Under the pieces are notes generated by a model. It saw only the letters and a list, made by a program, of their open reading frames with translations, did not search any database and was not told where the DNA came from. Below are positions 1 to 64,000 of a stretch of DNA of 64,000 nt, one piece after another (positions within the stretch are counted from its first letter, which is position 1; each line of letters begins with the position of its first letter). Position numbers and translations under genes: made by a program. This DNA is from Aequorivita vladivostokensis (GTDB taxonomy: Bacteria > Bacteroidota > Bacteroidia > Flavobacteriales > Flavobacteriaceae): the NCBI RefSeq assembly GCF_000952855.1, contig NZ_JSVU01000005.1, forward strand, positions 186,001 through 250,000, given 5' to 3'.

Positions 1-735
1 AATCGTTCGGTGTTAATGCCACAAAACGAAACCATTAAAAAACTCATAACATTTGCTCCCACAAAAGATGCGGAGAAAGTTAGAAACGCCCTCTTTGCAG
101 TTGGTGGAGGCAATATTGGCAATTATGAAAATTGCAGTTTCAATATTGAGGGAAAAGGTAGTTTTAAGGGCAATGAAGCCTCCAATCCCGTAATCGGAAA
201 AAAGGGCGAAACACATTTTGAAGAAGAAACCCAAATTGGGATTACTTTTGCGAAACACATCCAAAGCAATATTTTAAAAGCCTTGTTTGAAGCGCATCCG
301 TACGAAGAAGTAGCTTATGAAATTACTACACTCGAAAACCAAAACCAACATTTGGGGATGGGAATGGTCGGAGAACTGGAACAAGGAATGGAAGAAAACG
401 AATTCTTAAAATTTCTAAAGAAAACCATGAAAACGGATTGCGTGCGGCATTCCGCATTGCTGGATAAACCAATTAAGAAGGTTGCGGTTCTCGGTGGAAG
501 CGGAGCTTTTGCAATCGATGCCGCAAAAAATGCGGGCGCCGATGCATTTATTTCGGCAGATTTTAAATACCACGACTTCTTTAAGGCAGAAAACACACTA
601 CTTTTGGCAGATATTGGACATTATGAAAGCGAACAGTTCACAAAAGAGCTTTTACATTCTTTCCTTAAGAAAAAAATTACTAATTTTGCAGTCCTTTTAT
701 CACAAATAAATACCAATCCTATTAGCTATTTATAA
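1..735 (+). CDS. Nif3-like dinuclear metal centre protein (5' end outside window)
   Basis: This is the C-terminal part of a Nif3/YbgI-family protein, a widely conserved ring-forming hexamer with a two-metal site whose reaction is not settled. The frame is open from base 1, so the true start lies upstream; an in-frame GTG at 10 is unlikely to be used. Visible family landmarks are the YqfO-type inserted domain (the segment around HPYEEVAYEI), the late motif ADFKYHDFF, and DIGHYESE, whose His and Glu are the usual metal ligands. The stop is followed 3 bases later by the next gene, so the two are probably cotranscribed; this pairing is familiar from other Bacteroidota. Confidence 0.9.
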   Translation, partial: NRSVLMPQNETIKKLITFAPTKDAEKVRNALFAVGGGNIGNYENCSFNIEGKGSFKGNEASNPVIGKKGETHFEEETQIGITFAKHIQSNILKALFEAHPYEEVAYEITTLENQNQHLGMGMVGELEQGMEENEFLKFLKKTMKTDCVRHSALLDKPIKKVAVLGGSGAFAIDAAKNAGADAFISADFKYHDFFKAENTLLLADIGHYESEQFTKELLHSFLKKKITNFAVLLSQINTNPISYL

Positions 736-738
736 TTT

Positions 739-1521
739 ATGGCAACAAAAACCGAAGTTACTGTTGAAGAGAAGTTAAGAGCACTGTACGATTTGCAGCT
801 TATCGATTCCAGAATTGATGAAATAAGAAGCGTTCGTGGCGAACTTCCGCTGGAAGTGGAAGATCTTGAGGACGAGGTGGCAGGAATGAACACCCGTTTG
901 GAAAAGCTTAAGGCAGACCTTGAAGTAATTGAAGAGCAAATCAAGGAAAAAAAGAACAATATTGAAGAGTCTAAGGCTCTCATCAAGAAATATACTGCAC
1001 AACAGGATAATGTTCGAAATAATCGCGAATATAACTCCTTGAGTAAAGAAGTTGAATTCCAAGAGCTTGAAATTCAACTTGCGGAAAAAAACATCAAGGA
1101 ATATCGCGCACAGATTGAGCAAAAGAACCAAGTAATTGAAGAAACCAAAGGACGTTTTGACGAGCGCTCTGAGCATTTAAAGCACAAGCAAAACGAGCTG
1201 GACGAAATCTTGAAAGAGACCGAGAAGGAAGAGCAAACGCTTATCAAGGAATCTGAAAACTTTGAATCCCAAATTGAGCCTCGACTTATTAAAGCCTACA
1301 AACGCATTCGCACCAATGTGAAAAACGGTTTGGCCGTAGTTCCTGTGGAGCGTGGTGCTTCTGGAGGTTCTTTCTTTACCATTCCTCCACAAGTGCAAAT
1401 GGAGATTGCCGGTCGTAAAAAAATAATTACTGACGAGCACAGTGGACGAATCTTGGTCGATCCAGACTTGGCCGCCGAAGAGCGTGAAAAGATGGAAGCC
1501 AAATTTGCGAAGCTTAAATAA
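739..1521 (+). CDS. Coiled-coil protein of the C4 zinc-ribbon (DUF164) family, cysteines lost
   Basis: A 260-residue protein. Residues about 10-190 are charged heptad repeats expected to form a long antiparallel coiled coil. The C-terminal part keeps the family framework (GGSFFTIPPQ, then KKIITDEHSGRILVDP). In the family this part is a zinc ribbon with two CxxC pairs. Here the first pair reads ASGG and the second EHSG, and the whole protein has no cysteine, so it cannot bind zinc the usual way. The fold is probably kept. The cellular role is unknown; relatives act as chaperones or nucleic-acid binding factors. It follows the Nif3 gene by 3 bases and is ended by a hairpin terminator. Confidence 0.85.
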   Translation: MATKTEVTVEEKLRALYDLQLIDSRIDEIRSVRGELPLEVEDLEDEVAGMNTRLEKLKADLEVIEEQIKEKKNNIEESKALIKKYTAQQDNVRNNREYNSLSKEVEFQELEIQLAEKNIKEYRAQIEQKNQVIEETKGRFDERSEHLKHKQNELDEILKETEKEEQTLIKESENFESQIEPRLIKAYKRIRTNVKNGLAVVPVERGASGGSFFTIPPQVQMEIAGRKKIITDEHSGRILVDPDLAAEEREKMEAKFAKLK

Positions 1522-1544
1522 AAGAATATCCTTAAATATAACAT

Positions 1545-1573
1545 AGCCTTCACATATTGTGAGGGCTTTTTTT
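1545..1573 (+). terminator. Rho-independent terminator after the zinc-ribbon-like gene
   Basis: A 9-bp stem (AGCCTTCAC pairing with GTGAGGGCT, one G-T pair) with a short AT loop is followed by seven T. It lies 23 bases after the stop codon at 1521 and ends the Nif3 operon. Confidence 0.8.
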
Positions 1574-1630
1574 GTACTTTAAATGCAAGGTTTTCCAGTT
1601 GAAGAAGACCAATTACAGAAAATAATCACT

Positions 1631-2302
1631 ATGAAAAAAATCACATTTCTTATTGCAGGTATTTTATTGTTCTCGGTTCCGGGAGCCTGCAAGCCTTCAA
1701 ACGATAGCAATAAACAGGCTGAAGCCATTGCCCAAAAAGAACAAACCCCCGTACAGACTGAAACCGTTGAGGGTTTAAAAAAAGCGTATTTTGCAAGTGG
1801 TTGCTTTTGGTGCGTGGAAGCTATTTATGAAAGCGTAAAGGGCGTAAAGGAAGCCATTTCCGGCTACAGCGGCGGCGAAACGAAAAACCCAACTTATCAA
1901 AACCACGCTGACCACGCCGAAGCGGTAGAGGTTATTTACGACCCCGTAGTTGTGAGTTTCAGCCAATTGGTTGATGTGTATTTCGGCTCACAGAATATAA
2001 CTCAGGTAAACGGTCAAGGCCCTGACCACGGCACATCCTATCGTTCCATTATTTTTTACCAGAATGATGCTGAAAAGAAAATAATTGATGAAAAGATTTC
2101 CGCATTAAATAAGCAATTGAATGGCGACAAAGTTGCTGCACAGGTTTTGCCTTTTCAAAAATTTTGGAAAGCTGAGGCGTACCACCAAAATTACGAGCGG
2201 AACAACCCCGATAATCCGTACATTCAAAATGTTTCCATTCCGCGGTTAAATCGATTTAAGGAGAAGTTTCCGGAGTTATTAAAAGAGGATTCCACCCATT
2301 AA
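1631..2302 (+). CDS. msrA: Peptide-methionine (S)-S-oxide reductase, lipoprotein form
   Basis: MsrA reduces methionine-S-sulfoxide in proteins. The ATG at 1631 is chosen because it begins a lipoprotein signal peptide (MKKITF, hydrophobic stretch, lipobox PGAC at about residue 20); an upstream ATG at 1583 would spoil it. After a low-complexity linker the catalytic domain starts at about residue 53 with GCFWCVE, which holds the active cysteine, and continues with the GYSGG and HAEAVEV motifs. The mature enzyme is therefore lipid-anchored outside the cytoplasm. The only cysteines besides the lipobox are the two in GCFWC; there is no C-terminal resolving cysteine, so recycling may use that pair or an external thiol. 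Single gene with its own terminator. Confidence 0.92.
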   Translation: MKKITFLIAGILLFSVPGACKPSNDSNKQAEAIAQKEQTPVQTETVEGLKKAYFASGCFWCVEAIYESVKGVKEAISGYSGGETKNPTYQNHADHAEAVEVIYDPVVVSFSQLVDVYFGSQNITQVNGQGPDHGTSYRSIIFYQNDAEKKIIDEKISALNKQLNGDKVAAQVLPFQKFWKAEAYHQNYERNNPDNPYIQNVSIPRLNRFKEKFPELLKEDSTH

Positions 2303-2320
2303 TTTTATAAAAATAAACCA

Positions 2321-3142
2321 TTACAATTCCACAGCTTCGGTTGTGGAATTTTTTGTTGCTTTCACTTCAAAAACCAAAGGATACATTTTGTTGGGGAGCT
2401 CAAACATTCCTTCTTCATTTTTTATTAGTCCCGGAAATATATCATAAGGAGAAGCATCATGTTCTTTTAGATATTCTATTTGAAGTCCTGCTTCGGCAAG
2501 CGAAGATATCACTTCACCCAAACTATGGTTCCAGCCATATTCCTTGCTCACCATTTTTGAATTTTTATCGGCATACGTACCTTGGTATTCCTCATAAATC
2601 GCTTCTTTTTGTTGGTAGCCATATTTCATAATTGGTGGCGAAACAGTATAATCAAAGATCCAAGCAATGGGATGGAATTCTACAATATAAAAAAATCCGC
2701 CGGGCTTTAACCGTTCCGAAATCATCTGCGCCTACGGTTTTAAATCGGGCAACCAACCTATCGTTCCGTAGCTTGTAAAAACAATATCAAATTTTTCGGA
2801 AACAAATTGTGAAGTATCCAAAACATTGCAACAAACAAACTTCGCATCAAGTTTCAATTCTGTGTTCAATTGCTTTGCCAATTTGATTGCTTCATCAGAA
2901 ATATCAACGCCCGTACATTTGGCACCCATTCGCGCAAGACTTAGCGTATCCTGCCCAAAATGACACTGAAGATGCAAAATATTTTGTCCACAAACCTCGC
3001 CAAAGGCTTCCATTTCGTATTTATTCAGCGATGACTTGCCTTTTCTAAAATTGGCCAAATCATAAAATTCACTATCGGCATGCACAGGAACTTTGGCATT
3101 CCAAGTATTGCGATTGGTTTCAAACATTTCTGCTTCATTCAT
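2321..3142 (-). pseudogene. Class I SAM-dependent methyltransferase interrupted by an amber codon
   Basis: The minus strand encodes one continuous methyltransferase of about 272 residues except for a single in-frame TAG at 2734-2732. Upstream of it (start at 3142) are the Rossmann-fold pieces ILHLQCHFGQD, GVDISDEAI and DIVFTSYGTIGWLPDLKP. Downstream, in the same frame, the protein goes on with AQMISERLKPGGFFYIVEF and a normal C-terminal half. Families of this kind usually have tryptophan at the stop position, so TGG to TAG is the simplest explanation. Both halves are otherwise intact, which points to a recent mutation, a sequencing error, or suppression. The first half alone has the SAM site but lacks the C-terminal substrate region. 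The substrate is not known. Confidence 0.85.
2324..2356 (+). terminator. Terminator of msrA, formed from the end of the opposing gene
   Basis: AATTCCACA pairs with TGTGGAATT over a 7-base loop, followed by a T run. The hairpin DNA is also the last coding bases of the convergent methyltransferase pseudogene. Confidence 0.7.
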
Positions 3143-3299
3143 TTTCTTAAATTTTAATAATTAAGCTCTAACACAAAAAAAATATTCGATAACATTTTTC
3201 AAATTTATTTACGATTTTCGTTAAACATCGGTTAAAATAATTTAAATCTGAAATGTTTTGTTGTAGTTTTAGAAATACTAACTTTAAAAAACTAAAATT

Positions 3300-3458
3300 A
3301 TGGGTGACATCATCTGGTTAATTGTAGTACTCCTTATTATAGGATGGCTCGTAGGTTACTTCGGTTTCGGTGAAGCTGTTGGAAGCCTAATTCACATTTT
3401 ACTGGTCTTAGCAATTATTGGTATTCTGTACCGATTAGCAACTGGCCGCAGACCTTAA
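3300..3458 (+). CDS. Small two-helix membrane protein (lmo0937/DUF5670-like)
   Basis: A 52-residue ORF. It starts MGDIIWLIVVLL, has two hydrophobic helices (about residues 4-19 and 30-44) separated by GYFGFGEAVGS, and ends with a basic tail. This matches the short lmo0937-family membrane proteins common in Bacteroidota and Firmicutes, whose function is unknown but which often appear among stress-responsive genes. The next small lipoprotein gene follows after 36 bases, so they are likely cotranscribed. The AT-rich 157-base upstream region holds no recognisable gene. Confidence 0.75.
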   Translation: MGDIIWLIVVLLIIGWLVGYFGFGEAVGSLIHILLVLAIIGILYRLATGRRP

Positions 3459-3494
3459 TCAATTTTAATTTTAACCCTTAAACAACAAACTAAT

Positions 3495-3626
3495 ATGAAA
3501 AAAGTATTCTTAATTTTATTTGCAGCAGGCTTGATGGCAACAAGCTTTACTAGCTGCCGCGAAAACAAAACCGTAGGCGACGAAGTTGAAGACGTAGCAG
3601 ACGATATTGAAGATGCTGTAGATTAA
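3495..3626 (+). CDS. Small acidic lipoprotein
   Basis: A 43-residue ORF with a clear lipoprotein signal (MKKVFLILFAAGLMATSFTSC, lipobox FTSC at residue 21). The mature peptide is only 23 residues and very acidic, with a DEVEDVADDIEDAVD tail. It has the look of an entericidin-like or stress-induced small lipoprotein, but I cannot assign a function. It sits just after the two-helix membrane protein and before a bidirectional-looking terminator. Confidence 0.7.
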   Translation: MKKVFLILFAAGLMATSFTSCRENKTVGDEVEDVADDIEDAVD

Positions 3627-3648
3627 TTTTATCTATATATCCATAAAA

Positions 3649-3680
3649 GTCCTTCCAGTTAATCTTGGGAGGGCTTTTTC
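3649..3680. terminator. Hairpin terminator between convergent genes
   Basis: GTCCTTCC pairs with GGGAGGGC (8 bp with two G-T pairs, 10-base loop), followed by five T on the plus strand. It overlaps the end of the minus-strand acetyltransferase gene. Confidence 0.65.
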
Positions 3681-3961
3681 TTTTTGGCCTCGTTTGCCAC
3701 TATGGATTTCCATTCAGAATGTTTTTCAATATAATTCTTTGTGAAGGGACAAACGGGAATAACTTTCAGTCCTCTTAATTCTATTTGCAGTAAAACCTTT
3801 TCGGTCATTTCACTGGCTATACCCCTGCCCGAAAGTTCCTCGGGCACCTCGGTATGGTTTAAAGATAAAATACCGGGTTGCACCGAATATTCAATAATTG
3901 CGTTATAGCCATCAACCTCGGCTTCAAATCTATTTTCCTCTTTATTGTCAATTACACGCAT
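3659..3961 (-). CDS. Short GNAT-fold acetyltransferase (YidJ/Gtn-like)
   Basis: A 100-residue protein of the compact N-acetyltransferase type (PF14542-like). The core reads NHTEVPEELSGRGIASEM, containing the acetyl-CoA pyrophosphate loop (GRGIA), then VIPVCPFTKNYIEKH, the typical C-terminal cysteine-containing segment. Relatives are predicted acetyltransferases of unknown substrate. Convergent with the small lipoprotein gene and divergent from the next lipoprotein gene. Confidence 0.8.
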   Translation of the reverse strand: MRVIDNKEENRFEAEVDGYNAIIEYSVQPGILSLNHTEVPEELSGRGIASEMTEKVLLQIELRGLKVIPVCPFTKNYIEKHSEWKSIVANEAKKKKPSQD

Positions 3962-4054
3962 GCCTTTGGGAGTTTATTGATTGAATACAATAAAAATACA
4001 AAAAATATGAAAGCCAAAAGTATTCCTTACTTTTACAAAAAAACTTATCAATTT

Positions 4055-4753
4055 ATGAAGATCATCTGTACCGCAGTAATAGTAATGGTAGTCCTAGCCG
4101 GCTGCAATAACAATCAAAAGTCAAAGGAAGCTTCCGCCGAAAAATCATTTATGAACAGTGACTCACTGAGCAACCTCACTAATGTCCAACGCATAGCAAA
4201 TGCGAATGGTTACGAAGCGTGGAAAGATGTTTCAGAAATCTCATTTACCTTTAATGTGGATCGCGGCGGGAATCATTTTGAACGCTCGTGGACCTGGAAT
4301 CCTAAGACAAGTGATATAAAAATGGTTTCCCAAAAAGACACCGTACGATATAACAGAACCAAAATGGACAGTCTGAGCATGAAAACTGACGCAGCCTTTA
4401 TAAACGATAAATACTGGCTTCTCGCCCCCTTTCAATTGGTCTGGGATGATGGAATTACAGTTTCAGAGAAAGAACATACCGTGGCGCCCATTTCCAAAGA
4501 CACCCTAAGCCAACTAACCATCGTTTATGGAAATGAGGGCGGCTATACGCCCGGCGATGCATACGATTTTTTTTATGATGAAAATTTCAAAATAAAGGAA
4601 TGGAACTATAGAAAAGGAAATGCCGAAACTCCCTCTATGAGTACTACTTGGGAGGATTATGAAAATTTCAACGGAATAGAAATTGCAAAAATGCACAAGG
4701 ATAGCACGGGTAACTTCAAATTGTATTTTACCGATATTTCGGTGAAAAAATAA
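4055..4753 (+). CDS. Conserved lipoprotein of unknown function
   Basis: About 232 residues. The ATG at 4055 gives a proper lipoprotein signal (MKIICTAVIVMVVLAGC, lipobox LAGC); an in-frame ATG at 4007 would add 16 residues before it and is less likely. The mature part is soluble, beta-rich in appearance and has repeated W/D-rich stretches (RSWTWNPKTSD, PFQLVWDDG, STTWEDYENFNG). It is probably attached to the outer or inner membrane facing the periplasm. I do not recognise a named family with confidence. It stands alone; the kynurenine promoter begins just after its stop. Confidence 0.7.
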   Translation: MKIICTAVIVMVVLAGCNNNQKSKEASAEKSFMNSDSLSNLTNVQRIANANGYEAWKDVSEISFTFNVDRGGNHFERSWTWNPKTSDIKMVSQKDTVRYNRTKMDSLSMKTDAAFINDKYWLLAPFQLVWDDGITVSEKEHTVAPISKDTLSQLTIVYGNEGGYTPGDAYDFFYDENFKIKEWNYRKGNAETPSMSTTWEDYENFNGIEIAKMHKDSTGNFKLYFTDISVKK

Positions 4754-4770
4754 GCTTGTAATTAGTTCCC

Positions 4771-4778
4771 TATTTTTG
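4771..4778 (+). promoter_or_regulatory. Predicted -7 promoter element of the kynurenine operon
   Basis: TATTTTTG matches the Bacteroidota -7 consensus TAnnTTTG, 28 bases before the kynU start. No convincing -33 element is visible at the usual spacing. Confidence 0.55.
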
Positions 4779-4805
4779 TTAAAATCCAAAACCCAACCCA
4801 TTCAA

Positions 4806-6071
4806 ATGTTTCAAAATTCCTTAGAATACGCAAAAAAGCATGATGCCGAAGATACTTTGGCCGCTTTCCGAAATAAATTCCACATTCCCAAAGATACCAC
4901 TGGCAAAGAACTTATTTATCTCTGCGGAAATTCCCTCGGCTTGCAACCAAAAATCACTTCAGAATATATAAAGGAAGAGCTTGCAGATTGGGCAAATCTG
5001 GGTGTTGAAGGCCACGTGGAAGGAAAACATCCGTGGCTTCCATACCACGAATTCCTTACCGAAAACATGGCGAAAATCGTTGGCGCAAAACCTTCGGAAG
5101 TTGTGGTGATGAATACGCTGACGACGAACCTTCATTTAATGATGGTTTCCTTTTACCAGCCTACAAAAACAAAATATAAAATTGTGGTTGAAAGCGACGC
5201 TTTCCCAAGCGATAAATACGCCGTTGAAAGCCAACTCAAATTCCACGGTTTCGACCCAAAAGACGGATTGATTCTTTGGAAACCCCGAAAAGGCGAGGAA
5301 CTCTGCCGTTTTGAGGATTTGGAAGAAATTATGAAAACCCACGGCAACGAAATCGCTTTGTTGATGATAGGCAGCACCAATTATTATACAGGACAATCCT
5401 TTCCCCTGAAAAAAATTACCGAACTCGGCCATAAATATAATTGCAAGGTAGGTTTCGATTTGGCACACGGCGCAGGAAATATTCAGCCAAATCTACACGA
5501 AACTGGAGCCGATTTTGCCGTTTGGTGTACCTATAAATATTTAAACAGCGGCCCGGGAAGTCTTGGCGGGTGCTTTGTGCACGAACGTCACGCAAACAAT
5601 GAAAAATTGAACCGTTTTGCAGGCTGGTGGGGGCACAACAAAAAAACGCGTTTCAATATGCGCCAAGGGTTTGATGCGCTTCCCGGAGCCGAGGGTTGGC
5701 AACTCAGCAATCCGCCGATACTTTCAATGGCTGCCATTCGTGCTTCTTTGGATACTTTTGCGGAAGCGGGTTTTGAAAACCTTCGGAAGAAATCTGAAAA
5801 ACTCACGGGCTATTTGGAGTTTTTGTTAGACGAAATGAAAAATGATGCAATCAACGTAATCACTCCAAGAAATCCCGAAGAACGTGGCTGCCAACTTTCA
5901 ATTCAAGTGAAAAATGCCGATAAAAATTTACACACAAAATTGACCGAAACTGGCGTAATTAGTGATTGGCGTGAGCCCGACGTAATCCGTGTAGCCCCTG
6001 CCCCACTTTACAATAGTTTTGAGGATGTGTATCGTTTTTCGGAAAAATTAAAAGATGTTTTGAAGAATTGA
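4806..6071 (+). CDS. kynU: Kynureninase
   Basis: A 421-residue fold-type I PLP enzyme that splits 3-hydroxykynurenine to 3-hydroxyanthranilate and alanine (or kynurenine to anthranilate). Landmarks are LCGNSLGLQPK near the N-terminus, the cofactor region FDLAHGAGNI, and the PLP-lysine segment VWCTYKYLNSGPG at about residue 250. Length and motifs fit the family throughout. The ATG at 4806 is chosen over one ten codons upstream, because the latter would fall at the promoter. First gene of the kynurenine operon; a 101-base spacer of inverted 7-bp words separates it from kmo. Confidence 0.95.
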   Translation: MFQNSLEYAKKHDAEDTLAAFRNKFHIPKDTTGKELIYLCGNSLGLQPKITSEYIKEELADWANLGVEGHVEGKHPWLPYHEFLTENMAKIVGAKPSEVVVMNTLTTNLHLMMVSFYQPTKTKYKIVVESDAFPSDKYAVESQLKFHGFDPKDGLILWKPRKGEELCRFEDLEEIMKTHGNEIALLMIGSTNYYTGQSFPLKKITELGHKYNCKVGFDLAHGAGNIQPNLHETGADFAVWCTYKYLNSGPGSLGGCFVHERHANNEKLNRFAGWWGHNKKTRFNMRQGFDALPGAEGWQLSNPPILSMAAIRASLDTFAEAGFENLRKKSEKLTGYLEFLLDEMKNDAINVITPRNPEERGCQLSIQVKNADKNLHTKLTETGVISDWREPDVIRVAPAPLYNSFEDVYRFSEKLKDVLKN

Positions 6072-6072
6072 C

Positions 6073-6156
6073 ATACGACTTTAAGACTTTGGACGTAAGA
6101 CCCTTTTGCAATCATTAATAGTCCTATGTCTTATGTCTTACCGTCATAAGTCATAA
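6073..6156. repeat. Inverted pair of 7-bp word arrays between kynU and kmo
   Basis: Right arm 6121-6156 is five words of lengths 7, 7, 8, 7, 7, each beginning GTC (first word GTCCTAT, last GTCATAA). Left arm 6073-6101 holds four such words on the minus strand, with lengths 7, 7, 8, 7 counted from the centre (for example GTCTTAC, GTCCAAA). The arms could fold into a long imperfect hairpin in the transcript. Confidence 0.75.
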
Positions 6157-6172
6157 AAAATAATTATAAACA

Positions 6173-7576
6173 ATGAACAAAATCCTAATCATCGGCGCAG
6201 GCCTCTGCGGGAGCCTTCTCGCATTGCGAATGGCACAGCGTGGCTATGAAATAACCCTGGTTGAAAAACGCCCCGATTTGCGCAAAGTAACCCAAGATGC
6301 CGGACGTTCCATTAACTTGGCCTTGAGCGATCGCGGGTTGCGCGGTTTAAGGCTTGCGGGCGTTGAGGAAGAAGCCAAAAAACTCTGTATCCCAATGCAC
6401 GGCCGGATGATTCACGACAAAGCGGGAAACACTTTTTTGAGTCCTTATAGCGGCAGAAAAGACGAATACATCAATTCGATATCCAGGCCCGGACTGAATA
6501 TGCTTTTACTCGATGAAGCTGAAAAAATGCCGAACGTCAATATAATTTTCAACCACGCTTGTGAAGAAGTTGATTTGGAAAATGCTTCGGCAATATTCAA
6601 GGATTTCAATTCAAAAAAAGAAATAAAAATAGAAGCTGATGTAATTTTCGGTACTGATGGCGCAGGCTCGGCGGTTCGCAAAAGTATGTTTGAGAGTCAC
6701 AAGTTTCTTTTTAGTTTTTTGCAGCAATGGCTCAGCCACGGTTACAAAGAACTTGAAATTCCAGCCGCAGAAAACAACGGATATAGAACCTATAAAAACG
6801 CCTTGCACATTTGGCCGCGTGGCGAAGATATGCTGATTGCCCTGCCAAATCTGGATGGAAGTTTTACCGTTACGTTATTTCTGCCGTATGAAAACAGCGA
6901 TTACTGTTTTGCAAATTTGACTACGCCAGAAATGGTGCACGAATATTTCAACAAAGAATTTCCCGATGTGGTAGAAATGATTCCAAACCTTGCAGAGGAA
7001 TTTTTCGGAAACCCAACTGGGCCTTTGGGAACTGTAAAATGTTCCCCTTGGAATAGTTTCGGAAAAGTGCTTTTAATGGGCGATGCCGCACACGCAATCG
7101 TTCCTTTTTACGGACAGGGAATGAATGCATCCTTTGAAGACGTGGTGGTTTTTGATGAAATTCTAGAGAAATATACTTCTGAAGAAAATATCAATTGGAA
7201 CAATCTTTTCAAGGAATACGAAGCCCTTCGGAAAAAAGATACAGACGCAATTGCAGATTTGGCTGTCGATAATTTCCACGAAATGAAAGAGCACACCGCA
7301 ATGGAAATTTTCCAAAGGAAAAGAAAGCTGGAAACCGCTTTTGAAGCAGAATTTCCCGACGAGTATTACAGCAAATATTCTTTGGTTACCTTTAAGGAAT
7401 CAATCACCTATTCAGAAGCATTGAAACGTGGACGCGCACAGGACAAAGCAATTTTAAATCTTTTGGACGACGGAAAAATTAAAGATGAAATGTCGCTAAA
7501 AGAAAAACTGGAACTGGTAAAAAAAGAAACCGAAGCCATTCTTCACGATGATGAAGTGGCCGGAAATTTAAAATAA
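6173..7576 (+). CDS. kmo: Kynurenine 3-monooxygenase
   Basis: A 467-residue FAD monooxygenase that hydroxylates L-kynurenine to 3-hydroxykynurenine with NADPH and O2. The N-terminus has the dinucleotide-binding motif IIGAGLCGSLLA and an acidic residue after the second strand (VEKR). The DG motif is TDGAGSAVRKS at about residue 160, and the second FAD motif is LLMGDAAHAIVPFYGQGMN at about residue 300. The bacterial enzyme lacks the membrane anchor of the mitochondrial one; its C-terminus here is charged. It provides the substrate for KynU and so links tryptophan breakdown to the aminomuconate route encoded downstream. Confidence 0.95.
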   Translation: MNKILIIGAGLCGSLLALRMAQRGYEITLVEKRPDLRKVTQDAGRSINLALSDRGLRGLRLAGVEEEAKKLCIPMHGRMIHDKAGNTFLSPYSGRKDEYINSISRPGLNMLLLDEAEKMPNVNIIFNHACEEVDLENASAIFKDFNSKKEIKIEADVIFGTDGAGSAVRKSMFESHKFLFSFLQQWLSHGYKELEIPAAENNGYRTYKNALHIWPRGEDMLIALPNLDGSFTVTLFLPYENSDYCFANLTTPEMVHEYFNKEFPDVVEMIPNLAEEFFGNPTGPLGTVKCSPWNSFGKVLLMGDAAHAIVPFYGQGMNASFEDVVVFDEILEKYTSEENINWNNLFKEYEALRKKDTDAIADLAVDNFHEMKEHTAMEIFQRKRKLETAFEAEFPDEYYSKYSLVTFKESITYSEALKRGRAQDKAILNLLDDGKIKDEMSLKEKLELVKKETEAILHDDEVAGNLK

Positions 7577-7582
7577 ACAAAA

Positions 7583-7655
7583 TGTCAGGCTGAGCGCAGT
7601 TGAAGCCCGATTGAAATTGTAACTTAAAAACACTTCGACTGCGCTCAGTGTGACA
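7583..7655. repeat. 23-bp inverted repeat in the kmo-deaminase spacer
   Basis: The arms 7583-7605 and 7633-7655 are inverted copies matching at 20 of 23 bases around the shared core TGAGCGCAGT, with a 27-base AT-rich loop. The stem would form in the operon transcript. Related single-arm sequences with the core CTGCGCTCA occur near 20572-20615 and at 62731-62741, so this is a dispersed element. Confidence 0.8.
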
Positions 7656-7668
7656 AAAAAGTAATAGA

Positions 7669-8097
7669 ATGAGTAACAAAAGCAGATTAGTAGAAGGAAA
7701 AGCAACGCCGCGCGGCGCATATCCACATGTAAAACGCGTGGGCGATTTTATATTTATAAGCGGAACAAGTTCGCGTCTGCCGGATAATACATTTGCCGGC
7801 GTTCATAAAATTGACGAAATGGGCACGATGCATTTCGATATAAAAGAACAAACCCGCGCCGTGCTTGAAAACATAAAAGATTATTTAGCCACCGAAGGCG
7901 CAACAATGGCAGATGTTGTGGACGTAACAAGTTTTTTGGTAAATATGAATGACTTTGCAGGTTACAATCAGGTTTACGCTGAGTATTTTAATAAAGAAAC
8001 GGGACCAACGCGCACTACCGTTGCCGTGCATCAATTGCCGCATCCTTATTTGGTTGTGGAGATTAAGGCGATGGCTTATTCTCCAGTTAAGAGTTAA
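7669..8097 (+). CDS. RidA-family 2-aminomuconate deaminase
   Basis: A 142-residue member of the YjgF/YER057c/UK114 (RidA) superfamily. In kynurenine or nitrobenzoate clusters this family converts 2-aminomuconate to 4-oxalocrotonate. The sequence shows the opening [23 protein letters not shown], the conserved middle [12 protein letters not shown], and the C-terminal [13 protein letters not shown] strand. Proper RidA proteins have a late arginine that binds the substrate carboxylate; here the position falls near GPTRTTVAV. The assignment as a specific deaminase rests mainly on its neighbours kmo and the semialdehyde dehydrogenase. Confidence 0.88.
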
Positions 8098-8113
8098 GAG
8101 TGCAGAGTTATGA
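8086..8113. repeat. 7-bp word array across the deaminase-dehydrogenase junction
   Basis: Four adjacent 7-bp units (two exact GTTAAGA, then GTGCAGA and GTTATGA) cover the last codons and stop of the deaminase gene and the ATG of the next gene at 8110. Confidence 0.7.
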
Positions 8114-9567
8114 GTGAAATGCAGAAAATCCTAAACTACATAAACGGCGAATACATAGAACCGCTTTCCAAAAAATGGTTGGATAATTACAATCCTTCCA
8201 ATGGCGAAGTGTATTCGCAGATAGCAAATTCAAATACTGAAGATATTGAAAATGCCTATCAAGCTGCAAAATATGCTTTTCCAAAATGGAGCAATACAAC
8301 AATTGACGAGCGCAGCAGAATTCTTCTAAAAATCGCCGATTTAATTGACGAAAAATTAATGGAATTGGCTGAAGCCGAAGCAAAGGACAATGGCAAACCT
8401 TTGAGTTTGGCGTTGGCTGTTGATATTCCGAGAGCTTCTGCAAACTTCCGTTTTTTTGGGAATGCAATCACCCAGTTTTCAAGTGAAGCCCACGAGAGTG
8501 TGGGGTTGAATACGATGAATTTTACCTTGCGCCAGCCACTCGGCGTTGTGGGTTGTATTTCGCCGTGGAACCTTCCGTTATATTTATTTACTTGGAAAAT
8601 CGCCCCGGCAATCTCCGCTGGAAACTGCGTTATTGCAAAACCCAGTGAGGTAACCCCTATGACGGCTTTTCTTTTAGGTGAAATATGCTCCGAAGCTGGT
8701 TTGCCAAAAGGAGTTTTAAATATTGTTCACGGCACGGGACCTTCCACAGGGCAAGCGATTGTGGAGCATAAAAACATTAAAGCAATTTCGTTTACAGGTG
8801 GAACCAAAACCGGTGAACACATTGCCCGAACCGCAGCGCCAATGTTCAAAAAACTTTCTTTGGAACTCGGTGGAAAAAACCCAAACCTCATCTTTGCCGA
8901 TTGCAATTATGAAAAAATGCTGGAAGTAACAGTGCGTTCCTCCTTCGCAAACCAAGGCCAAATTTGCCTTTGCGGCAGCAGGATTTTTGTTGAAAAACCG
9001 ATTTACGAAAAATTCAAAAAAGATTTTGTTGAAAAAGTAAAACAACTAAAAATCGGGAATCCGTTTGATGCCGAAACCAATTTGGGCGCTTTGGTTTCCA
9101 AACCACATTTGGAAAAAGTGGAATCGTACATAAAACTCGCCGAAAAAGAAGGCGGAAAAATCCTTTGCGGTGGAAACAGAGTAAGCGTAAAAGGTTTTGA
9201 AAACGGCTATTATTTAGAACCAACAGTTATCGAGGTATTTGATGACCAATGCCGCGTAAACCAAGAAGAAATCTTCGGTCCCGTGGTTACATTAATGCCT
9301 TTTGAAACTGAAGAAGAAGCTTTACAAATGGCTAACTCCGTAAAATATGGATTGTCATCAACCCTTTGGACTTCAGATTTGAACCGCACGATGCGCATTT
9401 CAAAAGAAATTGAAGCGGGCATTGTTTGGGTAAACACTTGGCTAAACCGTGATTTACGCACGCCTTTCGGCGGAATGAAAGACAGTGGCGTGGGTCGCGA
9501 AGGCGGTTTTGAAGCACTTCGATTTTTTACGGAGGCGAAGAATGTTTGTATTAGGTATGAGGGATGA
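8110..9567 (+). CDS. 2-aminomuconate 6-semialdehyde dehydrogenase (ALDH8-like)
   Basis: A 485-residue NAD-dependent aldehyde dehydrogenase. The catalytic cysteine is in NQGQICLCGSRIF (about residue 287), the general-base glutamate in LELGGKNPN (about 253), and the NAD-binding loop in SFTGGTKTGEH. Closest in type to 2-hydroxymuconic or 2-aminomuconic semialdehyde dehydrogenases. Its place between the deaminase and ACMS decarboxylase genes favours the aminomuconate substrate. The product, 2-aminomuconate, is the substrate of the preceding RidA protein. Start at 8110 is 12 bases after the deaminase stop, inside a 7-bp repeat array. Confidence 0.9.
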   Translation: MSEMQKILNYINGEYIEPLSKKWLDNYNPSNGEVYSQIANSNTEDIENAYQAAKYAFPKWSNTTIDERSRILLKIADLIDEKLMELAEAEAKDNGKPLSLALAVDIPRASANFRFFGNAITQFSSEAHESVGLNTMNFTLRQPLGVVGCISPWNLPLYLFTWKIAPAISAGNCVIAKPSEVTPMTAFLLGEICSEAGLPKGVLNIVHGTGPSTGQAIVEHKNIKAISFTGGTKTGEHIARTAAPMFKKLSLELGGKNPNLIFADCNYEKMLEVTVRSSFANQGQICLCGSRIFVEKPIYEKFKKDFVEKVKQLKIGNPFDAETNLGALVSKPHLEKVESYIKLAEKEGGKILCGGNRVSVKGFENGYYLEPTVIEVFDDQCRVNQEEIFGPVVTLMPFETEEEALQMANSVKYGLSSTLWTSDLNRTMRISKEIEAGIVWVNTWLNRDLRTPFGGMKDSGVGREGGFEALRFFTEAKNVCIRYEG

Positions 9568-9578
9568 GGAATAAAAAT

Positions 9579-9620
9579 ATTGAGAATTGAGAATTAAGAA
9601 TTGAACATTGAATATTGACT
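9579..9620. repeat. Six tandem 7-bp units directly before the SDR start codon
   Basis: Exactly 42 bases made of six units of the form ATTgAnN (two exact ATTGAGA first, ATTGACT last) end at the base before the ATG at 9621. The array fills nearly all of the 53-base spacer. Confidence 0.85.
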
Positions 9621-10406
9621 ATGAATTTAGACTTAACAGATAAAAACGCCCTAGTTTGCGGAAGCACCGCTGGCATTGGAAAAGCAACCGCTATTCAATT
9701 GGCAAAACTTGGGGCGACCGTAACTTTGGTTGCCCGCGATGAAGCAAAATTAAAAGATACTTTGATTGACCTTCCTTTTGAAAAAGGCCAAAAACACAAC
9801 TATTTTGTGGCGGATTTTACCAATCCGAAACAGGTAAAGGAAAAGGCCGAGCTGGCCGCTTCCAACAAAACATTTCATATTTTGGTAAACAACACGGGCG
9901 GCCCAAAAGGCGGTCCCATCGTTTCCGCGGAAACCGAGGAATTTGAAAAAGCATTCTCAATGCACGTAATTTGCAACCAGATTTTGGTACAGGCGCTCGT
10001 CCCCGGCATGAAGGAAGCTGATTACGGCAGAATTATCAATGTCATTTCCACTTCGGTAAAACAGCCTATCGACGGGCTGGGCGTGAGCAATACCATTCGC
10101 GGCGCGGTTGCAAGTTGGAGCAAAACTCTGGCGAATGAGTTGGGCCAATTCGGGATAACGGTGAACAACGTTTTGCCAGGTTTTACAGCTACTGACCGGT
10201 TGGATGACATTGTTGGAAATGCTGCAAAACGCATGAATAAAACCGAAAAAGAGGCCTGTGAGTTTATGAAAAGTCTTGTTCCGGCAAGGCGTTTCGCCCA
10301 ACCGGGTGAAATTGCAAATGCTGTTGCATTTTTGGCCAGTGAAGCCGCGAGCTACATCAACGGAATAAACCTTCCAGTAGATGGTGGACGCACTAAAAGT
10401 TTGTAA
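9621..10406 (+). CDS. Short-chain dehydrogenase/reductase of the kynurenine cluster
   Basis: A 261-residue classical SDR. The cofactor motif reads GSTAGIGKATA (residues about 13-23) and LVNNTGGPKGG replaces the usual NNAG. The catalytic segment is odd: after NVISTSVKQPIDGLGVSN the tyrosine of the standard YxxxK is not present at the expected place, while SWSKTLANELGQFGI gives the lysine-like region. Reduced or altered catalysis is therefore possible. SDRs of this kind occur in other flavobacterial kynurenine clusters, but their substrate is not established. The ATG at 9621 is taken; a TTG two codons upstream lies inside the 7-bp repeat array. Confidence 0.85.
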   Translation: MNLDLTDKNALVCGSTAGIGKATAIQLAKLGATVTLVARDEAKLKDTLIDLPFEKGQKHNYFVADFTNPKQVKEKAELAASNKTFHILVNNTGGPKGGPIVSAETEEFEKAFSMHVICNQILVQALVPGMKEADYGRIINVISTSVKQPIDGLGVSNTIRGAVASWSKTLANELGQFGITVNNVLPGFTATDRLDDIVGNAAKRMNKTEKEACEFMKSLVPARRFAQPGEIANAVAFLASEAASYINGINLPVDGGRTKSL

Positions 10407-10430
10407 CTTTAGCATTCTTTAAATTTTCTT

Positions 10431-11516
10431 ATGAAACGAAAACTCCGCATCAACGGTCACTCACACCTTCTTCCCTATCCCGAGGAAATTCCGCAGTTTA
10501 TGCAGGATAAAGGAATTTTTTGGGTAGATAAGGACCGAAAATTTATGCTCCAAAAAGATTGGAGCCGCCCCGTTACCGATTCCAGTTTCTTTTTGAATGA
10601 AAAACTGGAATGGATGGAGCGTTTCAAAATAGACCACGCCGTGGTTTTAAACCTTTCCCAACTTTACGGAAACGGGCTGCGCGTGGAAGAAATGAAGCAG
10701 GCATTGCGTTTTCAGAATGATTTCAACGCAAAGGTACAGCACGACCATCCATCAAAATTTACCTGCGGTTTTGTGGTACATCCCGGTCTGATCAAAGGGG
10801 CAATGTGGGAAATGGAGCGCTGTGTGGAAGAACTTGGTCTGCAATTGCTGTGCCTACCCACGCATTATATGGATACCATTGGTACGTGGCGCTGCATTTT
10901 TGACGAGGAGAACGAGCCTATTTTTGAACTCGCTTCAAAATATAATCTCGCTGTAGAAATCCATCCCTACGATGGCGAAAAATTTATAAAACTTGAAAAC
11001 ACGGCTTGGCGTTTTCACCTTATCTGGATGCTCGCGCAGTGTGCGGATGCCTATCATTTTTTAACACTGAACGGTTATGCAGATAAATATCCCGGAATGC
11101 GCACCTGTTTTGCCCACGGCGGCCAGTTGGCACAGATAAATTTGGGAAGAAGAATCCAAGGCTTTGACGGTCGACCCGATCTTTTTGAAGGAAAAACGCA
11201 TCCCCGGAAAGCTGTTGGCCACAAAAATATTTTCTTTGATACCTTGGTCCACGATACGGGTTCCCTGGAATTGTTGGTAAGAAATCAGGGAGCCAAACAG
11301 GTTTTGGTGGGGCTGGATGACCCATATCCACTGGGTGAAATGGAGAGCGCCCCCCAATCTTCCTATCCTGGAAAAATTTTGGATCTGGCCTTGGAACGAA
11401 AGATTGTAACCCTCGAAGAAGCCGATGCCATGTGGGAAGACAACGTGATACAATGGCTTTGCGGCGACGACGAAGCTTCCAGACAAAAATTAGTCAAAAG
11501 AATTTTGGGCGAATAA
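10431..11516 (+). CDS. 2-amino-3-carboxymuconate-6-semialdehyde decarboxylase (ACMSD)
   Basis: A 361-residue amidohydrolase-fold decarboxylase that diverts ACMS away from quinolinate and NAD synthesis into catabolism. The HxH metal pair is in INGHSHLLP (residues about 8-13). The distal metal histidines are in EIHPYDG (about 182) and CFAHGGQLAQ (about 228), and the conserved aspartate is in VGLDDPYPLGEME (about 298). All these match the family, and the length is typical. Its substrate needs 3-hydroxyanthranilate dioxygenase, which is not encoded in the window. Its stop codon overlaps the start of the next gene (TAATG). Confidence 0.93.
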   Translation: MKRKLRINGHSHLLPYPEEIPQFMQDKGIFWVDKDRKFMLQKDWSRPVTDSSFFLNEKLEWMERFKIDHAVVLNLSQLYGNGLRVEEMKQALRFQNDFNAKVQHDHPSKFTCGFVVHPGLIKGAMWEMERCVEELGLQLLCLPTHYMDTIGTWRCIFDEENEPIFELASKYNLAVEIHPYDGEKFIKLENTAWRFHLIWMLAQCADAYHFLTLNGYADKYPGMRTCFAHGGQLAQINLGRRIQGFDGRPDLFEGKTHPRKAVGHKNIFFDTLVHDTGSLELLVRNQGAKQVLVGLDDPYPLGEMESAPQSSYPGKILDLALERKIVTLEEADAMWEDNVIQWLCGDDEASRQKLVKRILGE

Positions 11517-12652
11517 TGACCGAAGTAGCCAAGTTTTACATCCTTTCACATATTTGCATCGCCTTTCTTGGCGGAGTTTTGCTGCTCGCGCTTTGGTTCA
11601 ACATCCGCAACCGATTTAGCCAACTTTTAGAGGAGGACGATTCGCAAAAAAGGGTTGACAAAGGTTTGCTCTATTTGAGTTGCGCCATGTTTGTCTGGGT
11701 GCTTTCGGGCTGCTGGATTTATGGGGGCACTGTTTTCAACTACACACAAACCCAAGGTTACAATATTGCTGTAAACCTATTTTCTATCGTCAACAATATG
11801 TTTTTGTTGCTCGCGCTATTTTACTTTTATTATGCGCCGGGTTTTATTTATCACAACAAAAAAAACATCAAAAAAATTATTGCGGTCATCATTTTAACCT
11901 CAATTCTCACCTTCGTGTTGCCCTTTGTTTTGAACGAAAATAATATCGTGAAAAACATACGCATAAGCGGAATTCCAGATTTGTCGCTTTCTGCCTTTTT
12001 GTGTTATTTACTAGGCGTTTCCTTCTATAGAACCTTTGCCTATCGCGGGTTGAAAGTGATTGGCGTCATTTCGATTTTGGTGATAGTTTTAATTTTCGTT
12101 TCCCAGATTTCTGAAGTTTTCCTAACCTTCGGAAATGATTTTAGCAACAATTTCATCAAAATCATTGCAAAGACTTCTTTGATTTCTATCTTTTTGGTGT
12201 TGGCGACAACTTGGGTTATTCGGCTTGCGAGTACTCCAAAACCGAATGAAATTACAATCCATTTTTTGGATTGGAGTTTGGTAAAATTGAATATTCCCAC
12301 CAAAAACATTTACGACCAAACCATCGATTTCGGTTCCAAAACCACGCAGTATAAAAATCTGCTGAAATTTGCCATCCGAAGAAAGTTTGCTGAAGGCGAT
12401 TCGCAAACCATTCCAGTAAATCTTGGTGGTGAAATAAAAAACCAAACCTATCTCACCCGAATTATCGAAAACATCAACGATATTCTTCAATTGGACGATT
12501 CGCAAAAGCTCGACCGTCGCGACCTTTTTACCTTTATTGGCGAGAGCAAATACCGTTTGCGAATTGTTCCGAATAACATTTCAATCGACAAAAGACTGCT
12601 GGAGGAATTCTCAGAAAGCGCCGAAAACAAAGACTATAAAGCGTTTTTGTAA
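11516..12652 (+). CDS. Polytopic membrane protein coupled to the ACMSD gene
   Basis: A 378-residue protein whose ATG shares one base with the preceding stop codon, so it is probably translationally coupled. The first about 230 residues hold seven likely membrane helices (for example around YILSHICIAFLGGVLLLAL, LLYLSCAMFVWVLSG and IIAVIILTSILTFVL). The C-terminal about 140 residues are soluble and basic (NEITIHFLDWSLVKLNIPTK onward). The layout resembles a seven-helix sensor or regulator with a cytoplasmic domain, but no known output domain is recognisable. Overlap with the kynurenine operon suggests a role in sensing or uptake linked to it; this is inference. Confidence 0.8.
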   Translation: MTEVAKFYILSHICIAFLGGVLLLALWFNIRNRFSQLLEEDDSQKRVDKGLLYLSCAMFVWVLSGCWIYGGTVFNYTQTQGYNIAVNLFSIVNNMFLLLALFYFYYAPGFIYHNKKNIKKIIAVIILTSILTFVLPFVLNENNIVKNIRISGIPDLSLSAFLCYLLGVSFYRTFAYRGLKVIGVISILVIVLIFVSQISEVFLTFGNDFSNNFIKIIAKTSLISIFLVLATTWVIRLASTPKPNEITIHFLDWSLVKLNIPTKNIYDQTIDFGSKTTQYKNLLKFAIRRKFAEGDSQTIPVNLGGEIKNQTYLTRIIENINDILQLDDSQKLDRRDLFTFIGESKYRLRIVPNNISIDKRLLEEFSESAENKDYKAFL

Positions 12653-12769
12653 CTCATTGTAACCGCATTCACAATTAATCACATTCCGCTATTTTTTGGT
12701 ATAATTTGAAACTGCGAAAGTTTCCGCTTACAATCCGTTCTACATTCGTCCAAACTTAAATTTTCAGTT

Positions 12770-14326
12770 ATGGGCAATGTAATCTCCGAGGCGGAACAAC
12801 CGCAACTTTTCGGCCATCCAAAAGGACTTCTTTATCTATTTTTTGCAGAATTGTGGGAGCGCTTTTCCTTTTACGGAATGCGCGCCCTGCTCGTGCTTTA
12901 TATGACGAAACATTTGCTATATGACGACGATATGGCTTTCGGGGTTTATGCGGCTTATATGTCTTTGGTTTATGTAACGCCGATGATTGGCGGGATTTTG
13001 GCCGATAGAATTTTGGGCTATCGAAAAGCAATTATCCTCGGCGGTATTTTGATGGTTTTTGGGCATTTTTTCCTTTCTATTGAAATGCCCGTTTTCTTTT
13101 ATGGCTCCCTCGGATTGATTATTGTTGGGAATGGATTTTTCAAACCAAATATTTCCTCATTTGTAGGCGAATTGTATGCCCAGGGCGATGCGCGGCGCGA
13201 TTCGGGCTTCACAATTTTTTACCTCGGAATAAATTTGGGCGCAGCCATCGCGCCGCTTTTATGCGCATGGTTTGCCATTGCATACGGTTGGCATTACGGC
13301 TTTGTTTTGGCGGGAATTGGCATGGTTACCGGACTTTTGGTTTTTAAAAGTGGGTTGAAAAATAATGTCTTCGGAAATAAGGGCCATGTGCCAAATCAGC
13401 AGCTTTACGAGCGTAAAAAATTGGGGTTAAATCGCGGGAAATGGATTGTTTTGGCTTCCATCGCTTCGGTTGGGGTTTTTGCGACGCTTGTCCGTTTTAA
13501 TGAATTTGAAGGGTATTTGGTGTGGATTGTTTCAGCGTTTTTGGTTTTTTACATTGGGTATATTCTTACAAAAGTGACTTCAAGGGAAAGAAAACGATTG
13601 CTCGTGGCCGTTTACTTCACCATTTTATACACCCTTTTTGCAGCAATTTTTGAACAGGCCGGAAGTTCGCTGACGCTTTTTGCCGATAGAAATGTAAATC
13701 TGGTTTGGATGGACGCCGCTGGAACCAATAGTATCAATGCAGGGTTCATCATACTTTTCGCCATCCCGTTTTCGATGCTTTGGACTTTTTTAAGCCAAAG
13801 AAAAATCAATCCAAATTCGCCCGTAAAGTTTGGTTTGGGATTGCTGTTTCTCGGTCTCGGTTTTATCGTTTTCGCCCTTTCGGCCCACAGCGTTGACGAT
13901 TTTGCGAGAACCTCGATGAGCTATTTGGTAATCGGTTACATGGTTTTGACCGTTGGGGAACTCTTCCTCTCGCCTATCGGGCTTTCAAAAATGACGGAGC
14001 TTTCGCCCATAAAATACGTAGCTTTCATTATGGGCGTGTGGTTTTCCGCTAATTTTTACGGACACTTTTTCGCAGGAAAAATTGCGAAACTCACCACAGT
14101 TTCCAATGGAAATTCAAACGTTTTTTCAGAAGGATTCTTCGGAAATATTACAAAATACATCACCGGATTATCGCCGCAGATAGCTTCGGGGCAAAGCGAT
14201 GCGTTTCAGCAGTTGTTTTCTTACGTTTCGGTATATGCAAGTTTTGGCGTAATTAGCGTGGTTGTTGGTATATTTGCAATACTTATTTCGCCAATTGTCA
14301 AAAAAATGATGGGCGGCATTCACTAA
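12770..14326 (+). CDS. POT-family proton-coupled oligopeptide transporter
   Basis: A 518-residue major-facilitator protein of the PTR2/POT family, which imports di- and tripeptides with protons. The hallmark helix-1 motif ELWERFSFYGMRALLVLYM (ExxERFxYY type) is at about residue 26, followed by GGILADRILGYRK between helices 2 and 3 and GNGFFKPNISS in helix 4. More than twelve hydrophobic segments run to the end, as in bacterial Dtp proteins. It starts 117 bases after the kynurenine membrane protein and is followed after 10 bases by an O-methyltransferase gene, so those two are probably an operon. Confidence 0.92.
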   Translation: MGNVISEAEQPQLFGHPKGLLYLFFAELWERFSFYGMRALLVLYMTKHLLYDDDMAFGVYAAYMSLVYVTPMIGGILADRILGYRKAIILGGILMVFGHFFLSIEMPVFFYGSLGLIIVGNGFFKPNISSFVGELYAQGDARRDSGFTIFYLGINLGAAIAPLLCAWFAIAYGWHYGFVLAGIGMVTGLLVFKSGLKNNVFGNKGHVPNQQLYERKKLGLNRGKWIVLASIASVGVFATLVRFNEFEGYLVWIVSAFLVFYIGYILTKVTSRERKRLLVAVYFTILYTLFAAIFEQAGSSLTLFADRNVNLVWMDAAGTNSINAGFIILFAIPFSMLWTFLSQRKINPNSPVKFGLGLLFLGLGFIVFALSAHSVDDFARTSMSYLVIGYMVLTVGELFLSPIGLSKMTELSPIKYVAFIMGVWFSANFYGHFFAGKIAKLTTVSNGNSNVFSEGFFGNITKYITGLSPQIASGQSDAFQQLFSYVSVYASFGVISVVVGIFAILISPIVKKMMGGIH

Positions 14327-14336
14327 AAATTTCAAA

Positions 14337-14978
14337 ATGGATTTTCTTCCCGAAAAAATAAACGATTACGTTGAAAAACATTCGCAACCCGAACCCGAAT
14401 TGCTTCAAAGATTGAATCGCGAAACCTGGCAAAAACAGTTGCAGCCGCGGATGCTGAGCGGCCATTTACAGGGTCGCGTTTTGAGCATGCTTTCAAAATT
14501 GATTCGCCCGAAAAATATTTTGGAAATTGGAACCTATACGGGGTATTCCGCACTTTGTTTGGCGGAAGGAATGCAAGAAAATGGGGAACTCCACACCATA
14601 GACATCAACGAGGAATTGTTTGATTTCCAAAGAAAATATTTTAACGAATCGCCTTTCGGGAAACAGATTTTTCAGCATTTGGGAAATGCGTTGAATATTA
14701 TTCCAAAGCTCGAGAAAACCTTCGATTTGGTGTTTATTGATGCCGATAAAAACAATTATCCCAACTATTTGGAAATCATTCTTCCGAAGCTAAAAAAAGG
14801 TTCCGTAATTTTAAGTGATAACGTACTTTGGAGCGGAAAAGTAGTTGAAGAATTAAAGGAAGATGACGAAGACACCAAGGCGCTTCTTCAGTATAATAAA
14901 TTGCTGAATGAACACCCCAAACTGGAAACGGTGATTTTGCCCATCCGCGATGGACTGACCATTTCAAGGGTGATTTAA
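14337..14978 (+). CDS. Class I O-methyltransferase (COMT/CCoAOMT-like)
   Basis: A 213-residue SAM-dependent O-methyltransferase of the caffeoyl-CoA/catechol type (Methyltransf_3). SAM motif I is ILEIGTYTGYSALCLAEGM at about residue 61; the acidic end of strand 2 is TIDINEE; the metal-binding aspartates are in DLVFIDADKNNYPNY (about 130) and ILSDNVLWSGKV. All catalytic features look intact. The natural substrate is unknown, probably a catechol-like compound. The 10-base spacing from the peptide transporter suggests cotranscription. Its stop overlaps the stop of tatA on the other strand by 4 bases. Confidence 0.9.
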   Translation: MDFLPEKINDYVEKHSQPEPELLQRLNRETWQKQLQPRMLSGHLQGRVLSMLSKLIRPKNILEIGTYTGYSALCLAEGMQENGELHTIDINEELFDFQRKYFNESPFGKQIFQHLGNALNIIPKLEKTFDLVFIDADKNNYPNYLEIILPKLKKGSVILSDNVLWSGKVVEELKEDDEDTKALLQYNKLLNEHPKLETVILPIRDGLTISRVI

Positions 14979-15262
14979 AATTTTCGCTTGATAGGGCCAG
15001 TAACCTCATCAACGTCTTCTTTTACTTGGTCTATCTGTTTTTGGACATCTTTGGTAATGTCTAAATCAATCCCTTGTTTTTCGGCGCTCTTGGTTATTTC
15101 AGATTTAATATCGTTGGTGGCATCTTTTACTTGTCGCATAGCCTTGCCCATTCCGCGTGCTATCTCGGGAATTTTGTCTGCGCCAAATACCAATAGCACG
15201 ATGAACAGGATGAAACCTATTTCGGCACCGCTGATAAAAAGAAAGATTGCCTGTGAAATCAT
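14975..15262 (-). CDS. tatA: Sec-independent protein translocase TatA/TatE-type
   Basis: A 95-residue protein with one N-terminal membrane helix (ISGAEIGFILFIVLLVFGADKIPEIA), the conserved FG pair at the hinge, and an amphipathic helix (GMGKAMRQVKDA), followed by a charged tail. This is the TatA layout, forming the pore of the twin-arginine export system; the tail is short for TatB. In the flavobacterial arrangement TatA precedes the M1 peptidase genes. A 7-bp word array lies just upstream of the start. Confidence 0.88.
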   Translation of the reverse strand: MISQAIFLFISGAEIGFILFIVLLVFGADKIPEIARGMGKAMRQVKDATNDIKSEITKSAEKQGIDLDITKDVQKQIDQVKEDVDEVTGPIKRKF

Positions 15263-15273
15263 GGTGCAAATAT

Positions 15274-15301
15274 AGTAATGAGTTATGAGTTACGGGTGAT
15301 G
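15274..15301. repeat. 7-bp word array upstream of tatA
   Basis: Four contiguous 7-bp units (AGTAATG, AGTTATG, AGTTACG, GGTGATG) begin 11 bases upstream of the tatA start on the other strand. Confidence 0.65.
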
Positions 15302-15335
15302 TGCGAGGAGTTTTTCTGAAAATGATAGCATACAA

Positions 15336-15372
15336 AAAACCCTTCCGCAATAAATATTGAAGAAGGGCATTT
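15336..15372 (-). terminator. Terminator of the M1 peptidase gene
   Basis: On the minus strand GCCCTTC pairs with GAAGGGT across an AT-rich loop, followed by six T. It lies 17 bases after the peptidase stop and isolates it from tatA. Confidence 0.7.
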
Positions 15373-15388
15373 TTAGAAATTTTTTTTA

Positions 15389-17695
15389 TTAATCGGGGTT
15401 CGTCTTATTTTTGAATTTGTCAAAAGCACCCAGTTTTTTGCGTTTTGGCCACGTATTGTTGCTCGTGTCAATGTCGGCGGTTTCTTCGTCTGGATCTACC
15501 TCAATTTTGATAATTTCTTTTTCGGATCCAAAAAACTTGCCAACGGATTCATCATTTTTGCGCCATATTTCAGCAGGATAAGTTATTCTTTCAGAGCTTC
15601 CATCGCTGTAAGTCAACTGTACAATTATCGGCATCGGGATTCCTCCGGGCTTTTCAAATATAATCTCGTAGAAAAATCTCGGATTTTTTAGGTTGGCCCG
15701 CTCTTCCGCGGGAATATTATCGGCTATATATTCCTTAAGCGTTTTTACGTCTTCAATTTTCACATCGCGCATACTTTCCTCAAAATCCTCACTATCCTCT
15801 TTTACAAAATATACCAAAGGCGGCAAATCACTCTCCTTTATACCATTGGCGTCCATCATTTGTCTGGCTTCCGCATTTATTTTGGAAGTAACGTAAAATT
15901 TCTTCACCTCTTTCACGCCAATATCCACATAATCGGTTGTGTAGAACCACTCTCTCCAGTACCAATCCAGATCGACTGCGGAGGCATCTTCCATCGTCCT
16001 GAAAAAATCCTCCGGCGTAGGGTGCTTAAACATCCAGCGGTTGGCGTAGGTTTTAAAGGCGAAATCGAAAAGCTCGCGGCCCATAATGGTCTCGCGAAGA
16101 ATGTTGAGCGCCGTTGCAGGCTTTGCGTAGGCATTTGCGCCAAAATTATAGGTATTGAGCCCCTTGGTCATAATGGGCGCCAACTGACTTTGGTCGCCGG
16201 CCATATAGTCAACAATGTTTTTTGCGGGACCGCGGCGCGATGGATATTTTTTATTGGGCGCAATGGCTTCGGGATATTGCTCTCCAAAATCCTGTTCGGC
16301 AACGTATTGGGTAAAGGTATTCAAACCTTCGTCCATCCAGGTCCATTGGCGCTCGTCGCTATTTACGATCATCGGGAAATAGTTATGCCCCACTTCGTGG
16401 ATTATCACGCTTATCATTCCATATTTTGTACGGTCGCTGATGGTTCCATCTTTGTTTGGGCGGCCGTGGTTCCAGCAAATCATGGGATATTCCATTCCCT
16501 GGTTTTTTGCACTTACTGAAATTGCCTTAGGATACGGATAATCAAAAGTCATCCGAGAATAGGTTTTTAAAGTACTGGCAACCGCTCGGGTGGACCAATC
16601 TTCCCAAAGTGGATTGGATTCGGGCGGATACAGTGAAACCGCCATTACGGAACCACTGCCCATTTTCACGGCCATCATATCCCAAATGTATTTTCGGGAA
16701 GTTGCAAAGGCATAATCACGCACGTTCTCGGCCTTAAATTTCCAGGTTCTTTTTGCCGTTGAAAAACCTTTTGAAGCGGCTTCCGCTTCGGCTTGGGTTA
16801 CGATGACGACAGGCTTGTCAAATGATTTTTTGGCGGCTTCATAGCGCGCCATCATTTCCTTGGTGAAAATATCCTTTCTATTTTGAAGTTCTCCCGTGGC
16901 ATCCAGAATGTGGTCTGCGGGCACGGTTATGTTCACTTCAAAGTTTCCGAAGGGCAGCGCAAATTCATCCCTTCCCCAAAACTGGCTGTTCTGCCAGCCT
17001 TCCACATCATTATAAACCGCCATCCGGGGATAGAACTGGGCAATGACATAACCGCGATTACCGTCCTCAAAGGTTTCGTACCCACTACGGGCACGGTCCA
17101 CTACGTGGTCATTAATGTTGTACCACCACTTTATTGAAAAGACGAATTTTTCTCCGGGCTTTAAAACTTTCGGCATATCAATCCGCATCATTGTCTGGTT
17201 GATGGTATATTTCAACGGATTACCCTTAGCGTCCTTTACTTCCAAAATATTGAACCCGCCGTCAAACGGATTTCCCATATAATTCTTTACAAAATTTTCG
17301 GCCATATCGCCCGGCAGTGCATCGGAAGGCTCAATCAAGGGCGACTTTGAGTCCTTTGCCCTTTTGTTCTGGTCCAATTGCACCCAAAGAAACTCAAGCG
17401 GGTCGGGCGAATTATTTGAATAGGTAATGGTTTCAAAACCCGAAAGCTTCTTGTTTTTATCGTCCAATTCTATGTCCATAACATAGTCCGCCTGCTGCTG
17501 GTAATAGCTGGGGCCGGGAGCTCCACTTGCGGTCCGGAACATGTTTGGGGTTGAAAATTCTTCGTAAAGCTGCTTAAAACGGTTTGTGTTATAATGGCCA
17601 GGCTCCCGTTTTTGGGAATCTGTTTCATCCTGGGCTGAAACCGTTCCCGCCAAGAGGAAAAGCGCCGTAAATAAAAGGGAATTGAATAATCGCAT
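15389..17695 (-). CDS. M1-family metallopeptidase, exported
   Basis: A 768-residue gluzincin. It has a Sec signal peptide ending near TVSAQDE (about residue 22), a beta-rich N-terminal domain, and the active site VIIHEVGHNYFPMIVNSDERQWTWMDEGLNTF at about residue 435. There HEVGH gives the zinc histidines and catalytic glutamate, and the downstream E in MDEG the third ligand. The usual exopeptidase motif GxMEN appears as GMEYP, so the aminopeptidase preference may differ. Probably a periplasmic or surface peptidase. It is the last gene of a minus-strand group with the DUF6702 and carboxypeptidase-regulatory-like genes. Confidence 0.92.
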   Translation of the reverse strand: MRLFNSLLFTALFLLAGTVSAQDETDSQKREPGHYNTNRFKQLYEEFSTPNMFRTASGAPGPSYYQQQADYVMDIELDDKNKKLSGFETITYSNNSPDPLEFLWVQLDQNKRAKDSKSPLIEPSDALPGDMAENFVKNYMGNPFDGGFNILEVKDAKGNPLKYTINQTMMRIDMPKVLKPGEKFVFSIKWWYNINDHVVDRARSGYETFEDGNRGYVIAQFYPRMAVYNDVEGWQNSQFWGRDEFALPFGNFEVNITVPADHILDATGELQNRKDIFTKEMMARYEAAKKSFDKPVVIVTQAEAEAASKGFSTAKRTWKFKAENVRDYAFATSRKYIWDMMAVKMGSGSVMAVSLYPPESNPLWEDWSTRAVASTLKTYSRMTFDYPYPKAISVSAKNQGMEYPMICWNHGRPNKDGTISDRTKYGMISVIIHEVGHNYFPMIVNSDERQWTWMDEGLNTFTQYVAEQDFGEQYPEAIAPNKKYPSRRGPAKNIVDYMAGDQSQLAPIMTKGLNTYNFGANAYAKPATALNILRETIMGRELFDFAFKTYANRWMFKHPTPEDFFRTMEDASAVDLDWYWREWFYTTDYVDIGVKEVKKFYVTSKINAEARQMMDANGIKESDLPPLVYFVKEDSEDFEESMRDVKIEDVKTLKEYIADNIPAEERANLKNPRFFYEIIFEKPGGIPMPIIVQLTYSDGSSERITYPAEIWRKNDESVGKFFGSEKEIIKIEVDPDEETADIDTSNNTWPKRKKLGAFDKFKNKTNPD

Positions 17696-17728
17696 ACTAA
17701 TTGGGAAATTTAAAGTGATTTTGTTGAT

Positions 17729-18232
17729 TTAGTCAAATTTCAGTTTGCCGCTGGATTCGTCCTTGTCAAGCATCAAACTTTTTCGGCTATTTGTTGTTTT
17801 TAGGTGAATTATATTTTGCTGTTCCGGAAACATTTCCATCAATACCTTGTTTTCAATTTCGATGGATTTTAGATTGGGCACGTTCGTAACTTCAATATAG
17901 GCAACGAGCATATCCAGATCATATTCCTTTCCGATGTAATTAAGTTGCACCGGTTTTCCGTTAACTTTTATGTTTAGCTTTTGAAGAATATATTTCTGCA
18001 CATATTCATCGGCAGCTTCGGTTTCCTTTTTGGTGTCCAACGAAATGGAGGGGTCGTAGCGATGCTGTAACGCATCCTCAATATCGTCGGTAAAAATTTT
18101 AGTGATTATTTGAAGTGATTTTTTCTCCTTCACATATTCAATTTTGGTAATACTCACATAAAATTTGTGTGCGGAAGTAGCCGAAATAAGCGGAAAGATG
18201 AGTAATAAAAGTAAGATTCTAAAATACTTCAT
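17729..18232 (-). CDS. DUF6702-family exported protein
   Basis: About 167 residues. The ATG at 18232 starts a Sec signal (MKYFRILLLLLIFPLISATSA), five codons inside the longest frame. The mature protein opens HKFYVSITKIEY, the hallmark of the DUF6702 family that accompanies M1 peptidases in Flavobacteriaceae, and contains acid-rich helices around YDPSISLDTKKETE. Homologues are sometimes misnamed peptidase E. No catalytic motif is visible; a role as partner or substrate-handling factor of the adjacent M1 peptidase is inference from gene order. Confidence 0.8.
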   Translation of the reverse strand: MKYFRILLLLLIFPLISATSAHKFYVSITKIEYVKEKKSLQIITKIFTDDIEDALQHRYDPSISLDTKKETEAADEYVQKYILQKLNIKVNGKPVQLNYIGKEYDLDMLVAYIEVTNVPNLKSIEIENKVLMEMFPEQQNIIHLKTTNSRKSLMLDKDESSGKLKFD

Positions 18233-18344
18233 ATAAAAATTGGGCAAACTAATGGAACATTAGACGGTTCATTTCTGAAATGTTACAGGTTTTTTGGAAG
18301 ATTGTTTTTGAAATACACTTTTTTCAGACGTCTTATTTCTAAAT

Positions 18345-19163
18345 TTACTCACCGCGCGCTTTATATTCCTTGCTTTTTTTGAACAGAAATTCCATCAACT
18401 GCATTTCGTTTTCAGATTTCAGTAAATTTTGGTCAAGTCCGTTTTCTTGGGCATAGAAAAGGAAGTCAACGGCTTTATTTTCTGGAATATCAAAATTTGC
18501 CGCAATAAAATCCTTGCTAAATCGCTGTTGTATGTTATTGCTAATTGCGCTTTGGGTTTCCTGTTTTTCAACCAACGTTATTTTTTTGCCTTCCGGAAAT
18601 AGCAATTGTGCCACTCCTCCCAAAAGTGCCAGAATATTTGCGCCATTTTTAAGTGCGTTGCCGTGCAGCGCTTCTTCTGCGGCATTCCCCGGAACAGCAG
18701 TTTTATCATCAGGCACAAAGGTGTAGCCGTATTCCAGGTTTTTATAACTCAGGTCCCAGTCCTTTGTAACGTTATAGGTGGGGATTTTTTTTACATCTAC
18801 GTTTATATTTCCAGAAAGGTCGTATGGGCGGACTACCACTTCTTCCAACTGGTTTACGGAAGGATTCAGGAAAATATTCATCACTTTTCTGGTTATGACT
18901 CCTTTATCAACAATAACCGTAAAAGATTGGTACTGCAGCGCGGTTATTTGCACACGGTCGTTTTCCGCCAAATCAATTTCAAAGTTTCCATCGGCATCAG
19001 TCACAGTTCCTTTTTGTGAGGAAATATTATAAACCGAAATGCCCTCGGCATCCTCCCCTTGGGGAACATGCACTTTGCCGAAAACTTTTGTGCGGTCAAT
19101 ATCCTGCGCAAAGAGTGCCGGTGCTGCAAGAATTAATAATAGAAGGAGTAGTTTTTTTGTCAT
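18345..19163 (-). CDS. Exported protein with carboxypeptidase-regulatory-like domain
   Basis: A 272-residue protein with a Sec signal (to about residue 19, LFAQ). One CarboxypepD_reg-like/DUF4480 beta sandwich follows (VFGKVHVPQGEDAEGISVYNIS, GTVTDADGNFEIDLAENDRVQITALQY), and then a segment NQLEEVVVRPYDLSGN that resembles the plug linker of TonB-dependent receptors. No barrel follows, so it is not a receptor; the C-terminal half is helical and charged. Likely periplasmic or outer-membrane associated. Together with DUF6702 and the M1 peptidase it forms a common flavobacterial trio of unknown joint function. Confidence 0.82.
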   Translation of the reverse strand: MTKKLLLLLLILAAPALFAQDIDRTKVFGKVHVPQGEDAEGISVYNISSQKGTVTDADGNFEIDLAENDRVQITALQYQSFTVIVDKGVITRKVMNIFLNPSVNQLEEVVVRPYDLSGNINVDVKKIPTYNVTKDWDLSYKNLEYGYTFVPDDKTAVPGNAAEEALHGNALKNGANILALLGGVAQLLFPEGKKITLVEKQETQSAISNNIQQRFSKDFIAANFDIPENKAVDFLFYAQENGLDQNLLKSENEMQLMEFLFKKSKEYKARGE

Positions 19164-19251
19164 TCCCTAAAAGTACGGTTTTGTTTTGTTATCGAAAAGG
19201 TAAAGTTTACAGATGCAATAGTTAAATTTACATTTCTGAAAATAAACAATA

Positions 19252-19956
19252 ATGAAAAACCTAATAACAGCAAGCACCAGCACCGTTTACGGCGGGGAAT
19301 ATCTAGATTATATAACCGACGAAATGGCCGAACTTTTTAAGAATACCGATGAAGTAATCTTTATCCCATACGCCCGTCCCGGCGGCATCAGCCACGACGA
19401 TTACACCGAAAAAGCTGCAAAAACATTTTCCAAAATCGGCAAGAAATTGGTTGGATTGCACACTTTTGATAATCCATTGGAAGCATTAAAAAACGCAAAA
19501 GGCGCATTTACAGGTGGTGGAAATACCTTTGTTTTGGTAAGTGCGCTCTACCGTTTGGAAATTATGCAACCGCTTCGTGAAGCTATTTTTAACGGATTAC
19601 CGTATATGGGCACCAGCGCGGGCAGCAATATTTGCGGAGTTTCCATGCAAACAACTAATGATATGCCTATTGTTTATCCGCCCTCTTTTAAAACTTTGGG
19701 CGTGATTCCCTTCAACCTCAACCCGCATTATTTGGACCCTGATCCAAATAGCAAACACATGGGCGAAACCCGAGAGACCCGTATTGCGGAATTTCATACC
19801 CAAAACACAATTCCCGTTATCGGGCTGCGCGAGGGCAGTTGGCTTCGTGTAAAAGGCGATGAGATTATGTTAAAAGGTGAATTGAAAGCCCGCGTTTTTG
19901 AACAGGGAAAAGAGCCGTATGAGGTGAAAAGCGGGACTTCGCTAAAATTTCATTAA
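19252..19956 (+). CDS. pepE: Dipeptidase E (peptidase family S51)
   Basis: A 234-residue cytoplasmic serine peptidase with a class I glutamine amidotransferase-like fold that removes N-terminal aspartate from dipeptides. The nucleophile elbow is GTSAGSN (Ser at about residue 122), the catalytic histidine is in NLNPHYLDPD (about 160), and the acidic residue is in the ETRIAEFH region. Length and motifs match Salmonella PepE. Monocistronic, followed by a long gene-free region. Confidence 0.92.
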   Translation: MKNLITASTSTVYGGEYLDYITDEMAELFKNTDEVIFIPYARPGGISHDDYTEKAAKTFSKIGKKLVGLHTFDNPLEALKNAKGAFTGGGNTFVLVSALYRLEIMQPLREAIFNGLPYMGTSAGSNICGVSMQTTNDMPIVYPPSFKTLGVIPFNLNPHYLDPDPNSKHMGETRETRIAEFHTQNTIPVIGLREGSWLRVKGDEIMLKGELKARVFEQGKEPYEVKSGTSLKFH

Positions 19957-20622
19957 GGTTGTATATTATTGAACGGTAGACGCTTAGGACGGGCTACGAT
20001 TGTAATATTGTTATTCTCTGGGATTGATAACTTTTTTATTGCTATATCTTTCTGTTACAATTCAACAATTTTAAACCCTTTGAGAGTTTCTATTATCTAT
20101 CTTTTTAGTTAGGTGTTCCGCATTTATACACTTTAGAAAATCTATTCCAAGAGTTTGGTATTTAAAAGCATTATCCCTAACCTACTGTTGGGTCTAGGGG
20201 TAGCGAAGTCAGCTATAATAGAAACAATAGGATTTTTATTTACCTGATTCTTTTTAAGGGTTGCAATCGTTTTGGAGTTATATTAAAGTAGAAGTCTATA
20301 TAACTATTATACACTATAAATACGCTTTAAACACGCTATATATATACTATAAATACACTTTATATACGTTATAATTGAAATCTAAATATAACTTATGTTT
20401 TACCCAAGCAGTACTTATTTGGGACGGTTGATTATTTTTAAAGTGATATTGACAGTATAGGATTTGCGCATTTGCTGTCGCCAAAGAGGTCAGAAATGGG
20501 CTTTGTAATATTAAAAATCCAACAGGTTTTTGTTTGAATTGCAGGCTTAGTTGTGGGCCGGCCCAAGTGTCATTTCAGCTGCGCTCAATGATCGAGAGAC
20601 TGTTGACTGCGCAAAGTTGAAG
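19957..20622. other. 666-base gene-free region with repeat array and possible decayed coding remnants
   Basis: No credible gene is present. The region contains an 11-bp phased repeat (20303-20367), a GGGCCGGCCC palindrome (20555-20564) and a degenerate copy of the CTGCGCTCA-core inverted-repeat element (about 20572-20615). Two minus-strand open stretches read like protein: about 46 codons from 20282 to 20143 (with SIIADFATPRPNSRLGI) and about 33 codons ending near 19953 (with NNITIVARPKRLPFN). They are in different frames and have no plausible starts. They may be remains of a mobile-element gene, or chance. Confidence 0.5.
20303..20367. repeat. 11-bp tandem repeat array, AT-rich
   Basis: Five consecutive 11-bp units from 20313 to 20367 fit the pattern rCTwTAwAyAy; ACTATAAATAC occurs exactly twice (20313-20323 and 20346-20356). 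A 10-bp degenerate unit precedes them at 20303. An 11-bp period is close to one DNA helical turn, so the same face is presented each time, as in iterons or operator arrays. Confidence 0.8.
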
Positions 20623-21057
20623 TTAAAGTTCCTTCACAAAATGATAGCCCTTCGCCACAAAACCTTGGTTATAAAAAAATTTATGTGAAGGGAAGTTATG
20701 CACATAACTATTTAGCTCCACCCAATTGCAGGATTTTTTCTTGGCATAATCGCTTACAAATTCTACAAGCATTTTGCCAACACCATGACCTCGGTAGGCG
20801 TCGTCAATTATTACATGATCCATTTCCAGACTTCTCCCTGCGTAGTGTCGGGTTTGGAACCACAAACCACAAGTGCCGATTAGTTTTTCTTCGTCAAAAA
20901 TCCCAAGGCATTCGTAATTCTGCTGAATCATTTCCTGCAAACGCTCTTTGATAACAGGTCCTTCAACCGTATTATTTCCAAGTTTTTGCAAAAAAGGGAC
21001 AATGGTGAAAATTTCTTTTGGGTCAATAATACGGATGGAAATGGCGTTATCTTTCAA
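20623..21057 (-). CDS. GNAT-family N-acetyltransferase
   Basis: A 144-residue acetyltransferase. The acetyl-CoA loop is DDAYRGHGVGKMLVEFVSDYA (R/QxxGxG/A form) at about residue 88. The preceding strand is LEMDHVIID, and the C-terminal part NFPSHKFFYNQGFVAKGYHFVKEL is the typical GNAT ending with a bulge tyrosine. The substrate cannot be told from sequence. Divergent from the DD-carboxypeptidase gene with a 36-base gap. Confidence 0.88.
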   Translation of the reverse strand: MKDNAISIRIIDPKEIFTIVPFLQKLGNNTVEGPVIKERLQEMIQQNYECLGIFDEEKLIGTCGLWFQTRHYAGRSLEMDHVIIDDAYRGHGVGKMLVEFVSDYAKKKSCNWVELNSYVHNFPSHKFFYNQGFVAKGYHFVKEL

Positions 21058-21093
21058 AATATTGGTACTTTTAAAACTTCACTAATTCATACA

Positions 21094-21840
21094 ATGAAGC
21101 GCAACGAATTTATTAAAATTTCAGGCATTGCCGGACTCGGTTTGGCTATTTTTCCGCAAATTTCCTTTCGTAATTTTTCAGAAGAATTTACCCGAAACCA
21201 ATTAATCGGAAAAGGCAACCCGGATATTGTGGGCGATAGCTATACCTCAAAGATGCACAAAACCGCCAAGGAAGCATTTTTAAAAATGAAAGCTGCGGCC
21301 GCCAAGGAAAATATAAACATCGAAGTGGTTTCCGCGTACCGAAGCTTTCAGCGACAAAAGGAAATTTTTGAGGGAAAATACAAGCGCTTTACAAATGAAG
21401 GGCTCACTCCCGAAAAGGCCATTGAAAAAATCATAGAATATTCCACCATTCCCGGTACTTCGCGCCACCATTGGGGAACAGATATCGACATTATTGACGC
21501 CAACGCCCCACGGCCCACAAATGTGTTAATGCCCGAAAATTTCCACGGAAACGGACCTTTCTGCAAACTGAAAATGTGGTTGAATGACAATGCGGAGAAA
21601 TTCGACTTTTACGAAGTCTATACCGACAACGGCAATCGAAAAGGGTTTAAATATGAACCGTGGCATTTCAGCTATGCACCAGTTTCCATCCCAATGCTGA
21701 AAGTTTATAAAGAGCAGATTGACGTGAAAAAAATGCTTTCCGAAGAAAAAATAATGGGCAATGAACATTTTTCCGAAGCTTTCGTTTCAAAATATGTAAA
21801 AGAAAATATTTTTGATATTAATCCGAAGTTGCTTTCCTAA
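21094..21840 (+). CDS. M15-family D-alanyl-D-alanine carboxypeptidase (VanY/LAS type)
   Basis: A 248-residue LAS peptidase that trims the terminal D-Ala of peptidoglycan stem peptides. The zinc motif is STIPGTSRHHWGTDIDII (SxHxxGxxxD, about residue 125) and the second His is in EPWHFSYAP (about 193). The family's YRSFxxQ appears as YRSFQRQKEIF. The ATG at 21094 gives an N-terminus MKRNEFIKISGIAGLGLAIFP, a signal with a Tat-like flavour but without the twin arginine. Located in the periplasm; monocistronic. Confidence 0.88.
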   Translation: MKRNEFIKISGIAGLGLAIFPQISFRNFSEEFTRNQLIGKGNPDIVGDSYTSKMHKTAKEAFLKMKAAAAKENINIEVVSAYRSFQRQKEIFEGKYKRFTNEGLTPEKAIEKIIEYSTIPGTSRHHWGTDIDIIDANAPRPTNVLMPENFHGNGPFCKLKMWLNDNAEKFDFYEVYTDNGNRKGFKYEPWHFSYAPVSIPMLKVYKEQIDVKKMLSEEKIMGNEHFSEAFVSKYVKENIFDINPKLLS

Positions 21841-21891
21841 ATTGATTCAAAATTCAAGGTTTTAAAATTCAAGATTTTTGTTTCCTCATAT

Positions 21892-21947
21892 ATAAACTTC
21901 TCAACTCATCGACTTCTAAACTTTTAAACCCATAAACATTTAAACTT
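21892..21947. repeat. 8-bp word array upstream of gpmI
   Basis: Seven contiguous 8-bp units of the form nTAAACTT (first ATAAACTT, last TTAAACTT) end exactly where the predicted -7 element of gpmI begins. A shorter set of 7-bp ATTCAAg words lies at 21845-21876. Confidence 0.8.
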
Positions 21948-21954
21948 ATCTTTG
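21947..21954 (+). promoter_or_regulatory. Predicted -7 element of gpmI, almost leaderless
   Basis: TATCTTTG matches TAnnTTTG and ends only 4 bases before the ATG at 21959, so transcription would start at or near the start codon. Confidence 0.6.
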
Positions 21955-21958
21955 CACC

Positions 21959-23476
21959 ATGAACAAAAAAGTTCTCTTAATGATACTCGATGGTTGGGGC
22001 ATTACGCAAGACCCTGCCGTTTCTGCCATCGCACAGGCCGATACCCCTTTTATCGATTCGCTTTATAAAAAATATCCGCACGCACAATTGCTCACCCACG
22101 GAATGAACGTGGGTCTTCCCGAGGGCCAAATGGGCAACAGCGAGGTGGGACATATGAACTTGGGCGCGGGAAGAATCGTTTATCAAGACCTCGCCAAAAT
22201 AAATATAGCCGTGAAAAACGGAACACTGAAAAGTGAACCTGAGCTGGAAAAAGCATTCAATCACGCAATTTTTCACAACAAAAAAGTACATTTTTTAGGC
22301 CTTGTTTCCAACGGGGGCGTGCATTCGCACATTGACCATTTAAAGGGATTGCTATCTGCTGCTCAAGAATTTGGTGTAAAAGATATGTACGTCCACGCTT
22401 TTACCGATGGCCGTGATGTGGACCCACATTCGGGAAAGGGTTTTATTGCTGACTTACAAAACCATTTGGAAAAAACAGGCGGGAAACTCGCTTCCATTAT
22501 TGGCCGCTATTACGCTATGGACCGCGATAAGCGTTGGGAACGGGTAAAAAAAGCATACGATTTGCTGCGCTTCGGAATAGGGAAACCTTCAACCAACGCC
22601 GTAAAAAGTATCGAAGAAAGTTATGCGGAAGGCATTTCCGATGAATTCATCGAACCCATCGTGATGACTACTTCCGAAGGCAAACCCGTTGCAACCATTG
22701 AAAAAGATGACGTGGTGATTTTCTTCAACTTTAGGACCGACCGCGGTAGACAGCTCACCGAGGTTTTGACCCAAAAGGATTACGAAAGATATGGAATGAA
22801 AACGATTTCCCTCTATTTCGTAACGCTTACAAACTATGACGATTCCTTCGGAAATATCCACGTGGTTTACAATAAGGAAAACCTGCACGATACTTTGGGC
22901 GAAGTTTTGGAAAGAAATAAAAAGAAGCAAATACGAATTGCGGAAACCGAGAAATACCCGCACGTAACCTTTTTCTTTTCGGGCGGAAGGGAAATTCCCT
23001 TTGAGGGTGAAAAACGAATCCTTTGCCCCTCACCTACCGTCGCCACTTACGATTTAAAACCCGAAATGAGCGCTTATGAACTTCGGGATATGATACTTCC
23101 CGAAATTGAAAAAGAGACTGCTGAATTTATCTGCCTTAATTTCGCAAACCCAGATATGGTTGGCCATACCGGTGTTTTTGAAGCCGCCGTAAAAGCCTGT
23201 GAAACCGTGGATAATTGTGCCCGGGCAATCGTGAAGCAAGCTTTGGAAAGCCATTACACCACAATCATAATAGCAGACCACGGCAATAGTGAAACTATGC
23301 GAAATGCCGACGGTTTGCCCAACACGGCGCATACTACCAATCCCGTTCCAATCATCATTGTGGATGATGAAATTAAAACGGTAAAAAATGGTGTTTTGGG
23401 AGATATCGCCCCGACAATCCTAAAAATTATGGGTATTGAAAAACCCGAAATAATGACGCAAAATTCCTTGATTTAA
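21959..23476 (+). CDS. gpmI: 2,3-bisphosphoglycerate-independent phosphoglycerate mutase
   Basis: A 505-residue glycolytic enzyme interconverting 3- and 2-phosphoglycerate through a phosphoserine and two Mn ions. The N-terminal metal aspartate is in LLMILDGWG, the phosphorylated serine in GQMGNSEVGHMNLGAG (about residue 61), the substrate arginines in HAFTDGRDVDPHSGKGF and RTDRGRQLTE, and the late metal ligands in NPDMVGHTG and IADHGNSE. Complete and typical. Heads an operon with a thioredoxin-like lipoprotein gene 4 bases downstream, then the HAD and map genes. Confidence 0.97.
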   Translation: MNKKVLLMILDGWGITQDPAVSAIAQADTPFIDSLYKKYPHAQLLTHGMNVGLPEGQMGNSEVGHMNLGAGRIVYQDLAKINIAVKNGTLKSEPELEKAFNHAIFHNKKVHFLGLVSNGGVHSHIDHLKGLLSAAQEFGVKDMYVHAFTDGRDVDPHSGKGFIADLQNHLEKTGGKLASIIGRYYAMDRDKRWERVKKAYDLLRFGIGKPSTNAVKSIEESYAEGISDEFIEPIVMTTSEGKPVATIEKDDVVIFFNFRTDRGRQLTEVLTQKDYERYGMKTISLYFVTLTNYDDSFGNIHVVYNKENLHDTLGEVLERNKKKQIRIAETEKYPHVTFFFSGGREIPFEGEKRILCPSPTVATYDLKPEMSAYELRDMILPEIEKETAEFICLNFANPDMVGHTGVFEAAVKACETVDNCARAIVKQALESHYTTIIIADHGNSETMRNADGLPNTAHTTNPVPIIIVDDEIKTVKNGVLGDIAPTILKIMGIEKPEIMTQNSLI

Positions 23477-23480
23477 TACT

Positions 23481-24071
23481 ATGAAAAAACTATTTATAAT
23501 ACTCTCGGCAACACTTTTGGTAGCCTGCAATTCTTCCAAAGAAAAAAACAAACTGGATGAAAACACCTCCAAAGAAATGATTTCAGAAAACAACAAAGAA
23601 AAAATAAACGACACCGTTCCCTACGAAGATACCGTGATGCTTTTGGGAAAAGCCAACCGCAAAGGGTTCCAAATGGACGCTTTTAAAAGTTGGTTCAACA
23701 CGGGTTATGAAAATTACAAAGTAGATTCTGAAACTTTGGAAAAATTGAAACCGCTTTTAAAAGATGCGACCATCACTGTTTTTATGGGCACTTGGTGCGA
23801 GGACAGCCAGCGCGAGACGCCACATTTTTATAAAATTTTGGACGAAGCCAATTTTGATGAATCAAAACTCACCTTGATTACCGTTTCTGATGAAAAAACA
23901 ACGCCCCAGGGTTTTGAGGATGCCAAAAACATCACCAACGTTCCGACGCTAATTTTCTATAAAAACGGAAAGGAATTGAGCCGAATTGTGGAGTACCCTA
24001 TTGAAAGCCTTGAAAAAGACATGCTCGCCATTTTAAGCGGCAAGGAATACAAACACGCTTACGCCGAATAA
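23481..24071 (+). CDS. Thioredoxin-like lipoprotein with a single active-site cysteine
   Basis: A 196-residue lipoprotein (MKKLFIILSATLLVACNSS, lipobox VAC at residue 16) with a lysine/glutamate-rich linker and a thioredoxin fold. The active-site loop reads FMGTWCEDSQRETPHF at about residue 110: the first cysteine of CxxC is kept and the second is serine. The cis-proline segment is NVPTLIFYKNGKE. A CxxS site suggests an isomerase- or peroxidase-like role, or trapping of thiols, rather than disulfide reduction. It faces the periplasm or the surface. It sits 4 bases after gpmI, so is cotranscribed. Confidence 0.85.
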   Translation: MKKLFIILSATLLVACNSSKEKNKLDENTSKEMISENNKEKINDTVPYEDTVMLLGKANRKGFQMDAFKSWFNTGYENYKVDSETLEKLKPLLKDATITVFMGTWCEDSQRETPHFYKILDEANFDESKLTLITVSDEKTTPQGFEDAKNITNVPTLIFYKNGKELSRIVEYPIESLEKDMLAILSGKEYKHAYAE

Positions 24072-24116
24072 AACTTTAGCAACGGCATAATTCTTTGTAA
24101 ATTTGCGGCTCGAAAA

Positions 24117-24530
24117 ATGACGATGATTAGAGAAACCCTCACCATAGCCGTAGATTTTGACGGAACCATTGTGGAAGATGAATATCCACGCATTGGCCGA
24201 CCCATTATTTTTGCTTTTGATACTTTGAAAAAACTGCAGAATGAAGGGCATCGGCTTATTTTATGGACCTATCGAAAAGGGCGCACTTTGGAAGAAGCCG
24301 TAAAATTCTGTGAAGAAAACGGCATTGTTTTTTATGCCGTAAACCAAAGTTTCCCTGAAGAGGAATTTGACGCTTCGTACAGTCGAAAAATACATGCGGA
24401 CGTTTTTATTGACGATCGTAACATCGGCGGCCTTAAAAGTTGGGGCGAAATATACCAACAATTGGTTGGCGCGCCCGCACCCGCAAAACCCAAAACACAA
24501 AAAAAGGGATTGTTTTCCTTTTTAAAATAA
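24117..24530 (+). CDS. HAD-superfamily hydrolase, BT0820-like
   Basis: A 137-residue compact HAD protein. Motif I is AVDFDGTIVEDEYP (nucleophile Asp at about residue 13), motif II lies in LILWTYRKG (Thr), and the acidic motif is HADVFIDDRNIGG (about 106). It lacks a large cap domain, as in the minimal BT0820 type, and ends in a proline/lysine tail KPKTQKKGLFSFLK. Probably a small phosphatase with unknown substrate. Four bases before map. Confidence 0.85.
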   Translation: MTMIRETLTIAVDFDGTIVEDEYPRIGRPIIFAFDTLKKLQNEGHRLILWTYRKGRTLEEAVKFCEENGIVFYAVNQSFPEEEFDASYSRKIHADVFIDDRNIGGLKSWGEIYQQLVGAPAPAKPKTQKKGLFSFLK

Positions 24531-24534
24531 CCCT

Positions 24535-25341
24535 ATGATAATTCCAAAAACAAGAGAAGAAATAGAATTGATGCGCGAAAGCGCCTTGGTGGTTTCCCGT
24601 ACTTTGGGAATGCTCGCAAAAGAGGTAAAACCGGGTGTTACCACCAACCAACTCAATAAAATGGCGGAAGACTACATCCGTAGCCAAGATGCCGTTCCCG
24701 GCTTTTTGGGATTGTATGATTGTCCTTCAACGCTGCTTACCAGTGTAAATGAGGCTGTGGTCCACGGCCTGCCAACAGACATTCCTTTAAAGGAAGGCGA
24801 TATTGTGGCTATTGATTGCGGCGCCATAAAAAACGGTTTTTACGGCGACCACGCTTATACTTTTGAAGTAGGCGAAGTGGCTGCCGAAATAAAAAAACTG
24901 TTGAAAATCACAAAAGAATCCCTTTACGTCGGTATCCGCGAATTTAAAGCTGGCAATCGCGTAGGCGATGTAGGTTTCGCCATTCAAAATTATTGCGAAG
25001 CACACGGCTATGGCGTGGTTCGTGAACTTGTTGGCCACGGACTCGGAAGAAAAATGCACGAAGACCCTGAAATGCCAAATTACGGGCGTCGCGGTCGTGG
25101 AAAGAAATTTATTGAGGGAATGACCATTGCACTGGAACCGATGATAAATATGGGAACCCACAAAGTGAAACAATTAAAGGATGGCTGGACCATCGTAACC
25201 CAAGATGGACAGCCCAGCGCACACTTTGAGCACAATATTGCTTTGGTAAACGGAAAACCCGAACTGCTTTCTACATTTGCTTATGTGTATGAAGCCTTGG
25301 GCATTGTGAGCGATGAGGAAAAGGAGTTCCGAGCAAACTGA
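24535..25341 (+). CDS. map: Type I methionine aminopeptidase
   Basis: A 268-residue enzyme that removes initiator methionine. The metal ligands of the family are visible: Asp in AIDCGAIKNGFYGDHAYTF (two Asp), His in LVGHGLGRKMHEDP, Glu in IALEPMINMG, and Glu in AHFEHNIALV. The substrate-side His is in VVHGLPTD. Typical length. Here map is separated from the ribosomal-protein context seen in many bacteria. It is followed by an inverted word array and the GxxExxY gene. Confidence 0.95.
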   Translation: MIIPKTREEIELMRESALVVSRTLGMLAKEVKPGVTTNQLNKMAEDYIRSQDAVPGFLGLYDCPSTLLTSVNEAVVHGLPTDIPLKEGDIVAIDCGAIKNGFYGDHAYTFEVGEVAAEIKKLLKITKESLYVGIREFKAGNRVGDVGFAIQNYCEAHGYGVVRELVGHGLGRKMHEDPEMPNYGRRGRGKKFIEGMTIALEPMINMGTHKVKQLKDGWTIVTQDGQPSAHFEHNIALVNGKPELLSTFAYVYEALGIVSDEEKEFRAN

Positions 25342-25349
25342 AAATGCTA

Positions 25350-25389
25350 TTACACTGAGTTACGCTGAGAAACACAGAGATTCGCGGAG
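25350..25389. repeat. Left inverted word array of the GxxExxY gene
   Basis: Four 10-bp units, each ending GAG (TTACACTGAG, TTACGCTGAG, AAACACAGAG, ATTCGCGGAG), end 2 bases before the ATG at 25392. The inverted counterpart lies after the gene at 25759-25800. Confidence 0.85.
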
Positions 25390-25391
25390 AA

Positions 25392-25766
25392 ATGAACAAC
25401 GAATTAACAGAAATTATAATAGGTTCAGCAATAGAGGTTCATCGAAACCTTGGACCGGGTCTATTAGAATCTGCTTATCAGGAATGTCTTTTATTTGAAC
25501 TGAGAGCGAAGGGATTAATTGTTGAAAAAGAAAAACCCTTGCCTATAATTTATAAAGACATAAAATTAGATCACGGATATAGAATTGATTTATTGGTTGA
25601 AAATTCAGTCGTTATAGAAATCAAAACTGTAGAAAATTTCACAGATGTGCATACAGCACAAGTTTTAACATATCTTAAATTAGGAAAGTATCCTTTAGGC
25701 CTGATGTTCAACTTTCATACAATACTTTTAAAAAACGGCTTAAAAAGATTTATAAATTCTCAGTGA
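25392..25766 (+). CDS. GxxExxY protein (PDDEXK_3 family)
   Basis: A 124-residue member of the GxxExxY family (TIGR04256/PF13366). The name-giving motif is GPGLLESAYQECL at about residue 20, and the nuclease-fold signature is GYRIDLLVENSVVIEIKTVE (D at about 74, ExK about 85), followed by the conserved VHTAQVLTYLKL. A nuclease fold is predicted, but no activity is established for the family. The gene lies between map and a methyltransferase gene and is bordered on both sides by inverted arrays of 10-bp words. The right array includes its last codons and stop. The layout looks like a small cassette inserted into an older gene pair. Confidence 0.88.
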   Translation: MNNELTEIIIGSAIEVHRNLGPGLLESAYQECLLFELRAKGLIVEKEKPLPIIYKDIKLDHGYRIDLLVENSVVIEIKTVENFTDVHTAQVLTYLKLGKYPLGLMFNFHTILLKNGLKRFINSQ

Positions 25767-25800
25767 AACTCCGCGGAACCTCTGTGCAACTCTGTGTAAC
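25759..25800. repeat. Right inverted word array of the GxxExxY gene
   Basis: On the minus strand there are four units of 10, 10, 11 and 10 bp, each ending GAG (TTACACAGAG, TTGCACAGAG and so on). They match the left array in order and spacing. It overlaps the gene's stop codon at 25764-25766. Confidence 0.85.
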
Positions 25801-25812
25801 AACCCAAAACTT

Positions 25813-26577
25813 TTGTTCAAAAAACTCCTAAATACCATTCCCCGTCCGCTGCTTATACGATTGAGCATTATCGGCAGGCCTATATTTGCATTTTTTCTTA
25901 GGGGAAATAAATACACCGACCCTATTGACGGCAAATCATACCGAAAGTTTCTTCCGTACGGTTATGAAACCGTTCGTGAAAATGTGCTTTCGCCCGGAAC
26001 GCTTTCTTTGGAAAGGCACAGATTGTTTTGGTTGTATCTTCAAAATGAAACAGGGTTTTTTACTGAAAATATAAAAGTGCTCCACTTTGCACCCGAGCAG
26101 GCTTTTTATAAGAAATTCCGGAAAATGAAAAACCTAAATTATACCACAACCGACCTCAATTCACCCATTGCAGATGTGAAAGCTGATATCTGTGATTTAC
26201 CCTTTCCCGATAACGAATTCGATTTTATAATCTGTAACCACGTTTTGGAACACATTCCGGATGATACCAAGGCGATGCAGGAAATTTATCGCGTCCTTGC
26301 ACCCGGCGGCACGGCAATTCTTCAAGTTCCCTATAAATCAGATTTGGAAAAAACATTTGAGGACGATAGCATTACCGACCCAAAAGAGCGCGCCAGGATT
26401 TTCGGGCAGTACGATCACGTTCGGGTGTATGGGATGGATTATTTTACCAAGCTTGAAAGTATCGGCTTTAAAGTTGAGGCGGTAGATTACACCCAAAACC
26501 TCTCTTCCGAGGAAATTGAAAAATACAGATTACCAAAAGGTGAGTTAATTCCTGTAGGCAAAAAATTAGTTTCCTAA
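25813..26577 (+). CDS. Class I SAM-dependent methyltransferase
   Basis: A 254-residue methyltransferase with TTG start at 25813 (N-terminus MFKKLLNTIPRPLLIRLS). The SAM domain shows KVLHFAPEQAFYK in place of a glycine-rich motif I, TTDLNSPIADVKADI with the acidic ribose contact, DLPFPDNEFDFIICNHVLEHIPDD, and IYRVLAPGGTAILQVP. Motif I lacks its usual GxGxG, which is also seen in this subgroup of Bacteroidota proteins (HFAPE). Substrate unknown. The last 12 bases overlap apbE on the other strand. The GxxExxY cassette ends 12 bases upstream of its start. Confidence 0.85.
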   Translation: MFKKLLNTIPRPLLIRLSIIGRPIFAFFLRGNKYTDPIDGKSYRKFLPYGYETVRENVLSPGTLSLERHRLFWLYLQNETGFFTENIKVLHFAPEQAFYKKFRKMKNLNYTTTDLNSPIADVKADICDLPFPDNEFDFIICNHVLEHIPDDTKAMQEIYRVLAPGGTAILQVPYKSDLEKTFEDDSITDPKERARIFGQYDHVRVYGMDYFTKLESIGFKVEAVDYTQNLSSEEIEKYRLPKGELIPVGKKLVS

Positions 26578-27573
26578 ACGTTTTCTGAAACCCTCGGTCA
26601 TAAAAACCTGATGGTTGTTCAGGGAATCATTGAAGGTTAAATACGCTTCCACATTCGGGAGATTTTTCAGCAATGTTTTTGATTTTTCCAAACCCAATGC
26701 CATAAACGAAGTGGCATAGGCATCGGCCAGGGCGCAAGTGGGGGCAATGACGGTAGAGCTGGTTATATCGCTCATTTCTGCAGAACCAGTCAATGGATTT
26801 AATGTATGGACGTATTTTTTCCCCGTAAGGGAATCAATCCTGAATTTGCGGTAATTGCCCGAGGATGCCATCCCTTCATTTTTCAATGTAACCGTAGCTT
26901 CATAGCTTCGGTCTTCAAGTTCAGAATCTACGGCTTCAATACCCACGACCCATTTTTGGTTTTTATCAAGGTTTTCGCCTTTTGTAAGAATCTCGCCTCC
27001 CAATTCAATTAAATAATCGGTAACGCCCTTAGATTCCAAATAACGGCCAAGGCAATCAATCCCGAAGCCTTTTGCCACTGCATTAAAGTCGAAATAGATT
27101 TGCGGATATGCTTTTGAAACGGTTCCGTCGCTGTTAATTTTTACTTTATGGAAACCCACATATTTCATCAAGGAATCCAATGTGGTGCTGTCAATTTCCT
27201 TCAATGGTTTCACATCGCCAAAACCGTAAGCGTTGCGCAAAACCCCGATTGTCGGGTCAAAATAGCCGTTTGTTTTGGTGTTTACTTCTTTAGAAATTTC
27301 AAAAACTTCCTTAAAAATGGAATCCACAACCACGGTGGAATCGCCTTGGTTTACTTTGGAAATATCGCTTTCGGGAATATAGGTGCTCACGGAATGGTTT
27401 ACGGCGGCAATCACCGAATCCAATCCTTTTTTAAAATCAATATCCTTTTCGGAATAAAGCTGAATATTATAGGTGGTCCCAAACGCTTCACCTTGAATAA
27501 AGCGGTGTGTGCTTTCGCTATTTTCGCAAAAAACAAAAAGAAATAAAACAGGTATTAGAAGTAATTTTTTCAT
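26566..27573 (-). CDS. apbE: FAD:protein FMN transferase (ApbE), lipoprotein
   Basis: A 335-residue flavin transferase that attaches FMN from FAD to threonines of NqrB and NqrC. Signal MKKLLLIPVLFLFVFC gives a lipoprotein with Cys 16. Motifs are GEAFGTTYNIQLY, YFDFNAVAKGFGIDCLGRYL (about residue 165), LIELGGEILTKG, GMASSGNYRKF and the Mg-site region ADAYATSFMALG. Last gene of the nqr operon; its start overlaps the stop of the preceding small gene (ATGA). Its presence here fits the NQR complex upstream and the covalent flavins it needs. Confidence 0.95.
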   Translation of the reverse strand: MKKLLLIPVLFLFVFCENSESTHRFIQGEAFGTTYNIQLYSEKDIDFKKGLDSVIAAVNHSVSTYIPESDISKVNQGDSTVVVDSIFKEVFEISKEVNTKTNGYFDPTIGVLRNAYGFGDVKPLKEIDSTTLDSLMKYVGFHKVKINSDGTVSKAYPQIYFDFNAVAKGFGIDCLGRYLESKGVTDYLIELGGEILTKGENLDKNQKWVVGIEAVDSELEDRSYEATVTLKNEGMASSGNYRKFRIDSLTGKKYVHTLNPLTGSAEMSDITSSTVIAPTCALADAYATSFMALGLEKSKTLLKNLPNVEAYLTFNDSLNNHQVFMTEGFRKRLGN

Positions 27574-27932
27574 AGTATTTCTTGTAAGCCTTTATAGACC
27601 ATAGTATAATCCTCCCCCTTAATCACTGGCTTTCCATAATTGGTACCGTGGCCTAAACCCACACCTGCATAATAGGTTTTGGCCTCAAACTTGGCCGCGT
27701 GTTCCTTAATAGTCTGCATAAAAACAGGGTCGTAGGCGTGGGCATCCTGTGGATAAGTGATGGCACGGACAATTATAAAATGTAGCTCCTTATTCTTTAA
27801 GGCCACAAATTGCGGGTCTCTTTTCAATTTTGAATTGACTCCCAAAAATTCATAGCCTTCATCTTCCAATTGTTTCCCCACAATATTCATTGCGAGGTGG
27901 TGGAGTTCCTGTTTGCTAAGTTTTTCGCTCAT
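27570..27932 (-). CDS. Small conserved protein of the nqr-apbE locus, function unknown
   Basis: About 120 residues (ATG at 27932; a second ATG four codons earlier is less likely). It is soluble, with no signal or membrane segment. Visible blocks are LSKQELHHLAMNIVGKQLEDEGYEFLGVNSK, DPQFVALKNKELHFIIVRAITYP and AKTYYAGVGLGHG. It overlaps apbE by 4 bases (ATGA) and lies between nqrF and apbE; homologues in flavobacteria are often called NqrF by position only. It contains none of the NqrF domains. An accessory role in NQR assembly or flavinylation is inference from position. Confidence 0.8.
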   Translation of the reverse strand: MSEKLSKQELHHLAMNIVGKQLEDEGYEFLGVNSKLKRDPQFVALKNKELHFIIVRAITYPQDAHAYDPVFMQTIKEHAAKFEAKTYYAGVGLGHGTNYGKPVIKGEDYTMVYKGLQEIL

Positions 27933-27987
27933 AAGTGATTTCAAAATTACGAATATTTGAACTTATTATTTCTACTTCCAAAGCATA

Positions 27988-28022
27988 AAAAAACCGTTTC
28001 TAAAATTAGAAACGGTTTTACA
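27988..28022 (-). terminator. Perfect hairpin after nqrF
   Basis: A perfect 14-bp inverted repeat (arms 27991-28004 and 28007-28020, core CCGTTTC) with T runs on both strands. It lies 23 bases after the nqrF stop and would end or attenuate the nqr transcript before the small gene and apbE. Confidence 0.8.
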
Positions 28023-28044
28023 AAATATATCTATGGGACCTTAA

Positions 28045-29355
28045 TTATCCTCCAAAATCATCAAAGCGAATATTCTCATCGGGTATACCGAAGTCCTCGC
28101 CCATTTTCTGAACTGCTTGGTTCATCAATGGTGGACCACAGAAATACAATTCAATATCCTCCGGAGCATCGTGATGATTTAAATAGTTATCAATTACAAC
28201 TTGATGAATAAAACCTACGAAGCCATCACCTGATTCGTCGTGGATATCCTTTTTTACCTTCCAGTTATCTTCCTCCATCGGCTCAGAGAGCGCAAGGTAG
28301 AATTTGAAATTTGGAAATTCATTCTCCAATTCCTTAAAGTGATCTAGATAGAAAAGCTCTCTTTTAGAACGTCCTCCATACCAATAAGTAACCTTCCGCC
28401 CCGTTTTAAGAGTTTTGAACAGATGGTACAGGTGCGAACGCATAGGCGCCATTCCTGCTCCTCCGCCTACATAAAGCATTTCGGCTTCAGACTCATTAAT
28501 GAAAAATTCACCGTAAGGCCCAGAAATAATTACCTTATCCCCCTTCTTACAATTAAATATATAGGAGGAAGCAATTCCAGGATTAACTGCCATCCATCCA
28601 CCTTTTGCACGATCGAAGGGTGGAGTGGCAATACGCACGTTAAGCATGATTTCGCGTCCTTCCGCAGGATATGAGGCCATGGAATATGCTCTTTCCACGG
28701 TTTCGGTGTTCTTCATTACTAATGGCCAAAGTTTAAACTTGTCCCACTCATCCTGAAACTTATCGGGTCTATCGTGCTCCTCTGGGTGCGCCGTAATGTC
28801 CATATCTTCAAACTTCACCTCGCAGGGGGGAATTTCGATTTGAATATAACCACCAGCTTTGTAATTCATATCCTCAGGGATTTCAACCACAAATTCCTTA
28901 ATAAAGGAAGCAACATTGTAATTTCGAACTACCGTAGCATCCCATTTCTTTATACCGAAAACCTCTTCGGGAATGCGGATATTCATATCCTGCTTCACCT
29001 TCACTTGACAGGAAAGTCGTGCGCCTTCCTTTAATTCCTTTCTGGTAAAGTGCGGGGTTTCCGTGGGCAATGCTTCGCCACCGCCCGAAAGCACGTGACA
29101 TTCACATTGTATGCAGGTTCCGCCCCCACCACAGGCAGATGGCAAGAATATCTTCTCTCCGCCCAGGGTTGATAGTAGCGTGCCACCGCTTTCTACTTCA
29201 ATTACCTTTTCATCATTAATCGTAATTTTTACTGGCCCAGATGGCGAAAGCTTCTGTTTGGTAAAAAGTAATAATGCAACCAATAGCAAGGTTAGCACCA
29301 GAAAGGCAATAACCGTTACCAAAATAACTCCAAGTGTACTTACTGCTAAAAACAT
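28045..29355 (-). CDS. nqrF: Na+-translocating NADH:quinone reductase subunit F
   Basis: A 436-residue subunit where NADH enters. It has an N-terminal membrane helix (residues about 8-31), a 2Fe-2S ferredoxin domain with ligands in [15 protein letters not shown] and LSCQVKV (about residues 72-115), an FAD domain with [12 protein letters not shown] (RxYS) and the NADH-binding region [14 protein letters not shown] and FCGPPLM. It ends in FDDFGG, as in other NqrF proteins. Complete. Last structural nqr gene, one base after nqrE. Confidence 0.96.
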
Positions 29356-29356
29356 A

Positions 29357-30097
29357 CTATTGCTCCGTTATAGTTGAAACTTCCACCGTTTGAGCGGCAT
29401 CTGTATTTTCCTTTTGAATATCTTCTGAATGTATTCCTATATTTTCCGGTTGTCCCTCCAATGATGAAGTATCCTCGTCGCCCCCTGTCAACATTCCTCC
29501 AAAGCTCATAAAGCCAATTGCCATAAGACCTGTAATTATAAAGGTAATCCCTAAACCTCTTAAAGGGGCCGGAACGTTTGAATAACGTATTTTTTCGCGA
29601 ATCGCAGCGATTGCCAAAATAGCCAAGAACCATCCGATACCCGAACTGATTCCGTAATTTAATGCCAATCCCAAAGTAGGAATCTCTCTGGATTGCATAA
29701 ACAAGGAACCTCCTAAAATAGCACAGTTCACGGCAATAAGCGGAAGAAATATACCCAATGAGTTATATAGGGAAGGTGAAAATTTCTCAACCACTATTTC
29801 AACCAATTGAACCATTGTGGCAATGGTTGCAATAAAGAGAATGAACGAGAGGAACCCTAGGTCGTAGGAAGCATATTCCTCACCCAACCAAGCTAAAGCA
29901 CCATCTCGCAATAAATATTGGTCCAGCAACCAGTTAATAGGCACGGTAACCGCAAGTACGAATATAACCGCAGCTCCTAATCCTACAGCCGTTGATACTT
30001 TTTTAGACACCGCAAGATATGAGCACATTCCGAGGAAGGTTGCGAATACCATATTGTCTATAAATATCGATTTAAAAAATAACTCTATATGTTCCAT
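29357..30097 (-). CDS. nqrE: Na+-translocating NADH:quinone reductase subunit E
   Basis: A 246-residue membrane subunit with six helices, related to RnfA. The conserved half-helix motifs with iron-ligand cysteines are [10 protein letters not shown] (about residue 25) and [12 protein letters not shown] (about 122). Compared with the usual about 200 residues it has an extra acidic C-terminal tail of about 45 residues (after [10 protein letters not shown]), rich in E, D, T and S and probably facing the cytoplasm. Part of the nqr operon; a 74-base spacer with a hairpin separates it from nqrD, unlike the tight junctions elsewhere in the operon. Confidence 0.95.
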
Positions 30098-30117
30098 TTT
30101 TTTGAGTATTCAATTTA

Positions 30118-30162
30118 CAGTTGCTGTTTGTGGCAGAATCCCACTGCCTCTATCAGCTACCG
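30118..30162. repeat. Imperfect 19-bp inverted repeat between nqrD and nqrE
   Basis: Arms 30118-30136 and 30144-30162 pair at about 14 of 19 positions across a 7-base loop. They consist of CAGT/CTG-type words as found in the 37951-38098 element. It lies in the only long gap inside the nqr gene run. Confidence 0.6.
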
Positions 30163-30171
30163 CCAAGTTTG

Positions 30172-30816
30172 TTATTCTTCTATTAATGCTTTATTTCTGG
30201 AGCGCTGGACCCATATAATGATACCAATTACAATCAAAGCCATTGGCGACAGGAGCATAAATCCGTTATTTTCATAGCCTATTGCATATAAGCCCGTTTT
30301 GGAAATAGGATCACCGAGCACTTTAAAGCCCAAAAGTGTACCTGAGCCAAGCAACTCTCTAAAAAATCCAACAATTATAAGAATTATCCCATATCCCGCG
30401 GCATTACCTATCCCGTCCAAAAAGGAGCGCCAAGGACCGTTGCCCAAAGCAAAAGCCTCGAAACGTCCCATAATGATACAGTTGGTAATAATTAATCCGA
30501 TGAAGACCGATAATTCCTTACTTAGTTCATAGGCAAAAGCCTTTAATACCTGATCTACGATAATTACCAAGGCAGCAACTACAACAAGCTGAACGATAAT
30601 ACGGATCTTCGAGGGAATAATATTTCGCATAAGGGAAATAACCACGTTACCAATTCCCAAAACAAAAATTACCGAGATGGCCATAACAATAGAGGCCTTT
30701 AATTGAGCGGTAATGGCCAGTGCCGAACAAATTCCCAATACCTGAATGGTTATAGGGTTATTGTCTGCCAATGGGTCTAGAATTAACTTACTGTCTTTTT
30801 TTGATAGCAATCCCAT
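30172..30816 (-). CDS. nqrD: Na+-translocating NADH:quinone reductase subunit D
   Basis: A 214-residue six-helix membrane subunit, paralogue of NqrE and RnfE. The key cysteine segments are VLGICSALAIT (about residue 28) and LIITNCIIMGRFEAFALGNGPWRSFLDG (about 110-135), which bind the intramembrane iron centre together with NqrE. Length is typical. It lies 3 bases after nqrC in the operon. Confidence 0.96.
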   Translation of the reverse strand: MGLLSKKDSKLILDPLADNNPITIQVLGICSALAITAQLKASIVMAISVIFVLGIGNVVISLMRNIIPSKIRIIVQLVVVAALVIIVDQVLKAFAYELSKELSVFIGLIITNCIIMGRFEAFALGNGPWRSFLDGIGNAAGYGIILIIVGFFRELLGSGTLLGFKVLGDPISKTGLYAIGYENNGFMLLSPMALIVIGIIIWVQRSRNKALIEE

Positions 30817-30819
30817 AAT

Positions 30820-31569
30820 TTATTGATTTAATGATTTTAGGTAAGGCAAGTACATTCTCACGTCCTTTTTTATCATAGCGGTTACACCATCTCCTGTGAT
30901 GGTAGCTCCCGCAATGGCATCAACCTTATTATCTGTTTTGTTTTCGTTAACGGGGTCGTTATTACCTTTTGCCACGGTAATTCCTTTAAAGGCGTCTCCA
31001 TCCATAATGTTTTCACCTTTGAAATCGTCCATAAAGTAGCGCTGTTTAATCTCCGCGCCAAGTCCTGGAGTTTCTCCTGCGTGGTCAAAAAAGACGCCCC
31101 TTACCACCAATGATTTATCAACTGCTACAAAACCCCAAATGGCGTCCCATAGACCTTTTCCCCGCATTGGTATTATATAAAGAGTTTCACCATCTTTCTC
31201 GCCAACAAAAAGTGGCAATCTGCGTTGGTAATTTGGGTCTTTCGCCATGGTTTCCTCTTTTTTGATATCAATCAAATAAGCTTCGGGATTTTCGGTTACT
31301 TCATCTCCCTGGATTACCAACTGCTTCTTAATATTTTTGGCAAATACCTCTTCCACTCTATCGGTGGAAATAAAGTTGATATCGCCATCGCCTTCATTAT
31401 CATTTATCCCCATAGCGTAAAGAATGTTTTGCATTTTCTCAAAACGCTCATTAAGGGTTATCTTACTCTTTAATCCTTGAGCAACACCGGCCAAAAGCGA
31501 TCCCACTACCACAACCATGATCACTGAAAAGATTATGGTGTATGAGTTTTTATCTGTGTACTTTGCCAT
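30820..31569 (-). CDS. nqrC: Na+-translocating NADH:quinone reductase subunit C
   Basis: A 249-residue subunit with one N-terminal membrane helix (SYTIIFSVIMVVVVGSLLAGVA) and a periplasmic FMN-binding domain. The flavinylation motif is DAIAGATITGDG; the FMN would be on Thr 223. The position normally S or T before G is alanine, but GAT is intact. ApbE encoded at the end of this operon would load the flavin. Lies 2 bases after nqrB. Confidence 0.95.
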   Translation of the reverse strand: MAKYTDKNSYTIIFSVIMVVVVGSLLAGVAQGLKSKITLNERFEKMQNILYAMGINDNEGDGDINFISTDRVEEVFAKNIKKQLVIQGDEVTENPEAYLIDIKKEETMAKDPNYQRRLPLFVGEKDGETLYIIPMRGKGLWDAIWGFVAVDKSLVVRGVFFDHAGETPGLGAEIKQRYFMDDFKGENIMDGDAFKGITVAKGNNDPVNENKTDNKVDAIAGATITGDGVTAMIKKDVRMYLPYLKSLNQ

Positions 31570-31571
31570 GA

Positions 31572-32771
31572 TTACGCTGTTTTAGCTTTTAAACGTTTCA
31601 TTCTCTTCTTAATATTTCCTCTTACCACATAATGGTCTATAGTAGGCGCAAACACGTTCAACAACAATATTGCAAGCATTACCCCTTCTGGATATGCTGG
31701 GTTGAATACGCGTATCAATACCGAAATAAAACCTATTAGAAAACCATAGATCCATTTGCCTTTATTAGTTTGTGAAGCCGTTACAGGGTCAGTCGCCATA
31801 TATACAATACCGAATGCCAATCCACCGATTATAAGGTGATGCCAGAAGGTCTCACTCATCAGCCCGTAAAAGCTGCTGCCATCCTTAATCCATCCTGCGT
31901 CCACAACACCATTAAAAATAAGCCCCATAGCCAATGCACCCAGCACGGCAGAAAGCATGATTCTCCAACTTCCTATTTTGGTGAAAATTAAAAACAATGC
32001 CCCAATAAGAATTAGAAAAGTCGAGGTTTCACCCACAGATCCGGGAATAAAGCCCCAAAAGCTATCCCACATACTATAGACCGGCTCGTGGTTTTGAGCC
32101 AAGCTTCCTAAAATTGTTTCTCCTGAGATGGCATCTGGCTGGCCGGCCATTTCCTTTGCCCCGTGTACCCATACTTTATCGCCACTCATCCAAGTAGGAT
32201 AAGCGAAGAATAAAAAGGCACGGATGGTAAGCGCAGGGTTTAGGATGTTCATTCCCGTTCCACCGAAAACTTCCTTCCCGATCACAACCCCGAAAATTAC
32301 AGCAACGGCAAGCATCCACAGCGGAATATCAATGGGAACAATAAGTGGCACGAGCATTCCCGTAACCAAATATCCCTCTTCTACTTCGTGACCTTTTATA
32401 ATTGCGAAAATGAATTCCACTCCAAGACCCACTACATAGGAAACGATTACCAAAGGCAATACCGTCCATGCTCCCAAGATAAAATTATCCCAAGTAAAGA
32501 AATTGCCCAAGGGATCCAGTCGCAATGTATTGTCAATTGCCGCATAATGTTGATAACCGGCGTTGAATATCCCAAAAATCAAACAAGGGATAAGCGCCAT
32601 AATCACAGTATTCATGGTACGCTTTAAATCGTCTGCCGCGCGAACGTGTGACCCGGAATGCGTAGTTTCATTTGGAGTGTACAAAAAGGTATGCAGTGCG
32701 TTGAACGCGGGGGCCATCTTGGTTCCCTTGTACTTTTCCTTTAGCTTATGTAAATTCTGTTTCAATCCCAT
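31572..32771 (-). CDS. nqrB: Na+-translocating NADH:quinone reductase subunit B
   Basis: A 399-residue membrane subunit with about ten helices, carrying covalent FMN and riboflavin and forming the sodium path. The FMN threonine is expected in the D-x-x-S-G-A-T motif; here it reads DAISGETILGSL with Thr 219 (codon at 32117-32115), so the residue before the threonine is glutamate instead of alanine. Other conserved blocks are intact: GKEVFGGTGMNILNPAL and GIVYMATDPVTASQTNKGKW. Five bases after nqrA. Confidence 0.95.
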   Translation of the reverse strand: MGLKQNLHKLKEKYKGTKMAPAFNALHTFLYTPNETTHSGSHVRAADDLKRTMNTVIMALIPCLIFGIFNAGYQHYAAIDNTLRLDPLGNFFTWDNFILGAWTVLPLVIVSYVVGLGVEFIFAIIKGHEVEEGYLVTGMLVPLIVPIDIPLWMLAVAVIFGVVIGKEVFGGTGMNILNPALTIRAFLFFAYPTWMSGDKVWVHGAKEMAGQPDAISGETILGSLAQNHEPVYSMWDSFWGFIPGSVGETSTFLILIGALFLIFTKIGSWRIMLSAVLGALAMGLIFNGVVDAGWIKDGSSFYGLMSETFWHHLIIGGLAFGIVYMATDPVTASQTNKGKWIYGFLIGFISVLIRVFNPAYPEGVMLAILLLNVFAPTIDHYVVRGNIKKRMKRLKAKTA

Positions 32772-32776
32772 AGCGG

Positions 32777-34129
32777 TTATCCTATTTCTTTATACATTAA
32801 ATCAAGACCGTTCCTGATAATTTGTTGATGCGGCTGCTTACTCACGCAAACAAACTCGGTAAGCGAAAAATCTTCCGGAGCCACTTCATACATTCCCAGC
32901 GCCTCCATTTCGTCCAAATCCTGAACCATACAGGCTTTCAAAATTTGCAGTGGGTACATATCCAACGGAAATACTTCTTCGTAAACGCCGGTTACCACAA
33001 AAGCGCGGTGCTCTCCGTTAGTATTGGTGTCGAGGTCGTATTTCTTATTCGGCGTTAACCAAGAGAAAGTCAGGGCACGTGAGGTTGAAATTTTATCAAA
33101 AACCGGTTTGTTCCACCCAAAGAGTTCATAATCGTCTCCTTCCGGAATCACTGAAACGGTATTGCTATAGTAGCCTAAATGGCCTTTCGGAGAAATTTTT
33201 GTACCCGTAAGCACATTTCCGCTTATAACGCGAACATTCTCATCCCTAAGACCGGAGTCATATAAAAAAGTAGCGGCCTCAGAACCTATTCGGGTTTTAT
33301 AATATTTTGGGGTTTTTACTTCGGAACCGGAAAGCACGATGATACGCTCCGCATTGAATTTACCTGTAAGGAGCAATTCACCAATAATTACGAGATCCTG
33401 TGGTGCAATGGTCCAAACTATTTCACCTTTGTTAACAGGGGCCAATTTATTAATTTGGGTACCCACATTTCCTGCAGGGTGCGGACCAGAAACATTGTGA
33501 AGGGAAATATCTTTTAATCCTTTAAAAGGAGAATCATTGCCCTTGCCTATGCCGACATGTACCTGTCCTTTAGTGAGTTTGCTTAGCGCGGTTACGGCTG
33601 CCTGAAGTTCCTTTTCTTTTCCTTTCAAAGAAAAATCATAATCGTTTGCCAATGGGGCGGTATTGTATGCTGAAATAAAAATATCTCGAGGCTCTTGCTC
33701 TGTATCTGCAATTACGGCATACGGACGCTGCATAATAAATGGCCAGCATCCAGACTCCAGTAAGCGCGCTTTAATAGCCTCCGCACTTGAAGAATCTGGG
33801 CTTAAAATGCCGAAATCCTTGAAACTATCTTGAGCATCTGCCTCGATGGTTATTTCAGTGATCACACGCTTTGCGCCGCGCTCTATTGTGGTAAGCGTTC
33901 CGCTAACGGGAGAAACAAACTTAATAGCTTCGTTGCTTTTTGAATAGAAAATGGTGTCGCCAGCCTGAAGTTTTCCACCTTCTTTAACCACCATTTTGGG
34001 GGTGATGAGATGAAAATCGGAGGGTCTTATTGCGAAAGTTCTGGATCGCGGGGCGCTGGATAGCGTTTTCTCTGCTTCGCCCTTCAATTTAATGGTAAGA
34101 CCTTTTTTAATCTTAATGTCTTTGGACAT
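32777..34129 (-). CDS. nqrA: Na+-translocating NADH:quinone reductase subunit A
   Basis: A 450-residue peripheral subunit contributing to quinone binding. It opens MSKDIKIKKGLTIKLKGEAEK and contains the conserved PSDFHLITPKMVVKEGGKLQAGD, GPHPAGNVGTQI (about residue 217) and a Rnf-C-like C-terminal region with MYPLQILKACM and EDFSLTEFVCVSK. First gene of the nqr operon; the predicted promoter lies about 75 bases upstream. The 279-base gap to the divergent T9SS plug gene contains only AT-rich sequence and these promoters. Confidence 0.95.
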   Translation of the reverse strand: MSKDIKIKKGLTIKLKGEAEKTLSSAPRSRTFAIRPSDFHLITPKMVVKEGGKLQAGDTIFYSKSNEAIKFVSPVSGTLTTIERGAKRVITEITIEADAQDSFKDFGILSPDSSSAEAIKARLLESGCWPFIMQRPYAVIADTEQEPRDIFISAYNTAPLANDYDFSLKGKEKELQAAVTALSKLTKGQVHVGIGKGNDSPFKGLKDISLHNVSGPHPAGNVGTQINKLAPVNKGEIVWTIAPQDLVIIGELLLTGKFNAERIIVLSGSEVKTPKYYKTRIGSEAATFLYDSGLRDENVRVISGNVLTGTKISPKGHLGYYSNTVSVIPEGDDYELFGWNKPVFDKISTSRALTFSWLTPNKKYDLDTNTNGEHRAFVVTGVYEEVFPLDMYPLQILKACMVQDLDEMEALGMYEVAPEDFSLTEFVCVSKQPHQQIIRNGLDLMYKEIG

Positions 34130-34203
34130 AAATATGGATATTAATAATGCCTTGTTAACACCCTATTTCCCCTAAAAACAAATGTGCGGGGAATAAGGGC
34201 GTG

Positions 34204-34211
34204 CAAATTTA
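34204..34211 (-). promoter_or_regulatory. Predicted -7 element of the nqr operon
   Basis: On the minus strand TAAATTTG fits TAnnTTTG, with a TTG 21 bases further upstream as a possible -33 element. It lies about 75 bases before the nqrA start. Confidence 0.5.
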
Positions 34212-34408
34212 TAAATTAAATATACCATTGCACAATAAATGCCTATAATTTTCTGTGTTAAAAAGGGATGGACTGCTATTTTAAAACGTTTTTAAATTAT
34301 GAAATTGGTCGAATTCAATAATTTCAAAACCAAACCATTTTAAAATGTGCGAAAACCGCAATCGTATCAGGCACAAATTTTGTTATCTTAGCCTTTTAAA
34401 CCATTGCC

Positions 34409-35662
34409 ATGTCTAAAACACTTTCTGTTAGCCTTATCTTCTTCTTTGCTATTTTTCCAGTCTTTTCCCAAATTATAGAGAAAGTAGAGCCTCCATACAT
34501 CAGCACCATACAATTTCGAGGGGGGACTGACTTGAGCCAATTGCCCGTAATCCGGCTGGGCGGCCAGCTGCAACTTTCCTTTGACGCGCTAAATGGCGAA
34601 GAAGAGGACTATTACTACACTATCACCCATCACGACTTTGACTGGACCCCCAGCGACCTCTCAAAAAGTGAATATTTGGATGGTTTTGACGACGTGCGCA
34701 TAGACACCTATCAAAACTCGGTAAATACGCTCCAGATATTTTCGCATTATCAACTTACCATTCCCAATCGTGATACACGCGCTATTCAAAAAAGCGGTAA
34801 TTACCTATTAAGCATTTTCAACAGCGATGGAGAGTTGGTATTTACGAGGAAATTTTTGGTGATTGAAAACATAGCTTCCGTAGGCGTAGAAATAAAACGT
34901 GCGCGCGACCTAAAGGTTATCGAGGAAAAGCAGGTAGTGCATTTCACCATAAATTCTCCAAATTTATTATTGGTCAACCCAAAACAAACCGTGAAAACCC
35001 TGGTGTTGCAAAATAGCAATCTAAAAACTGCCATTACAGATCTTGTGCCGCAATATACCATGGGCAATGAGCTTATCTATAGGTATGATAAGGAGGCATA
35101 CTTCGGTGGCGGTAATGAATTTCTTGCTTTCGACAATAAAGACGAGCGCTCTGCCACAAATGGCGTGCGTTCCATCGAGCTTACCGATGTTTACGAAAAT
35201 TATCTCTACACGGACATTCCCCGCTATGATAGGCCCTATACCTACAATCCAGACATAAACGGAAATTTTGTAGTGCGCAACGTAGATGCCCGAAACCAAG
35301 ATCTGGAGGCGGAGTATGTACGAATGCATTTTAATCTGCAGTATTATAATGACCTTGGAGACAAAGAATTGCATCTCTACGGAAATTTCAACAATTGGAC
35401 TATCGACGGAAGCACTTATATGAAATACGACCCCAAGAGCAATTCCTACCAAAATGAACGCTTGTTTAAGCAAGGTTTTTACAATTACAAATATGTAGTT
35501 GTAAACCGCGATGGGAGTATAGATGAAGGAGCTGTAAGTGGAGATTTCTGGCAAACGGAAAATGACTATACCGTAATAGTATATTTCCGAGATCTGGGCG
35601 CAAGATATGACCGTATTATTGGCACGGGCTATGCTAACTCGAGGAATATTAGCAACAACTGA
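34409..35662 (+). CDS. Type IX secretion system plug protein (DUF5103)
   Basis: A 417-residue exported protein. After a Sec signal (to about residue 20, VFSQ) comes the DUF5103 N-terminal beta domain (IRLGGQLQLSFDALNGEEEDYYYTI, HHDFDWTPSDLSKSEYLDGFDD) and a C-terminal Ig-like segment (HLYGNFNNWTIDGSTYMKYDP). Members of this family act as the plug that closes the periplasmic side of the SprA translocon of the T9SS. Alone on its strand, divergent from nqr. Fits the T9SS cargo and PorT genes elsewhere in the window. Confidence 0.88.
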   Translation: MSKTLSVSLIFFFAIFPVFSQIIEKVEPPYISTIQFRGGTDLSQLPVIRLGGQLQLSFDALNGEEEDYYYTITHHDFDWTPSDLSKSEYLDGFDDVRIDTYQNSVNTLQIFSHYQLTIPNRDTRAIQKSGNYLLSIFNSDGELVFTRKFLVIENIASVGVEIKRARDLKVIEEKQVVHFTINSPNLLLVNPKQTVKTLVLQNSNLKTAITDLVPQYTMGNELIYRYDKEAYFGGGNEFLAFDNKDERSATNGVRSIELTDVYENYLYTDIPRYDRPYTYNPDINGNFVVRNVDARNQDLEAEYVRMHFNLQYYNDLGDKELHLYGNFNNWTIDGSTYMKYDPKSNSYQNERLFKQGFYNYKYVVVNRDGSIDEGAVSGDFWQTENDYTVIVYFRDLGARYDRIIGTGYANSRNISNN

Positions 35663-35707
35663 TTTTCAATATTTTATTCGAAACTTTAACCTTTTATCCA
35701 ATCAGCC

Positions 35708-36797
35708 ATGAAACGCAAGAAAGGCGAGATTTCTACCGGCAGAAAATCTTTGCAATATCGCGGTACTAAATGCCTGAATTGCAATCAACCTTTGGACGTA
35801 TGATGTTTACTGCCCCTATTGTTCCCAATTGAATAGTAAAAAGCAGCTATCAGTAAAAGATTTCTTCGCGGAATTCCTCAGCAGTATCCTGGTCTATGAT
35901 TCGCGGCTGAGAAACACTCTCAAAGATCTGTTGTTCCGACCCGGAGTTATAACCCGCAATTACGTAAACGGACAACGGTTAAAATATGCCAATCCGTTCC
36001 GGTTCTTTTTGAGTGTTTCGATAATTTATTTTTTATTGCAGGGATTTATCGGCTTTTTTACTTCATCAGAAGAAAATCTTTTGGGTCTTGACATTAAATC
36101 TCCACGAGAGGCTCCTCTGGATTCAGTTTTTGCGAATCAAACTCCCGGTATTTTCGCATCATCTTCTAAACTTGATTCCCTTAAAGCAACACAACTTAGC
36201 ATTCCTTTTTATTTTTCAGAAGCTGAGCTTAATAATTTGAAATTTCTTGATAGACACACCAAAAGAATGTCCTTGTATTTTGCTTACTTTTATCGCACCA
36301 AAGAGAAAAACCCCATTACTGCACTTAACTCTTTGAGCCACAATAATACATTTAAAAACCGATGGTTATATTCTCGAGCTATTACTTGGTATAACATTCT
36401 GTATAAGCCCCAGGCATTCGTAGATTTTATTTCATCCAAAATCCCTTTCTTCCTTTTCTTTTTTACCCCGTTCTACGCATTTTTCTTTTGGCTGCTCTAT
36501 TCCCGAAAAAAATTCACCTATATGGAACACGTAATTTTTGTGTTCCATATATTCAGTTTTATTTTTTTAACGATGGTCATTTTTAGGATTCCGGAACTAA
36601 TCGTGGGCTCGGATTTTTTTCAATCCATTTTATTCCTTTTAGTGGGTCCCGTGTATTTTTATCTGGCGCTCCGGAAATTTTATAACCAGGGAAACTGGCA
36701 GACATTATTTAAATTTGTATTTTTAAGCATTGTATTTTTTCTGAGCTTTGTAACGGCCACCGGTCTATTTGTGGCGGCAAGCGCAGCAGTCTATTAA
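35708..36797 (+). pseudogene. DUF3667 membrane protein with frameshift in its zinc ribbon
   Basis: The gene begins at 35708 with MKRKKGEISTGRKSLQYRG and the first zinc-ribbon pair CLNC, then hits TGA at 35801-35803. From 35802 the next frame continues with DVYCPYCSQLNSKKQL, the second CxxC pair, and runs intact to 36797 with five or so membrane helices (for example PFRFFLSVSIIYFLLQGFIGFF). One extra or two missing bases near 35801 explain this, since family members have a few residues between LDV and YCPYC. Read from the TTG at 35829, the helices could still be made without the ribbon. The ribbon is normally cytoplasmic; function unknown. It may also be a sequencing error. Confidence 0.85.
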
Positions 36798-36800
36798 AAA

Positions 36801-37187
36801 ATGGTACAACAGGTTACACAAGGAATTAAAATTTCGGTAAAGACTGAATTTGATGGCACGTTTTACAAAAACCGTAAAATGCAGTATGCCTTTGCCTATA
36901 CCATTACTATTGAAAACCAAAGCAAGGACACGGTCCAGTTAACTTCGCGCTGCTGGAAAATAAAAGACTCCCTAAACCATTCCGAAACCGTGGAAGGCGA
37001 GGGCGTTATAGGCCAAAAGCCCATTTTACAGCCCGGCGAGAGACATGCATATACCAGTGGATGCCTTTTATATTCTCCCTTTGGCGCAATGAAAGGCCAC
37101 TATAATATGGTAAATTTCACCACTACCCGGAAATTCCGTGTTTCCATTCCACTCTTTAATTTGAGCGCCCCGTTTTCGATGAATTAG
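36801..37187 (+). CDS. apaG: ApaG domain protein
   Basis: A 128-residue single-domain protein with a fibronectin-like beta fold. Motifs: GIKISVKTEFDGTFYKNRKMQYAFAYTITIENQS, then LTSRCWKIKDS, VEGEGVIGQKPILQPGERHAYTSGCLL and GAMKGHYNM, all characteristic of ApaG. The family is linked to cobalt and magnesium efflux phenotypes and to diadenosine tetraphosphate binding. Three bases after the frameshifted DUF3667 gene, so cotranscribed. Confidence 0.93.
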   Translation: MVQQVTQGIKISVKTEFDGTFYKNRKMQYAFAYTITIENQSKDTVQLTSRCWKIKDSLNHSETVEGEGVIGQKPILQPGERHAYTSGCLLYSPFGAMKGHYNMVNFTTTRKFRVSIPLFNLSAPFSMN

Positions 37188-37229
37188 AGAGAGCCGTTCT
37201 CCCACATGAAAGCCCGAACTGACTCACGA

Positions 37230-37943
37230 CTACCAACCATCCACTACGGAATTAACGATTTTACCACTTTGCAGATCTTCATAGCGCATTTTAATAATCC
37301 CTTGCTTTTTTGAAATTTGGGTAATGCTTTTTGTTTTTACGAAACCGCGGTCCATTATAAGATTGCTGTTCAAATCGTCTTCACCAGCGGTTTTGTGGAA
37401 TTTTAGCAGTTCTTCTTCGGATGGTCTAACGGTTTTCATTAAAAATTCTGAAAACCATTGTTCGCGCTTTTTCTTGAGATTTTGTGGATATAACGGGGAA
37501 GAAGACCAGATTTGCGGCGCCAAAGGTTCTTCAGAAAAATGACTCTCCGTACCGTCCCAAACCAATTGAAACAATTGAATTTCCGCTTTCCATTCTACCA
37601 CGATTGCCGTAAATGGCTCAATACCCTGAAAATCGTACGTTTTGATTTCGCTTTGGAAATTAGCTGCCTTCAATAAATCCTTCACTACCACGCCCCTACT
37701 TTTTCTGTAATAGGATTTTCTTTTGTGCGCCACAAAACCTCCGTTCATTAAGGTTACGCACTGCTTCATTTCACTCAAACCAATCCACGTTCCCCCCGCC
37801 AAGGCATCCTTAGGGTAAAGCAGTTTTACCCCTTCCTCTTCATATATTTCAGGAGGAAAAGTTTCGCGTCCCGGAGCTTCATCGCGGTTTGATGTTAGTA
37901 TAAAATCGTTGTTGGATTTCGGAATAAAAGTAATCGTACACAT
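37230..37943 (-). CDS. NRDE-family (TANGO2-like) protein
   Basis: A 237-residue protein starting MCTITFIP with the N-terminal Cys2 typical of Ntn-hydrolase-like members, followed by the name-giving FILTSNRDEAPGRETFPP. Further conserved pieces: LAGGTWIGLSEMKQCVTLMNGG, IWSSSPLYPQNLKKKREQWF. Human TANGO2 relates to heme or lipid handling; the bacterial role is not known. Convergent with apaG, divergent from pruA across a spacer with inverted word arrays. Confidence 0.88.
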   Translation of the reverse strand: MCTITFIPKSNNDFILTSNRDEAPGRETFPPEIYEEEGVKLLYPKDALAGGTWIGLSEMKQCVTLMNGGFVAHKRKSYYRKSRGVVVKDLLKAANFQSEIKTYDFQGIEPFTAIVVEWKAEIQLFQLVWDGTESHFSEEPLAPQIWSSSPLYPQNLKKKREQWFSEFLMKTVRPSEEELLKFHKTAGEDDLNSNLIMDRGFVKTKSITQISKKQGIIKMRYEDLQSGKIVNSVVDGW

Positions 37944-37950
37944 TCTTTAA

Positions 37951-38098
37951 AGTTTACAGTTTTCAGTAGCAGTTTGCAGTCGCCCGCCCGTAGATCGTCG
38001 GTAAATCTACTGATTAAAATAAATTTTACACATAATCAGACAAGCGTTTTTCTTAAACGCAACCAAAAACTGCCTACTGCCACTGCCAACTGAACACT
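37951..38098. repeat. Inverted pair of 7-bp word arrays between the NRDE gene and pruA
   Basis: Left arm 37951-37980: words AGTTTAC, AGTTTTC, AGTAGC, AGTTTGC (7, 7, 6, 7 bases) plus a partial one. Right arm 38069-38098 on the minus strand: words each ending in AGT, again of lengths 7, 7, 6, 7 from outside in. Between them lie two small hairpins (37991-38010 and 38044-38060). Confidence 0.85.
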
Positions 38099-38108
38099 AA
38101 AAAAATTG

Positions 38109-38116
38109 TACCTTTG
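38109..38116 (+). promoter_or_regulatory. Predicted -7 element of pruA
   Basis: TACCTTTG matches TAnnTTTG exactly, 31 bases before the ATG at 38148. Confidence 0.6.
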
Positions 38117-38147
38117 CAATCTTCATAAATTAAAAATTGAAACAGTT

Positions 38148-39773
38148 ATGGGAAATGGATTTTTTGAAGTGCCAATCGCGGTAAACGAACCAGTAAAGAG
38201 CTATGCTCCAGGTTCGCCGGAACGGGAAGAGGTGCTTGAAACTTACAGAAAAATGTATAAGGCGAAAATTGAGGTGCCTTTATTTATTAACGGTAAAGAG
38301 GTTAAAACCAAAGAAACCGGCACGATGTCTCCGCCGCACGATCATAAGCACGTGTTGGGAACCTATCATAAAGCTACCAAAAAAAATGTGGAAGAGGCAA
38401 TTGCCACCGCACTGGAAGCCCGAAAAAAGTGGGCCGTTATGCCTTGGGAGCAACGTGCGGGAATATTTCTTCGCGCCGCCGAACTGATTGCCGGCCCATA
38501 CAGAGCAAAAATAAACGCCGCAACCATGCTTGCGCAGTCCAAGAATATTTACCAGGCCGAAATTGATTCGGCTTGTGAGCTTATTGACTTTTTAAGGTTC
38601 AACGTGCAGTATATGACCGAGATTTATGCCGAGCAGCCCGAATCTACCTCATCGGCATGGAACCGAATTGAATACAGACCTTTGGAAGGTTTTGTCTATG
38701 CCATTACGCCTTTCAATTTTACGGCGATTGCCGGGAACCTTCCCGCAAGTGCCGCTTTGATGGGCAATGTGGTTGTTTGGAAGCCGAGTAATTCACAAAT
38801 ATATTCCGCAAAAGTAATAATGGACGTATTCCGCGAGGCGGGCGTTCCGGCGGGGGTAATCAATATGGTAATGGGCGATGCCGCGATGATTTCAGACACG
38901 CTTATGGCGAGCCCGGATTTCAGTGGTGTCCATTTTACGGGTTCTACTGGGGTTTTTCAGGGAATCTGGAAAAAAATTGGCGACAACATCAAAAATTATA
39001 AAACCTACCCACGAATTGTTGGGGAAACCGGCGGAAAGGATTTTATTGTTGCGCACAGTTCATCAAATCCAAAACAAGTGGCTACCGCAATGGCCCGTGG
39101 TGCCTTTGAGTATCAAGGCCAAAAATGTAGTGCGGCCAGCCGTTGCTATATTCCGAAAAGCATTTGGGAAGACGTAAAAAATTATTTGGTTGACGATATC
39201 CGCTCCTTTAAAATGGGAACGCCCGAGGATATGGGCAATTTCATAAACGCCGTTATCAGCGAGAGTTCCTTTGACAAACTTGCAGGCTATATAGACCAAG
39301 CCAAAAAAGATAAGAACGTGGAAATTATAGCGGGCGGCGGTTACGATAAAAGTAAAGGATATTTTATTGAGCCTACGGTAATCGTTACTAAAGATCCGAA
39401 ATATACCACTATGTGTACCGAGCTTTTTGGGCCCGTACTTACCGTGTATGTTTATGACGATAAGAAATGGGAAGAGACCTTGCATCTGGTTGATGAAACC
39501 AGTGAATATGCCTTAACGGGAGCCGTTTTCAGCGAAGACAGATATGCTTTGGAAGAAGCTGTGAAAATTCTTGAAAATGCAGCTGGAAACTTCTACATTA
39601 ACGACAAACCTACAGGCGCGGTTGTGGGCCAGCAGCCATTTGGCGGTGCACGCGCCAGCGGAACCAATGACAAGGCGGGAAGCAAGCAAAACCTTTACCG
39701 ATGGATTTCGCCTAGAATGGTAAAGGAAACCTTCGTTTCACCTACTGACTATCGATATCCTTTCTTGGGGTAA
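38148..39773 (+). CDS. pruA: L-glutamate gamma-semialdehyde dehydrogenase (P5C dehydrogenase)
   Basis: A 541-residue ALDH4-type enzyme oxidising pyrroline-5-carboxylate/glutamate semialdehyde to glutamate in proline breakdown. ATG at 38148 (MGNGFFEVPIAVNEPV) fits the family N-terminus; a longer frame starts upstream at the promoter. Catalytic Glu is in PRIVGETGGKDF (about residue 297), Cys in YQGQKCSAASRC (about 331), and the Rossmann loop in HFTGSTGVFQGIW. Complete, monocistronic, closed by a strong terminator. Proline dehydrogenase is not nearby. Confidence 0.95.
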   Translation: MGNGFFEVPIAVNEPVKSYAPGSPEREEVLETYRKMYKAKIEVPLFINGKEVKTKETGTMSPPHDHKHVLGTYHKATKKNVEEAIATALEARKKWAVMPWEQRAGIFLRAAELIAGPYRAKINAATMLAQSKNIYQAEIDSACELIDFLRFNVQYMTEIYAEQPESTSSAWNRIEYRPLEGFVYAITPFNFTAIAGNLPASAALMGNVVVWKPSNSQIYSAKVIMDVFREAGVPAGVINMVMGDAAMISDTLMASPDFSGVHFTGSTGVFQGIWKKIGDNIKNYKTYPRIVGETGGKDFIVAHSSSNPKQVATAMARGAFEYQGQKCSAASRCYIPKSIWEDVKNYLVDDIRSFKMGTPEDMGNFINAVISESSFDKLAGYIDQAKKDKNVEIIAGGGYDKSKGYFIEPTVIVTKDPKYTTMCTELFGPVLTVYVYDDKKWEETLHLVDETSEYALTGAVFSEDRYALEEAVKILENAAGNFYINDKPTGAVVGQQPFGGARASGTNDKAGSKQNLYRWISPRMVKETFVSPTDYRYPFLG

Positions 39774-39792
39774 AATAGCAATTTAAGCCATA

Positions 39793-39832
39793 AAAAAAAC
39801 CATCCTGAAATATTCTGGATGGTTTTTTATTT
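39793..39832. terminator. Bidirectional terminator between pruA and the Omp28 gene
   Basis: AAAAACCATCC pairs with GGATGGTTTTT over an 11-base loop; runs of A before and T after let it serve both converging genes. Confidence 0.8.
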
Positions 39833-39847
39833 TTAGCGATATATTTC

Positions 39848-41146
39848 CTATTCGTAGCGTTTGTTTTCGCCCACCTTAGAAAACTGTGAGTTTTTAGCCT
39901 CATTGTTTGCGTTCACAACCATCACGACAATTTCTAAATTGTCAACGTTATAGTCCGCAGGTATCTCCAAGCTGTATTGTTTCTTAAATTCCGTATAGGG
40001 CGAAGTATTGGCAATGGCATCGCCAAAAATATCCGACAGAGAATTTCTGAGCGCATCGTTGTGGACGAAGTCGGGAATTGGGTTTCCATGATTTTCCAAA
40101 GGATGGTTGGGGGTGTTATTGAAATAATTTGCCTGGGCATGGATAATGCCGCTCTCTACAAGGTAGACTACTATCTTATCACCGGCTTCAGAACCATTTG
40201 CATAAACCACCTTAGTATCAACAGTTAAATTTGAACCTGTAAGTTTGGAATCAATGGCAATAGCTAAATTTGTCTCATTTCCGGCCATCGCAAGAACATC
40301 CTCCACTTTATAGGGGTCGACCCATTTTTGGGTTCTATTCAAGCGAGCCTGCGGGAGACCTCCTATTCCAAAGACATCTTTTAACTCCCCTATTCTTTCA
40401 AAATGCATCGGATCTGGCAGGGTAGAACCTGTTTCGTGTATTGCAACAACCGAAATTTGGTTTGTGGCTGCCTTCACTGTATCGATTGCAAGGGCTACGG
40501 CTGGACAAAAACCGCACCAGGTACCCGTATAATCTTCAATTACTACTTTCCTTTTTGGAGTGTAAACTGAGAAATTCTTGACTGGCGTACTATAATTCTC
40601 ATTTTCAACCGTGTATTCGGCATATACTTCAAAACTGCCTTCTGTTGCAGAGGTAAAGGTAAAGCCTGTAATAGCACTGCCGTTAACATAAAAAGTAGCC
40701 TCCGATGCCGTATCGTCGCCATTGGCGTCAAGCAAACCGAAGGTGACGGTTTGATTTTTCATAGCTCTGGGAGCGTCAATGGTCAATGCTCTTTCAGTAG
40801 GCGCCAGTACTTCAAAATTTAACTGATTGCTCGTTACTTCATTATAAACTGCCTTTACCGCATAAGTTCCGGTAGCTGAGAAAGTATAAGTTCTGCCCGC
40901 TATGGCAGTATCATTCACATAATAAGTGGATATCTCTGAATAATCTTCCCCATCGCTCCCCGTTACGGTAAATACCACGGCCTCATCAAGGGATAGAACT
41001 TCAAGTTCTCCGGTTCCGGCATCACTTTTTAGTTCCAGAGCCAATGCAGGTTCCTCGGGAATATACGGGTCTTCCTTTTTACTGCAGGAAATAACGGTTA
41101 TAACAGTAAAAACAACCAAAATCTTTAAATACGGAAAGGTTTTCAT
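39848..41146 (-). CDS. Omp28-related lipoprotein with thioredoxin-like domain
   Basis: A 432-residue lipoprotein (lipobox VISC at residue 21). Residues about 30-200 form two PKD/Ig-like beta units (each with a YYVNDTAIAG or FYVNGSAITG strand). From about residue 200 comes the Omp28 domain, a thioredoxin-like fold beginning VVIEDYTGTWCGFCPAVALAID with a CGFC site and a later cis-proline segment GIGGLPQARLNR. Expected on the cell surface or outer membrane. Function unknown; the CxxC suggests redox or binding activity. Next to a TlpA gene on the other strand. The 232-base divergent gap shows only AT-rich sequence. Confidence 0.85.
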   Translation of the reverse strand: MKTFPYLKILVVFTVITVISCSKKEDPYIPEEPALALELKSDAGTGELEVLSLDEAVVFTVTGSDGEDYSEISTYYVNDTAIAGRTYTFSATGTYAVKAVYNEVTSNQLNFEVLAPTERALTIDAPRAMKNQTVTFGLLDANGDDTASEATFYVNGSAITGFTFTSATEGSFEVYAEYTVENENYSTPVKNFSVYTPKRKVVIEDYTGTWCGFCPAVALAIDTVKAATNQISVVAIHETGSTLPDPMHFERIGELKDVFGIGGLPQARLNRTQKWVDPYKVEDVLAMAGNETNLAIAIDSKLTGSNLTVDTKVVYANGSEAGDKIVVYLVESGIIHAQANYFNNTPNHPLENHGNPIPDFVHNDALRNSLSDIFGDAIANTSPYTEFKKQYSLEIPADYNVDNLEIVVMVVNANNEAKNSQFSKVGENKRYE

Positions 41147-41378
41147 CTGAATAATGTTTGAGATTTAAAATGATTTGAGAAGCCAATCCAATAAGAAATC
41201 ATTGGCACTTCAAATTAATAAAAATTTATGAAATATTTAAGAAGGCTAATATAGCTTAATTCTGAAAAACCCATGAAATTAATTTGTTAAATGAGCAATT
41301 TTTCAACTAAACCAATTCGATTTTATTAAAAAAAACTTAATATTGCTGGAATAAAATGAAATTTAAATCTATTCCTAC

Positions 41379-41861
41379 ATGAAAAAATTAATCCCCCTTC
41401 TTCTCTTGTTTGTATCGCTTGTAAGTTTTTCGCAAAGTGAAATGCCCAGGATTGACCTATCAACGGTTGATGGCACCACCGTAAGCTCTAAAGATCTTTC
41501 AAAAGACGATAAAGTTGTCGTTGTTTCCCTCTGGGCTACTTGGTGTGTGCCCTGCCTAAAAGAACTTGATGCGATAAGCGAAATTTACGCTGATTGGCAG
41601 GCCGAAACAGGCGTCGAACTTTTTGCCGTATCGGTGGATGATAGTCGAACCGTAAAAAGAGTGAAACCCTTGATTAATGGGAAAGGGTGGGATTATACCG
41701 TTTTATTGGACACTAACAATGACTTTAAGCGCGCCCTCGGTGCCGCTACGGTGCCATTAACATTACTCGTCAAAAACAATGAAATTGTTTATCGTCATTC
41801 GGGATATAGCCCTGGGGCTGAATATGAGCTTTATGAAAAAATAAAGGAATATTCCAACTAG
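41379..41861 (+). CDS. TlpA-family thiol-disulfide oxidoreductase
   Basis: A 160-residue exported thioredoxin-fold protein: Sec signal (MKKLIPLLLLFVSLVSFSQ), then active site SLWATWCVPCLKELDAI (CVPC at about residue 53) and cis-proline segment ATVPLTLLVKNNE. It probably reduces disulfides in the periplasm. Followed after 29 bases by the DUF6029 barrel gene and opposite an Omp28 lipoprotein with its own CxxC, so it may serve the cysteines of these envelope proteins; that link is inference from position. Confidence 0.9.
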   Translation: MKKLIPLLLLFVSLVSFSQSEMPRIDLSTVDGTTVSSKDLSKDDKVVVVSLWATWCVPCLKELDAISEIYADWQAETGVELFAVSVDDSRTVKRVKPLINGKGWDYTVLLDTNNDFKRALGAATVPLTLLVKNNEIVYRHSGYSPGAEYELYEKIKEYSN

Positions 41862-41890
41862 CAGAAATTTCAACCAACCAAAACTTTAAA

Positions 41891-43537
41891 ATGAAAAAAA
41901 TTATTTTCGGCGCCTTTATGCTAATGGGCGTCCTCGGCTTTTCACAAGATAACGGCTATTTCTTCGGAGGTCTTGAATCCAATTCACAATGGCTTCTAGA
42001 TGATGAAGATTTTGATTTTATTGCCCCAGAAGATCAATTTAGAGCGAATAATTATTTACAACTTAATTATACACTGGGAAAATTCACTGCCGGAATTCAA
42101 TATGAATCGTATCTGCCATCTGCTCTTTTGGGATATTCTCCCACCTGGGACGGTGAAAACGGAATTGGAACCTATTATCTTAATTTCCGAAATGAAACTC
42201 TGGATATTACTGGGGGTTATTTTTACGAACAATTTGGCAGCGGTTTGATTCTCCGAACATGGGAGGATCGGCAACTGGGAATTAATAATGCCTTGAAGGG
42301 AGTACGCGTAAAATTCAGTCCCTCGACAACGTTTAATCTTACCGGAGTTTATGGACAGACCAGAAATGGATTTGACGTTTCTGAAGGTGTTATTCAGGGG
42401 CTCGACGCCAATTTGGATCTAAGCGATCTCATGAAAATTGATGCCGTAGATTTAAAGTTGGGCGCCAGTTATGTAGGGCGCTACCAATCCAATGGTTCCA
42501 GCGATACCATTCCGGCCAATGTCAATGCTTATGGTGGAAGATTGGATTTCGTGGTTTCCAATTTCTACGGGGGAATTGAGGCCATAACAAAAGATCCCGA
42601 TGTACTGATAAATGAAGAAGTGGTTACCACCCCGCAACTCTTTGACGGGACCGCACTACAACTTAATCTGGGGTATGCACAAAAAGGATTGGGCATAAAC
42701 TCTACTTTCCGAAGGTTGGAGAATTTTACTTTTTATGCCGATAGATATGCAGAAGGCAATCAATACAATGAGCAGTTGGTAAACTACGTACCGGCAATAA
42801 CAAAACAACACGATTATTTACTTTCAAATATTTACGTTTACAATTCCCAACCACGACTCCTATTTAGTGAAAATGAGAAAAGAGCCGGGGAAGTGGGGGC
42901 CCAAGTAGATGTGTATTATTCATTTGACAAAGAATCTACTTTAGGAAAAATTGGAACCAAATTAGCCGGAAACTTCTCTTATTGGGCTGGCTTGGAAGCA
43001 ACTTATAACGCCGACGACTTGACCTATGACGCCAAATTTATTGGTGATGGCGATCGCTACTTTCGTGATTTAAACATTGAAATTAAAAACCGCTGGTCTT
43101 CTAAATGGAACACGGTGCTTTCATACCAAGATGTTATAATTGATAAAGCTGTTTCAAAAGGAGGAATTCTTGGTTCAGAAGGAGATATTAGAGCACAGAT
43201 AGCAGTTATTGAGGGCACAAGACGATTTGAAAAGGGTAAAGCCTTGCGTATGGAGCTCCAGCATTTATGGACTGCGGATGATGATAAGAATTGGGCTGCC
43301 GGGGTACTAGAGTATAATTTTAATCCAGCCATTACGGTGTATGCAGCAGATTCGTGGAACTACGGCGGCGAAAAAGAGCTTCACTATTACAGTGTTGGCG
43401 GAAGCTATTCTAAAGGCAGAGCTCGCTTTGCTATGAACTATGGCAGACAACGCGGAGGGTTGATCTGCGTTGGCGGTGTTTGCCGGGAAGTGCCTCCTAG
43501 CACTGGCGTAACGGCAAATCTGGTTGTCACATTCTAA
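41891..43537 (+). CDS. DUF6029-family outer-membrane protein
   Basis: A 548-residue protein with a Sec signal (MKKIIFGAFMLMGVLGFSQ) and amphipathic beta strands throughout, ending in an aromatic-final strand (STGVTANLVVTF), as expected for an outer-membrane barrel. Repeats of the form YxxFGxxL/GxYYL and LELQHLWTADDDKNWAAGVLEYN fit porin-like strands. A late loop holds two cysteines (GGLICVGGVCREVPP) that could form a surface disulfide, possibly with help from the preceding TlpA protein. Family function unknown. Closed by a strong terminator. Confidence 0.82.
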   Translation: MKKIIFGAFMLMGVLGFSQDNGYFFGGLESNSQWLLDDEDFDFIAPEDQFRANNYLQLNYTLGKFTAGIQYESYLPSALLGYSPTWDGENGIGTYYLNFRNETLDITGGYFYEQFGSGLILRTWEDRQLGINNALKGVRVKFSPSTTFNLTGVYGQTRNGFDVSEGVIQGLDANLDLSDLMKIDAVDLKLGASYVGRYQSNGSSDTIPANVNAYGGRLDFVVSNFYGGIEAITKDPDVLINEEVVTTPQLFDGTALQLNLGYAQKGLGINSTFRRLENFTFYADRYAEGNQYNEQLVNYVPAITKQHDYLLSNIYVYNSQPRLLFSENEKRAGEVGAQVDVYYSFDKESTLGKIGTKLAGNFSYWAGLEATYNADDLTYDAKFIGDGDRYFRDLNIEIKNRWSSKWNTVLSYQDVIIDKAVSKGGILGSEGDIRAQIAVIEGTRRFEKGKALRMELQHLWTADDDKNWAAGVLEYNFNPAITVYAADSWNYGGEKELHYYSVGGSYSKGRARFAMNYGRQRGGLICVGGVCREVPPSTGVTANLVVTF

Positions 43538-43555
43538 AGAAATATTTATAATATA

Positions 43556-43587
43556 AAAAAAGCCCCGAAATTTTCGGGGCTTTTTTG
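43556..43587. terminator. Bidirectional terminator after the DUF6029 gene
   Basis: AGCCCCGAAA pairs perfectly with TTTCGGGGCT, with A and T runs on the two sides. It serves the plus-strand barrel gene and the minus-strand T9SS cargo gene. Confidence 0.85.
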
Positions 43588-43604
43588 ATTGTAACCTGCT
43601 ATTA

Positions 43605-44342
43605 CTATTGTACTATAATCTTTGTTGTCTGCACATTACCATTTTGATTTTTGAACTGAACAATATAGGTTTGCGCACTTAAATCAGAAACGTTAACAAT
43701 TTGCCGACCTGCATCAAATTGCCCTTGCTTCACAACTTTACCCTGTATATTGTAAACCATCATATTAATTGGCTCATTTATATTCAGAATCAATTCATTT
43801 GATACTACAGTGGATTGAATGGTTAAATCTACCGTATTATTTTCTGAAATACCCAAGGTTGGATTATAGCGATAGGTAAATAAAAGAGGAGTTCCAGTCT
43901 CTATGGTACCTTGGGGATCCGAATATTGACGAAACGCAAATACAAAATCTATATTATCTGTTCCATTCCCAGGATCATCATTGTAGAAATGATTGCCCAT
44001 TGGTGTAGTTTCTCCTACACCTACAACGAGAGCGCCTTCATTCGATGGCGGAACCGTTTCACCTGCCATAAGATTGTTATAGCATAAACCATAACACAAT
44101 TGCTCAAATTCTCCATTGGTAGAATTTGTTTCTTGCACATATTCAATCCTCGTATAAATTTCATTCGTCGTATTATCGTTTGTTACATAAAATTCGAATG
44201 ATGCTTCGGGGTAGGTCAAAACCCCAAACTCGATTACATCACCATCATTGAGCACATTGCCGGATCTATCAGTCACCGTGAACTGTGCATTGGCGAATGC
44301 CACGGAGCCCAAAACACATAAAAGAAGTAATTTAAATTTCAT
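43605..44342 (-). CDS. Small T9SS-secreted protein with type A sorting domain
   Basis: About 245 residues; the ATG at 44342 starts a Sec signal (MKFKLLLLCVLGSVAFANAQ). Residues about 20-165 form an unrecognised beta domain with two cysteines (QLCYGLCYNN). The last about 75 residues are a Por-secretion-system C-terminal sorting domain: LILNINEPINMMVYNIQGKVVKQGQF, VNVSDLSAQTYIVQFKNQNG and a short basic end. It would be exported by the T9SS to the surface. Divergent from the large Omp28-T9SS gene; both have good promoters. Confidence 0.85.
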   Translation of the reverse strand: MKFKLLLLCVLGSVAFANAQFTVTDRSGNVLNDGDVIEFGVLTYPEASFEFYVTNDNTTNEIYTRIEYVQETNSTNGEFEQLCYGLCYNNLMAGETVPPSNEGALVVGVGETTPMGNHFYNDDPGNGTDNIDFVFAFRQYSDPQGTIETGTPLLFTYRYNPTLGISENNTVDLTIQSTVVSNELILNINEPINMMVYNIQGKVVKQGQFDAGRQIVNVSDLSAQTYIVQFKNQNGNVQTTKIIVQ

Positions 44343-44390
44343 TGCTTTAATTTTTAGATTAATGTTTAAAAATGTCTTTACTAACCTCAG

Positions 44391-44398
44391 CAAAAGTA
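44391..44398 (-). promoter_or_regulatory. Predicted -7 element of the small T9SS cargo gene
   Basis: Minus-strand TACTTTTG matches TAnnTTTG, about 50 bases upstream of the start at 44342. Confidence 0.5.
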
Positions 44399-44657
44399 AG
44401 GATAATTATTAAAAAATATCCTTTAATTAATTTTTCTATTTTTTTTGACTGAAAATACAGTCATATCAATAAATAATTTTAACCAATAAAATAAATATTG
44501 CAATAATGAAAATTATGATTCTAAAATAGAAAACAATATTGACAAAAACGCACGGAATATCGGTTATCGGCACTATAATATAACATTTTTTACAGATTTA
44601 ACACATAAAATTCAGAGATTTACGCACTAAACAATATAATTATAGATTATAAAAAAG

Positions 44658-44665
44658 TACATTTG
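44658..44665 (+). promoter_or_regulatory. Predicted -7 element of the Omp28-T9SS gene
   Basis: TACATTTG matches TAnnTTTG, 40 bases upstream of the ATG at 44706. Confidence 0.55.
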
Positions 44666-44705
44666 TATTTAACTTAAATTTCACATTAATTAAAAACCTA
44701 AAATC

Positions 44706-46370
44706 ATGGTTAAAAAACTACCCCTATTTTTAGTTTTTACATTGTTAACTTCGTTTTCATTTGCGCAAACAATTGTATCAACTTCTCCGGAAAATAAAAA
44801 TGTAATTCTTGAAGAGTTCACGGGTATTAAGTGCGTTTTTTGCCCTGACGGTCACCGTATCGCCCAAGGAATTAAAGCCGCTAATCCCGATGATGTCTTT
44901 TTAATAAATATCCATACTGGAGGATTTGCAGTACCCAATCCTGGAGAACCAGACTTTCGTACTCCAGATGGAAATGCCATCAGAGCTTATTATGGCGTTA
45001 ACAGTTATCCCTCCGGAATGATTAACAGACACACTTGGAGTGGCAATAGTCCTGTTATAAGTCGCTCCGCATGGGCAAGTCGAGCTAATACTATTATGAG
45101 TGAAAGTTCATATTTAAATGTAGGCGTTGAAGCTACCATAGATGTTCAAACCAGAGAATTGGTGGTCCACGTTGAAGGCTATTATACCGGAAGCAGCCCC
45201 CTGAGCACCAATTTTTTAACCGTAGCTTTATTGCAGAACAATACAAAAGGACCACAAACTGGCGGAGGTCAAGGCAATAATTACAACCATATGCACCGAC
45301 TGGTAGATATAATCACACCCACTTGGGGCGATCCGATAAATACAACCACCTCCAGCACATTTGTAGATAGAACTTATACATACACCATCCCGGCGATGTA
45401 CAATAATGTACCTGCTGTTGTTGACGATATGGAAGTGGTTGCATTCATCGCCGAAACACAAAGCGAAATAATCAGTGGCCATGGAGCCCGTGCTACTTTT
45501 ACAGGTATTACCATTGCGAACGACGTAAGTGTTGTATCCATAGAAGATATTCCGGCTACCTGTGAGACCAGCGTCGCTCCAAAAGTAACCATTAAAAACG
45601 AAGGGCAAAATACGCTTACATCACTGGCAATTACCTATGAAATAAATGGTGATTCGCACTCTTACAACTGGACAGGAAATTTACCTGCTCTTTGGGATGA
45701 AACTATTGAACTACCAGAAGTAAATTACACGGCCCAAGGAACAAACACCCTTACTGTATCCATACCGAACGATGATGACAACTCAAACAATTCATTTAAT
45801 ACTACATTCATAGAAGCACCGGAAAGTACAGGTACCGTCGATCTTCGTATTATTACTGATGCTTATGGGGAAGAGTGCAGATGGAACCTTAGAGACTCTA
45901 ATGGCAATATCGTTGAATTCGGCGGACCCTACAACGACAATTCCGTTATTGATATACGCATGAACATTCCGGAAGATTGCTATACCTTTATTTTAATCGA
46001 TACTTTTGGTGATGGAGGCACAAGAGCCACCCTTACAGATAGCGAGGGTACTCTTCTATTTAACGCTAGCGGAAACTGGGGAGCCGAACTATCCCAAGAA
46101 TTCAACAGTAATGGTGTACTTGAAATTAGTGATAGTCAATTAGACGGCATCAGTCTTTATCCAAACCCAGCGAGCTCTATTTTAAATCTGAAAAACGCTG
46201 AAAACGCTAACATTGAAATCTTTGACGTTCTTGGAAAAAGAATTCTTTCTCAAGATAATATTTCCATAAACGAACAGATCAATGTCTCGAATCTGGTAAA
46301 TGGAACTTACTTTATCCGAATTGTAAAGGATAACGCTCTTACCACTAAAAGATTTTTGATTTCAAAATAA
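44706..46370 (+). CDS. Omp28-related protein with T9SS type A sorting domain
   Basis: A 554-residue exported protein. Sec signal to about residue 20 (SFAQ), then an Omp28 thioredoxin-like domain opening VILEEFTGIKCVFCPDGHRIAQGI with a CVFC site and the SYPSGMINR segment. After this come an adhesin-like CARDB unit (VTIKNEGQNTLTSLAITYEING), a lectin/pre-peptidase-like module with CRWNLRDSNGN and TFGDGGTRATL, and a C-terminal sorting domain (ISLYPNPASSILNLKNAENANIEIFDVLGK, NGTYFIRIVKDN). It should be secreted by the T9SS to the cell surface. Second Omp28 protein of this locus. Confidence 0.88.
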   Translation: MVKKLPLFLVFTLLTSFSFAQTIVSTSPENKNVILEEFTGIKCVFCPDGHRIAQGIKAANPDDVFLINIHTGGFAVPNPGEPDFRTPDGNAIRAYYGVNSYPSGMINRHTWSGNSPVISRSAWASRANTIMSESSYLNVGVEATIDVQTRELVVHVEGYYTGSSPLSTNFLTVALLQNNTKGPQTGGGQGNNYNHMHRLVDIITPTWGDPINTTTSSTFVDRTYTYTIPAMYNNVPAVVDDMEVVAFIAETQSEIISGHGARATFTGITIANDVSVVSIEDIPATCETSVAPKVTIKNEGQNTLTSLAITYEINGDSHSYNWTGNLPALWDETIELPEVNYTAQGTNTLTVSIPNDDDNSNNSFNTTFIEAPESTGTVDLRIITDAYGEECRWNLRDSNGNIVEFGGPYNDNSVIDIRMNIPEDCYTFILIDTFGDGGTRATLTDSEGTLLFNASGNWGAELSQEFNSNGVLEISDSQLDGISLYPNPASSILNLKNAENANIEIFDVLGKRILSQDNISINEQINVSNLVNGTYFIRIVKDNALTTKRFLISK

Positions 46371-46392
46371 TTTATAAGTATTAAAAGTCTTG

Positions 46393-46421
46393 AAAAACCC
46401 CGACTTGCTCGGGGTTTTTTT
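46393..46421 (+). terminator. Terminator of the Omp28-T9SS gene
   Basis: AAAACCCCGA pairs with TCGGGGTTTT over a 5-base loop, followed by a T run. Confidence 0.85.
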
Positions 46422-46445
46422 ATTATTTTGAAAAAAATAAAGTCT

Positions 46446-47012
46446 ATGGAATATAATATTGAAAATGAAAAGGTAGTCTTTAACGACCATTACAAAATGA
46501 TTAAGGCTTCCGTAACCTATGATACTTTTAGTGGCAATAGAATAAGAACCAAAAGACTGGCTTTTGAAAGAGGAGATTCGGTTGCCGTTTTACTTTTTGA
46601 AAAGGAAACCGGAACCATTTTGTTTACCAATCAATTTCGCTACCCCACTTGCAAAAATAATGACGGATGGCTGCTGGAAATACCCGCCGGTTCTTTGGAA
46701 AAAGATGAAATACCCGAGGAATGCATACGGCGCGAAGTTTTGGAGGAATTGGGTTATAGACTGACCAGCCCAAATTTGATAAACACATTTTATACGTCTC
46801 CCGGAGCTTCAACCGAGCGTATTTTTCTTTTTTATGCTGAAGTTTCAGAAAATGACCAAATTGAAAAAGGAGGCGGAAATTCAGAAGAAGATGAAGATAT
46901 CCAATTGGTAAAAATTCCCACTTCGGAAATAGCCTCAAAAATTCCCGAAATGAAAGATGCCAAAACCATACTCGCACTCCAGTGGTACTTACTCCATAAA
47001 GTTTCTTCTTAA
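46446..47012 (+). CDS. NUDIX hydrolase (nucleotide-sugar/ADP-ribose pyrophosphatase type)
   Basis: About 188 residues; ATG at 46446 is preferred to a TTG six codons upstream. The Nudix box is complete: AGSLEKDEIPEECIRREVLEELGY (G-x5-E-x7-REVLEELG) at about residue 84. The preceding ILFTNQFRYPTCKNNDGWLLEIPAG and following FYTSPGASTERIFLFYAEV match the NudK/ADP-ribose pyrophosphatase branch. Cleaves a nucleoside diphosphate linked to another group; exact substrate uncertain. Convergent with rsmG. Confidence 0.9.
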   Translation: MEYNIENEKVVFNDHYKMIKASVTYDTFSGNRIRTKRLAFERGDSVAVLLFEKETGTILFTNQFRYPTCKNNDGWLLEIPAGSLEKDEIPEECIRREVLEELGYRLTSPNLINTFYTSPGASTERIFLFYAEVSENDQIEKGGGNSEEDEDIQLVKIPTSEIASKIPEMKDAKTILALQWYLLHKVSS

Positions 47013-47030
47013 AATTTCAGAAGAAAAAAA

Positions 47031-47660
47031 TCACCCTTTATATTTAAGAGGTAAATGCACGACACTCTTGGTTTCAAAAAAATCTTCATCAAAATAATCG
47101 CTCAACGGAAAAACAGTTACGGTGGTGTATATTTTTAATTCTTCAGACAAATCGCCACCCTTTAAATAAAGGATGCCATTTCTGCGTTCGTGTAGGTTCT
47201 TTTTGGCTATCTTGCCCTGTACCCAATGCACAAAAGTGTCCATCTGGGCCACCGCACGGCTCACTATAAAATCGTATTGCCCCGAAACCGTCTCCACACG
47301 GGCATTTGTGGTTTTTACATTTTGCAATTGTAAGCCGGCAACCACTTCTTCCACCACCTTTATTTTTTTTCCGATACTGTCCACCAAATGAAACTTTACA
47401 TCGGGAAACAAAATTGCCAAAGGAATTCCGGGAAAACCACCACCCGTGCCCACGTCCAAAATTCGCGAGCCGGGAAGAAAGGACTGGATTTTGGCAATAC
47501 CCAACGAATGCAGTACATGCCGAAGGTAAAGTTCGTCAATATCTTTGCGGGAGACCACATTTATTTTCAGATTCCAGTCTTCATACAGGGCCTGCAACTG
47601 CTCAAACTGTTGCTTTTGAAGCGGCGTAAGGTGAGGAAAATATTTTAATATTAGTTCCAT
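47031..47660 (-). CDS. rsmG: 16S rRNA (guanine-527-N7)-methyltransferase
   Basis: A 209-residue RsmG (GidB) that methylates G527 of 16S rRNA. Start at 47660 (MELILKYFPHLTPLQKQQF), 17 bases after a -7 element; a longer frame begins upstream of that promoter and is unlikely. The SAM motif is ILDVGTGGGFPGIPLAI (about residue 67), with VSRKDIDELYLRHVLHSL before it and FIVSRAVAQMDTFVHW after it. Complete. Divergent from the desaturase gene. Confidence 0.94.
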   Translation of the reverse strand: MELILKYFPHLTPLQKQQFEQLQALYEDWNLKINVVSRKDIDELYLRHVLHSLGIAKIQSFLPGSRILDVGTGGGFPGIPLAILFPDVKFHLVDSIGKKIKVVEEVVAGLQLQNVKTTNARVETVSGQYDFIVSRAVAQMDTFVHWVQGKIAKKNLHERRNGILYLKGGDLSEELKIYTTVTVFPLSDYFDEDFFETKSVVHLPLKYKG

Positions 47661-47676
47661 AATACAATTTAGGAGA

Positions 47677-47684
47677 CAAAAGTA
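47677..47684 (-). promoter_or_regulatory. Predicted -7 element of rsmG
   Basis: Minus-strand TACTTTTG (TAnnTTTG), 17 bases before the rsmG start. On the plus strand TATCTTTG (47688-47695) and TATTTTTG (47740-47747) are candidates for the divergent desaturase. Confidence 0.55.
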
Positions 47685-47785
47685 TGTTATCTTTGTGAAA
47701 ATTATAATTTTGAAGCTCTCGATTTCCACAAAAGATAATTATTTTTGTGCCTTTCGCAATAAATCTTCCAGTTAACATTTACATT

Positions 47786-48886
47786 TTGACATATACAAAC
47801 CTAAATTTCTCCCGAGTTGACAGTGCTAAATTTTTTAGAACCCTAAACAGGCGCGTTAACGATTATTTCAAAGAAAACAACATAGCCCGAACAGGAAACT
47901 GGAAGCTCCATTTGAAAACAATCGTAATGTTTTCATTATATCTTACTCCCTACTTCCTTTTGCTGACGCTCGATTTTCCGGGGTGGGCGCAATTGCTTTT
48001 TACCATAGTTATGGGTGTGGGCATGGCCGGCGTGGGAATGAACGTAATGCACGATGCCAACCACGGTTCCTACTCCTCAAAAAAATGGATCAATAAAATA
48101 ATGGGCGGGAGTATGTATATTCTTGCCGGAAACGTTTACAATTGGCAGGTGCAGCACAATGTTTTGCACCATACTTATACGAACATTCACGGCCACGATG
48201 AGGACTTGGAAGCGGGAAGAATCCTGCGTTTTTCCCAACATTCAAAATGGCGCAAGTTTCATAAATTCCAACATTGGTACAGTATTTTTTTCTATGGCCT
48301 TTTGACCTTCAATTGGGTACTCACCACTGACTTTTTCCAAACGAAAAGATATTTGGCACGCAAACTTTCTTACGGAAAATTGCCAAAACCTATCACCCAA
48401 TGGAGCATTTTGGTTATTACAAAAATGATTTATGTTTCGCTTTGGATTATAATTCCATTGCTCTTTTTTAATATCGTATGGTGGAAAATTTTGCTCGGAT
48501 TCTTCATCATGCACTATGTGGCGGGATTGATTTTGAGTATTGTTTTTCAACTTGCGCATGTGGTAGAGGATACAGAAATCATGCTACCCGACGATACTGG
48601 AACCATGAAAAACACCTGGGCCATCCACCAACTTTTTACCACGGTTAACTTTTCAACAAATAACAAGATCGTAAATTGGTACACAGGCGGTTTGAATCAC
48701 CAAGTGGAGCACCACATTTTTCCGAATATCAGCCACATTCATTACAAGAATATTTCAAAAATTGTAAAGAGCACAACCAAGGAATTCAATTTACCCTATA
48801 AAGAATATAAAACCACCCGCAAGGCCATTATTGCACATTTCAGACACTTAAAGGAAATGGGGCTGAAACCTGCGGTACCCGCTTAA
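47786..48886 (+). CDS. Membrane fatty acid desaturase (front-end/linoleoyl-CoA type)
   Basis: About 366 residues with a likely TTG start at 47786 (then TYTNLNFSRVD); a GTG at 47747 overlaps the predicted promoter. The di-iron histidine boxes are HDANHGS (about residue 90), HNVLHHTYTNIHGHDED (about 125) and NHQVEHHIFPNISHIHY (about 310). The last is the QxxHH form of front-end desaturases. No cytochrome b5 domain is fused. Four or so membrane helices. Expected role: inserting double bonds in membrane lipids, perhaps for cold adaptation. Six bases before the aminotransferase gene. Confidence 0.88.
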   Translation: MTYTNLNFSRVDSAKFFRTLNRRVNDYFKENNIARTGNWKLHLKTIVMFSLYLTPYFLLLTLDFPGWAQLLFTIVMGVGMAGVGMNVMHDANHGSYSSKKWINKIMGGSMYILAGNVYNWQVQHNVLHHTYTNIHGHDEDLEAGRILRFSQHSKWRKFHKFQHWYSIFFYGLLTFNWVLTTDFFQTKRYLARKLSYGKLPKPITQWSILVITKMIYVSLWIIIPLLFFNIVWWKILLGFFIMHYVAGLILSIVFQLAHVVEDTEIMLPDDTGTMKNTWAIHQLFTTVNFSTNNKIVNWYTGGLNHQVEHHIFPNISHIHYKNISKIVKSTTKEFNLPYKEYKTTRKAIIAHFRHLKEMGLKPAVPA

Positions 48887-48891
48887 TAATT

Positions 48892-50079
48892 ATGGACAAC
48901 AGACTTTCAAAACGAGTGAACGAGATGGCCACATCGGCCACGCTGGCCATGGCTGCCAAAACGCGAGAACTAAAGGAACAAGGCGTAGATATTATTGGCC
49001 TGAGTCTTGGCGAGCCCGATTTTCCCGTTCCGGAATATATAAAGGAAGCAGCTATTCAAGCAATCAAGGACGATTATCATTCCTACACGCCCGTTGACGG
49101 TTATGGCGATCTAAAAAAGGCCATCATTACCAAATTTAAAAGAGACAATAATTTAGATTATAAACCATCGCAAATTGTGGTCTCCACAGGTGCCAAACAA
49201 TCCCTGGCAAATTTAACAATGGTTCTTTTAGATGAAGGCGACGAGGCACTCCTCCCCGCACCCTATTGGGTGAGCTATGCAGACCAGTGCAAGGTAGCCG
49301 GAGGAATCCCGAAGGAAATACCCACCTCGATTGAAACTGATTTTAAGGTAACCGCCGAAGCGCTGGAAGCAGCGATTACCCCAAAAACCAAACTTATTAT
49401 TTATAGCTCTCCTTGTAACCCGAGTGGTTCCGTTTACAGCAAAAAGGAGCTTCGGAAGCTTGCGGATGTTTTGGTGAAATATCCGGATATCATTATTATA
49501 AGCGATGAGATCTACGAACACATAAACTTTAGTGGCGGCCACGCATCTATGGCTGAGTTTGAAGATATGTACGACCGCACCGTAGTGGTAAATGGCGTGT
49601 CTAAAGCTTTTTCTATGACGGGTTGGCGTATCGGTTACATAGGTGGCCCCGAATGGATAGCAAGGGCTTGCAACAAAATGCAGGGCCAAGTAACCAGCGG
49701 TGCCAATGCTATTGCACAAAGAGCTACAATTACCGCTTTGGAAAATCCGCCGAGCAAGATAAAATTTATGGTAGATGCCTTTAAGGAAAGAAGGAAATTG
49801 ATTTTGGATCTTCTTTCGGATATTGAAGGTTTCAAAACCAATCAACCCGAAGGCGCGTTTTATGTGTTTCCGGACGTTTCCTATTTCTTCGGAAAAACGC
49901 TGCGCGGAAAGAACATTAACACCGCCTCAGATTTTTCATTGTATCTTTTGGAAGAAGCCAAAGTTGCAACCGTAACCGGCGAAGCCTTTGGTGATCCAAA
50001 TTGCATCCGCCTTTCATACGCGGCTTCTGAAGCGGAAATAAAAGAAGCCATGCGCCGAATTAAAGAAGCCTTGGATTAA
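48892..50079 (+). CDS. aspC: Aspartate aminotransferase (class I, PLP-dependent)
   Basis: A 395-residue aminotransferase of the AAT-Ib type. Motifs: GLSLGEPDFPVPEYI near the start, STGAKQSLANL, IIYSSPCNPSGSVYSKKEL with the substrate-binding N, IISDEIYEHI with the cofactor aspartate, and the PLP lysine in VNGVSKAFSMTGWRIGYIGG (about residue 235). The late arginine is in CIRLSYAAS. Transfers the amino group between aspartate and 2-oxoglutarate; prephenate may also be used in this branch. Ended by a strong hairpin. Confidence 0.93.
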   Translation: MDNRLSKRVNEMATSATLAMAAKTRELKEQGVDIIGLSLGEPDFPVPEYIKEAAIQAIKDDYHSYTPVDGYGDLKKAIITKFKRDNNLDYKPSQIVVSTGAKQSLANLTMVLLDEGDEALLPAPYWVSYADQCKVAGGIPKEIPTSIETDFKVTAEALEAAITPKTKLIIYSSPCNPSGSVYSKKELRKLADVLVKYPDIIIISDEIYEHINFSGGHASMAEFEDMYDRTVVVNGVSKAFSMTGWRIGYIGGPEWIARACNKMQGQVTSGANAIAQRATITALENPPSKIKFMVDAFKERRKLILDLLSDIEGFKTNQPEGAFYVFPDVSYFFGKTLRGKNINTASDFSLYLLEEAKVATVTGEAFGDPNCIRLSYAASEAEIKEAMRRIKEALD

Positions 50080-50101
50080 AAGAATCACGATTCATTTAAA
50101 A

Positions 50102-50138
50102 GTGGGATGGGTTAAAGTTAACCTATCCCATTTTTTTT
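50102..50138 (+). terminator. Terminator of the aminotransferase gene
   Basis: A 12-13 bp stem (TGGGATGGGTTAA pairing with TTAACCTATCCCA, one G-T pair, 2-base loop region) followed by eight T. Confidence 0.85.
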
Positions 50139-50302
50139 AGAGGAAATTTTCCGTTGCGGAATATATTTCCGAAAATAATTACTTTCCAGTACACTTTTCC
50201 ACAAGCGCCAATTAGAAAAACTCGTGGAGAAGACATCTTTATATAATTTCAGTTTTTAATTTATCATAAATCCAATTGCTGTATTTTTACAAAAAACAAC
50301 GT

Positions 50303-51469
50303 ATGGCTAAAATTTTATTATTGGGAAGTGGAGAATTGGGAAAAGAATTTACCATTGCAGCAAAAAGGATTGGACAAACAGTAATAGCCGTAGACAGTTA
50401 TGAAAATGCCCCTGCCGCGCAGATCGCGGACATTGCAGAAATAATAAATATGCTCGATGGCAATGCGTTGGATGCCCTTGTTGAGAAACACAAGCCTGAC
50501 TATATAGTTCCCGAGATTGAAGCCATACGCACCGAACGTTTTTACGAATATGAAAAACAAGGTTATACCGTAATCCCTTCTGCAAAGGCAGCAAACTTTA
50601 CGATGAACCGAAAAGCCATTCGAGACCTGGCCACCAATGAATTGGGTTTAAAGACCGCCAAATATCGATACGCAACCTCAGCAGAAAGCTTACAAAAAGC
50701 CGTTTCTGAAATCGGCATGCCCTGTGTAGTAAAACCTTTGATGTCTTCCAGCGGAAAAGGCCAAAGCACCATAAAAACCGATGCAGATATTGAAAAGGCA
50801 TGGGAGTATTCACAACTAGGATCCCGTGGTGATGTGGCTGAAGTAATCGTGGAAGCCTTTGTAAATTTCAACTATGAAATAACCCTCCTAACTGTAACGC
50901 AGCGTAACGGCAGAACACTTTTCTGCCCTCCAATTGGCCATCGGCAGGAACGCGGGGATTATATGGAAAGTTGGCAACCGGCTCCAATGAAAAATGAAAT
51001 TTTGGAAGAAGCCCAGCAAATGGCAGAAAAAGTGACAACCGCCTTATCGGGTTGCGGTGTTTGGGGAGTTGAATTTTTTGTAGCGGATGATGGAGTGTAT
51101 TTTTCGGAACTCTCGCCCAGACCTCACGATACAGGAATGGTTACGCTTGCAAAAACACAAAACTTCAACGAGTTTGAACTGCATCTCCGTGCAATTCTGG
51201 GGCTTCCAATCTCGGAAATAACACTGGAGCGTATTGGCGCCAGTGCTGTAATTTTAGCTACGGAAAATTCTGAAAACCCTACCTTTGAAGGTTTGGAAAA
51301 GGTAGCTGCTTCACCAAAAACAGATTTCAGGATTTTTGGCAAACCTACTTCTCGTCCTTTTCGAAGAATGGGGATTGTTTTAACACACGATAATCTAGGT
51401 GGCGATATTTCAGAAGTAACCGAAAAGGCCAAAAAGTTAGCGAGTCAAATAAAGGTCATTTCAGAATAA
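50303..51469 (+). CDS. purT: Formate-dependent phosphoribosylglycinamide formyltransferase
   Basis: A 388-residue ATP-grasp enzyme that formylates GAR with formate and ATP in purine synthesis. ATG at 50303 ([16 protein letters not shown]) is chosen over one nine codons upstream. The ATP-grasp pieces are [21 protein letters not shown] (about residue 140), [28 protein letters not shown] (about 257-285) and the [17 protein letters not shown] linker. Complete. The 164-base region between the aspC terminator and the start shows nothing I can identify. Confidence 0.95.
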
Positions 51470-51486
51470 ATCTGAAGTTTTTAAAA

Positions 51487-52992
51487 CTATCTATTTCTCC
51501 AGAAAAAAGGAGTAAGCAGAATAAGCACGGTAAAGAGTTCCAACCTACCAATTAGCATCAAAAAGCTGGACCACCACTTGGCGGCGGCAGGTAAAGCTGC
51601 ATAATTGTTTACCGGGCCAAGATCACCCAGCGCAGGACCCACATTTCCCAAGGTAGAAGCCGCCCCGCCGAGCGCTGTGTTAAAATCAAGGCCCAACCAA
51701 GAAAAAACCAAGGTTCCCATTATAAAGGAAAGCATGTACAGAATAAAGAAGCCCAGGATATTAAAAACAATGGGCTGTGGCACGGCTTTGCTATTATAGC
51801 GCACCGGTAAAATGGCGTGGGGATGCAGCGTTCGTTTAAATTCCAAAACCCCGTTCCTGATCATAATTAAATGGCGCATTACCTTAATCCCCCCCGCGGT
51901 GGATCCGGCACAACCTCCTAAAAACATCATTCCGAAAAAGAAGATGGTTAAAAACGGAGTCCAGAGCGTATAGTCCGCACTTACGAAACCGGTAGTCGTA
52001 ATGATAGTTAAAACTTGGAACAGGGCATGGCGAAAGGCACTTTCAAAAGGTCCCCATACCATCGGGTGCCCAATACTGGAAATGGCCACGTCTGCCTCAA
52101 AATAGATCAGCAACGAAGCTACAACCGTGAGCCCGATAATAAGTGCCGAATACATTTTAAACTCTTCATCCTGAAATATTTTTTGAAATTTTCGCTTAAA
52201 GGCGAAATAGCTTAAAACGAAATTACTGCCCGCCAAAAACATAAATACAATAATAATGTACTGCACCATCGGGTTATCGTTCCAATAAGCAACGCTCGCA
52301 TTTTTTGTTGAAAAACCTCCCGTACTCAAAGTGGCCAGCGAATGGTTGATGGCGTCGAAAAAACTCATCCCGGCAAGTTTCAGCAATACTGTTTCTGCCA
52401 AGGTATAACCTACGTAAATTAACCAAAGTCTTTTTGCGGTATCCGTAATTCTCGGATGCAGTTTATCTCCTCCCGGACCGGGAGCTTCGGCAGCAAAAAG
52501 CTGCATACCGCCAATCCCCAACAATGGCAGAATAGCAATTGCCAAAACAATAATCCCCATCCCGCCAATCCAATGCGTGATACTTCTCCAGAAAAGCACA
52601 CCATTGGGAATACTTTCAATATCGGTCAAAATAGATGCACCCGTCGTGGTATAACCACTCATCGTTTCGAAAAAGGCATTGGTAAAACTGGGAATGGCCC
52701 CGGTAAAAATATACGGCAACGTACCGATAAGGGCCATAAAAATCCAACCGAAAGTTACTATTATATAGCCTTCCCTTTTTTGGATTTCCTTCCGGTGGTT
52801 TTTGGTCAACAGCATAATGGCGCCCCCAATTCCCAAGGCGACCGATCCGGCCAATAGCATTTCTTTGAGCACGCCGTCCTTATAATACCAACTTACCACC
52901 GAGGAAAGAAGCATAAAACCACCGTTCACCATGAGCAAAAGCCCCATTAGGTGCGAAATGATTTTATAATTGAGTTTGGTGATTGAATTCAT
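51487..52992 (-). CDS. trkH: TrkH-family potassium uptake membrane subunit
   Basis: A 501-residue channel subunit with four M1-P-M2-like repeats. The selectivity-filter glycines are in SGYTTTGAS (about residue 115), LSTGGFSTKN (about 226), TTTGFVSAD (about 340) and TLGNVGPALG (about 452). Closely fits TrkH/KtrB. Start codon overlaps the trkA stop by one base (TAATG), so translation is coupled and the two form one potassium transporter. Confidence 0.95.
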   Translation of the reverse strand: MNSITKLNYKIISHLMGLLLMVNGGFMLLSSVVSWYYKDGVLKEMLLAGSVALGIGGAIMLLTKNHRKEIQKREGYIIVTFGWIFMALIGTLPYIFTGAIPSFTNAFFETMSGYTTTGASILTDIESIPNGVLFWRSITHWIGGMGIIVLAIAILPLLGIGGMQLFAAEAPGPGGDKLHPRITDTAKRLWLIYVGYTLAETVLLKLAGMSFFDAINHSLATLSTGGFSTKNASVAYWNDNPMVQYIIIVFMFLAGSNFVLSYFAFKRKFQKIFQDEEFKMYSALIIGLTVVASLLIYFEADVAISSIGHPMVWGPFESAFRHALFQVLTIITTTGFVSADYTLWTPFLTIFFFGMMFLGGCAGSTAGGIKVMRHLIMIRNGVLEFKRTLHPHAILPVRYNSKAVPQPIVFNILGFFILYMLSFIMGTLVFSWLGLDFNTALGGAASTLGNVGPALGDLGPVNNYAALPAAAKWWSSFLMLIGRLELFTVLILLTPFFWRNR

Positions 52993-54341
52993 TATATAAA
53001 AAGCTTTTCAACCTTTCCGATGGATTGCGGAAGGCAGCAAACCACTACCCTGTCCCCGCTTTTTATTTCGAAATCGCCCAAGGCAATAATGCCCTCGCCA
53101 TTCCTAACTACTCCGCCAATAATGGCCGAGACCGGAAAATCGAGATCTTTTATTTTTTTGTTGCAAACTTTGGAATGTGAATACACCACAAATTCCAATA
53201 ATTCCGCATTCATATTGTTTAGCTTGGTCATGGCCACCACCTCCCCCTTGCGGACGTAGCGAAAAATATTGTTCGCGGCCAATAATTTTTTGTTGATCAA
53301 TGTATCAATACCAATGGAGTGTGAAAGCTGAAAATAATCCATATTCTCTACCAGGGCGATTGCTTTCTTAACTCCTTTTGATTTTGCTACCAAGCAGGAC
53401 ATAATATTGGTTTCGCTATTTCCGGTCACGGCAATAAAAGCGTCCATATCTTCTATGGATTCCTCATTCAATAAATCTACATTTCTGCCATCGCCGTTTA
53501 TAACTAGGCAACCGGGAATGTCATCGGCAATTTCAAAAGCCTTGTCCTTGCTGCTTTCAATAAGTTTAACGTTAAACTTGTTCTTACACAGATCTTTTGC
53601 GGTTTTGTAACCGATCTTACTTCCACCCAGAATCATAACGTTTTTAATTTCCTGCTTACTTTTTCCCGACAGCTTAAAAATTTGGTCATCGCCTTTCTGC
53701 ACAGTGGTGAAATAAACCTGATCGCCTTCCTTAAATTGCGTATCGCCGCGCGGAATGATAGTGTATTGGGTGCCATAGCGCTGTAAGGCAATGGGCACAA
53801 ACTGCAACTCGGGATAGACTTTTGCCATTTGCTTTACCGACTTTCCCACAAAGGCAGAAGTGCGCGACAGGCTTAGCCCGATCATCGTCAAGGCACCATC
53901 CTCAAATTCGTAACTTTCATTGAAGGCGCTTTGGCTGAGCAGCAATTCAATTTCATTTGAGGCCAAGGATTCCGGGGAAATCAATTCGTCGATTCCGAAT
54001 TTCTCAAAACCCACCTCATCCTTTCTGTCAATAAATTCGGTATTGGAGATTCTGGCTATGGTGCGTTTGGCCCCCAATTGTTTGGCAAGCACGCAGACGG
54101 TGATGTTAGTGGTTTCACTGGAAGTTACCGCAATTACAAGATCAGTCTCATCTACTCTGGAATCCTTCAAAACGGCTATAGAGGTAGAATCGCCGCGCAC
54201 TACCCGTATATCCAGATGTGCATCTGCGTGGGCAAGTGCCTCGCGGTTGGTGTCAATAAGCGTAATGTTTTGCGATTCAAAAGACAGCAATTTCGCAAGG
54301 TGAAACCCCACTTCGCCGGCACCGGCAATGATGATTTTCAT
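52992..54341 (-). CDS. trkA: Trk potassium transport regulatory subunit TrkA
   Basis: A 449-residue cytoplasmic protein with two RCK units. The first NAD/ATP-binding motif is IAGAGEVGFHLAKLL at residue 3, with acidic residue in LIDTNRE; the second is MILGGSKIGYKTAKDL at about residue 236. Each is followed by a TrkA_C domain. It gates TrkH in response to nucleotides. First gene of the trkA-trkH pair, with a TAnnTTTG element 35 bases upstream. Confidence 0.95.
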   Translation of the reverse strand: MKIIIAGAGEVGFHLAKLLSFESQNITLIDTNREALAHADAHLDIRVVRGDSTSIAVLKDSRVDETDLVIAVTSSETTNITVCVLAKQLGAKRTIARISNTEFIDRKDEVGFEKFGIDELISPESLASNEIELLLSQSAFNESYEFEDGALTMIGLSLSRTSAFVGKSVKQMAKVYPELQFVPIALQRYGTQYTIIPRGDTQFKEGDQVYFTTVQKGDDQIFKLSGKSKQEIKNVMILGGSKIGYKTAKDLCKNKFNVKLIESSKDKAFEIADDIPGCLVINGDGRNVDLLNEESIEDMDAFIAVTGNSETNIMSCLVAKSKGVKKAIALVENMDYFQLSHSIGIDTLINKKLLAANNIFRYVRKGEVVAMTKLNNMNAELLEFVVYSHSKVCNKKIKDLDFPVSAIIGGVVRNGEGIIALGDFEIKSGDRVVVCCLPQSIGKVEKLFI

Positions 54342-54375
54342 TGAGTTATTAGTTTAGGCTTTAAAATAAACAGTG

Positions 54376-54383
54376 CAAAGATA
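54376..54383 (-). promoter_or_regulatory. Predicted -7 element of trkA-trkH
   Basis: Minus-strand TATCTTTG, 34 bases before the trkA start. Confidence 0.55.
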
Positions 54384-54483
54384 TAGAAATAAAAGGCACT
54401 GAAGGACAAATCATTTTTGATGAATAAGCTAGGGCAAAAGTCTGAAACTTAAACAAAGTTGACAACACCTCTTAAAAAATATG

Positions 54484-54491
54484 TAGTTTTG
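54484..54491 (+). promoter_or_regulatory. Predicted -7 element of ubiE-porT
   Basis: TAGTTTTG, 13 bases before the ubiE ATG, with TTG (in TTGACA) 22 bases upstream as a possible -33 element. The leader would be very short. Confidence 0.55.
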
Positions 54492-54504
54492 CAAGCGCAA
54501 TTTT

Positions 54505-55236
54505 ATGGAAAAGAAAATAACACCCTATAAGGATTCTTCGGAAGGAAAAAAGAAACAGGTTGAACAAATGTTTGATACTATTTCTGAAAATTATGACGGG
54601 TTAAACCGCGTAATTTCCCTCGGCTCTGATGTAAAATGGAGAAAAAAGGTTATTAAAATGGTAGCCGAAACCAGACCGAAAACCATTCTCGACATTGCAA
54701 CGGGCACAGGAGACCTGGCCATCCAGTTTGCTGAAAATACTTCCGCCGAAAAGATTGTGGGCCTGGACCTTTCCGAAGGAATGCTCTCCTTGGCACGCAA
54801 AAAGGTTTCGGGAAAGAATATTTCAGAAAAAATTGAATTTGTACAGGCAGATTCCGAAGCCTTGCCGTTTGACGACAACACTTTTGACGCAATTACAGTT
54901 TCCTTTGGCATCCGAAATTTTGAAAATCTGGAAAAAGGCCTATCCGAAATTTACCGCGTACTCAAAAAAGGTGGCATTTTTGTTATTTTGGAAACTTCGG
55001 TGCCTTCAAAATTTCCCTTTAAGCAAGGCTATTATTTTTATTCAAAAAACGTTTTGCCGCTTGTGGGCAAGCTATTTTCCAAAGATAAGGTGGCGTACAA
55101 ATATTTAAGTGAAAGCGCCTCTGTTTTTCCGCACGGGGAAGTGCTCAACAATATTTTGCGCAAAATTGGGTTTAATGAAGTGAAAAATAAACCACAAACT
55201 TTCGGTGTGGCAACCATCTATAATGCTACCAAATAA
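54505..55236 (+). CDS. ubiE: Demethylmenaquinone methyltransferase
   Basis: A 243-residue SAM methyltransferase making menaquinone from demethylmenaquinone. It has the family signature YDGLNRVISLGSDVKWRKK near residue 30, SAM motif ILDIATGTGDLAIQ (about 63), GLDLSEGML and the late signature FGIRNFENLEKGLSEIYRVLKKGG (about 135). Complete. Menaquinone is the acceptor of the NQR complex encoded upstream. Followed by porT after 3 bases, an arrangement conserved in Bacteroidota. Confidence 0.95.
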   Translation: MEKKITPYKDSSEGKKKQVEQMFDTISENYDGLNRVISLGSDVKWRKKVIKMVAETRPKTILDIATGTGDLAIQFAENTSAEKIVGLDLSEGMLSLARKKVSGKNISEKIEFVQADSEALPFDDNTFDAITVSFGIRNFENLEKGLSEIYRVLKKGGIFVILETSVPSKFPFKQGYYFYSKNVLPLVGKLFSKDKVAYKYLSESASVFPHGEVLNNILRKIGFNEVKNKPQTFGVATIYNATK

Positions 55237-55239
55237 TCT

Positions 55240-55950
55240 ATGAAGAAGCTTTTTTTTGTATTGGCCGTTTTATGTATCGCAAATAGTGCAAATGCGCAGT
55301 GGTTTTTCAACAAGGAGCGTTTGGCCAATTTGGAAAATTTTGACAAAAAACGTTTTACCTGGGGCTATTTTTTGGGGTTCAACAGTTATGACTTCAAAAT
55401 AGATTATAAAGAACAGTACGCCGATGACAACACAGATATTATAGTGGACCGCTCTGCGGGGTTCAATGTGGGGCTTATTGGCGATATGCGTATTAATGAA
55501 TATTTCAACCTGCGACTGGAACCAGGACTTTATTTCACCCAGCGTAACCTCAATTTTCCGGGCTTTACCGAACAAAAGGATTATCTGCGGGAAGTGAAAT
55601 CAACCTACATTCACGTGCCATTGCTGCTAAAGGTTTCAACCAAGCGATTGAACAATATAAAACCGTTCATTATTGGCGGTGTTTCCACCTCGCTGAACCT
55701 TTCTAGCAACGAGAAAAACCCAGAGGACAACGAGCAGGGAAAATTCCGGATGACCAAAAGCACCAACTATTACGAACTTGGTTTTGGGATTGATTTCTAC
55801 CTCTATTATTTCAAATTTACACCCTCCATTCGCGGTGTTTTTGCGATGAGCGATGAACTGGTGCCGGACGATGACCCCAATAGTCCATGGACGGGCAACA
55901 TCGATAAATTAGCCACTCGCGGCGTTTTTATAAACTTTACATTTCAGTAA
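55240..55950 (+). CDS. porT: PorT-family outer-membrane protein (T9SS assembly)
   Basis: A 236-residue beta-barrel protein with a Sec signal ending ANSANAQWFF. Residues about 40-236 form eight or so amphipathic strands (for example YFLGFNSYDFKIDYK, INEYFNLRLEPGLYFTQRNLNF, STYIHVPLLLKVSTKR) and the final strand ends in aromatic F-T-F-Q. PorT was defined in Porphyromonas as needed for gingipain secretion by the T9SS. Cotranscribed with ubiE. Its last 14 bases overlap the convergent TrmH gene. Confidence 0.88.
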   Translation: MKKLFFVLAVLCIANSANAQWFFNKERLANLENFDKKRFTWGYFLGFNSYDFKIDYKEQYADDNTDIIVDRSAGFNVGLIGDMRINEYFNLRLEPGLYFTQRNLNFPGFTEQKDYLREVKSTYIHVPLLLKVSTKRLNNIKPFIIGGVSTSLNLSSNEKNPEDNEQGKFRMTKSTNYYELGFGIDFYLYYFKFTPSIRGVFAMSDELVPDDDPNSPWTGNIDKLATRGVFINFTFQ

Positions 55951-56665
55951 ACCTTCGGAATTCGCTTAAAAGAATAGCGGTTGCCGTAGCAACGTTGAGG
56001 CTCTCGGTTTTTTGAATTTTCCCAAACCGCGGAATCGTTATTCTGTGGGTAATTTTTTGGGAAATTTCTTCGGAAATGCCATTGGCTTCATTGCCCATTA
56101 CAATGATACCTTCTTTTGGAAGTTTTTCTGAATAGATATTATTTCCATCCATAAACCCTCCAAAAATAGGCAACTTCGTTTTTCCGAAGTATTCCGAAAG
56201 CTCCAAATAATGTACCTGCACCCGTGCCAAGGAACCCATAGTGGCCTGCACCACCTTTGGATTGTAACAGTCTGTTGTGTCTTCGGAACAAAGTAGTTGC
56301 TGCACGCCAAACCAATCGCAAAGCCGGATGATGGTTCCCAAATTGCCGGGGTCGCGCACGGCGTCCAACGCCACGATCAAACCCGAATCCTGCGGGAATT
56401 TAGGCTGCGGAATTTTAAAAAGCGCCAATGAAGTATTCGCCGTTTTCAGAAAACTTATTTTTTTGAGTTCGGCTTGGGTAACGTGATAATGGTTTTGTGC
56501 GGTAATTTCAGAAGCATTTGTTGAAAAAAGGGAATGCAGCTCCAGATTCTCACTTAACAGTTCGGCTATCACTTTTGGGCCTTCGGCTACAAAAAGTCCG
56601 CTTTGGCTTCGGTACTTTTTCTGCTGCAGACTCGTTATTAATTTTGTTTGACTTTTGCTGACCAA
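55937..56665 (-). CDS. TrmH/SpoU-family RNA 2'-O-methyltransferase
   Basis: About 241 residues with a TTG start at 56665 (then VSKSQTKLITSLQQKKYRSQSGLFVAEG); a longer frame from 56701 would run back through the tamL start. N-terminal L30-like RNA-binding domain, then the SPOUT knot: IVALDAVRDPGNLGTIIRLCDWFG (motif 1), GIIVMGNEANGISEEI (motif 2), IPRFGKIQKTESLNVATATAILL (motif 3). All three are intact. The RNA target is unknown. Divergent from tamL with the promoter region shared. Confidence 0.9.
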   Translation of the reverse strand: MVSKSQTKLITSLQQKKYRSQSGLFVAEGPKVIAELLSENLELHSLFSTNASEITAQNHYHVTQAELKKISFLKTANTSLALFKIPQPKFPQDSGLIVALDAVRDPGNLGTIIRLCDWFGVQQLLCSEDTTDCYNPKVVQATMGSLARVQVHYLELSEYFGKTKLPIFGGFMDGNNIYSEKLPKEGIIVMGNEANGISEEISQKITHRITIPRFGKIQKTESLNVATATAILLSEFRRFTEM

Positions 56666-56672
56666 AATATAG

Positions 56673-56680
56673 TATTTTTG
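56673..56680 (+). promoter_or_regulatory. Predicted -7 element of tamL
   Basis: TATTTTTG, 21 bases before the TTG start of tamL and 8 bases from the divergent TrmH start. Confidence 0.55.
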
Positions 56681-56701
56681 AAATTGAATTAAAACACACA
56701 C

Positions 56702-59260
56702 TTGAAGCGCGACCTCACAAAAATATCACTATTTACAGTATTTATTGGTTTGTTTTTATCCTGCAATGCTGTAAAAAGAGTGCCGGACGGTGAATATCTG
56801 CTCACCGAAAACACCATATTGGTAGATAGCGTAAAAATTAAGGATGCAGGGGTTTACAGCCAACTGGCACAGAAACCCAATACTTCCATTCCCCTAATTG
56901 GCGTACCGCTGGGGCTTCATATTTATAATTTGGCCGATCCACATCCGGATTCTACCTACCAAAAATGGCTTCATAAAAATCCGAAACGCGAGGAACGGCT
57001 TATCAAACTTCTCTCAAAGAAACAGGTAAACCAGATAGACAGCAGCTATGTAGGGTTGAACAAATGGCTTCAAAAATCTGGCGATGCGCCCGCCATTATC
57101 AACGAACAGAAAATCGAGAAATCTATGGTGCGCCTTAAGCGATGGTACGCCAGTTATGGCTATTTTAACGACGAAGTAGATTATAAAATTGAGCCCAACA
57201 AGAAAAAAAAGAAGCGGGCAAAAGTCACGTATTTTGTAACGAAGCACAAACCTTATTTTGTAGGCGATTCCATTGTTGAAAAAATAAGTTCGCCGGTAGT
57301 GGATTCGTTATTTCAGCTTACCAAAGCCAAGTCTTTTATAGTGCCGGGCAAGCAATATGCCGCCAATGATTTTGTAAACGAACGCGACCGGCTGACCATT
57401 CAGTTCAGAAATTCGGGCCTTTACCATTTTGAGCAGGAATATGTGGGTTTTGAGGCCGATACCGTAAATACAGACCACAAAGCGAACATTACCTATATTA
57501 TTCCCGATCGAAAAATAACTAAAAACGACAGTACCTACACGGTTCCTTTCCAAGTCCATACCATAAACGAGGTTCGGATTGTGACGGATTATTCCTATGA
57601 AAATCGCGATGAAGCTTTTCAGGATTCCATCAGCTATAAGGGGTATAAACTTTTTAGTTATGGCAAAATGCGCTTCCGTCCAAAGGCCATAGCCGATGCC
57701 GTTTCAATAACGCCGGGAAAAATTTATAAGGATATAGACCGTAGGTTGACCTATAACCAAATTAGCGATCTGCGTATTTTTAAATATCCAAACATAAATT
57801 ACTCCGAAGTAGCGACAGATTCCACGGGAAAATTGTTGAATGCCACCATCCTCCTCAATCCGCGCGATCGGTTTACGCTGGGTGTAGATTTTGACGCCTA
57901 TACCTCCACCATTCAGCAGTTTGGGATTAGTTTCAGCGGAAATATGATTTTCAGAAATATCTTTCGCGGCGCCGAAATTCTTGAAATTTCTGGTCGTGGC
58001 AGCTTGGGTTCCTCTAAGGATGCCGCAGACCGGGAGAGTAAATTTTTTAATATTTCAGAATTTGGCGGAGACGTTAAACTTACTTTTCCAAGAATCATTT
58101 TCCCCATAAATACCGAAAAATTAATCCCAAAATATATGTCGCCCTCCACCAGCCTTAGTTTTGGTGCAAGTTTGCAGAACAACATAGGTTTGGACAGGCA
58201 GACCATAAGCGGGATTTATAATTACCGCTGGAAACCATCCAGAATTCTTACCTATCAACTGGATTTTTTGAATCTACAATACGTAAGAAATCTAAACGTG
58301 GAAAATTATTACAACGTTTATAAAAGTTCCTATAACAGGCTCAATGAAATTGCGCAAGGTCTAAATTATGATTTCAATAATCCGGGCACCGATCCTACCC
58401 TTGAAATTCCCGAGGAAACAGAGGAATTTATTCTGGATGTACTAAACCAAAATATTCCCGCCGATACCGAGACATTTGATGAAGTTTTAAGTATTGCCGA
58501 ACGTGAAGCAAGGCTTAGTGAAAACAACCTTATTTTTGCATCAAACATTAGCTTGACGAGAGATACACGGGAAAATCTTAACGATAATAATTTTTCGCGT
58601 TTGCGTTTAAAGCTTGAATCGGCAGGGAATTTACTGTCGGGAATTTCAAGTCTGGTCGGTTCACAAAAGAATGCAGCCGGAAACTATAGAGCTTTGGGAG
58701 TAGTCTATTCCCAATACATTAAGCCAGAAGCTGAATACATAAAGCATTGGGATATAGATGGAAAAAACATAATCGCCGTCCGCGCTTTTGGCGGGATTGC
58801 TATCCCTTACGGCAATAGCAACAGCATTCCCTTTACCCGAAGCTATTTTGCTGGAGGAGCCAATGATAACAGGGGCTGGAAAGCCTATGATCTGGGCCCG
58901 GGAAGCAGCGGTAGTATTTTGGACTTTAATGATGCGAACTTCAAACTGGCGTTTAATGCAGAGTATCGTTTCACCATTCTCGGAGATTTTAAAGGCGGCT
59001 TATTTGTGGATGCTGGTAACATTTGGAACGTTTTAGACAATATTGAAGACGATGCCTCAGTTTTCAACGGCATTGCAGATTTAAAGGAAATTGCTGTTGC
59101 CACTGGAATCGGTCTGCGGTATGATTTTGGATTTTTCGTATTCCGCTTTGATGTTGGTTTTAAAACCCATAATCCCGGAAAACCTATTGGCGAACGGTGG
59201 TTTACGGACTATAGTTTCCGCAAGGCTGTTTACAACATCGGTATCAACTATCCCTTTTAA
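56702..59260 (+). CDS. tamL: TamL-type lipoprotein of the BamA/TamA outer-membrane family
   Basis: An 852-residue protein starting at TTG (MKRDLTKISLFTVFIGLFLSCNAVKRVPDGEYLL), a lipoprotein by its LFLSC box. The LSCNAVKRVPDGEYLLTxN opening is the mark of TamL proteins of Bacteroidota. POTRA-like units fill residues about 100-440, and the D15 barrel occupies the C-terminal half, ending VYNIGINYPF. The barrel signature FTRSYFAGGANDNRGWKAYDLGPGS is present. A long insert (about residues 540-630) is rich in acidic residues. Usually tamL is followed by tamB; here fbaA follows instead, so TamB must be elsewhere. Confidence 0.9.
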   Translation: MKRDLTKISLFTVFIGLFLSCNAVKRVPDGEYLLTENTILVDSVKIKDAGVYSQLAQKPNTSIPLIGVPLGLHIYNLADPHPDSTYQKWLHKNPKREERLIKLLSKKQVNQIDSSYVGLNKWLQKSGDAPAIINEQKIEKSMVRLKRWYASYGYFNDEVDYKIEPNKKKKKRAKVTYFVTKHKPYFVGDSIVEKISSPVVDSLFQLTKAKSFIVPGKQYAANDFVNERDRLTIQFRNSGLYHFEQEYVGFEADTVNTDHKANITYIIPDRKITKNDSTYTVPFQVHTINEVRIVTDYSYENRDEAFQDSISYKGYKLFSYGKMRFRPKAIADAVSITPGKIYKDIDRRLTYNQISDLRIFKYPNINYSEVATDSTGKLLNATILLNPRDRFTLGVDFDAYTSTIQQFGISFSGNMIFRNIFRGAEILEISGRGSLGSSKDAADRESKFFNISEFGGDVKLTFPRIIFPINTEKLIPKYMSPSTSLSFGASLQNNIGLDRQTISGIYNYRWKPSRILTYQLDFLNLQYVRNLNVENYYNVYKSSYNRLNEIAQGLNYDFNNPGTDPTLEIPEETEEFILDVLNQNIPADTETFDEVLSIAEREARLSENNLIFASNISLTRDTRENLNDNNFSRLRLKLESAGNLLSGISSLVGSQKNAAGNYRALGVVYSQYIKPEAEYIKHWDIDGKNIIAVRAFGGIAIPYGNSNSIPFTRSYFAGGANDNRGWKAYDLGPGSSGSILDFNDANFKLAFNAEYRFTILGDFKGGLFVDAGNIWNVLDNIEDDASVFNGIADLKEIAVATGIGLRYDFGFFVFRFDVGFKTHNPGKPIGERWFTDYSFRKAVYNIGINYPF

Positions 59261-59275
59261 ACGATATAAATTTGT

Positions 59276-59283
59276 TATTTTTG
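59276..59283 (+). promoter_or_regulatory. Predicted -7 element of fbaA
   Basis: TATTTTTG, 20 bases before the fbaA start. Confidence 0.55.
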
Positions 59284-59303
59284 CTTGCTAAACACTTATA
59301 ATC

Positions 59304-60371
59304 ATGAGCCACGGAATTGTACCCGGCGTAGCAACCGGAAAAGAAGTTCAAAAAATTCATAAATACGCAAAAGACAAAGGTTTTGCTATGCCCGCCGTTA
59401 ATGTTGTGGGCTCCGATAGTATAAATACAGTAATGGAAACAGCCGCTGAGCTGAATTCCCCTGTAATTATCCAATTTTCCAATGGCGGGGCACATTTCAA
59501 TGCAGGGAAAGGTCTTTCAAATGAAGATCAAAAAGCTGCAATCGCAGGCGGAGTGGCTGGTGCAAAACACATTCACGAACTGGCAAAGGTTTATGGAGCT
59601 ACCGTAATCCTGCACACAGATCATTGCGCCAAAAAATTGCTTCCGTGGATTGATGGCTTGCTAGATGCCGGTGAAAAATTCTACAAGGAAACGGGGAAAC
59701 CGCTTTACAGTAGCCACATGATAGACCTTTCCGAAGAGCCTATTGAAGAAAATATTGAAATCTGCAAACGCTATTTAGAGCGCATGAGCAAGATTGGGAT
59801 GACCCTCGAAATTGAATTGGGCATCACCGGCGGCGAAGAGGATGGCGTTGATAATACCGGCGTAGATTCGTCCAAACTTTACACCCAGCCCGAAGAAGTG
59901 GCCTATGCCTATGAAGAGCTTTCAAAAATAAGCGACCAGTTTACCATAGCCGCAGCCTTTGGAAATGTACACGGCGTTTACAAACCCGGAAATGTAAAAT
60001 TGACGCCCGTGATCCTTAAAAATTCACAGGAATATGTCCAGAAAAAATTCAATACGGGACACAACCCAATTGACTTTGTTTTTCACGGGGGAAGCGGTTC
60101 TACGGTAGAGGAAATTCGCGAGGCGATTGGTTATGGCGTAATAAAGATGAATATAGACACCGATCTGCAATTTGCATTTACCGAAGGCGTTCGCGATTAT
60201 ATGGTGGACAATTTGGAATATTTAAAAACCCAAATCGGAAATCCTGAAGGCGATGATCTTCCAAATAAGAAATATTACGATCCACGAAAATGGCTTCGCG
60301 AAGGCGAAATCACCTTCAAAAAAAGACTTGAACAAGCTTTTAGGGATTTGAACAATGTAAATACCTTGTAA
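59304..60371 (+). CDS. fbaA: Class II fructose-bisphosphate aldolase
   Basis: A 355-residue zinc-dependent aldolase of glycolysis and gluconeogenesis. Zinc and catalytic residues are in VILHTDHCAKKLLPW (Asp and His at about residue 110), IELGITGGEEDGVDNT (Glu), FGNVHGVYKPGNVKL (His at about 225) and FVFHGGSGSTVEEI (His at about 263). This is the FbaA (class IIA) length and pattern. Complete; probably monocistronic, since a weak hairpin (GAAACTG with CAGTTTC, 60388-60410) follows. Confidence 0.96.
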   Translation: MSHGIVPGVATGKEVQKIHKYAKDKGFAMPAVNVVGSDSINTVMETAAELNSPVIIQFSNGGAHFNAGKGLSNEDQKAAIAGGVAGAKHIHELAKVYGATVILHTDHCAKKLLPWIDGLLDAGEKFYKETGKPLYSSHMIDLSEEPIEENIEICKRYLERMSKIGMTLEIELGITGGEEDGVDNTGVDSSKLYTQPEEVAYAYEELSKISDQFTIAAAFGNVHGVYKPGNVKLTPVILKNSQEYVQKKFNTGHNPIDFVFHGGSGSTVEEIREAIGYGVIKMNIDTDLQFAFTEGVRDYMVDNLEYLKTQIGNPEGDDLPNKKYYDPRKWLREGEITFKKRLEQAFRDLNNVNTL

Positions 60372-60418
60372 AAATTCACCTAAAACTGAAACTGTAAAAA
60401 CACCAGTTTCAAAATAAA

Positions 60419-60446
60419 ACAACAAACCATAAACACCAAACTATAA
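60419..60446. repeat. 7-bp word array before accD
   Basis: Four contiguous 7-bp units of form ACnnnAA (ACAACAA, ACCATAA, ACACCAA, ACTATAA) end 4 bases before the accD ATG. Confidence 0.65.
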
Positions 60447-60450
60447 GCTT

Positions 60451-61317
60451 ATGCCTTGGTTTAAAAGAACAAAAAAGGGAATTCAGACCCCAACCGAAGA
60501 AAAAAAGGACGTCCCGAGAGGGCTGTGGTACAAATCGCCCACCGGAAAGATAGTTGACAGTGAAGAACTTGAAAAGAATTTTTACGTAAGCCCCGAAGAC
60601 GGCTACCACGTTCGCATTGGCAGTAAGGAATATTTTGAAATCCTTTTTGACGACAACAAATTTAAGGAGCTCGATAAAAATCTTACCTCACAGGACACCC
60701 TTAAATTTGAGGACAAAAAGAAATATACTGACAGGTTAAAGGAAGCGCAAGACAAAACCGGCCTCAAGGATGCAATTCGCTGTGCCGTTGGGAAATCCAT
60801 GGGCGCAGATTTGGTTGTAGCCTGTATGGATTTCAGCTTTATTGGCGGTTCCATGGGAAGCGTTGTAGGCGAGAAGATTGCCCGTGCTGCCGATTATTCG
60901 CTTAAAAAGAAAATCCCTTTATTGATAATTTCAAAAAGTGGCGGCGCCCGAATGATGGAAGCTGCCCTTTCCCTGATGCAGCTTGCAAAAACCAGTGTGA
61001 AACTCGCCCAATTAAGTGATGCGGGCATACCCTACATTTCTTTGTGTACAGACCCAACTACCGGTGGAACGACCGCTTCTTTCGCAATGCTGGGTGATAT
61101 CAATATTAGCGAACCAGGTGCGCTGATAGGCTTTGCTGGGCCGCGTGTAGTTCGCGATACTACCGGGAAGGAATTGCCCGAAGGTTTCCAAACTGCTGAA
61201 TTTGTTTTGGAGCACGGTTTCTTGGATTTCATTACACATCGCCGTGACCTGAAAAGAAAAATAAACCTTTACCTCGATTTGGTCCTAAACAGGCCGCTTC
61301 GTGAAAAGACCGCATAA
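60451..61317 (+). CDS. accD: Acetyl-CoA carboxylase carboxyltransferase subunit beta, zinc finger degenerate
   Basis: A 288-residue AccD, which with AccA moves the carboxyl group from biotin to acetyl-CoA. The crotonase-fold part is typical ([80 protein letters not shown]). The N-terminal part keeps the zinc-finger framework ([31 protein letters not shown]) but all four cysteines are replaced, mostly by serine. The family zinc finger contacts RNA and substrate in E. coli, so that function must be lost or replaced. Terminator follows directly. Confidence 0.94.
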
Positions 61318-61348
61318 AAAAAAGCTGCTCCAAACGAGCAGCTTTTTT
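61318..61348. terminator. Terminator of accD
   Basis: AAAAGCTGCTC pairs with GAGCAGCTTTT over a 5-base loop, with A and T runs on both sides, so it can also serve the convergent lipoprotein gene. Confidence 0.85.
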
Positions 61349-61366
61349 ACTGAAAGCAATTTTCAA

Positions 61367-62200
61367 TCAATTCATTGTAAAGGGATATTCTTGACCGTTG
61401 TAAATAAATACGGCCTGATTATCACATTCGCCATCACCAAAATCGATAGCTGCCGTTACCCCATCCTGTGAAACCTCAAGCCGTCCATCAACAACCCAAC
61501 GACAGGAAGTTTTATAAACAAGGGTTTCTGTAACCTCTCCACTACGTTCAAAACCATTGGTAAATACAGTTTGCCAATTTCCGGTTACGTGATACACATT
61601 GTCAAGCCACGTACCAGAACCTACACCTTCCACCCATTCAGAAACACGGGTTCCATTACGAGTGCCCGTTACTGTAGTGTTTGGAAAACTCACGGTGATA
61701 CTTTCGTTAACAGTAGATTGTGGGTTATCGTTTTGATTTGCTATTTCATATAGAATGCTTCCGCCTCCGCTTACACCATTTCCATTAAAAACAAAGTCTT
61801 GAAAGGTATAATTAACCGTATAGGTACCAGAAACCAATGGGCCATATTCCAGAAAGATGCTTCCAGAAACCACATTCCCATTATTTAAGGTACAGGAATC
61901 GCCAAAATCCAAAAGGATGGTGAATACGTTTCCATCCATTCCCACAGTAATCTGCGTACAATTCGGGAACAGGGAGAATTCGGTAATGCCGCGTGACTCA
62001 GTTTCATTTTCCACAAAAGCCTGTTCTATAATATTAAATGTACCTTCGGCAACATTATCGGTTTTTGCAGCTCGCATGGAGTTTTCGGAAGAAAAATCTA
62101 CCTGCTCTGTTTCATTACTTTCATCTTCGGAACAACTGGTGAAAAGGAAGGCTACAGCTACAAAAAAGGCCAGAAATAATTTAAAGGCGGTGGTTTTCAT
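61367..62200 (-). CDS. Surface lipoprotein of unknown function
   Basis: A 277-residue lipoprotein (lipobox FTSC at residue 23, followed by SEDESNETE, an acidic stretch typical for surface-exported lipoproteins of Bacteroidota). The rest is a beta-rich domain with several T/V/N-rich strands and four cysteines (NCTQ, DSCTLNNG, TSCRW, GECDN), which could form two disulfides. Repeated DFGDSCTL and DFGDGECD segments, at about residues 98 and 258, suggest an internal duplication. Not assignable to a known family by eye. Monocistronic, between accD and rpsO. Confidence 0.75.
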   Translation of the reverse strand: MKTTAFKLFLAFFVAVAFLFTSCSEDESNETEQVDFSSENSMRAAKTDNVAEGTFNIIEQAFVENETESRGITEFSLFPNCTQITVGMDGNVFTILLDFGDSCTLNNGNVVSGSIFLEYGPLVSGTYTVNYTFQDFVFNGNGVSGGGSILYEIANQNDNPQSTVNESITVSFPNTTVTGTRNGTRVSEWVEGVGSGTWLDNVYHVTGNWQTVFTNGFERSGEVTETLVYKTSCRWVVDGRLEVSQDGVTAAIDFGDGECDNQAVFIYNGQEYPFTMN

Positions 62201-62305
62201 AAATTTACAAGTTTAGAGTTAGGTTCTTATAACGCTGAAAAGCATCTATTTGATATATTTTGAATTAATTTTATTCGAAACACTTCAATATCAAAATCGA
62301 TTTTG

Positions 62306-62313
62306 TACTTTTG
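62306..62313 (+). promoter_or_regulatory. Predicted -7 element of rpsO
   Basis: TACTTTTG, 58 bases before the rpsO start; the leader between is AT-rich. Confidence 0.55.
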
Positions 62314-62370
62314 CACCCTTGATTATCAAAAAGGTAGTCAGTACATAAAAATCATTTTAACAATATTGGC

Positions 62371-62640
62371 ATGTATTTATCAACAGAAGAAAAAGGAAAA
62401 ATTTTCGAAAAACACGGAAAGTCCAAGACTGACACTGGTTCAGCAGAAGGACAGATTGCGCTATTCACATACCGCATCGAGCATTTAACAAAACACCTAA
62501 AAGCAAATCACAAGGATTACAATACAGAGCGTTCTTTGGTAATGTTAGTAGGTAAGCGCAGAGCGCTGCTGGATTATCTTATGAAAAAAGATATTCTACG
62601 TTACCGTGCGATCGTTAAAGAATTAGGATTACGTAAATAA
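62371..62640 (+). CDS. rpsO: 30S ribosomal protein S15
   Basis: An 89-residue S15 that binds 16S rRNA helix 22. The signature TGSAEGQIALFTYRIEHLTKHLKANHKDYNTERSLVMLVGKRRALLDYL is complete and the C-terminus RYRAIVKELGLRK is typical. ATG at 62371. Upstream of pnp, as in most bacteria. Confidence 0.97.
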   Translation: MYLSTEEKGKIFEKHGKSKTDTGSAEGQIALFTYRIEHLTKHLKANHKDYNTERSLVMLVGKRRALLDYLMKKDILRYRAIVKELGLRK

Positions 62641-62655
62641 AAATTTACAATCAAG

Positions 62656-62693
62656 GCGAAGTAATCTCAAAAAGTTGCTTCGCTTTGTTTTTT
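62656..62693 (+). terminator. Terminator or attenuator between rpsO and pnp
   Basis: GCGAAGTA pairs with TGCTTCGC (one G-T) over a 12-base loop, followed by a T-rich run (TTTGTTTTTT). Confidence 0.7.
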
Positions 62694-62766
62694 AAAGGCA
62701 AGGACAAGGAAACATCACAAATGTTCCTTTACTGCGCTCAGAAAGGCTACCCTTAAGTTTTTCATT

Positions 62767-62818
62767 GGTCAAACCACAACAACACAACAACGCTACGACT
62801 GACAGTCAGTCGTTGACC
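62767..62818 (+). promoter_or_regulatory. Two-part stem-loop in the pnp leader
   Basis: The inner hairpin is perfect: ACGACTGA (62795-62802) pairs with TCAGTCGT (62806-62813) over CAG. Outside it GGTCAA (62767-62772) pairs with TTGACC (62813-62818), sharing one T with the inner stem. It lies about 40 bases before the pnp ATG. In E. coli a pnp leader hairpin is the target of RNase III and PNPase autoregulation; a similar role here is inference. Confidence 0.55.
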
Positions 62819-62859
62819 ATTTTTAACCGTGCGCCCTCGGCGTACTAAATGAAAAACAA

Positions 62860-64000
62860 ATGATTCCTAAAGTATTTAAAGAGGTCATAGACCTAGGTGA
62901 TGGAAGGGAAATTTCCATCGAAACCGGAAAATTGGCAAAACAGGCCCACGGTTCTGTTGTTGTAAAATCCGGAAAATGTATGTTGCTATGTACTGTAGTT
63001 TCAAACTACAAGCAGAGCGACGTTGATTTTCTACCTTTAACAGTAGATTATCGCGAAAAGTTTGCTGCCTCGGGTCGCTACCCAGGTGGTTTCTTCAAGA
63101 GAGAAGCGAGACCGAGTGACGGCGAAGTTTTGACAATGCGACTTGTAGACCGTGTATTGCGTCCACTTTTCCCAAAAGATTATCACGCCGAAACGCAGGT
63201 GATGATTCAATTAATGAGCCACGATGAAGAGGTTATGCCAGATGCAATGGCTGGTTTGGCCGCCTCTGCAGCCATCCAACTTTCAGATTTTCCTTTTGAG
63301 TGTGCCATTTCTGAAGCACGCGTGGGAAGAATAAATGGTGAATTCATTATCAACCCAACCCGCGCACAACTGGAAGAATCTGACATCGATATGGTGATCG
63401 GTGCTTCTGCAGACTCTGTGATGATGGTTGAGGGTGAAATGAAGGAAATTTCAGAAGAAGAAATGGTAGAGGCCATTAAATTCGCCCACGAGCACATCAA
63501 AAAGCAAATTGATGCCCAAATGCGATTGGCCGAAGCCGTTGGCAGAAAAGAAGTGCGTGAATACGAAGGCGAACGTGAAGACGAAGCGCTGAAAAAGAAA
63601 ATTCACGATATGGCTTACGATAAAGTATATGCCGTAGCAAAATCTGCTTCAGCAAAGCACGAACGAAGTGCTTCTTTTGACGCGATAAAAGAAGAAATAA
63701 AAGCTACCTTTTCTGAAGAGGAATTGGAGGACTTTGGAGATTTAATCTCGAAATATTATTACAAGGCAGAAAAGGCAGCCGTTCGCGACCTAACCTTAAA
63801 CGAAGGTTTGCGATTGGACGGTAGAAAAACTGATGAAATCCGTCCTATTTGGTGCGAGGTTGATTATCTTCCATCTGTACACGGTTCCGCTATCTTTACA
63901 CGTGGCGAAACGCAAGCTCTGGCAACCGTAACCTTGGGAACTTCCCGCGAAGCGAACCAAATTGATATGCCATCTTTTGAAGGGGAGGAAACCTTTTACC
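62860..64000 (+). CDS. pnp: Polynucleotide phosphorylase (3' end outside window)
   Basis: The first 380 codons of PNPase, a phosphate-dependent 3'-5' exoribonuclease. The first RNase PH domain runs [33 protein letters not shown], with [51 protein letters not shown]. The all-helical linker follows, and the second RNase PH domain begins near [22 protein letters not shown], including the active-site [19 protein letters not shown]. The remaining part with KH and S1 domains lies beyond the window. The ATG at 62860 gives the normal N-terminus. Confidence 0.96.

What the first reader, a model, noticed from the sequence alone, without database searches (positions are those of the whole stretch)
25350..25800. 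GxxExxY gene bordered by inverted arrays of 10-bp words
The gene for a predicted PDDEXK-fold protein of unknown function sits exactly between two inverted arrays: four 10-bp units before it and four 10-11 bp units after it, all with a GAG end, matched in order. The right array contains the gene's stop codon, and the left ends 2 bases before its ATG. The arrangement is that of a mobile or self-propagating cassette (nuclease-fold gene plus terminal inverted repeats), perhaps a repeat-recognising system. It lies between map and a methyltransferase gene whose TTG start follows 12 bases later.
Basis: partly seen in the sequence, partly recalled or inferred. Interest (0 to 1): 0.82.

Follow-up and report, generated by a model that had tools for sequence, protein, structure and literature searches.

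The report
Nuclease-like gene between mirrored word arrays
A tiny gene for a nuclease-like protein of unknown function sits between two mirror-image arrays of 10-letter DNA words, and comparison with relatives suggests that such gene-plus-array cassettes are a widespread kind of selfish DNA that copies itself into the same place in related bacteria.

Summary
GxxExxY ORF 25392-25766 (PF13366, TIGR04256) lies between four CRCNRAG words on each side, inverted, GAG ends facing the gene; no other run of three or more such words is in the window.

It generalises. Of 128 GxxExxY loci, 70 have at least two such words on both sides; 0 of 146 neighbouring control ORFs do. A distant protein subfamily mostly carries another word, CRCNRAT (26 of 40; 2 word I, 12 undecided). 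On new loci 18 of 38 did, none word I, 20 fitted neither.

It behaves as mobile. Of 27 readable map-MTase junctions, 10 are empty, 9 hold a short hairpin, 7 intact or decayed cassettes, 1 something else. In three species the ORF is identical or one base apart while neighbouring genes differ by 2-8%. Some other sites show such islands, some do not. No pair above 82% identity was at clearly different sites: spread looks homing-like.

Best reading: a selfish cassette around a Cas4-like PD-(D/E)XK protein. Recognition of the words by the protein is inferred, not shown. Four-helix-bundle (S23) genes show a similar architecture.

The parts
25350..25389 (+). left array: four 10-bp words, consensus NNNCRCNGAG, GAG end towards the gene
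25392..25766 (+). GxxExxY / PDDEXK_3 gene, 124 aa, Cas4/RecB-like PD-(D/E)XK protein
   Evidence: conserved E26, D66, E76, K78, Q90, Y94; AlphaFold2 model pLDDT 94.7, best solved match 4ic1
25759..25799 (-). right array: four words of 10-11 bp in inverted orientation; holds the stop codon 25764-25766
24535..25341 (+). map (type I methionyl aminopeptidase); in occupied alleles its last codons (EFVL/EFVV of the empty alleles) are missing in 16 of 17
   Evidence: TIGR00500; alleles read by eye
25813..26577 (+). class I SAM-dependent methyltransferase ORF downstream of the cassette
   Evidence: PF08241

Best explanation
The insert between map and the methyltransferase gene is one copy of a widespread selfish cassette: a small Cas4/RecB-like PD-(D/E)XK gene (GxxExxY) bounded by inverted arrays of about 10-bp words. 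It spreads mainly by being copied into the same intergenic site of related bacteria (homing-like allelic spread), then decays and is lost; the same sites may hold only a hairpin of related words. SHOWN: arrays flank most examined members in one polarity; empty, filled and decayed alleles exist; identity islands about the size of the cassette exist at some sites; the word changes with the protein subfamily. INFERRED: the protein binds or cuts DNA at word arrays or at the hairpin or cruciform they form, and repair of the break copies the cassette across. NOT SHOWN: any biochemical activity, or the step that first inserts a cassette at a new site.
For: CRCNRAG words, two or more on both sides, inverted: 29 of 55 genus/order loci and 41 of 73 broad loci against 0 of 146 control ORFs; opposite polarity 3 of 55, 6 of 73 and 1 of 146. 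Own-arm complementarity above the control 95th percentile in 86 of 128 loci, and in 22 of 38 new loci. Word follows protein subfamily: I 96 word I / 5 word II / 14 undecided; II 26 word II / 2 word I / 12 undecided. Empty alleles in 10 of 27 genomes, decayed cassettes in G020, G016 and G002; second polymorphic site. Identity islands: ORF differs at 0, 1 and 1 of 375 sites where the MTase differs at 60, 34 and 62 of 759, Fisher p 1e-3 to 3e-11, while the vertically diverged pair G000-G022 shows no excess; L027/L074 and L019/L022 similar. Catalytic residues conserved and protein under purifying selection (59 of 125 codons differ between G000 and G022, 48 synonymous). Cas4-like fold.
Against: No activity was or could be tested. 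Array and gene are linked, so word-protein association can arise from joint inheritance without recognition. On new loci 20 of 38 subfamily II members fitted neither word, and 13 of 115 subfamily I members have no word of either type. Islands are not universal: L024/L068, L017/L018 and L001/L008 show none; for G000-G018 the map side is itself only 2% diverged. Solo arrays do not follow presence of the gene: G001 has 21 array hits but no match to the window protein. The hairpins at the map site use a different spacing type from the cassettes there, so they need not be the same family. Ordinary homologous recombination could also carry a cassette between species.
Confidence: 0.58

Rival explanations
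1. IVS-like RNA element: the arrays are kept because the transcript folds into a long stem that isolates or removes the cassette from the host mRNA, as RNase III excises S23 intervening sequences from 23S rRNA. The protein is passenger or helper and mobility has another cause.
For: Arms are matched in order over 70 loci; own arms pair better than foreign arms (median -24.4 against -15.7 kcal/mol); the window RNA closes a stem round the gene. Four-helix-bundle (S23) genes in the same genomes have the same plan, and the Coxiella IVS has tandem heptamers before its S23p ORF and a 28-bp terminal stem cut by RNase III (PMC4990558, passages only).
Against: The cassettes read here lie between protein genes, not in rRNA. 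A stem alone needs no fixed word, yet the word is conserved and changes with the protein subfamily. Identity islands need a DNA-level copying process.
Confidence: 0.17
2. RAYT/REPIN-like element: the protein moves the arrays and hairpins to new sites as non-autonomous elements.
For: 149 strict array hits in 23 of 28 genus genomes, reversed pattern 0 in 28 (some hits lie in cassettes). Gene-less hairpins stand at the map site in 9 of 27 genomes.
Against: No ORF pair above 82% identity lies at clearly different sites. Array number does not follow the gene. The protein is not of the tyrosine-transposase kind.
Confidence: 0.12
3. No functional link: word arrays are common gene-end hairpins (terminators, boundaries) and small ORFs happen to lie between them.
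For: Arrays without genes are common and lie at gene ends, also in this window.
Against: 0 of 146 neighbouring ORFs have two words on both sides; polarity towards the gene is strongly biased; the word depends on the protein.
Confidence: 0.07

Closest known systems
GxxExxY / PDDEXK_3 proteins (TIGR04256, PF13366)
   Same: The gene is a member by sequence.
   Different: The family record gives no function or DNA context in the tools used; the arrays and the cassette behaviour are added here.
23S rRNA intervening sequences with S23p (four-helix-bundle) ORF
   Same: Small ORF, terminal inverted repeats, tandem short repeats before the ORF, presumed mobile (PMC4990558, passages).
   Different: Here the protein is a PD-(D/E)XK nuclease-fold protein, words are about 10 bp, and the site is between protein genes.
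Free-standing homing endonuclease genes (recalled)
   Same: Spread into the same site, islands limited to about the inserted gene, decay and loss, nuclease-fold protein.
   Different: Bordered by word arrays; no cleavage shown; no insertion-disrupted target site identified.
REP / RAYT / REPIN elements (listing and opening of abstracts only)
   Same: Gene beside short inverted repeats that also occur alone; repeat type goes with protein type.
   Different: Enzyme family differs; repeats are multi-word arrays; recent spread looks allelic.
Cas4 / RecB-type PD-(D/E)XK nucleases, archaeal Hjc
   Same: Fold and catalytic residues.
   Different: Single 124-aa domain; no iron-sulphur cysteines noted; neighbours are not cas genes.

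Membership tests
GxxExxY (TIGR04256 / PF13366) | profile match above the curated cut-off | tested here: met
   147.1 bits against cut-off 35; 143.2 against 22
PD-(D/E)XK nuclease | conserved catalytic D, E-x-K and the Cas4/RecB-type E and QxxxY (motif names recalled) | tested here: met
   E26, D66, E76, K78, Q90, Y94 invariant in 20 and in 70 sequences
PD-(D/E)XK nuclease | fold | tested here: met
PD-(D/E)XK nuclease | DNA cleavage | not testable with these tools
   needs biochemistry
Homing endonuclease gene | empty and filled alleles at one site in relatives | tested here: met
   10 empty, 7 cassette or cassette-derived of 27
Homing endonuclease gene | horizontal copying limited to about the element | tested here: met
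   ORF 0-1 of 375 differences, MTase 34-62 of 759; L027/L074, L019/L022; not seen in L024/L068 and L017/L018
Homing endonuclease gene | sequence-specific cut of the empty allele | not testable with these tools
   needs biochemistry
RAYT/REPIN | Y1 (HUH) transposase | tested here: not met
   only PDDEXK_3 / GxxExxY match
RAYT/REPIN | dispersed gene-less copies of the flanking repeat | tested here: met
   149 hits in 23 of 28 genomes, reversed pattern 0; some lie in cassettes
23S rRNA IVS (S23p) | S23 / four-helix-bundle ORF | tested here: not met
23S rRNA IVS (S23p) | location inside 23S rRNA | tested here: not met
   between map and a methyltransferase gene
23S rRNA IVS (S23p) | terminal inverted repeats able to form a stem | tested here: met
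Insertion sequence | target-site duplication | tested here: inconclusive
   read by eye: none seen; 16 of 17 occupied alleles lack the last map codons that 10 of 10 empty alleles have, G020 excepted

The most novel reading that the evidence does not exclude
GxxExxY cassettes, together with four-helix-bundle (S23) cassettes, belong to an unrecognised, phylum-spanning class of array-bounded selfish genes. Each lineage carries its own short DNA word, repeated about once per helical turn (shorter for the four-helix type) in inverted arrays. The small protein reads that word, or the hairpin it makes, to copy the cassette into allelic sites, and word and protein diversify together.
Probability: 0.3. 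Interest if true: 0.92.

Novelty: new variant of a known kind. Interest (0 to 1): 0.74.

Why it matters
GxxExxY proteins are found in many prokaryotic lineages, and the searches made here found no function for them. The arrays turn them into an element with ends, a candidate substrate and a life cycle that can be tested directly. If the protein reads the words, natural word-protein pairs in many genomes would be a ready-made specificity code for a 124-residue nuclease, and a common class of short intergenic word hairpins would be explained.

Tried and rejected
A generic 7-mer score with one mismatch was too noisy in AT-rich DNA: 86 of 128 loci against 19 of 149 controls at score 6 or more, but also 163 of 381 mismatched pairs and 44 of 128 in direct orientation. 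It was replaced by a fixed word and local alignment.

The MTase tree of 27 genomes was too poorly resolved to count gains and losses. Phages gave no match, plasmids 8 records, all below 60% identity, so carriage by such elements is not supported. Array number did not follow presence of the gene. PDB sequence search gave nothing below E 0.27.

Papers: 'GxxExxY' in 2 papers, one passage of PMC8934634 seen, about a gene beside a reverse transcriptase. Array words as text: 0 papers. Mobile-element terms: 0 papers; listings and opening of abstracts only. PMC4990558: passages. PMC2267715: none of the five search terms occurs. Only the licensed part of PubMed Central is held, so this is not proof of absence.

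Rows dropped: of 58 + 80 ORFs, 128 were kept (55 + 73); the 7 broad loci dropped are L147, L152, L170, L174, L178, L187, L201 (short ORFs or contig edges), the rest contig edges or repeated flanks. One search had already left out ORFs with a stop in the match, without an ATG, or matched over fewer than 85 residues. In one search, 27 of the 30 loci were added; L088 and L237 are the same locus, both undecided, counted twice. In one search the two fusion loci L293 and L294 and the misframed L128 were left out. In one search three pairs are one locus fetched twice.

Full report
OBSERVATION. The ORF 25392-25766 encodes a GxxExxY protein (TIGR04256 E 2.6e-43; PF13366 E 5.6e-42). Four words of the form NNNCRCNGAG stand on each side, inverted, GAG towards the gene, and the right array contains the stop codon. 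In 64 kb these are the only runs of three or more CRCNRAG words. The arms pair at -39.9 kcal/mol, 0 of 500 shuffles as low, and close a stem round the gene in the folded RNA. By local-alignment score alone the locus (16.5) is above the control 95th percentile (14.0) but below the 99th (20.0).

THE PATTERN IS GENERAL. In 59 genomes (the window's own included) 35 hold a homologue; of 98 matched rows 14 list a stop inside and others are fragments. Flanks of these and of 80 loci from GTDB genomes (mostly Bacteroidota) show the same plan. Two or more CRCNRAG words on both sides, inverted: 29 of 55 genus/order loci, 41 of 73 broad loci, 0 of 146 neighbouring control ORFs; in the opposite polarity 3 of 55, 6 of 73 and 1 of 146. 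Spacing peaks at 10 bp, mostly 8-11. Outside Bacteroidota, words were counted (left, right) in two Nostoc loci (4,4 each), a Thiotrichaceae MAG (4,4), a Rhodospirillales MAG (3,3), a Neomarinimicrobiota MAG (2,2) and an Ignavibacteria MAG (4,2); loci from Planctomycetes (1,0), Verrucomicrobia (0,1), Elusimicrobiota (0,3) and Treponema (1,2) fall short. MAG contigs may be misassigned. Without assuming a word, own-arm complementarity exceeds the control 95th percentile in 86 of 128 loci.

WORDS FOLLOW THE PROTEIN. In the genus/order set the GAG word is found on both sides in 29 of 35 loci whose protein is at least 48% identical to the window's and in 0 of 20 below; several of the latter carry CACGAAT-like words. 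Classifying 155 loci by protein profile alone, subfamily I has 96 word I (CRCNRAG), 5 word II (CRCNRAT) and 14 undecided; subfamily II has 26 word II, 2 word I and 12 undecided (Fisher 5e-20, but loci are related). Word II was defined after seeing these loci, so 40 new loci were fetched. With the rules fixed, 38 subfamily II loci gave 18 word II, 0 word I, 20 undecided, and 2 subfamily I loci gave 1 word I, 1 undecided; some of the undecided show periodic arrays of yet other words by eye. Word-free complementarity held in 22 of 38. Protein distance and flank k-mer distance correlate (r 0.26, 0 of 300 permutations). Because array and gene are linked this shows that the unit stays together at divergences where neutral flanks should be randomised; it does not prove recognition.

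ARMS ARE MATCHED IN ORDER. Over 70 loci the i-th word of one arm resembles the i-th of the other more than other words (0.654 against 0.593 +/- 0.010; 0 of 1000 shuffles; better in register in 44 of 70). This favours pairing or copying between arms. In the window itself the best stem is shifted by one word.

EMPTY, HAIRPIN AND DECAYED ALLELES. The map-MTase junction could be read in 27 of 28 genus genomes. It is empty in 10 (about 27-34 nt; G019 prints 52 because its map match ends earlier). A short gene-less hairpin, CTC-loop-GAG, stands in 9 (G001, G005, G009, G011, G013, G014, G015, G023, G025; judged by eye, words worn in G015 and G023). G008 has another 96-nt insert. Cassette or cassette-derived sequence stands in 7: intact in G000, G012, G018 and G022, internal deletion in G020, remnant in G016, an intact copy between two remnants in G002. 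All 10 empty alleles keep the last codons of map (EFVL or EFVV); 16 of 17 occupied alleles lack them, G020 excepted (read). No target duplication was seen by eye. At a second site (GLPGLI-family gene to TonB-like gene, 23 loci) a cassette stands in G004, G019 and G014 (contig end), a deleted remnant in G011, and short hairpins or other sequence elsewhere.

IDENTITY ISLANDS. Between G000 and G018 the ORF is 375/375 identical while the MTase differs at 60 of 759 sites and the map side at 21 of 940; for G000-G012 the figures are 1, 34 and 56, for G018-G012 1, 62 and 52. Fisher p runs from 1e-3 to 3e-11; the vertically diverged pair G000-G022 shows no excess (p 0.87 and 0.33). The matching block begins inside the left array or at the start of the ORF and ends 13-60 nt into the MTase gene. 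Elsewhere, L027/L074 share 97% in the ORF and 90-94% in the adjoining 100 nt, against 73-92% beyond; L019/L022 share 98%, and 96-97% in the first 200 nt to the right, falling to 69-82%, their left sides not being alignable there. L024/L068, L017/L018 and L001/L008 show no island, and others are weak. Constraint does not explain the islands: G000 and G022 differ in 59 of 125 codons, 48 synonymous. Among the ORF pairs compared, none above 82% identity lies at clearly different sites; L032/L081 lacks a right-flank match and some loci reach contig edges. Recent spread therefore looks allelic, like homing, though ordinary recombination is not excluded.

DISPERSED ARRAYS. A strict three-word pattern has 149 hits in 23 of 28 genus genomes, the reversed pattern 0 in all 28; some hits lie in cassettes. 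G001 has 21 hits without a match to the window protein, so arrays do not need a resident gene of this kind.

A SECOND GENE FAMILY WITH THE SAME PLAN. Four-helix-bundle/S23 genes (TIGR02436) are in 28 of 28 genus genomes, 5 to 21 matches each, 11 in G000. Most of the 30 loci read lie between inverted tandem arrays of about 6-9 bp words that differ by lineage; in three (L108, L109, L113) the left array looks direct, not inverted. 23 of 29 exceed the control 95th percentile. The published Coxiella IVS has tandem heptamers before its S23p ORF and a 28-bp terminal stem cut by RNase III (PMC4990558, passages only), which makes an IVS-like RNA role a serious rival.

VERDICT. A real and widespread association that the searches made here did not find in print (only part of the literature is held). 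Most likely a selfish, homing-like cassette. The enzymatic step and recognition of the words remain inference.

Noticed in passing
genus genomes, L105-L134: Four-helix-bundle (S23) genes, 5 to 21 per genome, are bracketed by tandem arrays of 6-9 bp words that differ by lineage, mostly inverted.
   Followed up: partly
window 8083-8113, 9574-9627, 20297-20374, 21891-21949: Gene-less tandem word arrays at gene ends (AGTTAAG, ATTGAGA, ATACACTATAA, TTTAAACT-like words), similar in kind to the four-helix-bundle cassette arrays.
   Followed up: no
L294 2456-5131; L293: GxxExxY domain continuous with a RecQ-like helicase in one ORF of 891 aa; four genomes (G083, G095, G111, G219) list open frames of 883-896 aa. 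The helicase label is from reading the sequence, not from a profile search.
   Followed up: partly
L059 (G002, map-MTase junction): An intact cassette between two cassette remnants, 906 nt, as if the site had been invaded more than once.
   Followed up: no
L318, L320, L321, L326, L332 (GLPGLI-TonB junction): A different dispersed repeat with GTCGAG/CTCGAC words stands at the same junction that holds a cassette in other species.
   Followed up: no
L069, L071: Here the gene lies between two complete CTC-loop-GAG hairpins in direct orientation; recombination between them would leave one solo hairpin (seen by eye).
   Followed up: no
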